DNA from: Bacteroidales bacterium
GTDB lineage: Bacteria > Bacteroidota > Bacteroidia > Bacteroidales > P3
Length of the DNA: 39,360 bases
NCBI GenBank assembly: GCA_017439185.1
Contig: JAFRTM010000016.1
Span: 1 to 39,360, forward strand
Reading direction: 5' to 3'
Within the stretch, counting starts at the first letter, position 1. Every line of letters begins with the position of its first letter. Shown here piece after piece: positions 1-39,360 of this stretch. Under the pieces are notes generated by a model, which saw only the letters and a program-made list of their open reading frames with translations, did not search any database and had not been told where the DNA came from. The translations under genes were made by a program, and so were the position numbers.

Positions 1-310
1 GCCAGAGACAGAAGCCGTCGTGGTGCTTGGCGGTGACGACGATAGACGAGAATCCCGTTTGCCGCGCCACTCTTGCCCATTGCCGGCAGTCCATCTGCGT
101 GGGGTTGAACAGCGCTTCGCTTTCGTCGCCGTCGCCCCATTCTTTACCCGTAAAGGTGTTGGGGCCGAAATGGCAGAACATGTTCATCTCGCTTTCCTGC
201 CACCTCAACTGTCCGGGCGTCGGCACCGGGCCGTAGGCGGCTGGCGGACGGGCACATCCTGCTGCCACCACGGCGAGGATTGTCCCTATTAGTAGCTTTG
301 CTCCTCTCAT
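1..310 (-). CDS. GH29 alpha-L-fucosidase, lipoprotein (5' part only)
   Basis: The first 103 residues are present and the gene runs off the left edge. The product would be an exo-acting alpha-L-fucosidase of glycoside hydrolase family 29 that removes terminal fucose from glycans. A lipoprotein signal peptide ends in a lipobox (VAAGC, Cys19), so the enzyme should be membrane anchored in the periplasm or at the surface. After it come typical GH29 N-terminal landmarks: a PTPGQLRW stretch, MFCHFGPNTF, and TAKHHDGFCLW, the conserved His-His-Asp-Gly segment of the family's substrate pocket. The ATG overlaps the stop of the upstream thioesterase gene by four bases (ATGA), so the two are probably co-transcribed and translationally coupled. 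The catalytic nucleophile lies outside the window and cannot be checked. Confidence 0.85.
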   Translation of the reverse strand, partial: MRGAKLLIGTILAVVAAGCARPPAAYGPVPTPGQLRWQESEMNMFCHFGPNTFTGKEWGDGDESEALFNPTQMDCRQWARVARQTGFSSIVVTAKHHDGFCLW

Positions 311-696
311 TGTGCTGCCTTGCTTTTCACCTTGGCGAGGAACCTGTCGGTGGTGACGATAAAACGTTCGTGGGTTCCTTCGCCCACAAGCCCGCACTCG
401 TCGAACACCTTGACTGCAAATCTCAGCCGGCGGCCCTCGACTTCGGTCAGCTCGCTTTCGCACCTCACTTTCATGCCCACCGGAGTGGCGGCGAGATGGG
501 CTATGTTAACCTGTGTCCCTACGGTCGTATCGCCTTCTCCTAAATGGTCGGCCACACTCTGCCAGCAGGTCTGCTCTACCAATGACACCATCATAGGCGT
601 CGCAAACACCGGCAGGTCTCCGCTCCCGATGCGCCCGGCGGTCAACGCTTCGGTGACCGTTTGTTCGTGTTTTCCTTGTATTCCTGGTTGTATCAT
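307..696 (-). CDS. FlK-like hotdog-fold acyl-CoA thioesterase
   Basis: A 129-residue single-domain protein resembling the fluoroacetyl-CoA thioesterase (FlK) group of hotdog thioesterases. Candidate catalytic residues are Thr33 (in FATP), Glu41 (in LVEQT) and His67 (in IAHLAATP). Their spacing, 8 and 26 residues, equals that of the FlK triad Thr42/Glu50/His76, which is the main reason for the call. The length is normal for the family. In gut bacteria such proteins are probably general short acyl-CoA hydrolases; defence against fluoroacetate is not implied. No signal peptide is seen, so it should be cytosolic. It overlaps the fucosidase gene by four bases. The physiological substrate is unknown. 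Confidence 0.75.
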   Translation of the reverse strand: MIQPGIQGKHEQTVTEALTAGRIGSGDLPVFATPMMVSLVEQTCWQSVADHLGEGDTTVGTQVNIAHLAATPVGMKVRCESELTEVEGRRLRFAVKVFDECGLVGEGTHERFIVTTDRFLAKVKSKAAQ

Positions 697-705
697 ATAT
701 TGGTT

Positions 706-721
706 AACGGATAAAACCGTT
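706..721. repeat. short inverted repeat between divergent genes
   Basis: AACGG (706-710) and CCGTT (717-721) form a 5-bp inverted repeat with a 6-base loop, followed on the plus strand by a run of T. It lies between the minus-strand thioesterase start and the plus-strand holA promoter. It could be a weak transcription stop or an operator. The evidence is sequence symmetry only. Confidence 0.3.
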
Positions 722-754
722 TTTTATTGTTTTACAACTATATAAAAAATAAAT

Positions 755-785
755 TTTGCCAATTCTTTCTCTTTTCGTATCTTTG
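755..785 (+). promoter_or_regulatory. Bacteroidota-type promoter of holA
   Basis: TTTG at 755-758, a 19-base spacer, and TATCTTTG at 778-785 match the Bacteroidota primary sigma consensus (TTTG-N19-TAnnTTTG) exactly. Transcription would start around 790, only about 18 bases before the ATG at 808. This excludes the longer in-frame start at 727 and fixes the holA start. Confidence 0.8.
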
Positions 786-807
786 CATTTTCTTAAGGGT
801 TCCATTT

Positions 808-1836
808 ATGGCAAATAATAGTTCTTCATTAACTGAAAATCAGATAATAGCCGATATACAAGCGGGAAAGTTCGCCCCCATATATTTTCTTACGGGCGAG
901 GAAAACTACTATATTGACCTTCTGTCTGACTTTTTCGAGAAGAACATCGTCCCCGAGGAGAACCGCGATTTCGACCAGACGGTGGTTTACGGCATCGATA
1001 CCTCTATGTCCGAAGTGGTCATGATGGCCCGGCGTTTCCCGATGATGTCTGAACGTCAGCTGGTACTGGTGAAGGAAGCCCAGGAAATCGCCGTGAAGGA
1101 ATACGAGCAGCTGGTGGACTATCTCAAGGCTCCCATGCCTCAGACTGTCCTGGTTCTCTGCTACCGTCATACGAAATTGGACAAACGCACCAACGCCTAT
1201 AAGGCCATCGCCAAAACTGGCGTCGTCTTCGAGCACGACAAGTTGAGAGAGTCGGCTGTCCCAACATGGATCGGCAATTATGTCAAGCAACACGGCTACA
1301 CCATCACCGAGAAGGCTACCATGATGCTTATCGAGGCGGGCGGCAACGCCCTCAACAAGCTCGCCAACGAACTTCAGAAGGTCTTCTCCATCATGCCGCA
1401 GGGCTCTGTCATCAACGACTCGGTCCTCGAACGCATCCTGGGCATCAGCAAAGACTATAATGTCTTCGAGCTGCAAAATGCCATCGGCCGTCGCGACGCC
1501 CTCCGCTGCAACAGGATTATCCGCTATTTCGGCGACAACCCCAAGGCCTGCCCTATGCCGGTCCTCGTGGCAAGCCTCTACTCCTATTTCATAAAGGTCA
1601 TGATCTACCACCAGCTCGACGACAAGTCCCAATACTCGGCGGCTTCCGCGCTCAAGATCAATCCTTTCTTCGTGAAGGACTATGCCATCGCCGCCTCCAA
1701 CTATTCCCTCCCCAAGCTGGCGGCCTGCATCGGCTATCTCTTCGAGGCCAGCCGCCGCTCCCAAGGCTACCACAACACCACCTCGCTGCCCGAGGGCGAA
1801 ATACTGAAAGAACTTATTTTCAAGATTATCCACTAA
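808..1836 (+). CDS. holA: DNA polymerase III subunit delta
   Basis: A 342-residue protein matching the delta subunit of the replicative clamp loader, which opens the beta clamp and loads it onto primed DNA together with tau/gamma and delta'. Recognisable features are the N-terminal FAPIYFLTGEENYYIDLLSDF segment, where delta replaces a working P-loop with a degenerate one, the mid-protein GGNALNKLANELQK helix, and the C-terminal collar with NPFFVKDYAIAA. Length is normal. The start at 808 is chosen because the promoter lies downstream of the longer alternative start at 727. It is followed after 17 bases by the receptor gene and probably shares its transcript. It is a core chromosomal gene, so this part of the window is not mobile DNA. 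Confidence 0.93.
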   Translation: MANNSSSLTENQIIADIQAGKFAPIYFLTGEENYYIDLLSDFFEKNIVPEENRDFDQTVVYGIDTSMSEVVMMARRFPMMSERQLVLVKEAQEIAVKEYEQLVDYLKAPMPQTVLVLCYRHTKLDKRTNAYKAIAKTGVVFEHDKLRESAVPTWIGNYVKQHGYTITEKATMMLIEAGGNALNKLANELQKVFSIMPQGSVINDSVLERILGISKDYNVFELQNAIGRRDALRCNRIIRYFGDNPKACPMPVLVASLYSYFIKVMIYHQLDDKSQYSAASALKINPFFVKDYAIAASNYSLPKLAACIGYLFEASRRSQGYHNTTSLPEGEILKELIFKIIH

Positions 1837-1853
1837 GAAACTCTCCATATATT

Positions 1854-4217
1854 ATGTCTTTTGTCAATAGAATCCGCTCTGCCGCCCGACTACTCCTCCT
1901 GCCTTTGCTGCTGCTCGCTTGCTCCCTCTCCGCTACCGCCCAGAACACCGTCAAGGGTGTCCTCTACGACGACGCCTCGGGCGAGGCCATCCCTTTCGCC
2001 AACGTGCTCATCGAAGGCACCAAACATGCCGCCCAAACTGATATCAACGGCTTCTTCCTCATCAACAAGATCCCCGACGGGTCTTACACCCTCGTCGTCA
2101 AGTATGTGGGCTACGAGAACTATACCCAGCCGCTGGACCTCGCCAACCACAAGACCATGACCCTCAACATCAAGCTCAAAGAGACTGCCCAGATGCTCAA
2201 GGATGTGGTCATCACCGGTAACCGTATGGAGGAGCGTAAGGTGGAAACCCAGGTGTCGGTCGAGAAGATCACCGCCACCCAAATCCAGCAGATGCCTTCC
2301 ATCGGCGGCCAGGCCGACATCGCCCAGTATATGCAGGTCCTGCCGGGTGTCAACTCCACCGGCGACCAGGGTGGTCAGCTCTACATCCGCGGCGGCTCTA
2401 TGATCCAGAACCTCTGCCTCATCGACGGCATGATCGTCTATAACCCCTTCCACTCCATCGGCCTCTACTCTATCTTCGAGACCGACATCATCCTCAACGC
2501 CGACATCTACACCGGAGGCTTCGGCGCCGAATACGGCGGCCGGCTCTCCTCGGTGATGGACATCACCACCCGCGACGGCAACAAGAAACGCCACTCGGGT
2601 CAGGTGGGCCTCAACACTTTCGGCGCCAACCTCATCCTCGAAGGACCTCTCAAACGCGAGAAGGCCGAAAGCAAGAGCACCCTCACCTACCTCCTCGCCG
2701 CCAAGGGCTCATACCTCTCCAAGACGTCGCAGTGGATATACCCCTACGTCAAAGGGGGGCTGCCGTTCGACTTTATCGACGCCTACGGCAAACTCAGCCT
2801 CAACTCGGGCAACGGCTCCAAGTGGAACCTCTTCGGCTTCCGCTATGACGACCGCGTCAACAACTACCAGTCTATCGCCGACTACCATTGGGTCAACTGG
2901 GGAGCGGGCACCAACTTTGTGGCCGTCACCGGCACCTCGGCACTCCTCGACGGTACGGTGGCCTACTCCAACTACAAGATAACCCTCGACGACACCCCGA
3001 GCGACGGCGCCGAGGCCGACAAGTTCAGCAGCGTCAGCGGATTTAATGCCAGCCTCAACGTTACCAACTTTTTAGGCAAACACCGCCTCAAAGCGGGCTT
3101 GAGCATGGAAGGCTACGCCACCAAGTACCAGTTCACCAACCAGTACGGCAACTCCGTCGAGCAATCCACCTACACCACCAACATCTCGGCCTACGCCACC
3201 ATGAAGCTCAACTTCTCCGACCGCGTGCTCCTCGACCCGGGAGTGCGCTACATCTTCTATACCTCGCTCAAGGAACACAGCCTCGAACCTCGTCTGGCAG
3301 CCAAGATCAACGCCACCGACCACCTCCGTTTCAAGTTTGCCGGCGGCCGCTATAGCCAGATACTCCTCGACGCCCGGTCCGACAACGACATCGTCAACCT
3401 CTTCTCGGGATTCCTCACCGCCACCGGCGACCTCAACCGTGCCAAGTTCCTCGGCAACCAGGTCAAGAGCTGCAAGCAGAACGCCTGGCATCTGGTGGTG
3501 GGTGCCGAATACGACCTCAACCGTCACCTCGCCTTCAACCTCGAAGGTTACCTCAAAGCCTTTACCCAGCTCCTCAATATGAACCACAACAAGATCTACA
3601 GCGGCGACCCCGCCTACTCCTCCTCCGGCGCCTACCCGAAGCCCGACTATCTCTCCACCGACTTCGTCTATGAGAAAGGCATGGCCTACGGTATGGACTT
3701 CAGCGTACGCTACGAGATCGAACGCCTCTACGTCTGGGGCACCTACTCCCTCGGCTGGGTCAACCGCACCAACGATGCCGACGGCACCTACTCGCCCCAC
3801 TACGACCGCCGCCACACCATCAACATCCTCGCCACCTATGCCCTCGGCTCCCAGCGCCAGTGGGAACTCAGCGCCCGATGGAACTTCGGCAGCGGCTTCC
3901 CCTTCACCCAGACCCAGGGAGCCTACGAGAACATTCTCTTCAACCAGGACGGCATCGCCACCGACTACACCACTGCCAACGGTGATTTCGGTGTCCACTA
4001 TGCCGAGATCTACCAGGGCCGCCTGCCCGCCTATCACCGCCTCGACCTCGGCGTCAAACGCAAGTTCTCCCTCGGCAAACGCTGCATCCTCACCCTCAAC
4101 GCCAGCGTCACCAACGTCTATTCCCGTCAAAACATCTTCTACTTCAACCGTGTAACCTTCGAGCGCGTCAACCAGCTCCCCATCATGGGCTGTTTCGGCA
4201 TCAACTTCTCCTACTGA
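1854..4217 (+). CDS. TonB-dependent outer membrane receptor
   Basis: A 787-residue outer membrane receptor. It has a signal peptide (residues 1-29, cleaved after TAQ), then a carboxypeptidase-regulatory-like beta-sandwich (about 30-115; KGVLYDDASGEAIPFANV), a plug domain (about 125-240; QQMPSIGGQADIAQYMQVLPG and LYIRGG), and a 22-strand-type barrel ending in an aromatic residue (INFSY), as outer membrane barrels do. The family imports siderophores, vitamins, peptides or glycans using TonB energy. No SusD partner is adjacent, so this is not a SusC/SusD pair, and the substrate cannot be read from the sequence. Its place directly after holA is more likely shared transcription than shared function. 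A strong terminator follows the stop. Confidence 0.9.
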   Translation: MSFVNRIRSAARLLLLPLLLLACSLSATAQNTVKGVLYDDASGEAIPFANVLIEGTKHAAQTDINGFFLINKIPDGSYTLVVKYVGYENYTQPLDLANHKTMTLNIKLKETAQMLKDVVITGNRMEERKVETQVSVEKITATQIQQMPSIGGQADIAQYMQVLPGVNSTGDQGGQLYIRGGSMIQNLCLIDGMIVYNPFHSIGLYSIFETDIILNADIYTGGFGAEYGGRLSSVMDITTRDGNKKRHSGQVGLNTFGANLILEGPLKREKAESKSTLTYLLAAKGSYLSKTSQWIYPYVKGGLPFDFIDAYGKLSLNSGNGSKWNLFGFRYDDRVNNYQSIADYHWVNWGAGTNFVAVTGTSALLDGTVAYSNYKITLDDTPSDGAEADKFSSVSGFNASLNVTNFLGKHRLKAGLSMEGYATKYQFTNQYGNSVEQSTYTTNISAYATMKLNFSDRVLLDPGVRYIFYTSLKEHSLEPRLAAKINATDHLRFKFAGGRYSQILLDARSDNDIVNLFSGFLTATGDLNRAKFLGNQVKSCKQNAWHLVVGAEYDLNRHLAFNLEGYLKAFTQLLNMNHNKIYSGDPAYSSSGAYPKPDYLSTDFVYEKGMAYGMDFSVRYEIERLYVWGTYSLGWVNRTNDADGTYSPHYDRRHTINILATYALGSQRQWELSARWNFGSGFPFTQTQGAYENILFNQDGIATDYTTANGDFGVHYAEIYQGRLPAYHRLDLGVKRKFSLGKRCILTLNASVTNVYSRQNIFYFNRVTFERVNQLPIMGCFGINFSY

Positions 4218-4274
4218 CAATCCTTATACTCATCGTCTCTATCGGCAGAACAGGTGGTTTGGGTAGCAAACAAA

Positions 4275-4297
4275 GGGAGCCCGGAGGCTCCCCTTTT
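4275..4297 (+). terminator. rho-independent terminator after the TonB receptor
   Basis: GGGAGCC (4275-4281), loop CGGA, then GGCTCCC (4286-4292) form a perfect 7-bp stem followed by CTTTT. It lies 57 bases after the receptor stop and closes the holA-receptor unit. Confidence 0.8.
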
Positions 4298-4300
4298 GCC

Positions 4301-4335
4301 ATATCAACGTATCAACGTATCAACATATCAACCAC
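4301..4335. repeat. short tandem repeat, ATCAACGT type
   Basis: About four imperfect copies of an 8-base unit (ATCAACGT / ATCAACAT) lie just after the receptor terminator. The 13-mer at 4318-4330 recurs in inverted orientation at 9890-9902, on the other side of the accessory island. No function is known. Confidence 0.5.
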
Positions 4336-4367
4336 TCGGCAATTTTTTGTCGCAGACTATTCTGCAA

Positions 4368-4438
4368 CAAAAAAGTTTTTGCTTTGCAAAGACTTCTTCT
4401 TGCCTCGACAGAGCTCAAGCCCCGAAGGGCTTGGCTCT
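4368..4438 (-). terminator. double-hairpin terminator of the DUF6266 gene
   Basis: Read on the minus strand, the first hairpin (4410-4438) begins right after the stop codon. Its stem is about 12 bp with one bulge, closed by a C(UUCG)G tetraloop. A second hairpin (4373-4395; arms AAGT.TTTGC and GCAAA.ACTT around an AAA loop) is followed by a run of six T. The second has the classic intrinsic-terminator shape. Its TTTGC-TTT-GCAAA core resembles palindromes at 9816-10010. Confidence 0.6.
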
Positions 4439-5077
4439 TTACTCGGCCACGAAGAAGTTGACGAGGATAGAATCGCTGCAGCTGCCGTCCGCCTTCTTCC
4501 AGAAGATGTAGTTATACACCGTGTCGCCGGCCCAGGCGGTGCTGTACTGGACTTGGCAGGCCTCGGCGGCGCGGGTTGCCACGTCTTCGAACATCATGCT
4601 GACGCCCTTGGTTGGGTTGTAGAGGTTGATGCAGATTTTGTCCGTGGCTTCCGCGTCGCCCTGGCCGCTGTTGTCGGTCCAGGAGTAGGAGCATTTGTGC
4701 TGAGCCCCGAGGACGCTGCAGGTCATCGAGTAGGTGGGCAGCAGCAGTCCGCGTGCGATCTTCACCTTCTCGTAATCGACGGTGTAGCCGTCGTTCATGT
4801 TGCCCGTGACGGCCTCGCTCCACAGGTTGGAGAAGAAGTGGCTGCGCTGGCTCTTCTCGGGGTTGAAGAGGGCGTAGCCGGTCTTATAGACGGCTCCGAT
4901 CTTGTGGATGAGTTGGGTGACGTAGGTGAACTTGGCGCGGTGTTCCTGCTGAGCCGGGGTGTTGGGGTCGCTGTGGGAGCAACCGACCATGCGGTAGTAG
5001 TGTTTGCCACGCTGTTTGAATCCTACCACGTTGTCAAGTTTTCCGTGAAACTTGAAAAGTTCATTGGTTTTTGCCAT
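4439..5077 (-). CDS. DUF6266 family protein
   Basis: A 212-residue protein matching the Bacteroidota family DUF6266. The N-terminus (HGKLDNVVGFKQRGKHYYRMV) resembles the family's usual G-K-x-G-x-VVG opening. The PAQQEHRAKF segment and DYEKVKIARGLL are also characteristic. No signal peptide or membrane segment is present. The function is unknown; family members often lie near mobile or variable DNA. An AAGGA stretch lies about 8 bases before the ATG. Codon choice is C-ending like the host genes, unlike the G-rich island beside it, so I do not assign it to that island. Confidence 0.75.
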   Translation of the reverse strand: MAKTNELFKFHGKLDNVVGFKQRGKHYYRMVGCSHSDPNTPAQQEHRAKFTYVTQLIHKIGAVYKTGYALFNPEKSQRSHFFSNLWSEAVTGNMNDGYTVDYEKVKIARGLLLPTYSMTCSVLGAQHKCSYSWTDNSGQGDAEATDKICINLYNPTKGVSMMFEDVATRAAEACQVQYSTAWAGDTVYNYIFWKKADGSCSDSILVNFFVAE

Positions 5078-5130
5078 AATGTTGTCCTTTCTTTTTAAAT
5101 GATTAATTACTTTGATTTGTGATTGAGTGC

Positions 5131-5150
5131 GCTCTCATATACTGGAGAGC
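5131..5150. repeat. inverted repeat between divergent genes
   Basis: GCTCTC (5131-5136) and GAGAGC (5145-5150) are perfect 6-base arms 8 bases apart, in the 297-bp region between the DUF6266 gene and the first island gene. It could be an operator for either. No clear TAnnTTTG box accompanies it. Confidence 0.35.
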
Positions 5151-5218
5151 TGGGAGTAGGGTTTTGGGACACACGAAGAGGAAGTTTTTTTCAATTTTTT
5201 GGAGGCAGACGCTCGCCT

Positions 5219-5241
5219 TCATCCCCCTTAAGGGGGGATGA
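5219..5241. repeat. near-perfect inverted repeat at the left side of the G-rich island
   Basis: TCATCCCCCTT and AAGGGGGGATGA face each other with no spacer and one extra G in the right arm. Directly after it come two head-to-tail copies of CTGGGGCAAGG. From here to 9811 the plus strand becomes G-rich, so this palindrome sits at the compositional boundary. Confidence 0.5.
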
Positions 5242-5374
5242 GGAGGCTGGGGCAAGGCTGGGGCAAGGCTGTGGATGGGCTGTGTTTGGTTTAGGGTGGG
5301 ACATACTAAAATGTGATTTTTTGCGTTAATGGTATGAGAGTCAAAGAGAGTTTAACAATATATAATTAAGGAGT

Positions 5375-6388
5375 ATGAAAGGGGAACTAGAACTAGAGAT
5401 CGAGGAGATGACTGAAGCTCTTGTAATGACGCATACAGATGTATATATGGGTGCGCTTCGTCAATTACTTTCGTCGCTTGAGACGGCAGATTCTGCGGAT
5501 CAGAATGAAGATGAGCGGGAATTGTCCAGGATGTTAAAGGGGTGGGGAAAGGTTATGTATGATTTTTTAAATGCGGGATATGCGGAATGTATGTTCAAGG
5601 ACGGCTGGCTGGGATTGTGGGATTATGAGAGGGAATGGCGGGATATGTGGATAAAAAAGGATTTTCAGGGATTGAGCGTCAAGTTTATGGCAGAGTGTAC
5701 GACACGTGTTAACGATGCCCTTGCGGCAGAGGATGGGGAACTGCCACTGTATCTTCAAGATAGCCTGCCCGATGATGATATGATTGAACGGGCAGCGAGG
5801 ATGAAAGAATTTGAGACGTTTCTTGAGGTAATTAGTGACGATGATAAAAGAGGTCTGGTAATGTGGTATTTTCTTTGGTTCAGAGACCATTGTTTTGATT
5901 ATGATACATATATGAAATGGCTAAAGGAGGAAAGGCATCCGATGGAAAAGAAGGGGATAGAGACGGTGGCCGTGGAGACGTTGGAGGGGCTTTTTGGGGA
6001 GGATTGTGCAGAGAAAATTAGAAGCTTGGGGTATGTAGAGGTAACGAAAGTGGAGGGCAAGATAAGGTTAAAGTGGCTGCCAGGGGTTGTGGTAGACGAG
6101 AATGGGGTGGAGACTGTGCAGGCTACGCGGGAATGGGCATATTTTTGCAAGAAGTTGTTGGACTGCATGCCAGAAGATAAGAAAAAGAATAAGAATAAGA
6201 AAAAGAAGATGACGAGACCACAGCTGAGCCTGAGGTTCGGCTACGATAAGGATAAGCTGAAACATGTGATGTGGGAGAACCAGCACGGCGAGACGGAAAA
6301 TGCTGAGGCTGTGAACAATTGGGCGAAAGTTGAGGGTTTGACAAAGATTGAGGATGAAATCCGGAAGGTTTTTATGAATAGGACATAA
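5375..6388 (+). CDS. unrecognised island protein, 337 aa
   Basis: I do not recognise this protein. It is acidic and helix-rich, with no signal peptide or membrane segment. A very lysine-rich stretch (about residues 270-280, KKKNKNKKKK) comes near the C-terminus and could contact nucleic acid. AAGGAG lies almost directly before the ATG, closer than a normal ribosome binding site. It is the first gene of a G-rich island whose last gene is a primase-helicase, so a role in replication or maintenance of a mobile element is plausible but only inferred. A strong terminator follows at 6447. Being open over a kilobase with consistent composition supports a real gene. Confidence 0.6.
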   Translation: MKGELELEIEEMTEALVMTHTDVYMGALRQLLSSLETADSADQNEDERELSRMLKGWGKVMYDFLNAGYAECMFKDGWLGLWDYEREWRDMWIKKDFQGLSVKFMAECTTRVNDALAAEDGELPLYLQDSLPDDDMIERAARMKEFETFLEVISDDDKRGLVMWYFLWFRDHCFDYDTYMKWLKEERHPMEKKGIETVAVETLEGLFGEDCAEKIRSLGYVEVTKVEGKIRLKWLPGVVVDENGVETVQATREWAYFCKKLLDCMPEDKKKNKNKKKKMTRPQLSLRFGYDKDKLKHVMWENQHGETENAEAVNNWAKVEGLTKIEDEIRKVFMNRT

Positions 6389-6394
6389 TAGAGG

Positions 6395-6546
6395 GGTGGA
6401 CGGTGGAGGTGGACGGTGAAAAATAATTGAAAAAAAATTCAGTGTGGTGCCGCTCTTCGGGGCGGCACTTTTTTTGTGTTTTCTGGTGGTGTGAGGTAGC
6501 GGTGGACGGGTGGTGGACGGTTTGAGAAAGTTGGTGGACGTCCACC
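6395..6546. repeat. GGTGGACGG repeat cluster with a 14-bp palindrome
   Basis: GGTGGACG(G/T) occurs at 6395-6404, 6408-6417, 6501-6509, 6512-6521 and 6533-6541. The last copy is completed by an inverted half-site to give the perfect palindrome GGTGGACGTCCACC (6533-6546). Two direct copies flank the left side of the terminator hairpin and the others lie to its right. The arrangement looks like iterons or multiple operator sites for one DNA-binding protein upstream of the next gene. Confidence 0.65.
6447..6476 (+). terminator. rho-independent terminator with UUCG tetraloop
   Basis: GTGCCGCTC (6447-6455), loop TTCG, GGGCGGCAC (6460-6468) form a 9-bp stem with one T-G wobble, followed directly by seven T. 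This is a textbook intrinsic terminator. It separates the first island gene from the rest. Confidence 0.85.
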
Positions 6547-6567
6547 ATGTAAGGATTTGATATACAT

Positions 6568-6600
6568 TACTTTTGCGACAAATTTCAAAACAAATTTGTC
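6568..6600 (+). promoter_or_regulatory. -7 box and start-adjacent inverted repeat
   Basis: TACTTTTG (6568-6575) fits the TAnnTTTG -7 box. The position 19 bases upstream lacks TTTG and instead abuts the 14-bp palindrome ending at 6546, which suggests an activator- or repressor-dependent promoter. The following 24 bases are a perfect inverted repeat, GACAAATTT and AAATTTGTC around CAAAAC (6577-6600), ending directly before the ATG at 6601. In RNA it would form a hairpin that could hide the start. Confidence 0.5.
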
Positions 6601-7365
6601 ATGAAAAAAGTAAATGTATTCGAACTGAGTTCAGATGAGCTGAACTGTGAATTAACTGAATTGTTGGACGGGGAGCTGACGGAGGAGAGGAAGGAGCGGA
6701 TCGGGATGCTGCTGGTGGCTGCAGTGGTGTGGTCGATGGGAGTGGAGCAGCAGTGGCGCACGAAGCTGGGAGCCGACGAGGAGGAGGTGAAGGACGAGGC
6801 TCTGGCGGAGCTGGAGAGGCGGCTGGTGGATGAGCGAGAGGGGACGAGGAATGTGATGGGGATGGTGAGGATGGTGGTGAGGGAGCTGGTGATGAGGAAG
6901 GGGAGCCGGCAGAGGAGTCGCGGCAAGATACAGGAGCGGCTGTGGAGGGAGCGGGAGTCGTGCGGGGTGGAGCAGGACGCCACGAAGAGGCTTAGGGAGT
7001 GGCTTGGCGAGCGGTTTGGAGATGGTCTGAAGGACTCGCGTGGTAAGGTGGACATGCACAAGCTTGGGAGCACGGTGGGTGCTGCGATGAGGGAGTTCGG
7101 GACGCTGACGACGGCGGAGATATTGGGCGAGGTGTCGGGTTTTGTGGAGTCGGTAAGGGCCGGCGAGGTGATGCTGAAGGTGATAGGGTCGCTGCCTGAG
7201 GGGAAGAAGAGGGAGGTGCTGGAGTCGATGAGGGAGGCCGGAGCCAGCGAGGAGCAGCTGGAGAGGGTGAAGGTGGCTGCGGGGGACAAGCGTCTGAGTG
7301 TGCCGATAAGAAAAAATTTGACGGGTAATGTGTCCGAAACGTGTGGTGAGAATTCTCCAGTGTAA
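6601..7365 (+). CDS. unrecognised island protein, 254 aa, highly charged
   Basis: I do not recognise this protein. It is almost entirely charged and helix-forming (many Glu, Arg and Lys). Stretches such as DEEEVKDEALAELERRL and EGKKREVLESMREAGASEE look like coiled coil, and there is an Arg-rich patch around residues 96-110. No signal peptide is present. Codon use is extreme for G-ending codons (GAG, CTG, GTG, AGG), unlike the C-ending host genes. The ATG follows directly after an inverted repeat and downstream of the GGTGGACGG cluster, so it may be the regulated first gene of a three-gene unit ending in the primase-helicase. A DNA-binding or replication accessory role is a guess from context. 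Confidence 0.6.
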   Translation: MKKVNVFELSSDELNCELTELLDGELTEERKERIGMLLVAAVVWSMGVEQQWRTKLGADEEEVKDEALAELERRLVDEREGTRNVMGMVRMVVRELVMRKGSRQRSRGKIQERLWRERESCGVEQDATKRLREWLGERFGDGLKDSRGKVDMHKLGSTVGAAMREFGTLTTAEILGEVSGFVESVRAGEVMLKVIGSLPEGKKREVLESMREAGASEEQLERVKVAAGDKRLSVPIRKNLTGNVSETCGENSPV

Positions 7366-7369
7366 TGAG

Positions 7370-7387
7370 GGCCGGGAGAAACCGGCC
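7370..7387 (+). repeat. GC-rich hairpin between island genes
   Basis: GGCCGG (7370-7375) and CCGGCC (7382-7387) form a perfect stem around GAGAAA, five bases after the stop of the preceding gene. No T run follows, so it is not a typical terminator. It may stabilise or mark an mRNA end. Confidence 0.55.
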
Positions 7388-7419
7388 ACGGATGTCAAAC
7401 AAATTAAAACGTTACTATT

Positions 7420-7827
7420 ATGAAGACAAACACGTTTATGTATTACCTGCAGCTGACGAGGGTGCTGCTGCTGGTGTGGAAAGATGAAGATCTGCTGCTT
7501 CCGTTCGAGCTGAAGCAGGGGGACTATCCTGCGGTGTTCGAGAACTACGGGAGTTTCAACTGGTTTTCGAGCGACTGTCCGAAGGGTCTGGACAGGATCA
7601 ACTTCTCGTTTTCGGTGTCGCTGACGCACGTGGAGTCGATATGGGTGCGGAGGAAAGGCGGCGTGGTGAGCGGAGTCACGATAGTGGTGAAGCTGGAGGA
7701 CGGAGTGCGGCTGAGGCTGCACCCGAAGAGGGCTGACTGGCACTACATCGACACTATCATCAACGACCTGAAGCACACGACGCTGAGGTGCGGGAACTGT
7801 ACGGTGTACAACTTCAAGAAGAAATAA
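7420..7827 (+). CDS. unrecognised island protein, 135 aa
   Basis: A small protein I do not recognise. It is rich in beta-type and aromatic residues (MYYLQLTRVLLLVWKDED, YGSFNWFSSDC, RINFSFSVSLTHVESIWVRRK). It has two Cys near the C-terminus (TLRCGNCTVY) and a basic tail. The opening hydrophobic stretch is too interrupted by charges for a signal peptide. It lies between two GC-rich hairpins and is followed by the primase-helicase gene in the same direction with island-type codon use. That supports a real gene carried with the replication enzyme, but no function can be assigned. Confidence 0.55.
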   Translation: MKTNTFMYYLQLTRVLLLVWKDEDLLLPFELKQGDYPAVFENYGSFNWFSSDCPKGLDRINFSFSVSLTHVESIWVRRKGGVVSGVTIVVKLEDGVRLRLHPKRADWHYIDTIINDLKHTTLRCGNCTVYNFKKK

Positions 7828-7836
7828 ACCGACAGG

Positions 7837-7862
7837 CGCCGGGGGCGGAGACGCCTCCGGCG
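7837..7862 (+). repeat. strong GC-rich hairpin before the primase-helicase
   Basis: An 11-bp stem (7837-7847 with 7852-7862, one G-T wobble) closed by a GAGA tetraloop lies 9 bases after the stop of the preceding gene and 41 before the next ATG. No T run follows. It is the most stable hairpin I see in the island and could act in mRNA processing, pausing or translation control. Confidence 0.6.
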
Positions 7863-7903
7863 TATCAAAGAGAAAGATTGTAAAACGATAAAAAACACTA
7901 ACC

Positions 7904-9811
7904 ATGGAAGAGACAAGATACAGCGGGGCATACCCCATAGAAGCCCGTAGCGGCGAGCATTACGAAGTGCGCCTTCTGCCTACCGAAGGGGGCCGTAAAA
8001 AGAACCTGAAACCCAAGAGCCTGTATGTGTGCGACGCCGAGCAGCTGAACAACCTGGGGAAATACTGGGACACCGAAGACTGGCAGCTGTACATGACATT
8101 GAATCCCGTGAAGTCGAAAGTGACGAAGCCGAGCCGCGACGAGGACATAGTGGAACGTCGAGATATACTTATCGACCTGGATCCCGAAAGGAAAGCGAAC
8201 TGCATGGCAAACGAAGAGGAGAGGCATGCGGCCTTCGAGGCGGCCCGGCGTGCGCTCGAGATACTGGAGGAGGAAGGCTTCGAGGAGATAGTGACGGCGT
8301 CGTCGGGGTCGGGAGCGCATCTGCATGTGCCGGTGGCTATGGGTGTGGACAAGGAGAGCACGGAGACGGTGAAGAAGTTTCTCGAAATCCTGAACAAGGA
8401 GGTAGGGACAGCGCAGGTACACGTAGATGTTGCAGTTTACAACCCGGGTAGAATATGCCGGCTGTATGGGTCGATGAACCGGAAAGGGGAGCCCAGCGAG
8501 GAACGGCCGTGGAGGCGCAGCCTGATACTGGACGAGGAGAGGAAGGCTTGGAGGCGCGAGACGGCGGAGCGGAACACGAGCCGGGTGGTGACGTATGTGG
8601 CGAAGAAGAGTCGTGGCGAAGTTGCGGCCAAGGCCGAGGTGGGCGAGACGGCCGCGGTGGTGGCGAACAACAGCTGGTCGGTTGGGCTGGCGAAGAAGAT
8701 ACTGGACTCGGCCAACGTGGGCTATCGCGAGGAATGGGGCCGAGACGGCAGTTGCCGTCTGCTTTTGGAGAGATGTCCATGGGAAGAGGAACACACGACG
8801 GAATCGAAGCCGTATGAGAGTGCGGTGATAATACAGAGCGACGGGAAGCTGGGGTACAAATGTTTCCACAGCCACTGCAGCGGGCGCGGCTGGAAAGAAC
8901 TGCGTGCGAAACTGCAGCAGAGGATAGCAAGCGAGGCCGTGAGCATAGCTCCGGAGCCGTGGGAGTGGGGCAGCAGCAACGACCGCTGGATATCGCCGCT
9001 GGACCAGCTGAGGGCAGCGGCCGGCGATCCCTACGAAGGGCTAATGCCGACAGGCTTTGCCGGTCTTGACAAGCAGCTGCGAGGGCTGCTGCCGGGTCAG
9101 GTGACCTGCCTGGGAGGGGACACGTCGTGCGGCAAGACGACGATGGCGGTGAGCCTGGCTTTGAACTTGATAGAACGCGGTCACCGCTGCGGATACGTGA
9201 GCAACGAGATGAGTCCACAGCTACTGCTGGAGAAGTTCATGCAGGCCGCTGCAGTGCCGTCGGAGCTGGAGATGGGGACGTATGACTGGCAGGTGAAGGG
9301 CGACCAGAAAGAGGCTATCTGCCAGCGGCTGACGGGCTTGGTGACGCACCATGCGTCGACGGCGTCGAGCGAGATACTGGCGTCGCTGAGCCAGATGCGC
9401 GGCGTGGATCTTGTGGTAATCGATAATTTGATGTCCACCGATTTGGGGACTGGGGATATCTACGAGGCGCAGAAAGGCTTTGTGCAGGCGCTCACGGTGA
9501 TGAGCCAGAAGCTCGGGTGCGCCATCTTGCTCATCTGCCACACCAAGAAAACGGGGAAAGAGCTGCCGAGAATCAATGATTTATTCGGCTCAAGCAACGT
9601 GGGGAATTTATGTGACAACATAATTATGATGTTCCGTCACGGGCCGGACTTTGCGCAGAAGATGCACGGCTTCTACAAGAGCGCGATGCCGATCTCGCTG
9701 ACCCACAACGCGTACCTGGCAGTGCTCAAGAACAGGACGTTCGGAGAGCTGGGCTGGTCGGGGCTGAGGTATGACGGGCAGAGGAAGAGGATGGTGGGAG
9801 GGGGGAATTGA
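7904..9811 (+). CDS. primase-helicase (AEP primase + RecA/DnaB-like helicase)
   Basis: A 635-residue replication enzyme that should both prime and unwind DNA. Residues about 80-200 carry the archaeo-eukaryotic primase motifs: ILIDLD (88-93, metal-binding Asp pair), SGSGAHLHV (134-142, the S-x-H motif) and VHVDV (172-176), followed by PGRICRLYGSMNRKG. A likely zinc-binding segment follows: CPWEEEH (Cys291, His297) and YKCFHSHC (Cys320, Cys325), as in phage and plasmid primases. The C-terminal half is a RecA/DnaB-type ATPase with Walker A GGDTSCGKTT (404-413) and Walker B VDLVVIDN (501-508). Such fusions are typical of phages, plasmids and satellite-like islands, not of the host replisome. No integrase or capsid gene is visible next to it. 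It is the clearest evidence that 5.2-9.8 kb is of mobile origin. Confidence 0.85.
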   Translation: MEETRYSGAYPIEARSGEHYEVRLLPTEGGRKKNLKPKSLYVCDAEQLNNLGKYWDTEDWQLYMTLNPVKSKVTKPSRDEDIVERRDILIDLDPERKANCMANEEERHAAFEAARRALEILEEEGFEEIVTASSGSGAHLHVPVAMGVDKESTETVKKFLEILNKEVGTAQVHVDVAVYNPGRICRLYGSMNRKGEPSEERPWRRSLILDEERKAWRRETAERNTSRVVTYVAKKSRGEVAAKAEVGETAAVVANNSWSVGLAKKILDSANVGYREEWGRDGSCRLLLERCPWEEEHTTESKPYESAVIIQSDGKLGYKCFHSHCSGRGWKELRAKLQQRIASEAVSIAPEPWEWGSSNDRWISPLDQLRAAAGDPYEGLMPTGFAGLDKQLRGLLPGQVTCLGGDTSCGKTTMAVSLALNLIERGHRCGYVSNEMSPQLLLEKFMQAAAVPSELEMGTYDWQVKGDQKEAICQRLTGLVTHHASTASSEILASLSQMRGVDLVVIDNLMSTDLGTGDIYEAQKGFVQALTVMSQKLGCAILLICHTKKTGKELPRINDLFGSSNVGNLCDNIIMMFRHGPDFAQKMHGFYKSAMPISLTHNAYLAVLKNRTFGELGWSGLRYDGQRKRMVGGGN

Positions 9812-10124
9812 AAGTTTTTTGCTGCGCAAAAGACGTTTCCTTCACTCGGTATAAGAACAAGTTCTTCTACTCTCGCTTGTCGGAAACGGTGATATGTTGA
9901 TATGTGGTTTGCTCTTTGAGCAAAGAGGTTTTCGCTTTGCAAAAGTCTCTTTCTCCGCTAAGCAAACAAGTAAACTTGTCTGCCTTCGCTTTGCGAAAGA
10001 GGTCTTTGAAATATCAGAAATTAGGGATTAGAGGGTGAGGTACTCCATATCCGCAACCTGCAAACAAAAGGAGAGGCACCTCTCTCGAAGTGTCCCTCCT
10101 CATCTCGGTAAGCTTCGTGGAAGC
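9812..10124. repeat. gene-free stretch packed with small palindromes
   Basis: No gene is seen in these 313 bases. They hold a series of short perfect inverted repeats: TTTTGC/GCAAAA around TGC (near 9817), AAGAAC/GTTCTT, TTTGCTC/GAGCAAA around TTT (near 9908), TTTGCAAA, ACAAGT/ACTTGT around AA, and TTCGC/GCGAA around TTT. The TTTGC-n-GCAAA core is shared with the terminator at 4373-4395. Near 10020 a short 7-base period is visible (ATTAGGG, ATTAGAG, GGTGAGG). The right end carries hairpins beside the iorB stop. Confidence 0.55.
10061..10084 (-). terminator. probable iorB terminator
   Basis: On the minus strand GAGAG and CTCTC pair around a 4-base loop, followed by CTTTTGTTTG. A second hairpin (AAGCTTC and GAAGCTT around three bases, 10110-10126) overlaps the iorB stop but lacks a T run. 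The stem is short, so confidence is moderate. Confidence 0.4.
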
Positions 10125-10688
10125 TTATTTTGCCTCGCGGCCGGCGCGTATTGCGGCTATGTTGGTGTTCACCACCTCTTCGCCCTTGCGGCCGAAGATG
10201 TTCTGGATGGCTTTCTCCAACTCGGCGAAGTCGATCTCCAGATAGGGTGCAGCGGCTCCGAGCAGCACCATGTTGCCGCGAGCGTGCAGCTCTTTGGCAA
10301 TCTCGTTGGCGTTGAAGCTGACGCATTTCTTCAGCTTCTTAAGTTCGCCGTTCACCTTCTCGATGTCGGGATAGTTGGTGATGTTGACGAATGGGTCGCT
10401 GTTTGTGATGACCACGCCGTCGGAAGCCAGGAAAGGCAGATAGCGCAGAGCCTCCATCGGCTCGGAGCTGAGGATGATGTCGGCCTTGCCCTCGGGAATG
10501 ACGTCGGAGTAGATGGGCTCGCTGCTGATGCGCAGGTGGCTGAACACGCTGCCGCCGCGCTGCGACATGCCGTGGATCTCGCTCTGTTTCACATTCATGC
10601 CGAGATTGAGTGCGGCATCGCTTATTATCTTGGCTACGCTGACGATACCATCGCCACCTACGCCACAAAGTATGATGTCTTTTTTCAT
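10125..10688 (-). CDS. iorB: indolepyruvate:ferredoxin oxidoreductase, beta subunit
   Basis: A 187-residue subunit of the 2-oxoacid:acceptor oxidoreductase gamma-domain family. With IorA it oxidatively decarboxylates aryl pyruvates from transaminated Trp, Phe and Tyr to aryl-acetyl-CoA while reducing ferredoxin. Typical features are the opening DIILCGVGGDGIVSVAKI, the Gly-rich nucleotide/CoA-binding loop, and HGMSQRGGSVFSHLRI, the family's signature. Length is normal. It is cytosolic and lies 22 bases downstream of iorA, clearly in one operon. Confidence 0.92.
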   Translation of the reverse strand: MKKDIILCGVGGDGIVSVAKIISDAALNLGMNVKQSEIHGMSQRGGSVFSHLRISSEPIYSDVIPEGKADIILSSEPMEALRYLPFLASDGVVITNSDPFVNITNYPDIEKVNGELKKLKKCVSFNANEIAKELHARGNMVLLGAAAPYLEIDFAELEKAIQNIFGRKGEEVVNTNIAAIRAGREAK

Positions 10689-10710
10689 GATATGTTCTTT
10701 TTAGTGATGT

Positions 10711-12297
10711 TTATTTGTTGGCTGCCACGCGTTTTTTGTTCTCCACGATGCATACGCGCTGCGGTATGATGACGCTCACTCCGTCGTAGGCGATTTCCTC
10801 TTCGAGTATCTTGACAAACTCTTCGTGGTTCTTCTTCAGCGGAACGATGTGGCGAATGTGTTTCTCGTCAACGCCGAGGCCCTTGCAGATGTTGAAGAGC
10901 TTCATGTTGGCGCTCGAAGGCTGGCCTCCGGTCATGGCCGTGATGTCGTTGTCGAGAATCATGATGACCACGTTGGCCTTCTCGTTGATGCAGTCAAGCA
11001 GACCAGTCATGCCGCTGTGGCCGAAGGTGCCGTCGCCGATAACTCCGATGCTGGGGAATATGCCGCTCTCGGCAGCTCCCTTGGCCATGGTGATGCTGGC
11101 TCCCATGCACACGGTGGTGTTGATGGCGCCCATGTTGAATCCGAGGGTGTAGCATCCAATGTCGCCGAACACGCGTCCGTTGGGGTATTTCTTCATCACT
11201 TCGATCACTGCCTCATAGCTGTCGATGTGCGGGCAACCTTGGCAGAGGGCGGGCGGACGGTTAGTGACCACTTCGGGCACTGCCGGGCCGTTCTCCACTT
11301 TCATGCAGAGGGCTTTGGCAACCTTCTCGGCGTTCAGCTCGCCGTCGCGACGGATTACCTCGTCCAGACGTCCGTGCACGGGCTTGCCTTTGCCCAGGAA
11401 GCCTTTGATATGCTCCTCAACGAAGGGCTGGCCGTCTTCGAGGACTATGATTTCGCCGCACTCGTCATAGAGCTTGTTCAGCATGTTGAACGGCAGCGGA
11501 TACTGGGTGATTTTCACTACGGGGTAGGGGCATTTGCCGCCCGGGAAGTTCTCCATCAGGTAGTTGTAGGCGATGCCAGTGGTGATGATACCTTTGCTCT
11601 TGTCGGTGCCTTCATAATATTTGTTGTAGCCGCTCTCCTCGCTCGATTTGGTGAACATCGGCTGTTTGTCGATAAGGTCGCGGTAGAGGCGCTTGGCGTT
11701 GACGGGAAGGAGCACGAAGCTCTTGGGGTCTGACGGGCTGCTCAGCGGGTTCTGCGGTAGCGGCTCGCGACGCTCCACGCCGGCACGGCTGTGTGCTAGA
11801 CGGGTGGGGATGCGCAGCAGGATGGGGGTGCCCATCTTCTCGCTCAACTCATAGCCGAAGAAGACCATGTCGTAGGCCTCTTGCTGATTGCTGGGTTCCA
11901 GCATCGGTATCATAGCCCAGTGGCCATAGTAGCGGCTGTCCTGTTCGTCCTGCGACGAGAACATCGACGGGTCGTCGGCCACCACGATGATGACACCTTT
12001 GGTGCCGATGATGGCGGCGTTCATGAAGGGGTCGCCACACACGTTGAGACCCACATGCTTCATGCAGGTCATGGCTCTCTTGCCTGCGTAGGCAACGCCT
12101 ATCGAGGCCTCCAGTGCCGTCTTCTCGTTGGCGCACCAGTTGGCGCGCACGCCCTTGGCGGCTGCCTCTTTGCTTTTCATCACATATTCGGTAATTTGCG
12201 TACTCGGTGTGCCAGGATAGCTGTTGATGGCACTGCCACCTGCGTCGATAAAGGCTTGGGCTATTGCCTCGTCGCCCAATAGTAGTAACTTTGACAT
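10711..12297 (-). CDS. iorA: indolepyruvate:ferredoxin oxidoreductase, alpha subunit
   Basis: A 528-residue catalytic subunit with an N-terminal pyrimidine-binding domain (SYPGTPSTQITEY, about 26-38) and a C-terminal TPP-binding domain. The TPP motif runs from GDG (421-423) to the Asn at 450 (ILDNDITAMTGGQPS). LCQGCPHIDSYEAV (351-364) is also family-typical. Archaeal IorA proteins are longer (about 650 residues) and end in a ferredoxin domain with two [4Fe-4S] clusters. Here the protein stops after VIIPQRVCIVENKKRV with no CxxCxxC motif, so electrons must pass to ferredoxin without that domain. It is the first gene of the iorAB operon, with a good promoter upstream. Confidence 0.92.
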   Translation of the reverse strand: MSKLLLLGDEAIAQAFIDAGGSAINSYPGTPSTQITEYVMKSKEAAAKGVRANWCANEKTALEASIGVAYAGKRAMTCMKHVGLNVCGDPFMNAAIIGTKGVIIVVADDPSMFSSQDEQDSRYYGHWAMIPMLEPSNQQEAYDMVFFGYELSEKMGTPILLRIPTRLAHSRAGVERREPLPQNPLSSPSDPKSFVLLPVNAKRLYRDLIDKQPMFTKSSEESGYNKYYEGTDKSKGIITTGIAYNYLMENFPGGKCPYPVVKITQYPLPFNMLNKLYDECGEIIVLEDGQPFVEEHIKGFLGKGKPVHGRLDEVIRRDGELNAEKVAKALCMKVENGPAVPEVVTNRPPALCQGCPHIDSYEAVIEVMKKYPNGRVFGDIGCYTLGFNMGAINTTVCMGASITMAKGAAESGIFPSIGVIGDGTFGHSGMTGLLDCINEKANVVIMILDNDITAMTGGQPSSANMKLFNICKGLGVDEKHIRHIVPLKKNHEEFVKILEEEIAYDGVSVIIPQRVCIVENKKRVAANK

Positions 12298-12357
12298 TCC
12301 TATTTTTGTTTTTGTTATTATATTTATTTTACCTTAATTTCTTCTTATTTGATTTTG

Positions 12358-12390
12358 CAAAGATATGAAAACTTTGTCATATCTGCAAAA
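12358..12390 (-). promoter_or_regulatory. iorAB promoter with a symmetric spacer
   Basis: On the minus strand TTTG (complement of 12386-12389), a 20-base spacer and TATCTTTG (complement of 12358-12365) fit the Bacteroidota consensus. The spacer contains an inverted repeat, AGATATGA (12361-12368) and TCATATCT (12377-12384), whose arms fall on the -7 box and beside the -33 box. This is where a repressor would bind. Confidence 0.65.
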
Positions 12391-12480
12391 TCTTTTTTTA
12401 ATTCATTGATTGCTATCGTTTATCAGATTGCCATATTCTCCTTTTTTGGGTCAAAAAGTATTTGGCAGAATCCATTTTTG

Positions 12481-14829
12481 CTATCGTTCTACCATCACTC
12501 GTCTTGTTGCCGTGCCGTCGTCGGTGGTCACCCGCAGCATATAGACTCCTGCGGGCAGTCCTGTCACCGTCATGCGGTCGCCGCCGTGCCAGCGGCGGAG
12601 GCTGCGTCCCAGCATGTCCACCAGTTCGACCTGGAGCACCTCGCAGCCCTCCACCTTCAGTTCGTCGCGTGCGGGGTTGGGATACACCCGCAGCTGTGGC
12701 AACGTGGTCGCTAGCTCGATGCCGACGGGTGTGTTGTCAACATAGAACGAGAAGGTGAAATCGACATTGCCCTGCACCACCGTGTCGCACGCTTCGTTGT
12801 CGCAGAAGAGGATGTAGGAGAGTTCGATATAGGAGTAGCCGTAGGCTGTGTCGATAGAGGCGTAGCGGTAGTTTGCCACTGCGCAGTCTTTGTTGGGCGC
12901 TTCGTCACCGGGTAGGCGCTCCGGGCATTCGTCGGCATATTTGAACATCATCAGGGTCTTGCCTTCGCATTCCAGTCCAATCCAGAACATTGAGGTGCCG
13001 ATGACGTAGGGCTCGTTGAGGTTCACCACCTGTGGGCCGGGCTCGGCCTGGGTGTAGTCTTGCTCATACACGGGTTGGCCGGTGTATTCTTCGGCATACC
13101 AGGCATAGAGGTCGTTCTGTATGTCGTTCACGTCGGCAAGGCTCTGCCCTACCTCGTAGATTTTTATCTTGAATCGGTTGTTGTTGTAGTCGGGTTGCTC
13201 ATCTTCGTAGGCCGTGGTGAACGATACCTTGGTGACGCGGTCGCCGGAACGGTAGTTGCCAAAGCGTTCCGAACAGAGGATAATCTCTCTGCCAGCTTCG
13301 ATGTTGTAGGGCCACATCAGCTCATCGGTGCCTACCCATCCGTCGAGTGTGTTCAAGGTGCCGCGCTGAGTTACTGCAATCCTTACCTCTTCGTTGCCTT
13401 GGGTTACCACCACTTCACCGCTGCGTGTCTCATCGCCCTCGTTGGGCATTACGGTGAGAGTCACTTCGCTTACAGAGCCGTTGCCTTCGCCACCCGAGGG
13501 GCTGACCGACAGCCAGTCGGCAGTCGTGGTGGCTGTCCAGCCGTCGGCGACAGTCTCGTTGCTCCTCACCACGAAGCGTTCTTCGTGGTTCTCGGCCGAC
13601 AGAGGCCCTATTCTGGTGCGGTTTACACGCAGGGCGCCCGAGTTGGGTTCGATGCCTACGAGTATGGTCTGGTCGTAGTTGAACGTGAAACTCGAGTTGC
13701 TGCCCGTGCCGCCCCAGCCCAGCACCAGCGAGTCGAGCTGGAAGTAGCCGTCCAGTGCGCCGCTCCAGCCCCAGTTCATGTGGAAGTAGCCGTTGTCGTC
13801 GTAGCCGTCGCACACGAATGCATGTCCGCCCGAGGTGTCGGCGCCGGTGTAGAGCACTGGCCGTGCGTTGTCGAGTTCCTCGGTTATCATTGCTTGCCAT
13901 GTGTCATAGTCAATATAGTCGCGAGTATAGCCCTGCAGGGTTGGCTTATAGTCGAAATAGGTGGGCAGAGCCACCTCCGTGCAGGCATTGGTCCATCCGC
14001 CGTAGGAAATGGTGTAGGCGCCGCTGCCTTCCACGCTGTAGTCCATCTCGATGGCCACGCCCACGTGGTACATCAGCTGTGCCACTGCGGCAATCTCTTC
14101 GGCCGACGAGCTGAAGGTCAGCTGGTCGGGCATGATGCCCCAGTTGTATGTCGTTGCACCGAAGTCCACCTCCTGCCAGCCGAAGTCGTCCTCGAGGTAG
14201 CGGTGGCTGCCCTGCCCTCTGGTGGGGTGGTTCCAGTATTTCATCACCTGCGTCGTTGCCGTTGCCGAGCAACCTGTCACGGCATGGTCGCCGGCCTCTG
14301 AGTCGTAGGGGCATTGGTCGTTATACAATGGCGATTGGTCCCACTGAGTGGTGAGGAGTACGGGCACGCTCTTGGCTCCGCGAGGGCGAGAGGCTCCGCT
14401 CTCCAGTCGCTGCCATTCGTAGCTCCAGTCGCCGCGGGCCTCGCAGTTGCCTTTCTCCAGTGCGGCCAGCTGGCTCTCATACCACCTCAGCCATCCGCCC
14501 ACGTTGCGTCGCAGCGTGCCTTCGGGCACACTGCCCAAGCCATAGCCCAGCACCGGGCGCACACGGTCGTCTGCCGCGACAAGCACAAAGCCCTCTCCTC
14601 CGTTGACCTCAAAGGTGTAGAAGGTGGCAAAGCCGAGGCGCTGGCTTACGTCGGCAATGGCTTTGAACTCGCCGCACTGGGGGGTCTCTCTCCAGAATCC
14701 TTCTGCAACTCGTGCGGCTCGCTCGGGCGTCACGGGGGCTGCACTTGCCGTAAGGGCAAGCAGGGTCAGCAAAAGCACCAGAAGTCCTCTTTGGCGTGTC
14801 TGTCTGTCAGGGTTCGTCGTTCTTTTCAT
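12481..14829 (-). CDS. C10 cysteine protease with BACON and T9SS sorting domains
   Basis: A 782-residue secreted protease of the streptopain/interpain family (C10). It has a signal peptide (about 1-31), a propeptide (about 32-150) and the catalytic domain (about 150-395) with nucleophile Cys187 in TGCSATAT and catalytic His336 in GGHAFVCDGY, followed by NWGW. A BACON-like domain (about 405-490; ADWLSVSPSGGEG) comes next, then a beta-rich segment and a T9SS type A sorting domain (about 710-782; LRVYPNPARDEL, LPAGVYMLRV). It should be exported by the type IX system and kept at the surface or released. The ATG overlaps the stop of the MBL-fold gene (ATGA). It is the largest of three C10 proteases here and the only one with a BACON domain. 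Confidence 0.88.
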   Translation of the reverse strand: MKRTTNPDRQTRQRGLLVLLLTLLALTASAAPVTPERAARVAEGFWRETPQCGEFKAIADVSQRLGFATFYTFEVNGGEGFVLVAADDRVRPVLGYGLGSVPEGTLRRNVGGWLRWYESQLAALEKGNCEARGDWSYEWQRLESGASRPRGAKSVPVLLTTQWDQSPLYNDQCPYDSEAGDHAVTGCSATATTQVMKYWNHPTRGQGSHRYLEDDFGWQEVDFGATTYNWGIMPDQLTFSSSAEEIAAVAQLMYHVGVAIEMDYSVEGSGAYTISYGGWTNACTEVALPTYFDYKPTLQGYTRDYIDYDTWQAMITEELDNARPVLYTGADTSGGHAFVCDGYDDNGYFHMNWGWSGALDGYFQLDSLVLGWGGTGSNSSFTFNYDQTILVGIEPNSGALRVNRTRIGPLSAENHEERFVVRSNETVADGWTATTTADWLSVSPSGGEGNGSVSEVTLTVMPNEGDETRSGEVVVTQGNEEVRIAVTQRGTLNTLDGWVGTDELMWPYNIEAGREIILCSERFGNYRSGDRVTKVSFTTAYEDEQPDYNNNRFKIKIYEVGQSLADVNDIQNDLYAWYAEEYTGQPVYEQDYTQAEPGPQVVNLNEPYVIGTSMFWIGLECEGKTLMMFKYADECPERLPGDEAPNKDCAVANYRYASIDTAYGYSYIELSYILFCDNEACDTVVQGNVDFTFSFYVDNTPVGIELATTLPQLRVYPNPARDELKVEGCEVLQVELVDMLGRSLRRWHGGDRMTVTGLPAGVYMLRVTTDDGTATRRVMVER

Positions 14830-15566
14830 ATCGTTTCGTTTTGGTTGTCGGTGACTGCCATAGGATACCAGAAGGTGGTGGTGGGGAACAGCTGCTGCAG
14901 CTGGGCCAGCACTTCACCCATCAGCCCGTGGCGGTGCCAGAAATGCATCGGGTACATGTTATCGACATATATCTTGTTCAGGAACTGCATGGGTCCTCGC
15001 AGCATGTTCTCTTCCAGGCGGGGGTCGAATGGTATCATGGCATGGTTGATTCGCGGGAGGCTGGCCATCAGTTCACGTATGACGGACAGGTACATCCCTT
15101 CCATCTCGTCGAGGGTCACTTTCAGTCCCTCGCCGGAGTCGAAAAACCAGTTGTTCAGGTCTCCGGCATGGAATATCGTGGTGCCGTCGGCCATCGTCAC
15201 GGCTACCGACACTCCGATGTCGGTCGAGCGGTAGTAGCTGGCTTTCAGGTACTCGTCTTCGAAGAACTTGCCCGGCATCATCACGTCGAGGATCTGCTCC
15301 TTGTCGATGCGGCGCCTCTTGGCGGTGTCGTACGACACGAAGAGCCTCACCGGCTTCGCGGTCGGAAACTGCTCTTTCCCCCACTCCAGTACTTCGGGGT
15401 TGTAGTGGTCTTCGTGGAAATGGGACACAAAGACGTATATCTGCTTCCCGGTCTCCCGCAGCAGGCGGTGCAACTCGCCCCAGGGGTCTTTCCAGTAGTC
15501 GAACACGAGTATCACGTCGTCGTTCTCCAGGAGGAAGCAGCTATGGTATATGTATCTTGCTTTCAT
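14826..15566 (-). CDS. MBL-fold metal-dependent hydrolase
   Basis: A 246-residue metallo-beta-lactamase-fold protein. The metal-binding motif HxHxDH is seen as HFHEDH (His49, His51, Asp53, His54), and further ligands are likely in IFHAGDLNNW and MHFWHRH. The opening MKARYIYHSCFLLE resembles UlaG/UPF0173-type hydrolases. I start it at 15566: the open frame extends to 15662, but that extension overlaps the upstream CNNM gene and is not protein-like. No signal peptide is present, so it is cytosolic. The substrate is unknown. The four-base overlap with the C10 protease gene implies coupled translation of a cytosolic hydrolase and a secreted protease, which is unusual. Confidence 0.82.
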   Translation of the reverse strand: MKARYIYHSCFLLENDDVILVFDYWKDPWGELHRLLRETGKQIYVFVSHFHEDHYNPEVLEWGKEQFPTAKPVRLFVSYDTAKRRRIDKEQILDVMMPGKFFEDEYLKASYYRSTDIGVSVAVTMADGTTIFHAGDLNNWFFDSGEGLKVTLDEMEGMYLSVIRELMASLPRINHAMIPFDPRLEENMLRGPMQFLNKIYVDNMYPMHFWHRHGLMGEVLAQLQQLFPTTTFWYPMAVTDNQNETI

Positions 15567-15589
15567 GGTCGTTCTCTTTCTTGGGTGCC

Positions 15590-16669
15590 TCAACTTCTCC
15601 CCATCTCTTCGCTGTCTTCGGGTATGTTCACCGACTGGAACCTTCGCTGTCGCTGCTGCCACCTCTCACGGGCATACTGCTGCATGTCCGACACCTGGTC
15701 GAGCTCGTCGATGATCTCCAGCCCGAAGATGGTCTCTATGATGTCTTCCAGGGTCAGTATTCCTTGGAATCCGCCGTATTCGTCGTGGATTATCGCTATC
15801 TGCACCTTCTTCTTGAGCATCTCTTCCCAGGCGTTGGACAGGTTACAGTCGTCGTTGAAGAACACCACGTCGCGTTTGATCTTCGACAGGGTGTAGTCGA
15901 ACTTGTCTTCGGCCAGGCATTCCAGCGCCTCGCTCCTGAGGATGTAGCCGGTGATCTCGTCGGGCGTCTCGGCATAGACGGGTATCCTTGAGAAGTGCGA
16001 GCATTCTTCGTCTTTGTAGAACTCTCTCAGGGTCATATCCTCGGGCGCCAACGCAGCCACCGACCGCGGCGTCATCACGTCGGTCACCCCTATGCTCTCC
16101 AGCTTTATGACGTTCTGTATTATCTTGTTCTCGTCTTCGTCGATCACGCCTTCGTCTTCTCCCACGTCGGCAAGGGCGGCCACCTCCTCGCGGCTCACCA
16201 CCGTCTCTTCTTCTTTGGCGGGGGCAAACAGCTTGGCGAACAGCTCTATCAGCACTACAAAGGGATACATCAGTACTATCAGCACTCTTATCGTGTTCGC
16301 CGAGAATCCCATCAGCTTTCTCCAGTGCCGGGTCCCTATGGTCTTGGGGATTATCTCGGAGAACAGCAGTATCAGCACCGTGGTTACTGCCGACACCAGG
16401 GCGAACCACTGATTCCCGAACGCCACCTCCACCTGGTTGCCCACTCCGGCGGCTCCCACCGTGTTGGCTATGGTGTTCAGCGACAAGATGGCGGCTATAG
16501 GCCTCGCATTGTCGGTCTTATATTTCTTGAATCGGGTGGCGGGCTTGTAGCCTTCGTCTTCCCTCATCGTGATATAGCTAATGGGGGTGGACATCAGTGT
16601 CGATTCGAGTATCGAGCACAGAAACGAGATGGCCATCGCCCCGATGAGAAATACAAACAGTAGTAGCAT
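15590..16669 (-). CDS. CNNM/CBS-pair membrane protein (CorC/HlyC-like)
   Basis: A 359-residue inner membrane protein with an N-terminal CNNM (DUF21) transmembrane domain (about 1-165; helices around 1-20, 60-80, 88-110 and 120-145) followed by a paired CBS domain (about 195-325; DVMTPRSVAAL, SRIPVYAETPDEITGYI, IHDEYGGFQGILTLEDIIETIFG). The family is linked to magnesium efflux or homeostasis. The C-terminal CorC_HlyC domain of longer homologues is missing, making this a short form. It lies 23 bases upstream of the MBL-fold gene and 32 downstream of a C10 protease gene. Confidence 0.85.
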   Translation of the reverse strand: MLLLFVFLIGAMAISFLCSILESTLMSTPISYITMREDEGYKPATRFKKYKTDNARPIAAILSLNTIANTVGAAGVGNQVEVAFGNQWFALVSAVTTVLILLFSEIIPKTIGTRHWRKLMGFSANTIRVLIVLMYPFVVLIELFAKLFAPAKEEETVVSREEVAALADVGEDEGVIDEDENKIIQNVIKLESIGVTDVMTPRSVAALAPEDMTLREFYKDEECSHFSRIPVYAETPDEITGYILRSEALECLAEDKFDYTLSKIKRDVVFFNDDCNLSNAWEEMLKKKVQIAIIHDEYGGFQGILTLEDIIETIFGLEIIDELDQVSDMQQYARERWQQRQRRFQSVNIPEDSEEMGRS

Positions 16670-16701
16670 CTTGCTCTTCTTCTATAGTTGCTTCCGGTTT
16701 C

Positions 16702-18123
16702 TTACCTTACCATTACTTTGTGCGAAACTCCTTCGGTCCTCACCACATACAGTCCGTTGGCGGGCACTCTCAGCGTCACCTGGTTCTCTCCGTGTCCGCT
16801 CTCTCGCGCCACTTGCCTGCCCATCAGGTCGAACACCTCCACTGCGCCTAAGTGCTCTCCTTTTATGTTTATCGCTCCTTTGCCCGCCCACACTTTGATG
16901 TCTTTCGCTCCTCTCACGGTCGTGATGCCTTCCATTCCCGGAGGACACATGCCCGTGATGGCCTGCTGGCGCGCGTTGAAGTCGTAGTAGCGTGCGGGCT
17001 TCAGGGCATCTACGTAGAAGTTGCCGTCGTACGACCCGCCCCATCCGAAGTTTATGTGGAACTTGTTCCTCTGGTTGCAGCCGTCTATCACGAAGCAGTG
17101 CCCTGCCGACGGCCCTTCCTCCTCGGCGCCGGCAAAGATGATCGGTCGCCCGGCCACCAGCTCGTTCTGCAGCAGCGCTATCCACTCGTCCAGCTCATAG
17201 TCTCGCCTCAGCTTCCCGTCGGTCATCGGCGAATAGCCAAAATACTGCGGTATCACCACCTCGCAGGCTATATGTGCCGGATATATGTTGGTGTCGAATA
17301 GTATGGCGTCCTCTATCGTCACAAACGCCATGCTTCCGTCTTCGCCATACACCATGTCCAGCGCCACTCCGCAGTGGTAGTTCAGCACCGCCACGGCTTC
17401 TATCTCTATGCTGTCGCAGGCTCCGCTCAGCGTGTCGGGCATGTGGTCCCAGTCGTAGTAGGTGTGCTCGAAGTCGGCGCTCAGCGGGCCATAGGGCCAG
17501 TGCACCGTGTCGCGGTCGGAGTAGTCATACTCGTGGCTCCCTGTCCCGTGCTCGGGGAACTTCCAGTACCTCATCACCTGTGCCATCGCCGTGGCCACAC
17601 ATCCCGTAGGGGCCTGGTCTTCTCCGTCGGCTTTGGGGCAGTATTTGTTGTACAGCGGGCTCTGGTTCCATCGCGAGGTCAGCAGCGGCTCCACGTTGAC
17701 TCCTTTGGCACTCGCCGGTTCTCTGCCCTCTCTCAGGTTCTCCCATTCCTGTGCCACGCTTTTGTCTATCTCCACCTCGTGCTCTCTGCCGTACCGTATC
17801 TCGCTCTCGTAGGTCCTCAGCCACGACATCACCGAGGGCGACACTCCCTCTGTCGGGAAACCGCTCTCCCGCGAATAGCCCAGTATCGGCAGGGCTATGT
17901 CGTCGCCGGCTACCACCACATATCCTTTCCCGTCGGTCTTCTCGAAGAGGTAGATCTCCTCGAAGCCGAGTGTTCTCGTCAAGTCCCGGAACTCTGCCGT
18001 TTCTTTGAACTCCTGACTCCAGAAATTCTGCGCCACCGTCAGCGCCTCCCTCGGCTCCACCGGCTTCGCCGTCGCCACAAGGGCAACCAGCGCCATCAAA
18101 ATCGTTGTAGTTAACTTCTTCAT
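16702..18123 (-). CDS. C10 cysteine protease with C-terminal sorting domain
   Basis: A 473-residue secreted C10 protease. It has a signal peptide (1-19), a propeptide (about 20-140), and a catalytic domain with Cys175 in TGCVATAMAQVM, His342 in AGHCFVIDGC and the following INFGWGG. A C-terminal domain (about 405-473; VFDLMGRQVARES, VPANGLYVVRTEG) ends in KVMVR, as in T9SS sorting domains. The catalytic part is close to that of the protease at 20646-22100 (both have NQSPLYN.YCPKADGED and VHWPYG.LSADFE), so the two are paralogues. The sorting domain differs from that paralogue's. It probably acts on host or dietary protein outside the cell. Confidence 0.87.
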   Translation of the reverse strand: MKKLTTTILMALVALVATAKPVEPREALTVAQNFWSQEFKETAEFRDLTRTLGFEEIYLFEKTDGKGYVVVAGDDIALPILGYSRESGFPTEGVSPSVMSWLRTYESEIRYGREHEVEIDKSVAQEWENLREGREPASAKGVNVEPLLTSRWNQSPLYNKYCPKADGEDQAPTGCVATAMAQVMRYWKFPEHGTGSHEYDYSDRDTVHWPYGPLSADFEHTYYDWDHMPDTLSGACDSIEIEAVAVLNYHCGVALDMVYGEDGSMAFVTIEDAILFDTNIYPAHIACEVVIPQYFGYSPMTDGKLRRDYELDEWIALLQNELVAGRPIIFAGAEEEGPSAGHCFVIDGCNQRNKFHINFGWGGSYDGNFYVDALKPARYYDFNARQQAITGMCPPGMEGITTVRGAKDIKVWAGKGAINIKGEHLGAVEVFDLMGRQVARESGHGENQVTLRVPANGLYVVRTEGVSHKVMVR

Positions 18124-18155
18124 ATATTTTCTTTTTTGTTTTATCCTTATCCTTT

Positions 18156-18384
18156 TTATCTTTTCACCACTTTCTTTATCGCCGTACCTCTGTCCGTCTC
18201 TACCCTCATCATATAAACCCCGTTCGGCAACGCCCCGATGCTAACACGGCCGTGCCTCCTAGTTGCCTCCTCCTTGTGTACTACCTGCCCCCTCATGTCA
18301 TAAACCGTCACTCCCAGCACCTCGCTCCCGTCGCTCCGTACCTCCACCCACTCCCTCGCCGGGTTGGGATACACCGTCACTTCC
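18156..18384 (-). repeat. duplicated sorting-domain module, copy 1
   Basis: These 229 bases encode the sorting domain of the unknown secreted protein and match 20646-20874 with four mismatches and no gaps (98%). Identity stops abruptly at both ends of the domain. The mismatches change one residue (Ser versus Asn in GRVxIGAL). Confidence 0.95.
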
Positions 18385-19247
18385 TCGCTCAAAGCCCGCA
18401 CACGGGCAATCCCATTGTCAACAGTATCCTCCACCGGCTCCTCCGGCTTGGGACAAGTAATAGGAAAGAAACCACCGGAATAACTCTTGGGTGGAATAGA
18501 GTCGAAATCTCCTGTAATCATAACACCACCACTGGGCGATTCAACATATTGAGGATCACTATACCATACAACAGAGTCTGATTCATTTTTCACGCAAAAT
18601 ATATGAATCCATGAGTGAGACCCAATTCTATGGTTAGGGTACTCAATGGAGTCTTTTTTCTTGACATAAATCCCTACACCGATGGTGTCTTCTTTGCTAT
18701 CAAATGTATGAGGGTTATCAAAATATAGATTGTATATTGGTACAAAAGTAAAATCGTCGTTGTAGGTTCGTTTTAACTGGAAATAATGGTCAACAGAGTC
18801 TGGGTGCCATTGTACAGAGTCAATTATAGAAAAACTTCCAGTTAAATCTTTAAGACCAAGAACAAAGTATAATTCAAAAAAGTCTGAAAAGTGTGCCGCT
18901 ACAAAGTCATTATTAATCCAAAAACCACTGCAACCAGATCCATCCCAATTGATGAAAATAGATTGTAGACCTACAGTATCAATAAGACCGGCCACGCCGT
19001 AAATAACATCACAGTCGGAATATTGCTGCATAAGTGTGTGATGATTCTTGAGAACAGGAAACTTCCCTAGTGCAGTATCTGTGGCAAACTCAAAACCGGT
19101 GATTTCCATCCTATGTGTTTCGTAAGCGTCTCCTTCATATTCTTGATACTTGTAGCAATCACCATCCCCAAACAGCAAAGTATCCTGTGCCATACCGATA
19201 CAAGGTATGGCACATACTAATAAGACAACAATCCAAAACCTATTCAT
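18156..19247 (-). CDS. unrecognised secreted protein with T9SS sorting domain
   Basis: A 363-residue protein with a signal peptide (1-20, cleaved after GMAQ), an unrecognised body (about 21-285) and a T9SS type A sorting domain (about 290-363; VTVYPNPAREWVEV, GALPNGVYMMRVE). The body is rich in Asp and aromatic residues. Its DNA is clearly more AT-rich than the neighbours, while the sorting-domain part is GC-rich and almost identical at base level to the end of the protease gene at 20646. It lies between two C10 protease genes, 32 bases upstream of one. Possible roles are a protease inhibitor, partner or substrate, or a surface protein unrelated to proteolysis. None can be shown. Confidence 0.75.
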   Translation of the reverse strand: MNRFWIVVLLVCAIPCIGMAQDTLLFGDGDCYKYQEYEGDAYETHRMEITGFEFATDTALGKFPVLKNHHTLMQQYSDCDVIYGVAGLIDTVGLQSIFINWDGSGCSGFWINNDFVAAHFSDFFELYFVLGLKDLTGSFSIIDSVQWHPDSVDHYFQLKRTYNDDFTFVPIYNLYFDNPHTFDSKEDTIGVGIYVKKKDSIEYPNHRIGSHSWIHIFCVKNESDSVVWYSDPQYVESPSGGVMITGDFDSIPPKSYSGGFFPITCPKPEEPVEDTVDNGIARVRALSEEVTVYPNPAREWVEVRSDGSEVLGVTVYDMRGQVVHKEEATRRHGRVSIGALPNGVYMMRVETDRGTAIKKVVKR

Positions 19248-19276
19248 AATCTTCTCTGTTTTGTGTAGAATACTTA

Positions 19277-20626
19277 TTAATACTCTTTTCTTGAAACTCT
19301 GCAGGCGCGGTCATATCGGTTCTGTTGTGTGAAATATCTTGTTGTTTCGGTGGTTACGGAGCAGTAAACTTGGGTATGTGTTTGATCAAAGTGTTCAATA
19401 TGGGGATTCAGATTGTCTATCTGTATTATATATGAATTGATGCAGTTTGTTGGATAGTATATGGTTTGCCAGCATGTAGCAAGTATGCCATTTTTGACAC
19501 TGCTAACATAGAAGCCAGCTGGTTCGAAATCGGCAACCGATTGAGCAGTAAAAGGAACAAGATAGATAGAGGCATTGGAATTTAATATGGCGTGATGTCC
19601 CGAAAAATTAGCCACGAGGTTTCGCTTAAAACCACCAATAGAATCCATCAATATGAATAATCTATTATCTAACTGATTAAAGCCAACATCAAGCAGGGTG
19701 TCAATAGTCATATTGGCCACAATGGTATCCAAGCTGGTTGCAGAGAAAATATTTGAAGAGGGATAATTGTTTACTTCAAATGAAAATATATTGCACTTAA
19801 AATTTTTGTTTTTGAATAAAAGGCCACAATTTGAGCCGTTGTATTTTTGTAGCCGGACACGTCCAAATGCCAAAAACAACTTACTGTTGGTGTATAGTTC
19901 ATCGCAGATTCCGCCAGTCATGTTGAATGTAGGAACTCGAGGGTAGAAACGTAAAAATACAGGATCCAACTTGATATCACCGCCTTTTCTCGCAGCAGAG
20001 ACTACATAGTCATCCAATATCTCCACATCGTCAAAATGCTCATTAGCATCATAGATATATTTTAAACTTGAACTATTGATTTGGGTATTGAACAGGCATC
20101 GTTCAACATATTCGTTCTTCACTCGGTTCCCTATCAGCATCACATTGGTTTCTCCGGCTAAGGTAAATGCCTTAATGCAGTCCATTCCATAGAAATGAAA
20201 GCCGTCGCTATTAGTCAGGTATCGATATGTTATATCGACAATGCCCGACATGACAGCATTCAGCGAGAAGTAAGCGTAAAAGCCATCACCATAGTAGTTG
20301 TCACCAGTAAAAAATACGCTGTCGTGAAATACAACAAAATCCCGGACTATAATACCGTCCAATGTAATTTTGGGATAGATGTTTGTCGAATGGGGCTCTA
20401 CTACAATAAAATAGCTTTCCGTTGAACTTTTCTGGTCGTAGACAACCTGTCGGTTCCCCCATTTCTGTGTGATAGTCTGGCTGGCACCTTCTGGGAACTC
20501 ATCAATTTCCGATATGTTTTGTCCTATAGATACATTTGTGTTCATAAGACCAACACAGCATACAACTGTCAATGCCAGAGATTTGAATAATGATTTCATT
20601 TTTGTAGAAATACTTGTTGTTTTCAT
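19277..20626 (-). CDS. unrecognised secreted protein, AT-rich gene
   Basis: A 449-residue protein I do not recognise. The ATG at 20626 opens the frame; an internal ATG at 20599 begins a cleaner signal peptide (MKSLFKSLALTVVCCVGLM, cleaved near IGQ) and may be the true start. The rest looks like a beta-rich extracellular protein with many Asn, Tyr and Phe and repeated N-x-S/T. No T9SS sorting domain is present at the C-terminus (RACRVSRKEY), unlike its neighbours. The gene is markedly AT-rich, a sign of different origin. It lies 19 bases downstream of a C10 protease gene and 29 upstream of the other unknown secreted protein. A relation to the protease is inferred only from position. Confidence 0.65.
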   Translation of the reverse strand: MKTTSISTKMKSLFKSLALTVVCCVGLMNTNVSIGQNISEIDEFPEGASQTITQKWGNRQVVYDQKSSTESYFIVVEPHSTNIYPKITLDGIIVRDFVVFHDSVFFTGDNYYGDGFYAYFSLNAVMSGIVDITYRYLTNSDGFHFYGMDCIKAFTLAGETNVMLIGNRVKNEYVERCLFNTQINSSSLKYIYDANEHFDDVEILDDYVVSAARKGGDIKLDPVFLRFYPRVPTFNMTGGICDELYTNSKLFLAFGRVRLQKYNGSNCGLLFKNKNFKCNIFSFEVNNYPSSNIFSATSLDTIVANMTIDTLLDVGFNQLDNRLFILMDSIGGFKRNLVANFSGHHAILNSNASIYLVPFTAQSVADFEPAGFYVSSVKNGILATCWQTIYYPTNCINSYIIQIDNLNPHIEHFDQTHTQVYCSVTTETTRYFTQQNRYDRACRVSRKEY

Positions 20627-20645
20627 AATATTGTATTTTTATTCT

Positions 20646-20874
20646 TTATCTTTTTACCACTTTCTTTATCGCCGTACCTCTGTCCGTCTCAACCCTCATC
20701 ATATAAACCCCGTTCGGCAACGCCCCGATGTTAACACGGCCGTGCCTCCTAGTTGCCTCCTCCTTGTGTACTACCTGCCCCCTCATGTCATACACCGTCA
20801 CTCCCAGCACCTCGCTCCCGTCGCTCCGTACCTCCACCCACTCCCTCGCCGGGTTGGGATACACCGTCACTTCC
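20646..20874 (-). repeat. duplicated sorting-domain module, copy 2
   Basis: This is the partner of 18156-18384, at a constant offset of 2490 bases with no gaps. Flanking bases on both sides are unrelated, so only the domain-coding block is shared. Confidence 0.95.
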
Positions 20875-22100
20875 GCTGCCTCTACGCTCTCTATACCGTC
20901 TCTTCCCGGGGGATACATCCCGAAGATGGCGCTTTGCCGGTGCGACATATTGGGCATAACGCTCGACGGGTCTATGGCGTCGAGGTAGAAATAGCCGTCG
21001 TACAAACCTCCCCAGCCGAAGTTGATATGGAACTTGCTCCTCTGGTTGCACCCGTCAACCACGAAGCAGTGGCCGTATTGTCCGTCTTCGCTCGCCTCTC
21101 CGGCATACAGCACCGGACGCCCTCTCACCAGCTCTTCCTGCACCATGCTGATCCAGTCGCTCAGCTCGAAGTCTCTTCTCCAATAGCCTACCGTCGGGGC
21201 ATAGCCGAAATACTGCGGGATGATGACTTCCAAGGCTATCTCGGTGGAGTAGTGCACGCTGTCGAACTCTATCACCTCCTGCCGCGTCATGAAGGCGGCA
21301 CTGCCGCTGGGATTATACACCATGTCCAGTGCCACTCCGCAATGGTACGACAAGGTGGCCACGGCATCTATCTCTTCGGCGCTGCAGTAGCCGTTGATGG
21401 TGTCGGGCATAAGGTCGTAACGGTAGGTGGTGTTCTCGAAGTCGGCACTCAGCGTCCCGTAGGGCCAGTGGACCACGCTGTCGGGCACCCCCTCGTAGCT
21501 GTAGGAATGGCTCCCGATGCCGTGCTCGGGAAACTGCCAGTATCTCATCACCTGCGCCAGCGCCGTCGCCACACATCCCGTCACGGCTCGGTCTTCGCCG
21601 TCGGCTTTGGGACAGTAGTTGTTGTACAGCGGGCTCTGGTTCCACCGGGTGGTCATCAGCTGATCCACTTTCACTCCTTTGGCTTGGGGTAGGGGAGTCC
21701 CTTCTCTCAGCGCCTCCCACAGCTCACGGGTATATGCCGTGGCTTTCAGCTCCATCTCCTGCGCGGCGGCAATCTCTCTCTCGTAGAAGGCGAGCCATCC
21801 CTTCACGGCTGGCGCCATCCCTTCCACCGGGAAGCCGCTGCTGCCGGAATGGGCCAGGATGGGCAACGCCACATCGTCGCCGGCAACCACCACATAGCCG
21901 TCCCTCTCGCTCGTCTCAAAGACATACAGCTTCTCTACGCTCAACGCCGAACTGATGTCTTCCAGCACCACGGCTCTCTTCTCTTCCTGCCTCCAGAAGT
22001 TCTCGGCAACCCTGCGGGCGGTGGCTCTATCTACGGGCGCAGCCATGACGGCGTTCATGGCCATCACAAGTATCACTATCGTTAATCTCTTCATTATCAC
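20646..22100 (-). CDS. C10 cysteine protease with T9SS sorting domain
   Basis: A 484-residue secreted protease; the start may be the second Met (22094), which better fits MKRLTIVILVMAMNAVMA as a signal peptide. A propeptide follows (about 22-145), then the catalytic domain with Cys176 in TGCVATALAQVM, His344 in YGHCFVVDGC and INFGWGG. The T9SS sorting domain (about 411-484; VTVYPNPAREWVEV) ends in IKKVVKR. It is the first gene of a long head-to-tail array and has a textbook promoter at 22135. It is a paralogue of the protease at 16702, but its sorting domain is nearly identical to that of the unrelated gene at 18156. Confidence 0.88.
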   Translation of the reverse strand: MIMKRLTIVILVMAMNAVMAAPVDRATARRVAENFWRQEEKRAVVLEDISSALSVEKLYVFETSERDGYVVVAGDDVALPILAHSGSSGFPVEGMAPAVKGWLAFYEREIAAAQEMELKATAYTRELWEALREGTPLPQAKGVKVDQLMTTRWNQSPLYNNYCPKADGEDRAVTGCVATALAQVMRYWQFPEHGIGSHSYSYEGVPDSVVHWPYGTLSADFENTTYRYDLMPDTINGYCSAEEIDAVATLSYHCGVALDMVYNPSGSAAFMTRQEVIEFDSVHYSTEIALEVIIPQYFGYAPTVGYWRRDFELSDWISMVQEELVRGRPVLYAGEASEDGQYGHCFVVDGCNQRSKFHINFGWGGLYDGYFYLDAIDPSSVMPNMSHRQSAIFGMYPPGRDGIESVEAAEVTVYPNPAREWVEVRSDGSEVLGVTVYDMRGQVVHKEEATRRHGRVNIGALPNGVYMMRVETDRGTAIKKVVKR

Positions 22101-22134
22101 TTTTTTTTATAAATTATATATAATTATGACCTTG

Positions 22135-22165
22135 CAAAAATACACATTTTTTTCCTTTCCACAAC
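22135..22165 (-). promoter_or_regulatory. promoter of the C10 protease array
   Basis: On the minus strand GTTG (complement of 22162-22165), a 19-base spacer and TATTTTTG (complement of 22135-22142) match the Bacteroidota consensus. The -33 element sits inside a small hairpin, CCACAA/TTGTGG. No comparable promoter is seen in the 19-33 base gaps further down the array, so this may drive several of its genes. Confidence 0.75.
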
Positions 22166-22261
22166 TTTTTGTGGACAAAAAATTTTTTAGGCTGTCTGTT
22201 TTTTTTTGTTTTGCTTTTGTGGTTGGAGGTTTCTTCGGGTTTGGCATAAGTTGTTTTGAGG

Positions 22262-23524
22262 TCACCTTATTGTTGTCGGTGGTCTATGGTTTTGCTCCAT
22301 GGTTGCTTGCTGGTTTCGTCGATCATGGATGTATCCTGCTATGCGTAACGAGGCGCAGGTGGTAAGAAAGTAGGCTCCGGTCTGCACCCATAGAACTTGG
22401 TAGAAGGCCTGTACTGCCTTCAGGGGTGCTCCCATGGAATTGAGGCCGATAAAGCCTTGTATGCCTGGGGTGGAGGGGAAGAGATAGGAGAAATAGTGCC
22501 AGAAACGGGGCATATTGCAGTGGGGCCAGATGGCTCCGGACAGGAAGATGAGCACCACGCTGAAGAAGAGGCAGCAGATGACTCCTGTGTCGCGTTCGCG
22601 CACAAAGGCTCCAATGGTCATACAGAAATAGATGGTGGCAAGGAGGAACGGCAGGAGGAACAGCACAAGGTCGCCAATTCGGCCGATGTGGGGAAGCCCG
22701 AACAGGCGGGGCAGCAGTACGAGGTCTATGGCACAGAGGGGGATGTATATTAGCAGATAGGCTATCGAGCGTCCGAGTGCCACTCGGTGGATATGGTGAC
22801 GGCGGAGATGTCGGGGTATCCGCTCTACCATTTCGCGGTCTTCGCGTTTGGTCCCGAACAGGATGCTGATTCCCAAGAAAAGGGTCTGATGGACCACAAG
22901 CACTAACAGTGCCGGTACCAGGAACGAGGTGAAGCCTCCGGCGGGGGAGTAGAGCTTCACGTCGTCGTAGCCTACAGGGGCCACCATGTCTTCGGCTCTC
23001 TCTCCCGTGATTCCGGCCATCGCATAGCGGTCTATCTGTATGTCGCGCATCTCGCTGACCAGCACGGCACTGGCAGCGGAATAGACGCTGCGGTAATATA
23101 GGAAACTGCTCATGTCGCAGTAGAGGCACACTCGTGCTGTCTGCATCTGTGCCACTCGCGTGCCATAGTCGCGTGGGAAGTAGAAGATGCCATAAATCTT
23201 GCGATCCTCCATCAGCCGCTTGGCTTCACTGAGGGTACAGCACTTGTAATCTACATTAACTTCGGGGGTGGCGTCTATCTTGTGGGCAAACCGTCGACTG
23301 GCTTCGCTGTGGCTCTCGTCAACAACGGCGACGGGAAGGTGGCGCACTTGCTCGTTTTTGTAGATGGCGGCAAATATGAGTGGGTAGAGCAACGAGGCCA
23401 GGAAGAAGATGAGCATTACTCCTCCGTCGGTGAAGATGCTGCGGATCTCTATGGCAAAGACGTCCCAGATGTCTGTCAGCAGCTGCAGCATGTATTGCCC
23501 TGCCCGGCGTGTCCTATTTTTCAT
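22262..23524 (-). CDS. ABC-2 type permease (second of two)
   Basis: A 420-residue inner membrane permease of the ABC-2/YhhJ-YbhR type. One N-terminal membrane helix (about 36-55) is followed by a large periplasmic domain (about 60-210; LPVAVVDESHSEASRR, KIYGIFYFPRDYG) and then five C-terminal helices. Final helices include FLSGAIWP, the usual family landmark. It overlaps the preceding permease gene by 11 bases and is the last gene of the exporter operon. Such permeases pair with HlyD and TolC homologues to export drugs or other small molecules. Confidence 0.85.
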   Translation of the reverse strand: MKNRTRRAGQYMLQLLTDIWDVFAIEIRSIFTDGGVMLIFFLASLLYPLIFAAIYKNEQVRHLPVAVVDESHSEASRRFAHKIDATPEVNVDYKCCTLSEAKRLMEDRKIYGIFYFPRDYGTRVAQMQTARVCLYCDMSSFLYYRSVYSAASAVLVSEMRDIQIDRYAMAGITGERAEDMVAPVGYDDVKLYSPAGGFTSFLVPALLVLVVHQTLFLGISILFGTKREDREMVERIPRHLRRHHIHRVALGRSIAYLLIYIPLCAIDLVLLPRLFGLPHIGRIGDLVLFLLPFLLATIYFCMTIGAFVRERDTGVICCLFFSVVLIFLSGAIWPHCNMPRFWHYFSYLFPSTPGIQGFIGLNSMGAPLKAVQAFYQVLWVQTGAYFLTTCASLRIAGYIHDRRNQQATMEQNHRPPTTIR

Positions 23525-24674
23525 CGTTCACCTCCTTTCCGTCGTGCGCCAGCAGGAACCCTCCGGCCAAGGCGGCTGCCAGCATACCGAAAAGTACCGT
23601 CAGATGGGGCCACACGGCTCCAAATCCTCTTCCGTACATCGCCACATCGACGTATGTAAGGTAATAGTGTCTCAGGGGGAACAGGTTTGCCAAGGCCTGC
23701 AAGGGCGACGGCATCGCTGTTACGGGATAGGAAAAACCGCTCATCGAGAACGACAGGGCTCCGTAGATGGCGGCCACACATACCGACAGGTGCTGTTGGG
23801 GTATCAGGCCCGACAAAAGAACGCCCATTGACTGCGAGGCTGTTACCAACAGGAGCATCGCCAGCACCAACCACCAGAAATTGCCTAACATCACATAATG
23901 TGCCGGTCCGAAGAATATCAGATTGCCGACGACTCCCATCAGTGTGAATATAAGCGTATAGGGTAGGTTTTTCCCTATGATGGCGGCGAGCGCTCCTCCC
24001 TCTTCCACTCTCAGCCACTTGCCCAGTGTCTTCTCTTTACGTTCCCGCCCTGTCTCGTAGGTCGTCAGCAACATCGCCATAAGCGCCACAATCCCGGGCA
24101 GAACGGTGGTGAGCACATAGGGCTGGTAGTTTGCCATGGGGTTGCTTATCAGGTGGGCATCAAGCTCTACCGGCTGTATCAGCCCCATCACTCGCTCTTC
24201 GTCGTAGCCTTGCTTCCTCAGTATCTCGCGCTGGACGGCGGCTGCCGAAAGCTTGCTGATGGTCGCCAGGTTCTTGTAACTCAGGGTACCGGCCAAAAGG
24301 TATGAATTGTTGGCGTACAGCGCCATCTTGGGCGCCTTGAAGTCCAGTACGTTGGCGTATGTGCCGGCGGGTATTTCGAGAAAGGCGTATATTTGCTGCT
24401 TCTGCATCGCCCTACGGGCTTCGTGGTGGGTGCTGTAAACTCCTACAACATCTACTCCTTGGGTGGCGTTGATCTCGTGGCAGAGCCTCCTTGAAAGGTA
24501 ACTCCCGTCGTGATCCACCACTCCTATGGGCAGGTTTTCGGGCTGCCCTTCGCCCATAAAACTTAGGTAAAAGACATAACTGAACACAATGCCAAGCATC
24601 ATTATTAAAAGATAACGGGGTCGTTGCGCTATCCTGCGCAACTCTCGTGCTATGGCATCTCTCATCTGTCTCAT
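23514..24674 (-). CDS. ABC-2 type permease (first of two)
   Basis: A 386-residue permease with the same plan as its neighbour: an N-terminal helix (about 20-40), an extracytoplasmic domain (NLPIGVVDHDGSYLSRRLCHEI, QQIYAFLEIPAG) and a C-terminal bundle of five helices (about 180-375) with SFSMSGFSYPVTAMP. It overlaps the HlyD-like gene by four bases (ATGA) and the next permease gene by 11. The two permeases probably form a heterodimer. No nucleotide-binding domain is present in either. Confidence 0.86.
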   Translation of the reverse strand: MRQMRDAIARELRRIAQRPRYLLIMMLGIVFSYVFYLSFMGEGQPENLPIGVVDHDGSYLSRRLCHEINATQGVDVVGVYSTHHEARRAMQKQQIYAFLEIPAGTYANVLDFKAPKMALYANNSYLLAGTLSYKNLATISKLSAAAVQREILRKQGYDEERVMGLIQPVELDAHLISNPMANYQPYVLTTVLPGIVALMAMLLTTYETGRERKEKTLGKWLRVEEGGALAAIIGKNLPYTLIFTLMGVVGNLIFFGPAHYVMLGNFWWLVLAMLLLVTASQSMGVLLSGLIPQQHLSVCVAAIYGALSFSMSGFSYPVTAMPSPLQALANLFPLRHYYLTYVDVAMYGRGFGAVWPHLTVLFGMLAAALAGGFLLAHDGKEVNDEK

Positions 24675-25660
24675 TTCAGCAGGACTGTCATTCCGGGTCT
24701 CATCCCTTCAATTGTCTCGGTGGGAACCACTTTCACATCGAAACTCTTCACGTCGTATTGGCCGCTCATCTTCGTGGCTCGCCAGGTGGCGTAACTTGCC
24801 ATCGCTTTTATTTGCTTTACTTGGGCTTTGTATCGTTCTTTCCCAAGGGCCGGTATCTCCACCTCTACCTCGGACCCCACTTGCATGCCTTTCAGCAGGT
24901 CTTCCCGTATGCTGAACGTGAACCACACGTCGCCCATATCCAATATGCTCATCACAGGGGAACCGGTCCCTACCAGCTCGCCTCGTTTGGGATAGATGTC
25001 CACCACCTCGCCGTTGCAGGGAGCCAGCAGGTAACGGGAGTCTATGTAGCTTTGTACCTCGGTCACGGCTCCTGTGGCTTGTGCTACCAGCGCTTGCGCT
25101 GCCATTCGGTCTTCGGCTCGCGCTCCTTCGAGGGCCATCTCATATTGCTGGCGGGCTGCACTTGCCGTGGCTACGGCAGCTCGGTATTGGGCCTCTACTT
25201 CGTCGCGTTTCTGCGCCGTCACCACCTGTTTCTCATAAAGCCCCTGCACTCGGTCATACGATTTCTTGGCTATCTCTTCGCCTACTTTCGCCTTCTCCCA
25301 CATGTCTTTGGCGGCTTCCACTTGTTGCTGTCTTGCCCCGTTCTTGGCTTTGCTGCTCTGGGCCGTGGCTGCACTGCGCGCCGCTTTGGCTTGCATCATC
25401 TTGGCATCGACTTCGGGACTCGACACGTAGGCTATCGTGTCGCCTTCTTTTACTCTCGCCCCCTCCTTCACATATATCGTGTCGAGACGTCCGGGAACCT
25501 TGTTCGAGACTCTATATTCCGAGGCACTTACCTCGCCGCTGATCACTTCGGGCTCGGGCTTCAGCGCATAGAGTCCTATCATTGATACTATCACAACCAC
25601 GGCAATCACCGTCCCTAAGCCTATTAGCAGGTTGCGGGTACTTCTGTTCAGTGTTTTCAT
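24671..25660 (-). CDS. HlyD-family periplasmic adaptor
   Basis: A 329-residue membrane fusion protein. An N-terminal membrane anchor (about 11-32) is followed by a biotinyl-lipoyl half (RVSNKVPGRLDTIYVKEGARVKEGD), an alanine-rich alpha-helical hairpin (about 80-205), the second lipoyl half (LLAPCNGEVVDIYPKRGELV) and a beta-barrel (about 235-329). It bridges the inner membrane permeases and the TolC-like outer membrane channel. Overlaps of four bases with both neighbours show tight translational coupling. Confidence 0.9.
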   Translation of the reverse strand: MKTLNRSTRNLLIGLGTVIAVVVIVSMIGLYALKPEPEVISGEVSASEYRVSNKVPGRLDTIYVKEGARVKEGDTIAYVSSPEVDAKMMQAKAARSAATAQSSKAKNGARQQQVEAAKDMWEKAKVGEEIAKKSYDRVQGLYEKQVVTAQKRDEVEAQYRAAVATASAARQQYEMALEGARAEDRMAAQALVAQATGAVTEVQSYIDSRYLLAPCNGEVVDIYPKRGELVGTGSPVMSILDMGDVWFTFSIREDLLKGMQVGSEVEVEIPALGKERYKAQVKQIKAMASYATWRATKMSGQYDVKSFDVKVVPTETIEGMRPGMTVLLK

Positions 25661-27144
25661 AGTCCTGTTACTTGTTTCAGGTATAATTCATCCATTTTTA
25701 TCTCTATCATCGCATCTATCAGGTCGCTCTGGGCCGAGCGCCACGATGTCTGTGCTGCCAGCAGGTCGTTGCTGTTCAACACGCCTGCCTTGAACGACTC
25801 TTCGGCCATCCTCAGCGTCTCTTCGGCGTATGCCGCATTGCTCACCGCCTCTTCCAGTTTCTTTCTTGCCACGTTCAGCTCGTAGCCGAGCTTCTGCACC
25901 TGCAGCGTTATCTTTCCGCGTGCCTCCTCCAGCTCATAACTGGCTATCTTGCGGTTACGCTTGGCTGCCCTTACCGCAAACCACGCACTGGGATCTACCA
26001 ACGGTATATTCGCCACAAGCGACACGCTGAACATCCCTCCCCACTCTTTCTCGAATCCGTTGAACATATTGGGATATCCTATGCCGTAGGAGCCAGCTAC
26101 CACTATGTTGGGCTGCAAGGCCGAGGCGGCCACTCGCACTCCCTCCTTGGCCAGCTGTTCGCTGATTTCAAGCATCTTCAGTTCGCGTCTGCGCTGCAAG
26201 GCCCCGGCTGTGTCTATCGTCGTTTCGCCTACCGTCGCCGAGGTTTCGGGGGTAAGCTCTTCTACGTTGATGTCGCTGTCTAACGGCAATCCGCACAATT
26301 GGCACAGCAACATCTTCGAAAGGGCGAGACCTCCGGTGGCTTTGGTCAGGTTCATCTGTGCCTCGTTATATTTCACTCTCACTTTGGCCACGTCGCCAGG
26401 CGTCGCCATCTCGGCCTCCGACAGGGCCTGAACATTATAGGCAAAACACTCCAGCAGCTCGGCATATTCTTGTGCCAGCTTCTGTTTCTGTTTCAGCGAC
26501 ACCACTCGCCAATAGGCCTCGTCAACTGCCGTTATCACCTTCTCGTTGACTCCGGCTCCTTGCAACTCGGCCAGCTCCTTGGAGAGCTTTGCTGCACGGT
26601 AAGCGGCTATCAGCTTCCCTCCCAGATATATCGGCTGGGTCACCGTCACGGCTCCTCCTGCCACCTTGCTCATATCTACCTCAAGGCCACTGGTGATCTC
26701 TTGCCCTATCTGGTTGAGCTCGGGACCAACACGCCCGTTTTCTGTCACATAGTTGCGGAACCTCTCTTCGGCGGAGGCGTTGTTTATGCCGTACTCGTTG
26801 GCGGCCTGCACCACCGAGTTTACAAACTCGTCCTGCACGGCGTCTCCCATGTGGTTTATCCGCTCTTTCTCGTCGTTGCTCAGCACCTCCACGTTCTTCT
26901 CGTTCCACATAAGCACTCCGTTGGCTGCCACCTTGGGGAAGAACCCGGCCAACGCCATCTTCCTCAGGTCTTCGGCTGCCGCTATGCGTTCGTTGGCCGA
27001 CTTCATGTCGCCGGACGACGTTGTCGCCAGGCTGCGGCATTCCTCCAGTGTCAGCAGCCGTTGCGCCCGCACTCTGCCGCTATAGAGCGAACAAAACGCC
27101 ACTACTGCCATCACTGCCACCTGTATCCCATATCTTCTGGTCAT
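25657..27144 (-). CDS. TolC-family outer membrane efflux protein
   Basis: A 495-residue outer membrane channel with a signal peptide (1-27, cleaved after VRA) and two outer membrane efflux repeats of long helices, including LTLEECRSLA near the N-terminus and AYRAAKLSKELAELQ and ELEEARGKITLQVQKLGYEL later. It is the first gene of the operon TolC-HlyD-permease-permease. The leader carries a 16-bp palindrome on the likely promoter, so the operon is probably repressor-controlled. An Asn/Glu-rich insert after residue 90 (ENGRVGPELN) lengthens the first repeat. Confidence 0.88.
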   Translation of the reverse strand: MTRRYGIQVAVMAVVAFCSLYSGRVRAQRLLTLEECRSLATTSSGDMKSANERIAAAEDLRKMALAGFFPKVAANGVLMWNEKNVEVLSNDEKERINHMGDAVQDEFVNSVVQAANEYGINNASAEERFRNYVTENGRVGPELNQIGQEITSGLEVDMSKVAGGAVTVTQPIYLGGKLIAAYRAAKLSKELAELQGAGVNEKVITAVDEAYWRVVSLKQKQKLAQEYAELLECFAYNVQALSEAEMATPGDVAKVRVKYNEAQMNLTKATGGLALSKMLLCQLCGLPLDSDINVEELTPETSATVGETTIDTAGALQRRRELKMLEISEQLAKEGVRVAASALQPNIVVAGSYGIGYPNMFNGFEKEWGGMFSVSLVANIPLVDPSAWFAVRAAKRNRKIASYELEEARGKITLQVQKLGYELNVARKKLEEAVSNAAYAEETLRMAEESFKAGVLNSNDLLAAQTSWRSAQSDLIDAMIEIKMDELYLKQVTGL

Positions 27145-27214
27145 CTATTTTTGTTCATTAATGTTTCACCAATTACCATTACACAATTTCCGAGCCAGAC
27201 TCTTGGACTTCTGC

Positions 27215-27245
27215 CAAAGTCTGCCATTTTTGTCAGTACTGACAA
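27215..27245 (-). promoter_or_regulatory. probable exporter operon promoter with 16-bp palindromic operator
   Basis: TTGTCAGTACTGACAA (27230-27245) is a perfect 16-bp palindrome. On the minus strand its first TTG can serve as the -33 element, followed after 20 bases by AGACTTTG (complement of 27215-27222), one base off TAnnTTTG. A bound repressor would cover the -33 region. The half-site TGTCAG recurs at 27308-27332. Confidence 0.55.
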
Positions 27246-27307
27246 TGTCGATGAAAAGTCGAATTGAAGTATTAAGTTGATATTAAGGGTAGTGCTACCG
27301 CTTTTGA

Positions 27308-27327
27308 GTTCTGTCACCTGACAGAAC
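27308..27327. repeat. perfect inverted repeat with TGTCA half-sites
   Basis: GTTCTGTCA and TGACAGAAC are 9-bp arms two bases apart, with a further TGTCAG directly to the right. It overlaps the 3' end of the helicase gene (stop at 27314). It could be a second operator for the same regulator as the palindrome at 27230 or a hairpin at the helicase mRNA end. Confidence 0.5.
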
Positions 27328-29218
27328 TGTCAGTCTCTTCCTCTCTCGGCACCTCCACCCAGTCGCCGTTCTCTCTCACATAGTCCATCAGCTTCCCGTA
27401 AAACCGGTGCCGCCCCAGCGTCTCGGAATTCCCCACTATTATCACTTTCATCTTCGCCCGCGTGAGTGCCACGTTCATCCTCCTCAAATCTCTCAGGAAT
27501 CCTATCTGCCCCTCGTCGTTGGCTCTCACCATGCTAATCACTATCACGTCTCGCTCCTGCCCCTGGAAGCCGTCAACGGTGTTCACCGTCACCTGCCGCC
27601 TCAGCTTTCTGAAGAAGTGCTGCATCTTCAGCAGCCGCCTAATCAGCCGCACCTGCCCCCGGTAGGGCGAGATGATGCCGAAGTCTATCTGCTCGTCGGC
27701 GATCTTCGTCGGACCTATCATGTCTATATAGTCTCGCAGCGTGTGTATCAGCAGCCGCGCCTCTTCTATGTTGCTCCGGCTCTGGGTGTGCTGGTTCTGG
27801 CTCTCGCCGCCTTCGAGGTTCTTGGTGTCTATCCACGTCATCGCGCTGTCCAGCGGCGTCACAAGACGCTCTCCCACCAGCTCCGACGCCTCCAGCTTCC
27901 CTCCGTAAAACCACTCTGACGAGAATCCCATGATTGTCCGGTTCATGCGGTATTGCACCCTCAGCAGCCTCACGCACTCGGGCTTCTCTCTCACCACTTT
28001 TTGCATCAATGTCTGATCCAGCCCTCCTCGGGCCGCCGCAGGGCATTTTATCGTGGGCGGCAACTGCTGGTGGTCGCCGCTGAACACCACTCGGTCGCAT
28101 TTCCCTATCGCCACCCAGCAGGCTCCTTCCAGCGCCTGCGCCGCCTCGTCGATGAACAGGGTGCTGAAATGGCGGTGCTCCAGCACTTGGTAGCTGGCCC
28201 CTATCAGCGTGCAGGCCACCACTCTCGCCTGCCCGAACACTTCGTTCTCTATCTTTATCTCCAGCTCCAGCTTCCGCGCGTTCAGCTTCCTCAGGTGTTC
28301 TCGCTTGCTCTCTTTCCCGTTCCCACCTGCCTGCTCTCGCAGAAGCCTCCTGATGCTCCACAGCTCTCCGTAGTCGGGATGGGCGGCATAACGCCGCTCG
28401 TAGCTGCAGTCCAGCATCTCGTCGCTGATCCTAAGCGGATTGCCCACTCTCACCACGCTCACCCCTCGCCTCATCAGCTGCAGGCTGATCCAATCTACTG
28501 CCGCATTGCTCGGCGCACTCACCATCACCTGCTCTTCTCGCTGCAGGGTCTCTATGATGGCCTCCACCAGCGTAGTCGTCTTCCCGGTCCCCGGAGGGCC
28601 GTGAACCACGGCTACCTCTCGCGCTTCCAACACCGTCTGCACTGCCACGGCCTGGCTCTCGTTCAACCACGGAAAACTCACTCTCGGCAAATCCCGGAAT
28701 TCGGGCGCCTGCACTCCCACCAGCGTCTCTCTCAGCCTCACAAAGCCATCGTCGGTCCTCCTCATCGCCTTCCTCAACGCCTCTTCCATCGCCCTGAAAC
28801 TGGTGCTGTCCACCACCAGCTGCACCCCCACAAGCCTGTTCTTAGCAGTCTCTCTTATCGACTGCGCCGCCACACTCCCCACTCTCAGCGCCATCACTCC
28901 ACTCCCCACCTTCTCCACAAAACACTGGTGCGGCATCTCCGTAACCGTGTCGCCCGACGTGTGGAAGAAGGCCACGGGCTTCCCGGGCTCGAAGTCGTTC
29001 TCCAGCTCCTCCTCGCTCGCCTCATAGCGTATCGTCAGCACCAGGTGGTCGAGCGCGTCCCGCTCCAGTCCTCCCACCTCCACGGGATACAGACAGCCGG
29101 CGTCGTGTGTCCTCCCGCTCAGCCCTCCCTCCAGCTTCCGCTGGTATTCCTGACGCTCATACTCATACTCCATCTGCAACAACTCCTGCTGCCGCTGCAA
29201 CGCCGCTATCGATTTCAT
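27314..29218 (-). CDS. SF1 Upf1-like DNA/RNA helicase
   Basis: A 634-residue superfamily 1 helicase resembling the Upf1/IGHMBP2/SMUBP-2 group. An N-terminal region with an early coiled coil (about 5-30) and a beta-barrel-like domain (40-130) is followed by Q-motif LNESQAVAV, Walker A GPPGTGKTTT (207-216), the DEAA Walker B (IDEAAQALEGACW, 357-369), SGDHQQLPPT, and motifs V and VI (VDGFQGQERDVIVISMVR, MNVALTRAK). All ATPase motifs look intact, so it should be active in nucleic acid remodelling. It is preceded, in the same direction, by two lipoprotein genes, but a functional link is not evident. Confidence 0.88.
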   Translation of the reverse strand: MKSIAALQRQQELLQMEYEYERQEYQRKLEGGLSGRTHDAGCLYPVEVGGLERDALDHLVLTIRYEASEEELENDFEPGKPVAFFHTSGDTVTEMPHQCFVEKVGSGVMALRVGSVAAQSIRETAKNRLVGVQLVVDSTSFRAMEEALRKAMRRTDDGFVRLRETLVGVQAPEFRDLPRVSFPWLNESQAVAVQTVLEAREVAVVHGPPGTGKTTTLVEAIIETLQREEQVMVSAPSNAAVDWISLQLMRRGVSVVRVGNPLRISDEMLDCSYERRYAAHPDYGELWSIRRLLREQAGGNGKESKREHLRKLNARKLELEIKIENEVFGQARVVACTLIGASYQVLEHRHFSTLFIDEAAQALEGACWVAIGKCDRVVFSGDHQQLPPTIKCPAAARGGLDQTLMQKVVREKPECVRLLRVQYRMNRTIMGFSSEWFYGGKLEASELVGERLVTPLDSAMTWIDTKNLEGGESQNQHTQSRSNIEEARLLIHTLRDYIDMIGPTKIADEQIDFGIISPYRGQVRLIRRLLKMQHFFRKLRRQVTVNTVDGFQGQERDVIVISMVRANDEGQIGFLRDLRRMNVALTRAKMKVIIVGNSETLGRHRFYGKLMDYVRENGDWVEVPREEETDSSVR

Positions 29219-29254
29219 TTCGTCACGCTCCCTTCCCTAATGATAGTCCTTTGC

Positions 29255-29683
29255 TTATCTCTCCTCCAGCTCCGTATCCACCGTCAGGTGATACACATAA
29301 TTCGAGTCCACCGTGGCATCATCCGGCTTCACTGCCACCGCCTTGTCCTTGTAAGCTCCGTGCTCCGCTCCGTCTGTGTCGCTGAAAAACAAACTGTCTC
29401 CATCCACCGCTATCTCCCTCACCACATATCTCCCCTCCGCATCTGTCCTTCCCTCGGCTCCGCCAAACCTCACCTGGATTCCCTCAACTCCCTCGCCTCT
29501 CGCATTCGTCACCTTCCCGTCCACTCTGAAATCATACGCCGGACACCCGTACATCGGCACTATATTATTGCATCCTTCCGGACACCCGTACATCTTCTCG
29601 CAACTCCCCAGCAGGTTCACCCCCAACACCGCCGCCAGCAGCAGCAACACCCGGTTCTGAAACTTCAAATACTTGGCCGCCAT
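29255..29683 (-). CDS. rSAM-associated putative lipoprotein
   Basis: A 142-residue lipoprotein with a lipobox ending at Cys28 (LLGSC). It is followed by two MYGCP motifs (31-35 and 44-48) and a carboxypeptidase-regulatory-like fold (DFRVDGKVTNARGEGVEGIQV, then TDAEGRYVV). This matches the Bacteroidota lipoprotein family paired with a dedicated radical SAM enzyme, whose members carry a conserved Tyr-Gly-x-Pro stretch just after the anchor and the same KVT...GVEGIQV plan. No radical SAM gene (CxxxCxxC) is found in this window. The duplicated motif with Cys in the variable place is notable. It lies 10 bases after another lipoprotein gene. Confidence 0.65.
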   Translation of the reverse strand: MAAKYLKFQNRVLLLLAAVLGVNLLGSCEKMYGCPEGCNNIVPMYGCPAYDFRVDGKVTNARGEGVEGIQVRFGGAEGRTDAEGRYVVREIAVDGDSLFFSDTDGAEHGAYKDKAVAVKPDDATVDSNYVYHLTVDTELEER

Positions 29684-29693
29684 AACTCTCCTC

Positions 29694-30107
29694 CTATTGG
29701 TGCGTGATGTGCACTATTCGGCTCGGATCCTCTATATGACAGTTGAAATAGCACGTCTCCTTTCCGTTGTTGAACGTGTGCTCATACTGCCCCGTGCCGC
29801 CGTCCGTAAAGTCATAAATCCTTCCGCTCTCCACATCTGCCACCACATACCTCGTACCCTTCGTAAGCCTCTTGCTGTAAACCCTGTAGTTATGGTACTG
29901 GCCCCACGACCGCCCGTTATTCGTCTGATAATAAACCGTCACAGGCTTATAATACGTCCACTCGTCAAGGTCCACCTTCGGCTGCGGCTCATACTTCGAC
30001 TTCTTCTTCTGCGCCACAGGCTCGTCCGACGCACAGCCCGCAACCATACCGCCCAACACAGCCACCACTGCGGCCATTACAAAGATACGGAATAATTCTT
30101 TCTTCAT
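29694..30107 (-). CDS. small lipoprotein, unrecognised
   Basis: A 137-residue lipoprotein with signal peptide and lipobox (MVAGC, Cys25), a short Lys-rich linker (QKKKSKYEP) and a tyrosine-rich, beta-type domain (WTYYKPVTVYYQTNNGR, YEHTFNNGKETCYFNCHIEDP). No family is recognised. It is the first gene of a three-gene minus-strand unit with a clear promoter at 30250 and a repeated leader. Its position just ahead of the rSAM-type lipoprotein suggests that both reach the envelope together. Confidence 0.65.
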   Translation of the reverse strand: MKKELFRIFVMAAVVAVLGGMVAGCASDEPVAQKKKSKYEPQPKVDLDEWTYYKPVTVYYQTNNGRSWGQYHNYRVYSKRLTKGTRYVVADVESGRIYDFTDGGTGQYEHTFNNGKETCYFNCHIEDPSRIVHITHQ

Positions 30108-30157
30108 ATTTCCTTTATTATTGTTTCACCATTTCCTCCCCTCACATCCGGGACAAC

Positions 30158-30201
30158 CACCCCCTCAACATCATACCGTCACCCCCTCATTGCCATACCG
30201 T
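30158..30201 (-). repeat. 22-bp tandem repeat in lipoprotein leader
   Basis: Two head-to-tail 22-base copies (30158-30179 and 30180-30201) share 18 of 22 positions; the four differences are adjacent (positions 11-14). They fall inside the long leader (about 135 bases) of the minus-strand lipoprotein transcript. Confidence 0.75.
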
Positions 30202-30249
30202 CTATGATAATCAGCCACTTAGTCCCTTTGCCCCTCCGCAATTTTTTTG

Positions 30250-30280
30250 CAAATATACAAAAATATTTTATTCCAGCAAC
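30250..30280 (-). promoter_or_regulatory. promoter of the lipoprotein-helicase unit
   Basis: On the minus strand GTTG (complement of 30277-30280), a 19-base spacer and TATATTTG (complement of 30250-30257) fit the Bacteroidota consensus. Transcription would start near 30243, leaving an unusually long leader before the ATG at 30107. Confidence 0.7.
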
Positions 30281-30435
30281 AATCCCCAATAAATTTAACA
30301 CCTTAATATATAATATCCCCCCCCAACACTCCCCCTATAAACTCTATCGATTCTATAAACTCTATAATTTCTATAGCCCATATAGTTGCCTCCCTCCATA
30401 CAATAAATTTCCCTTTTCGGCGTTACTATTGAGTG

Positions 30436-30443
30436 TACCTTTG
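30436..30443 (+). promoter_or_regulatory. -7 box of the WG-repeat gene
   Basis: TACCTTTG matches TAnnTTTG and lies 30 bases before the ATG. No clean TTTG is found 19-20 bases upstream, so the promoter is only partly supported. Confidence 0.5.
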
Positions 30444-30473
30444 TGACGCCCGATACATTATATATAAAGGTAT

Positions 30474-31667
30474 ATGAAAAAGACGAACCTCATACTCTCG
30501 CTCCTCGCCGCCTTGGCTCTTTCTCTATCTTCCTCTGCACAAGGCTATTGGGGCCTTGTCGGCACCGACGGTGAGTGGCTCATTGACCCCATCTACGACT
30601 TCGCCTCCGACTTCCACGAAGGCCTCGCCTCTGTCGTCCTCCACGAGAAATACGGCTTCGTCAACGAGCAGGGCGAACTCGTCATCCCCGCCACCTATAC
30701 CGGCTCGGGCTCCTTCTCCGACGGCCGCGCACGTGTCCTCGTCGGCAACTGGGAGAACCCCAAGCTCGGCTACATCGACCACTCGGGCAAACTCGTCATC
30801 CCCGCCATCTACGACGACGGCTGGGATTTCGAAAACGGCATGGCTCGTGTCTCCCTCGACTCCCTGTGGGGCCTCATCGACCGCGAAGGCAACGTCATCG
30901 TGGACATCAAATACGACGAGATGGGATTCTTCACCGAAGGCATGGCCCGTGTGCGTCTCGGTGACTGGGACAACGGCCGTTGGGGCTTCGTCAACGGCGA
31001 AGGCAATCTCGTCATTCCGGCTACCCTCGAACTCGCCGGCGACTTCAGCGAAGGCCTCGCCCCGGCCAAGAAGGACGGCCGCTGGGGCTTCATCGACCCC
31101 TCCGGCAAATGGGTCGTCTCGCCTCAATACTCCTACGCCGATGGTTTCCACGACGGCATCGCACGCGTCAATATCGGCGGCTCTGCCTATATGTTCTCCA
31201 CCGAGAACGGCAAATGGGGCTTCATCGACAAGACTGGCAAAATGATCATCGAGCCCATTTACGACATCGCCTTCGATTTCTCCGAAGGCCTCGCTGCCGC
31301 TTCTCTCAACGGCAAGTGGGGCTTCATCGACCCCTCCGGCAAATGGGTTATCTCTCCTAAGTGGGCCTTCGTCGGCGACTTCCACGAGGGTCTCGCCAGT
31401 GTCAACGTGGGCGGCTCTCCCGACGAGTACGGAACCGTCGAGGGCGGCCTCTGGGGCTTCATCGACAAAGGCGGCAAGCTGGTAATCCCCACCATCTACG
31501 AATGGACTGTCGATTTCTGCAACGGCGCAGCCAAGGTCAAGAAGGGCGAATACTGGGGCTTCATCACCCGCAAAGGCGAGTGGCTCGTCAAACCACTCTA
31601 CGAAGACCTTCAGGAACGTATGGACGCCTCCAACGGCAATGTCTGGGCCAAGGAACCGCTCTACTAA
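30474..31667 (+). CDS. secreted WG-repeat protein
   Basis: A 397-residue protein with a signal peptide (1-22, cleaved after SSAQ) followed by ten WG repeats of about 35-40 residues covering the rest. Each repeat follows the pattern WGFID..GK.VI.P.Y....F.EG.A.V. Examples are KWGFIDKTGKMIIEP and RWGFIDPSGKWVVSP. WG repeats are thought to form a beta-propeller-like or solenoid scaffold for binding; no enzyme activity is known. It has no sorting domain or lipobox, so it is likely periplasmic. Strong C-ending codon bias leaves a long open frame on the other strand, which I do not consider real. Confidence 0.9.
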   Translation: MKKTNLILSLLAALALSLSSSAQGYWGLVGTDGEWLIDPIYDFASDFHEGLASVVLHEKYGFVNEQGELVIPATYTGSGSFSDGRARVLVGNWENPKLGYIDHSGKLVIPAIYDDGWDFENGMARVSLDSLWGLIDREGNVIVDIKYDEMGFFTEGMARVRLGDWDNGRWGFVNGEGNLVIPATLELAGDFSEGLAPAKKDGRWGFIDPSGKWVVSPQYSYADGFHDGIARVNIGGSAYMFSTENGKWGFIDKTGKMIIEPIYDIAFDFSEGLAAASLNGKWGFIDPSGKWVISPKWAFVGDFHEGLASVNVGGSPDEYGTVEGGLWGFIDKGGKLVIPTIYEWTVDFCNGAAKVKKGEYWGFITRKGEWLVKPLYEDLQERMDASNGNVWAKEPLY

Positions 31668-31724
31668 AAACGCTCTGAGTGTGAGCCTTTTGATGGCTCT
31701 CCGAAAAATATTTTCTCTCAAAAG

Positions 31725-31756
31725 TTTGGTTCTTACAAAAAAAGTGCGTAAATTTG
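31725..31756 (+). promoter_or_regulatory. promoter of the hydrogenase sensor module
   Basis: TTTG (31725-31728), a 20-base spacer and TAAATTTG (31749-31756) fit the Bacteroidota consensus. The first gene starts at 31834, giving a leader of about 70 bases. Confidence 0.7.
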
Positions 31757-31833
31757 CAATGGCTAAAAGTGGGTATCTATTTACCTCTCTTTGGCCGTTA
31801 ACTGAATAATTATCATAAAGATATATAAAAATT

Positions 31834-32175
31834 ATGACACTGAAAGAAATCGCAGAAATGCTCAACGCCGAAGTCTGCGTCGGCGAAGAAAGGCTCTCCG
31901 AGGAGGTCTCCACGGCCTTCGCCAGCGACTTGATGAGCGATGTGCTGACTCTTAAGGACACCCCCATCCTGGTCACCGGCCTCTGCAACGTCCAGACCAT
32001 CAGAACCTGCGACATGGCAGGCCTCGACGTGGTCATCATTGTGCGCAACAAGAAACCCTCCGAGGAAATGCTCGAACTGGCCGAGGAAAACGATATGATG
32101 GTGATGGCCTCACCTTTCTCGCTCTTCAAAGCCTGTGGCATCCTCTATGCCGCCGGAATGAAACCGCTTTACTAA
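31834..32175 (+). CDS. DRTGG-domain protein (first)
   Basis: A 113-residue stand-alone DRTGG-type domain: MTLKEIAEMLNAEVCVG, then SDLMSDVLT (the motif that aligns with the second copy's SDLLSDVMG), then the alternating sheet/helix core ending in SLFKACGILYAAG. DRTGG domains occur next to CBS domains and in HPr kinase-like proteins and may bind a ligand. Here the gene opens a cluster found beside [FeFe]-hydrogenases. It ends 15 bases before the anti-sigma-type ATPase gene. The second DRTGG gene at 34025 is a divergent paralogue. Role in the sensor module is inferred. Confidence 0.8.
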   Translation: MTLKEIAEMLNAEVCVGEERLSEEVSTAFASDLMSDVLTLKDTPILVTGLCNVQTIRTCDMAGLDVVIIVRNKKPSEEMLELAEENDMMVMASPFSLFKACGILYAAGMKPLY

Positions 32176-32190
32176 GAAAGGAGACTCAAA

Positions 32191-32604
32191 ATGCATCAGG
32201 AATATACTGTAATTGAAGGCGACTTCGTCAACGCTGGCAAGGCTTCGAGCTCGGTCAAGAAGACTCTCAAGCAGCTTAACGTCTCGCCACAGATTGTTAA
32301 ACGGGTGGTGGTGGCTCTCTACGAGGCTGAGGTCAACGCCATAGCTCACGCCTACGGCGGAACGGTGAGCGTGGACATCGAGGCCGACAAGATCACTATG
32401 GTCGTGGCCGACAAGGGCCCCGGCATTCCCGACATCGCTCTCGCCATGCAGGAAGGCTACTCCACCGCTCGCCCGGAGGTCCGCGACATGGGCTTCGGCG
32501 CCGGCATGGGCCTCCCTAATATGCAAAAGAACGTGGACAAGCTGAACGTCACCTCGGAAGTGGGCGTCGGCACCACCGTGGAAATGGAAGTGAATTTCGC
32601 TTAA
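32191..32604 (+). CDS. anti-sigma-type GHKL ATPase (RsbW/RsbT-like)
   Basis: A 137-residue serine/threonine kinase-like ATPase of the anti-sigma regulatory group. It shows an N box (EAEVNAIAHAYGG, about 45-57), a G1 box (DKGPGIPD, 74-81) and a G2 box (GFGAGMGLPNM, 101-111) ahead of GVGTTVEMEV. All nucleotide-binding motifs are intact. It has no sensor domain, so it probably receives its signal from a partner, here most likely the HydS-like protein encoded 19 bases downstream. It could phosphorylate an antagonist protein or act on a sigma factor; the target is not encoded nearby. Confidence 0.85.
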   Translation: MHQEYTVIEGDFVNAGKASSSVKKTLKQLNVSPQIVKRVVVALYEAEVNAIAHAYGGTVSVDIEADKITMVVADKGPGIPDIALAMQEGYSTARPEVRDMGFGAGMGLPNMQKNVDKLNVTSEVGVGTTVEMEVNFA

Positions 32605-32623
32605 CTTTAAGGAAACGGACATT

Positions 32624-34000
32624 ATGGCAAACGAAGATGATTTCTACCATTCGCTGGAAATTGACCATGACCTCTGCATCGGCTGCTCCCACTGCATGAA
32701 GATTTGCCCCACCGAGGCTATCCGCATCAGGGACGGGAAGGCTTGGATTCAGGGCGGCCGCTGCATCGACTGTGGCATTTGCTACAAGGACTGCCCCTCG
32801 AAGGCTATATATATCAAGCAGGACGACTTCGACGAGATTCAGAAGTACCCCCACAGCGTGGCGCTGGTCCCCGCGGTCTTTCTGGGTCAGTTCCCCGACG
32901 AGATCAGGGTCAGCCGCATATATGCCGCCCTCAAGGATCTGGGCTTTCGCCACGTCTTCGAGGTGGAAAGTTCGGCGCTCATATACGCCGAGGCCAAGAA
33001 CCGTTACGCCCGCGAGAATACCGACAAGGAACCGCTGATTTCGAGTTTCTGCCCGGCTATCGTTCGCCTCATCCAGGTGAAATATCCGGCTCTGGCTGAC
33101 AATATCATCCCGCTGAAGGCTCCTCTGGACATCAGCGCTATCTATGCTCTCAAAACTCTCACCGACCAGAAGATACCTCGTAAGGAAATCGGCATTTTCT
33201 ACGTGACTCCTTGCGCTGCCAAGATCGCGGCGGTAAAGCAGCCGGTAGGGGAGCGCAAATCTATAATCGACGGCGTCATCAATATGGACTCGCTCTATAA
33301 CCGCGTCTTCAAAAAGATCAAGGAGCAGGGCAAGGACTACGTTTTCCCTCCGCTCAAGACTCCGCGCCTCACGGCCGACGCCATACTCTCCACCCTCACC
33401 AACGGTGAACGCCGTATCTGTATGGCTAAGCGTAGCTACGCCATCGACGGAATCGAGAACGTCATGGACTTCCTGGAAAAACTGGAAAACGACGAGATCG
33501 AGGGAGTGGAATTCCTCGAGCTCAGAGCTTGTGACCAGTCGTGCGCCGGAGCTACTCTCTCTTGCGAGAACCGCTTCCTCTGTAGCGAGCGTATGTATGG
33601 CCGTGCCCGCAAGGCCGCCGAACGCGAACGAAATGGCGAGGTGCCGCGCAGCCAGGAGATGGAAAGCCAGAAGGAGTATCTCATAGAGTGCAGCGGCGTC
33701 GAGGCGGTGCAGCCTCGCTCTATGATGGTCCTCGACAAGGACATCGCCAAGGCTCTGGAGAAGATGGAGAAGATCAGGCGCGTGAAAGCCAACCTGCCGC
33801 ATATCGACTGCGGTCTCTGCGGCGCTCCCACTTGCGACGCTCTCGCCACTGACTACGTGATGGGCACCGCCGAACTGGAAAACTGTGTCTTCTACCAGCG
33901 CCACTTGGAGGAACAAGGGAAAATGCTGCCGGAGGAAAGCCTGGGCAAAATGCAGCAGATATGGGGCGAAGACAGAATTTCGGAAAAGATAAAGGAATAG
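32624..34000 (+). CDS. HydS-like sensory [FeFe]-hydrogenase homologue
   Basis: A 458-residue iron-sulfur protein. Two N-terminal [4Fe-4S] motifs (CIGCSHCMKICP, 18-29; CIDCGICYKDCP, 47-58) precede a hydrogenase large-subunit core. The H-cluster loops are altered: L1 is SSFCPA (Cys143 kept, the neighbouring proton-transfer Cys replaced by Phe, and no Trp), L2 is TPCAAK (Cys197), and L3 is RACDQSC (Cys303, Cys307). A C-terminal Fe-S motif follows (DCGLCGAPTC plus Cys421). All four cluster-ligating Cys are kept, so an H-cluster could bind, but L1 resembles sensory rather than catalytic enzymes (compare TSCCPGW in hydA here). The PAS domain common in HydS proteins is absent. It probably senses H2 or redox state and signals through the adjacent ATPases. 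Confidence 0.82.
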   Translation: MANEDDFYHSLEIDHDLCIGCSHCMKICPTEAIRIRDGKAWIQGGRCIDCGICYKDCPSKAIYIKQDDFDEIQKYPHSVALVPAVFLGQFPDEIRVSRIYAALKDLGFRHVFEVESSALIYAEAKNRYARENTDKEPLISSFCPAIVRLIQVKYPALADNIIPLKAPLDISAIYALKTLTDQKIPRKEIGIFYVTPCAAKIAAVKQPVGERKSIIDGVINMDSLYNRVFKKIKEQGKDYVFPPLKTPRLTADAILSTLTNGERRICMAKRSYAIDGIENVMDFLEKLENDEIEGVEFLELRACDQSCAGATLSCENRFLCSERMYGRARKAAERERNGEVPRSQEMESQKEYLIECSGVEAVQPRSMMVLDKDIAKALEKMEKIRRVKANLPHIDCGLCGAPTCDALATDYVMGTAELENCVFYQRHLEEQGKMLPEESLGKMQQIWGEDRISEKIKE

Positions 34001-34024
34001 AAAGAAAATAAAAAATCATAAACA

Positions 34025-34357
34025 ATGAAAGTAAAAGAACTTGTAGAGAAACTGAACCTGAAAGTGCTGTCCGGCGAAAGTGGCCTGGACCGTGAGATCG
34101 AAGGATGCTATGTGAGCGACCTCCTGAGCGACGTGATGGGTAACGCCGAGATGGGCAATGTCTGGGTTACCTTGCAGACTCATAAGAACGTGATGGCTAT
34201 CGCCTCACTGAAGGAGCTGGCTTGTGTGATACTGGTCAAGAACCAGCAGGCTGCCGAAGACACTCTCGAGCAAAGCAACGAGGAGGGAATTCCGTTCCTC
34301 TCCACCACGATGCAGACCTTCGAGACCGCCGGTAAGATTTACGAACTGTTGAAATAA
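34025..34357 (+). CDS. DRTGG-domain protein (second)
   Basis: A 110-residue stand-alone DRTGG-type protein (KVKELVEKLNLKVLSG, then YVSDLLSDVMGNAEMG, then the ACVILVKN core). It is homologous to the gene at 31834 but diverged, and the two flank the ATPase and HydS-like genes. They may act as a pair that binds the same ligand or each other. It starts 24 bases after the HydS-like gene and ends 11 before the PHP gene. Confidence 0.8.
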   Translation: MKVKELVEKLNLKVLSGESGLDREIEGCYVSDLLSDVMGNAEMGNVWVTLQTHKNVMAIASLKELACVILVKNQQAAEDTLEQSNEEGIPFLSTTMQTFETAGKIYELLK

Positions 34358-34368
34358 CACTCCATAAC

Positions 34369-35139
34369 GTGGAAAGCGGACTCCACCCATATAAGGCCGA
34401 CCTCCATATCCACACGGTACTTTCTCCCTGTGGCGACTTGGAGATGAGCCCTATCAATATTGTGAACCGGGCCCTGGAACGGGGCTTGGACATGATCGCT
34501 GTCACCGACCACAACACCACACGTCAGGTAAAGGTGACGCAAAAAATCGGGCGCGACAAGGGCCTCTTTGTGCTCGGCGGGGTGGAGGTGACTTCCCAGG
34601 AAGAGGCTCACTGTCTCGCCTATTTCCCCGACGACGAGAAACTAGACCGCTTCCAGCTCTTCCTCGACGAGCACCTGCCGAAGATACCTAACGACGAAGA
34701 CCGCTTCGGCTATCAGCTGATCGTTGACGAAAACGAGGAGATCGTCGGCGAGGAGGAATATCATCTGCTGAACGCCATCGATGTTGATATCGACGGCATA
34801 TATGAGGAGGTCCACCGTATCGGCGGCCTCTTCATACCGGCTCACGTCAACAAGGGGACCACGTCGCTGATGAGCCAGCTGGGCTTTGTGCCGCCGGACC
34901 TGAAGGCCGATGGCATCGAGATTAACCGCTTCACCACGAAAGAGGAATTCCTCAAGAAATTCGCCTACCTCAAGCGCTTCTCATTCATCACAGACAGCGA
35001 CGCCCACTTTGTGGACAATATCGCCGACGTGTACAACGTCATATATATGAAACACCGGACTTATGACGAGTTCCGCCTGGCGCTGCTCGGCGAAGAGGGC
35101 AGGTGGATTGACACAATGGCATTCAGAACGAAACAGTAA
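34369..35139 (+). CDS. PHP-domain phosphoesterase
   Basis: A 256-residue protein of the PHP superfamily of metal-dependent phosphoesterases. It shows DLHIHTVLSPCGDLEM (11-26) with the first His pair, AVTDHN (about 44-49), IPAHVNKG and TDSDAHF near the C-terminus, which supply the remaining metal ligands. It starts with GTG: no ATG in frame lies before the essential HIH motif. The substrate is unknown. In hydrogenase clusters such proteins travel with the DRTGG and ATPase genes, which suggests a role in signalling, perhaps cleaving a phosphorylated effector. Confidence 0.82.
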   Translation: MESGLHPYKADLHIHTVLSPCGDLEMSPINIVNRALERGLDMIAVTDHNTTRQVKVTQKIGRDKGLFVLGGVEVTSQEEAHCLAYFPDDEKLDRFQLFLDEHLPKIPNDEDRFGYQLIVDENEEIVGEEEYHLLNAIDVDIDGIYEEVHRIGGLFIPAHVNKGTTSLMSQLGFVPPDLKADGIEINRFTTKEEFLKKFAYLKRFSFITDSDAHFVDNIADVYNVIYMKHRTYDEFRLALLGEEGRWIDTMAFRTKQ

Positions 35140-35145
35140 CAGAAT

Positions 35146-35694
35146 ATGAAAGAACTATCGTTGCACGTTTACGACCTGATGGAGAACTCGACGGCTGCCG
35201 AGTCCTCGCTCATCAAGCTTACCATTACCGACTCGATAGTGAACAACAAGTTCCACTTCAAAATCGAAGACAACGGGAAGGGTATGACCCCCGAGTTTAT
35301 GGCCAGGGTGACTGACCCCTACACCACCACTCGTACCACCCGCAAAGTGGGCCTTGGGCTCCCGCTGATTAAGATGAATACCGAAAACTGCAACGGGGGA
35401 ATGTCTCTCGAGAGCGAGGTGGGGAAAGGCACGACTCTGCAGTTCTGGTTTCAGCACAACCACTGGGATCGTCCTCCGATGGGCGACTTGGCCGGCACGA
35501 TAGTTATGCTGGTCTCGCAGCACGAGGACATCCACTTTGTCATAAAATATGTCACCGACCAGGACGAGTTCGTCTTTGACACCGACGAGGTCAAGGAGGC
35601 TCTCGGCGGAATGTCAATGAACGACCTCTCGATAATACGGTACCTGAAAGAGATGATCGCCGAAAACCTGAAAGCTATTGGAGCCAACGAGTAG
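35146..35694 (+). CDS. GHKL ATPase (histidine-kinase-like, no sensor)
   Basis: A 182-residue protein with a GHKL ATPase domain: N box DLMENSTAAESS (10-21), G1 DNGKGMTP (42-49), and G2 GLGLPL (69-74) followed by GKGTTLQFWF. A C-terminal extension (about 110-182; GDLAGTIVMLVSQHEDIHFVIKYV) has no recognised family. It lacks a phospho-accepting His domain and a sensor domain, so it depends on partners. It lies six bases after the PHP gene and ends the sensor module. Confidence 0.82.
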   Translation: MKELSLHVYDLMENSTAAESSLIKLTITDSIVNNKFHFKIEDNGKGMTPEFMARVTDPYTTTRTTRKVGLGLPLIKMNTENCNGGMSLESEVGKGTTLQFWFQHNHWDRPPMGDLAGTIVMLVSQHEDIHFVIKYVTDQDEFVFDTDEVKEALGGMSMNDLSIIRYLKEMIAENLKAIGANE

Positions 35695-35781
35695 CAGGAG
35701 ATGCCGAAAGTGCTAATTGTTTATCAGTCAGTATAGTGTGTGTGAAGAAGTGCGCTATTAAAAAATATTTTTATAAAAAAG

Positions 35782-35838
35782 TTTGCAGATAAATAAAAAA
35801 AGAGTATATTTGCAAAGTCGGACATTCTGTCGGAATGT
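35782..35838 (+). promoter_or_regulatory. promoter and candidate operator of the catalytic hydrogenase genes
   Basis: TTTG (35782-35785), exactly 19 bases, TATATTTG (35805-35812): a perfect Bacteroidota promoter. Just downstream, near the expected start site, ACATTC (35822-35827) and GAATGT (35833-35838) form an inverted repeat around TGTCG, and GTCGGA occurs twice there. A regulator could control start or early elongation here. Confidence 0.75.
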
Positions 35839-35903
35839 ACGTAAATTATTAATAGTAAGTTAAATATAAATATTAATCCACAAAACGTAAAGGAGATTAC
35901 ACA

Positions 35904-36299
35904 ATGACAAAAGTAAAATCATTGGCAGACCTCAAAGCCATGAGAGAAAAACTCCAGACTAACCTTGACGTGCGCGAGAAGGCTGAAAATCCAGAGTCCT
36001 TGGTGCAGATTAAGGTGGCTATGGCTACGTGCGGTATCGCCGCCGGCGCCAAACAGGTAATGGAGCACATGATGCAGAAAGCCGAGGAACTCGGTATTCA
36101 GGCAGTGTTCACACAGACAGGTTGCATGGGATATTGCCACGCAGAACCCACCCTGGAAGTGCGCGTACCCGGTAAAGAACCCCTCGTGTTCGGCCACGTC
36201 GACAACGACCGTGCTGACGAAATCCTCACCAAGTATGTCCAGAACGGTGAGCTCGTAGAGGGCATCATCCCCGTGAACTACGAAACAATTGATAAATAA
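35904..36299 (+). CDS. [2Fe-2S] ferredoxin-like hydrogenase subunit
   Basis: A 131-residue protein with a helical N-terminus (about 1-37) and a thioredoxin-like ferredoxin domain. Cys residues are seen in ATCGIAAGAKQV and TGCMGYC, so three of the four classic ligands are evident and the first pair is reduced to one. This matches the small ferredoxin-like protein (HydD type) encoded beside hydB in related hydrogenase loci, not the longer NuoE-like HydC. It should pass electrons within or near the HydAB complex. AAAGGAG lies upstream at a usable distance. Confidence 0.8.
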   Translation: MTKVKSLADLKAMREKLQTNLDVREKAENPESLVQIKVAMATCGIAAGAKQVMEHMMQKAEELGIQAVFTQTGCMGYCHAEPTLEVRVPGKEPLVFGHVDNDRADEILTKYVQNGELVEGIIPVNYETIDK

Positions 36300-36401
36300 T
36301 TTTTTTAAGCTATGAGCTGTAAGTTGTGAGTTTTAAGTCATCTTCGCGACTTGTGAAAACTACTTGAAATTCAAAACCCAAAGCTTAAAACTAGAAAAGA
36401 T
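36300..36401. repeat. heptad-repeat inverted element between hydrogenase genes
   Basis: The left arm runs in 7-base steps (TATGAGC, TGTAAGT, TGTGAGT, TTTAAGT). The right arm also runs in 7-base steps (TCAAAAC, CCAAAGC, TTAAAAC) and is roughly the reverse complement. TTTTAAGCT and AGCTTAAAA pair at the outer ends, and AGTTTT-AAGTC and GACTT-AAAACT pair inside. It would fold into a long hairpin in the mRNA between the ferredoxin-like and hydB genes. Confidence 0.7.
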
Positions 36402-38216
36402 ATGGCAAAATACAAAATGCACATACTGATCTGCGGCGGCACGGGTTGCAAATCCTCCAACAGCCTCGAGATCATTGACACCTTCAAAAGCGTTCTCGCT
36501 GAGAAGAACCTCGCTGAAGAAGTACAGGTTATCAAGACCGGTTGCTTTGGCTTCTGCGAGAAAGGACCCATCGTGAAGATTATGCCCGACAACACCTTCT
36601 ACACACAGGTGAAGCCGGAAAACGTGACTCGTATCGTTGAGGAGCACATCATCAAAGGACGTAAGGTTCCTGAGCTACTCTACACCAACCCTGAGAACAA
36701 GGAGCACGTCAGCGATTCCAAACACATGGACTTCTACCGCAAACAAATACGTATCGCTCTGCGTAACTGCGGATTCGTAGATCCTGAGAACATCGACGAG
36801 AGCATAGCCCGCGGTGGTTATGAGGCTCTCGCAAAGTGCTTGACGGAGATGACTCCCGAGCAGGTTGTCGACGTGATAACCAAGTCGGGTCTCCGCGGCC
36901 GTGGCGGTGCTGGTTTCCCCACCGGCGTGAAGTGGGGCCTCTGCGCCAAGAACAAGGCCGAACAGAAATATATCATCTGCAATGCCGACGAGGGTGACCC
37001 CGGCGCATTCATGGACCGTTCCGTACTGGAAGGCGACCCCAACTGTATCGTTGAGGCTATGGCCATCGGCGGTTACGCTATCGGTGCCACCAAGGGTCTT
37101 ATCTATATCCGTGCAGAGTATCCTCTCGCTATCGACCGTCTGAAGATAGCTATCCGTCAGGCCCGCGAGTACGGCCTCCTCGGTGAGAACATCCTCGGCA
37201 GCGGTTTCAACTTCGACATCGAGCTCCGCTACGGTGCCGGAGCTTTCGTCTGCGGTGAGGAGACTGCTCTGATCCACTCCATGGAAGGTATGCGTGGCGA
37301 GCCTACCCTGAAACCTCCGTTCCCGGCTGTGAAGGGTTACATGGGCATGCCTTCGAACGTGAACAACGTCGAGACCTTCGCCAACATTCCTATCATCATC
37401 ACCAAGGGTGCCGACTGGTTCCGCACCATCGGTACTGAGAAATCTCCCGGAACCAAGGTATTCGCTCTGGCTGGCCAGATCAACAACGTGGGTCTTATCG
37501 AGGTTCCTATGGGCATCACCCTGCGTGAGATCATCTACGAGATCGGCGGCGGTATCAAGGACGGCAAACAGTTCAAGGCCGTTCAGACCGGTGGTCCTTC
37601 GGGCGGATGCTTGACTGCCAAGCACCTCGACACCGAGATCGACTACGACAGCCTCGTGGCTGCTGGCTCTATGATGGGCTCCGGCGGTATGGTTGTTATG
37701 GACGAGACCTCCTGTATGCCGGCTATCGCCAAGTTCTACCTCGAGTTCACCTGCGAGGAGAGCTGCGGTAAGTGCACCCCCTGCCGTGTTGGTAACAAGC
37801 GCCTCTGCGAGCTGCTTGAAAAGATCACCGACGGCCGTGGTACCATGGAAGACCTCCAGGCTCTGCGTAACCTCGCTGCCGTTATCAAGGACAGCGCTCT
37901 ATGCGGCCTCGGTCAGACTTCGCCGAACCCGGTTCTCTCTACTCTCGACAACTTCTGGGACGAGTATGTTGAGCACGTTGTTGACAAGAAATGTCGTGCT
38001 GGCGTCTGCAAGAAACTCATGCAGTATGTCATCGACCGCGAGAAGTGCATCGGCTGCGGCAAGTGCGCCAAGGGATGCCCGGTCGAGGCTATCAGCAAAA
38101 CGGACTACACTGCACCTGGTCACAAACTGCCTTCGATGGAAATCGACGCTACGAAGTGCATCAAGTGCGGCGCTTGCATCAACAACTGCAAATTCGGTGC
38201 AATTTCTGTTAAATAA
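36402..38216 (+). CDS. hydB: electron-bifurcating hydrogenase, NADH-binding subunit
   Basis: A 604-residue flavoprotein. The N-terminal [2Fe-2S] thioredoxin-like domain (Cys11, 16, 48, 52) is followed by the NuoF-like FMN/NADH domain (GRGGAGFPTGVKW, about 166-178; ICNADEGDPGAFMDR; FVCGEETALIHSMEG) and the NuoF C-terminal [4Fe-4S] site (SCGKCTPCRVG, 454-464, plus Cys501). Two more [4Fe-4S] motifs end the protein (CIGCGKCAKGCP, 549-560; CIKCGACINNC, 586-596). This domain order and length are those of HydB in HydABC complexes, where the flavin splits electrons between NAD and ferredoxin. It is cytosolic. hydA follows after 35 bases. Confidence 0.93.
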   Translation: MAKYKMHILICGGTGCKSSNSLEIIDTFKSVLAEKNLAEEVQVIKTGCFGFCEKGPIVKIMPDNTFYTQVKPENVTRIVEEHIIKGRKVPELLYTNPENKEHVSDSKHMDFYRKQIRIALRNCGFVDPENIDESIARGGYEALAKCLTEMTPEQVVDVITKSGLRGRGGAGFPTGVKWGLCAKNKAEQKYIICNADEGDPGAFMDRSVLEGDPNCIVEAMAIGGYAIGATKGLIYIRAEYPLAIDRLKIAIRQAREYGLLGENILGSGFNFDIELRYGAGAFVCGEETALIHSMEGMRGEPTLKPPFPAVKGYMGMPSNVNNVETFANIPIIITKGADWFRTIGTEKSPGTKVFALAGQINNVGLIEVPMGITLREIIYEIGGGIKDGKQFKAVQTGGPSGGCLTAKHLDTEIDYDSLVAAGSMMGSGGMVVMDETSCMPAIAKFYLEFTCEESCGKCTPCRVGNKRLCELLEKITDGRGTMEDLQALRNLAAVIKDSALCGLGQTSPNPVLSTLDNFWDEYVEHVVDKKCRAGVCKKLMQYVIDREKCIGCGKCAKGCPVEAISKTDYTAPGHKLPSMEIDATKCIKCGACINNCKFGAISVK

Positions 38217-38251
38217 TCTATTTGAATACAGAATTTAAAAGAAAACAAACA

Positions 38252-39360
38252 ATGATTAACGTAACAATAGATCATAAAGCGATTCAGGTCCCCGAAGGCA
38301 CCACTATTCTGAAAGCTGCCCGCATGGCCGGTATCGATATCCCGACGCTCTGCTATTTCGAGCTCGACGGAATGAAATTTGAAAACAAACCTGGCGGATG
38401 CCGCGTCTGCATGGTTGAGGTAGTAAAAGACTTCAACGGCAAGCCGCGCCGCAACCTCGCCCCCGCTTGCGCTACCGACTGCGTCGAGGGCATGGAGGTC
38501 CTCACCGCCTCTCCGCGTGCTTTGAACGCTCGCAAAACCGTCGTTGAGCTTATCCTCAGCGACCACCCGAACGACTGCCTCCAGTGCGAGAAGAGCGGCG
38601 ACTGCGAACTCCAGTCTCTCGCTGCTCGCATGGGCATCCGCGAAATTCCTTTCAAAGGCGCTCAATCCACCTACAAGAAAGACAGCACTCTCAGCGTCTA
38701 TCGCGACATGGACAAGTGCGTTTACTGCCGTCGTTGCGAAGAGATGTGCAACAAGTTCCAGAGCGTTGGCGCCCTCAGCGGCGTGAACCGTGGCTTCCCC
38801 TCAGTCGTTTCTCCCGCTTTCGAGCAGAAACTGGGCGACAGCTCCTGCGTCAACTGCGGCCAGTGCGTACAGGTCTGCCCCGTGGGTGCTCTCACTCTCG
38901 TTGACAACATCAAGGACGTCCTCAAGGCTATCGCCGACCCGACCAAGAAAGTCGTCGTCCAGACCGCTCCCGCCGTCCGCGTCGCTCTCGGTGAAGAGTT
39001 TGGCATGGAACCTGGCTCGATCGTAACTGGCAAGATGGCTGCAGGCCTCCGTCGTCTCGGTTTCGACTATGTCTTCGACACCGACTGGAGCGCCGACCTC
39101 ACCATCATGGAAGAGGGCACCGAGCTCCTCAACCGTGTGAAGGCCTTCCTCGCTGGCGACAAGAACGTCAAGTTGCCTCAGTTCACCAGCTGCTGCCCCG
39201 GTTGGGTTACCTTCTACGAGAAGAACTTCCCCGACCTGCTTGAATATCCTTCGACAGCCAAGTCGCCTCAGCAGATGTTCGGCGCTGTCACCAAGAACTA
39301 CTTCGCCAACAAGATTGGTGTGAAACGCGAAGACATCGTCTGCGTCTCCATCATGCCGTG
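38252..39360 (+). CDS. hydA: [FeFe]-hydrogenase catalytic subunit (5' part)
   Basis: The first 369 residues are present; the gene runs off the right edge. The enzyme makes or consumes H2 at the H-cluster. In order: a plant-type [2Fe-2S] domain (Cys34, Cys50, Cys53, Cys73), the His-Cys3 [4Fe-4S] site (His105, Cys109, Cys112, Cys118), two [4Fe-4S] motifs (CVYCRRCEEMC, 156-166; CVNCGQCVQVCP, 199-210), then the hydrogenase core with the intact L1 loop TSCCPGW (312-318). The sequence stops within L2 at SIMP, one residue before its Cys. This modular form with hydB next to it fits the trimeric, electron-bifurcating type (group A3). It should need HydE, HydF and HydG maturases, which are not in the window. 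Confidence 0.93.
   Translation, partial: MINVTIDHKAIQVPEGTTILKAARMAGIDIPTLCYFELDGMKFENKPGGCRVCMVEVVKDFNGKPRRNLAPACATDCVEGMEVLTASPRALNARKTVVELILSDHPNDCLQCEKSGDCELQSLAARMGIREIPFKGAQSTYKKDSTLSVYRDMDKCVYCRRCEEMCNKFQSVGALSGVNRGFPSVVSPAFEQKLGDSSCVNCGQCVQVCPVGALTLVDNIKDVLKAIADPTKKVVVQTAPAVRVALGEEFGMEPGSIVTGKMAAGLRRLGFDYVFDTDWSADLTIMEEGTELLNRVKAFLAGDKNVKLPQFTSCCPGWVTFYEKNFPDLLEYPSTAKSPQQMFGAVTKNYFANKIGVKREDIVCVSIMP

Follow-up and report, generated by a model that had tools for sequence, protein, structure and literature searches.

The locus described here raises the question of what a set of six genes upstream of a probable bifurcating [FeFe]-hydrogenase does. Bifurcating enzymes set the H2, formate and reduced-ferredoxin output of anaerobes in gut, rumen and bioreactors, and little is understood of how these enzymes are controlled. 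HydS proteins of group D, one of which is encoded among the six genes, have been described near trimeric bifurcating [FeFe]-hydrogenases together with kinase-like genes, and may sense H2 (PMC8163306). By our estimate, there is not quite an even chance that the six genes form a conserved module that regulates NADH-linked NuoE/Fdx/NuoF enzymes with flavin-based electron bifurcation, acting through redox-gated phosphorylation. The job of the module is probably the control of electron splitting and not merely H2 sensing, because it also adjoins enzymes quite unlike [FeFe]-hydrogenase.

Genomic window and gene layout

The window, i.e. the whole stretch of DNA analyzed, comprises positions 1-39,360 (forward strand) of contig JAFRTM010000016.1 of assembly GCA_017439185.1 (Bacteroidales bacterium, P3). 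The six module ORFs all lie on the plus strand (31834-35694), with intergenic gaps of 15, 19, 24, 11 and 6 bases. In gene order, their Pfam matches above curated cut-offs are DRTGG; HATPase_c_2; Fe_hyd_lg_C with FeS and ferredoxin domains; DRTGG and Hpr_kinase_N; PHP; and HATPase_c, which bears out the six tightly spaced genes and the families named in an earlier, sequence-only reading of the window. That reading also placed the module directly before a ferredoxin-like gene; the order is correct, but a 209-base gap follows the sixth gene.

Promoter-like matches to a -33/-7 motif, which we take to be the Bacteroidota-type promoter consensus, are located on the plus strand before the first gene (31725..31756; at -109 from 31834) and before the ferredoxin-like gene (35782..35812; at -122 from 35904). 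Because of the 209-base gap and the promoter-like match before each gene group, the six-gene set and the ferredoxin-like/hydB/hydA genes may represent two transcription units; the strict pattern was found in only 5 of 22 loci before the ferredoxin-like gene and in 6 of 54 before the first gene, window included. An inverted repeat of 6 bases that follows the promoter-like match of the ferredoxin-like gene was rejected as an operator, since it is absent from the 21 relatives checked.

The probable bifurcating hydrogenase

The downstream genes, all on the plus strand, encode a thioredoxin-like [2Fe-2S] ferredoxin-like subunit (Fdx, 35904..36299; PF01257, E 5.7e-4, 20.2 bits, below the cut-off of 24.8), the HydB/NuoF flavin subunit (36402..38216; PF01512 and PF10589; motifs PGAFM, GGPSG and GAGAFVCGE), and a group A6-like [FeFe]-hydrogenase catalytic subunit (hydA, 38222..39360; TSCCPGW motif) that is truncated at the contig end; NF040763 matches the latter over positions 1-354 of 571 with 517.6 bits, below the whole-protein cut-off of 765. 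No full NuoE (HydC) was found in the assembly, and the contig stops inside hydA at 39360; in several relatives a NuoE-like gene (158-159 aa) comes after hydA, and hydC of the window's organism is therefore probably located just beyond the contig end.

Published criteria for bifurcation (PMC7311640) are Ala/Glu and Met at the 232/234 pair, a Phe near FMN, and GGPSG, with positions mapped here by motif. These signatures are present in the window HydB, consistent with its earlier assignment to a bifurcating enzyme, and in 63 of 65 NuoF/HydB of module loci overall (250-bit limit; four pieces shorter than 370 aa excluded); a 600-bit limit yields 63 of 63, but itself removes divergent non-bifurcating HydB. 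The two exceptions are second-type HydB in loci L059 and L063, and in L059 the module is accompanied solely by such a non-bifurcating HydB; the comparison set of non-bifurcating HydB comprises only three proteins. Conversely, bifurcating HydB for which no module was detected nearby occur in L259 and L260.

HydS

The third module gene (32624..34000, plus strand) encodes HydS, a group D (M2e) [FeFe]-hydrogenase-like Fe-S protein of 458 aa (PF02906, PF04060 and ferredoxin domains). The C-terminal Cx2Cx4Cx16C motif, a feature of group D (PMC8163306 section 4), is present in 104 of 104 aligned HydS, window included, and the Pfam scan of the window protein returned no match to PAS, the domain expected for group C (M2f). 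The N-terminal two-cluster ferredoxin domain carries C18, C21, C24, C28, C47, C50, C53 and C57, and these eight cysteines are kept in all 79 aligned Bacteroidales rows (two of the 81 loci were excluded on length). Putative H-cluster cubane cysteines are C143, C197, C303 and C307 (mapped by motif); all four are found in 102 of 104 aligned HydS, and K200 in 104 of 104. In group D, C299 is not conserved and M353 is replaced by Ser or Thr; the equivalents in the window, also mapped by motif, are F142 and T195. Every sequence feature of group D (M2e) that was looked for was found, in agreement with the earlier call of a HydS-type protein, and the genome of the window's organism encodes HydE, HydF and HydG.

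The protein shares with TamHydS of Thermoanaerobacter mathranii the domain order, the Cx2Cx4Cx16C motif, the lack of PAS and the replacement of C299 and M353, as well as the position upstream of a bifurcating [FeFe]-hydrogenase and near a gene for a kinase-like ATPase (PMC8163306, PMC13104023). The account of clostridial and related gene clusters in PMC3561251 likewise places M2e a few genes from the trimeric bifurcating hydrogenase (for example Cthe_0335 with Cthe_0340-0342), often with a His/Ser-kinase gene between them; unlike here, its passages on this arrangement name the kinase alone between the two and do not mention DRTGG and PHP proteins.

Two long HydS ORFs were discarded as natural fusions, one (L054) with an extension that by eye resembles an ordinary downstream redoxin-type protein, the other (L033) with its extension out of frame. 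No HydS relatives were found in the viral contigs searched.

Kinase-like, DRTGG and phosphoesterase proteins

HydS is preceded by D1 (31834..32175, plus strand; 113 aa), a stand-alone DRTGG-domain protein (PF07085, 26.5 bits; cut-off 25.2), and AS (32191..32604, plus strand; 137 aa), a SpoIIAB/RsbW-like ATPase and predicted Ser/Thr kinase (PF13581). The best solved-structure match of AS is SpoIIAB (E 1.6e-9); its N, G1 and G2 boxes of HATPase kinases are conserved, and 95% or more of the 87 relatives that passed the length filter keep the N- and G-box residues. Homologues of D1 and AS are fused in one ORF in two genomes of one family (L238 and L241), in which the Fdx homologue is fused to NuoF.

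HydS is followed by D2 (34025..34357, plus strand; 110 aa), a second stand-alone DRTGG/HprK-N-like protein (PF02603, 33.7 bits; PF07085, 32.1 bits), a PHP-family metal-dependent phosphoesterase (34369..35139, plus strand; 256 aa, GTG start; PF02811), and a GHKL ATPase (35146..35694, plus strand; 182 aa; PF02518) without a Pfam histidine-acceptor domain and with about 75 extra C-terminal residues. Residues H13, H15, D47, H48, E73, H81, H159, D211 and H213 of PHP, presumably metal ligands, are kept by 95% or more of the 51 relatives that passed the length filter; D10, N14, D42, G44, G46, T61, G69 and G71 of GHKL are invariant among 33 aligned sequences. The motifs of the kinase-like and phosphoesterase proteins named in the earlier reading are intact.

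In fold family and ATP-binding residues AS resembles the SpoIIAB/RsbW anti-sigma kinases; in contrast to these, no STAS anti-anti-sigma protein, PP2C phosphatase or sigma factor was found among the six module genes by Pfam scan. In R. albus and in Monoglobus, a SpoIIE phosphatase adjoins a HydS that is group C-like (M2f) by length and score. Group C likewise represents an [FeFe]-like putative sensor tied to partner-switching type signalling genes; it differs by its published PAS domain and the PP2C phosphatase, whereas a stand-alone SpoIIAB-like kinase, the DRTGG pair, PHP and GHKL belong to the present module.

Conservation of the module

Of the 78 Bacteroidales loci that could be evaluated, 77 have AS and a DRTGG gene 5' of HydS, which argues against a chance grouping of the six genes; D2, PHP and GHKL follow immediately 3' in 31 of 74. 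For 37 of the 81 Bacteroidales loci, the fetched flanks, some of them short, contained no HydB. A clade of rumen Bacteroidales has a scattered module; of its 30 genomes with D1-AS-HydS apart, 28 retain PHP (the PHP search covered 37 genomes, of which 35 were positive), and of the 27 searched for GHKL, 25 retain it. Inspection by eye of the genes that recur next to displaced D2-PHP and GHKL picked out no kinase, sigma factor or response regulator; synteny there is local only. Outside the Bacteroidota, one Bacillota record (Subdoligranulum) contains all six module genes with hydC, hydB and hydA; fdx was not detected in this record. The module is conserved together in relatives, and one of the refuting conditions set by the sequence-only reading, a lack of co-conservation, did not hold.

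Other enzymes in another class of Bacteroidota

In another Bacteroidota class (24 genomes), the module genes adjoin hdrA in 22 genomes, with NuoF in 19 and mvhDGA in 18 of these loci, the remainder being cut by contig ends; NuoEF and [NiFe]-hydrogenase genes then follow in all 18 hdr-linked loci whose contig extends there. The other two genomes carry a reduced module, with a DRTGG-kinase fusion and without PHP and GHKL, beside a molybdopterin enzyme; no hydrogenase subunit was found at these two loci by profile search, and in their HydS a His replaces one cubane cysteine. L223 and L228 (one genus) have kept HydS and GHKL, with AS and PHP absent at the locus; hence, as the molybdopterin-linked loci also indicate, the full six-gene set is not always needed.

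HydE, HydF and HydG were above cut-off in none of the 24 genomes (the HydE-like protein of G539 reached 245.9 bits; cut-off 254.6), and HydS is the sole [FeFe]-type protein in 15 of them. The lack of maturases is no proof of a missing H-cluster, because the other nine genomes encode a strong, canonical-looking group A-type HydA (E of about 1e-84 or better; three of the nine were read, motifs included), yet no HydEFG above cut-off; a few species are known to carry the hydrogenase without maturases (PMC3226654). Because their HydEFG proteins are well conserved, all [FeFe]-hydrogenase groups have been assumed, arguably, to rely on one and the same H-cluster (PMC8163306 section 4), and this assumption is challenged by the present result.

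Proposed function of the module

The published proposal for group D, shared by the sequence-only reading, is a dedicated H2 sensor: HydS with a full H-cluster would sense H2 and control the neighbouring hydrogenase through its kinase-like partners. TamHydS was reportedly matured artificially, a point against the proposal. In its favour, TamHydS has catalytic activity, and with H2 both its H-cluster and one of its N-terminal clusters become reduced and its secondary structure changes (PMC8163306, PMC13104023). The conserved cubane cysteines and K200 and the maturases of the window genome also fit, and hardly any context lacks an H2 enzyme, because in the other class a [NiFe]-hydrogenase is present at every hdr-linked locus with sufficient contig. 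As stated for this [FeFe]-hydrogenase, however, the claim is not supported: the module also accompanies Hdr-NuoEF-[NiFe] operons and molybdopterin enzymes, the latter with an altered HydS and no profile-detected hydrogenase subunit, in genomes without HydE/F/G above cut-off and mostly without another [FeFe]-type protein. We regard a dedicated H2 sensor as rather unlikely; H2 sensing in the window's organism is possible, because the maturases are present and most contexts have an H2 enzyme close by.

The recurrence with three enzyme types, and the retention of a scattered module, also make it highly improbable that the genes are an ancient operon neighbourhood with no functional link, even if gene order may persist by descent and the HydB tree groups largely by lineage; a further point against such a neighbourhood is that NuoF of the molybdopterin-linked loci joins module-unlinked HydB in this tree (support 100/97, long branches). 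Quite improbable, too, is an assembly or repair module in which the GHKL/HATPase proteins would be ATPases that work like chaperones and HydS would be an Fe-S scaffold, together helping to build large, Fe-S-rich NuoEF-type complexes. It would account for the NuoE/Fdx/NuoF core as the constant partner, the cysteine-rich HydS, the absence of a transcription factor among the six genes and the retention of unlinked PHP and GHKL; yet AS is closest to a protein kinase, some bifurcating HydB loci (L259, L260) have no detected module, and bifurcating HydABC has reportedly been obtained active without module genes.

For a regulatory module, we infer sensing, direct HydS-kinase contact, phosphorylation, a target and a direction of control as follows. 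HydS would be a redox sensor whose ferredoxin domain and H-site cubane read the low-potential pool, with reduced ferredoxin as input, plus H2 in organisms able to make a full H-cluster. The state of HydS would tip the balance between the D1-AS pair, i.e. the SpoIIAB-like kinase with the DRTGG protein that partners it, and the PHP phosphoesterase; the target or a second switch would be D2 and the GHKL ATPase, and the output would tune the activity or amount of the bifurcating enzyme. This regulatory reading draws on the composition and conservation of the set, also where it is scattered, its association with three enzyme types, the bifurcation signatures, the D1-AS fusion, the intact kinase and PHP motifs and the SpoIIE phosphatase next to group C-like HydS. 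Counted against it were L223/L228, the molybdopterin-linked loci, L059, L259/L260 and the loci without HydB, as well as the small set of non-bifurcating HydB and the lack of any known phosphorylation target or output that binds DNA.

New beyond the published HydS proposal are the whole six-gene set, with its occurrence in Bacillota and its retention when scattered, its three enzyme contexts, which in genomes lacking HydEFG above cut-off include Hdr-[NiFe] and molybdopterin enzymes, and the bifurcation signatures of the associated NuoF/HydB. Tentatively, the redox-gated kinase/phosphoesterase module, with HydS as a sensor of [FeFe]-hydrogenase descent, might even be a general governor of flavin-based electron bifurcation that could be fitted to [FeFe]-hydrogenases, to complexes of [NiFe]-hydrogenase with Hdr and to molybdopterin (formate) enzymes, and whose sensor would in some lineages work without H2 and the [2Fe] half of the H-cluster. 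The six proteins represent a defined control candidate that is not bound to one catalytic chemistry. The entire module and a separate hydBAC operon are found on one record of the cultivated gut commensal Parabacteroides distasonis, and the idea is therefore directly testable.

Gene set and HydS

Six genes separated by gaps of only 6-24 bases (window positions 31834-35694, forward strand) encode, according to Pfam and in this order, a DRTGG protein (D1), a SpoIIAB/RsbW-like ATPase (AS), the [FeFe]-hydrogenase-like HydS, a second DRTGG protein (D2), a PHP phosphoesterase and a GHKL ATPase; the tight six-gene module next to [FeFe]-hydrogenase genes described in the sequence-only reading was confirmed. 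The genes for a [2Fe-2S] ferredoxin-like subunit (Fdx), hydB and hydA follow 209 bases past the module, hydA being truncated by the end of the 39,360-base contig. No full-length NuoE gene was found in the window assembly (28 contigs, 92.28% complete); a NuoE-like gene (158-159 aa) lies directly 3' of hydA in several relatives, and one is annotated directly after hydA in Parabacteroides distasonis. Promoter-like -33/-7 matches are located upstream of both D1 and Fdx, hence the module and the enzyme genes may form two transcription units. Immediately 5' of the module (30474-31667) lies the gene for a WG beta-repeat protein, with nine matches to the repeat.

The window HydS shows the features listed for group D (M2e) in section 4 of PMC8163306, i.e. 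two N-terminal cluster motifs, a Cx2Cx4Cx16C motif and, in a Pfam scan, no PAS domain. As mapped by motif, C299 is replaced by F142, and M353 by a hydroxyl residue, T195. Among the matches listed, Cx2Cx4Cx16C and K200 are kept in all 104 aligned HydS relatives, and the four putative cubane cysteines in 102 of these; both exceptions (family f59) carry His instead of C303. In the first ferredoxin cluster, the second cysteine (C21) is present in 79/79 aligned Bacteroidales rows and in G337 (among the matches listed), but 22 of the 24 rows from a second class of Bacteroidota have another residue there.

Conservation of the module

A scan of genome contigs yielded at least 80 Bacteroidales-type loci (81 with the window). 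Among the matches listed, HydS has AS and a DRTGG gene ahead of it in 77 of the 78 loci that could be evaluated; D2, PHP and GHKL are all found 3' of HydS in 31 of 74. Many of the other loci come from rumen Bacteroidales whose module genes have been scattered. PHP was found in 35 of the 37 genomes searched, 30 of which have such a scattered set (for L037, also among the 37, the flank is too short to tell); PHP is kept in 28 of the 30, and GHKL in 25 of the 27 of these searched for it, once as a partial match only, all among the matches listed. D2 adjoins PHP in all 26 displaced PHP loci that were fetched. The module genes are more than hitchhikers, since they persist when no longer next to one another. 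P. distasonis has the complete six-gene set, with no hydBA inside the 21 kb stretch that carries it; hydBAC is located about 60 kb off in the same record. In Subdoligranulum variabile (Bacillota record), D1-AS-HydS-D2-PHP is divergent from hydC, GHKL, hydB and hydA; Fdx was not detected at this locus.

Association with other enzymes

In a sample of 392 Bacteroidota genomes, close group D relatives were present in four additional genomes, one from the window's order and three outside Bacteroidales; a sample of 391 genomes from the class to which those three belong contained 24 genomes, the three included, with a close group D HydS (E 5e-97 or better). At 22 of these 24 loci, module genes adjoin the hdrA N-terminal half, in most cases with hdrC and hdrB, and the loci continue with NuoE, Fdx, NuoF and a NuoG-N/HdrA-like FAD protein. 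NuoF is present in 19 of the 22, and the [NiFe]-hydrogenase genes mvhD, mvhG and mvhA in 18, the contig stopping earlier in the others; all three Mvh proteins were confirmed by Pfam at L117. AS and PHP are missing at two hdr-linked loci of one genus (L223 and L228). HdrA is split at L115-L117, L221-L237, L239 and L240: the N-terminal half is a separate gene, and the HdrA-like FAD part, encoded 3' of NuoF, carries a NuoG-like [2Fe-2S] N-terminus. In this Hdr-NuoEF-Mvh operon, the arrangement suggests an Hdr/[NiFe]-hydrogenase complex linked to NADH.

L238 and L241, the last two of the 24 loci, encode D2, a D1-AS fusion in one ORF, HydS, NuoE, an Fdx-NuoF fusion and a molybdopterin oxidoreductase. 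This last enzyme is closest to formate dehydrogenase and has a NuoG-like N-terminus. Neither PHP nor GHKL was detected at these two loci. The DRTGG part of the fusion scored slightly below the Pfam cut-off (23.2 and 21.2 bits), and 82.9 and 84.7 bits with a D1 profile. In a HydB/NuoF tree, NuoF of these two loci grouped, on long branches, with module-unlinked HydB (100/97) and apart from [NiFe]-linked NuoF, so there may have been more than one recruitment event for the module.

What is new is that the module accompanies electron-bifurcating NuoEF enzymes across three catalytic chemistries. Section 17 of PMC7311640 lists residues by which bifurcating and non-bifurcating beta subunits can be told apart. 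When NuoF/HydB of module loci (at least 370 aa and at least 250 bits) were inspected at these positions, located by motif, 63 of 65 showed all three bifurcation criteria among the matches listed (41 [FeFe] Bacteroidales, 19 [NiFe]-Hdr, two molybdopterin and one Bacillota). L059 and L063 each have one HydB with the non-bifurcating pattern; L063 has a bifurcating HydB as well, whereas L059 does not and is thus a true exception. The negative set is small, with L258 in G534, unlinked to the module, as the sole further non-bifurcating HydB. The module is not needed by every bifurcating enzyme, because HydB of L259 and L260 is of the bifurcating type though unlinked to it; at L260, a longer, group C-like HydS adjoins HydB.

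H-cluster supply

Also new is that some module lineages leave HydS without a visible source of the H-cluster. HydS is the only [FeFe]-hydrogenase family protein in 15 of the 24 genomes of the second class (84-100% complete, with one exception at 67%), and none of the 24 has the maturases HydG, HydF or HydE over the curated cut-off; all three are present in the window genome and three Bacteroidales controls searched alongside. Single maturase misses do happen, as HydG exceeded the cut-off in only 32 of 36 genomes of the earlier Bacteroidales set (39 less G172, G330 and G180). G337 and the nine remaining genomes of the 24 encode a strong, group A-type HydA, yet again no maturase over the cut-off; the three strong HydA that were read (L258, L259 and L260) have the usual motifs. 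Together with similar cases noted before in PMC3226654, these genomes speak against a strong reading of the missing maturases, as there may be an unknown maturation route; HydA without HydEFG represents either such a route or unmatured hydrogenases. HydA without HydEFG over the cut-off was recorded for G534, G540, G452, six more genomes (families f42 and f59) and G337, one of them a single-contig assembly.

Proposed working

AS retains the N-, G1- and G2-box residues of SpoIIAB, to which it is closest among solved structures; PHP retains nine His/Asp/Glu positions, which we take to be typical of the family metal site. The GHKL protein has no histidine-acceptor domain detectable by Pfam. DRTGG proteins serve kinases and phosphatases as partner or small-ligand modules, and D1 is, from the D1-AS gene fusion, a likely partner of AS. 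A group C-like HydS adjoins a SpoIIE-type phosphatase gene in R. albus and Monoglobus, and PMC11406978 describes group C1 enzymes with a fused HATPase domain. With the AS and PHP motifs and the D1-AS fusion, these make a putative redox-gated phosphorylation switch, formed by the module proteins, the most economical reading. H2 is a live candidate for the input, because an H2-metabolising enzyme adjoins the module in most of these contexts.

The H2- or redox-sensor role proposed in the sequence-only reading stands as a possibility, and was already in print. PMC8163306 places the TamHydS gene upstream of a trimeric bifurcating hydrogenase, adjoining a kinase-like ATPase gene, and proposes sensing; a table in PMC3561251, covering several Clostridia and relatives, shows M2e proteins encoded within a few genes of trimeric bifurcating hydrogenases, with regulation inferred there from kinases nearby; and PMC3492117 reports phosphatases, kinases and PAS sensors upstream in C. 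thermocellum. The C-terminal cluster of TamHydS is unresponsive to H2 according to PMC13104023. No description of the six-gene set was found in the accessible text of the open-licence literature, where the sole match for DRTGG with hydrogenase looks unrelated. The PLSDB records NZ_OY725779.1 and NZ_CP154629.1 are labelled plasmids and look chromosomal, one carrying gyrA and one being 2.6 Mb in size.
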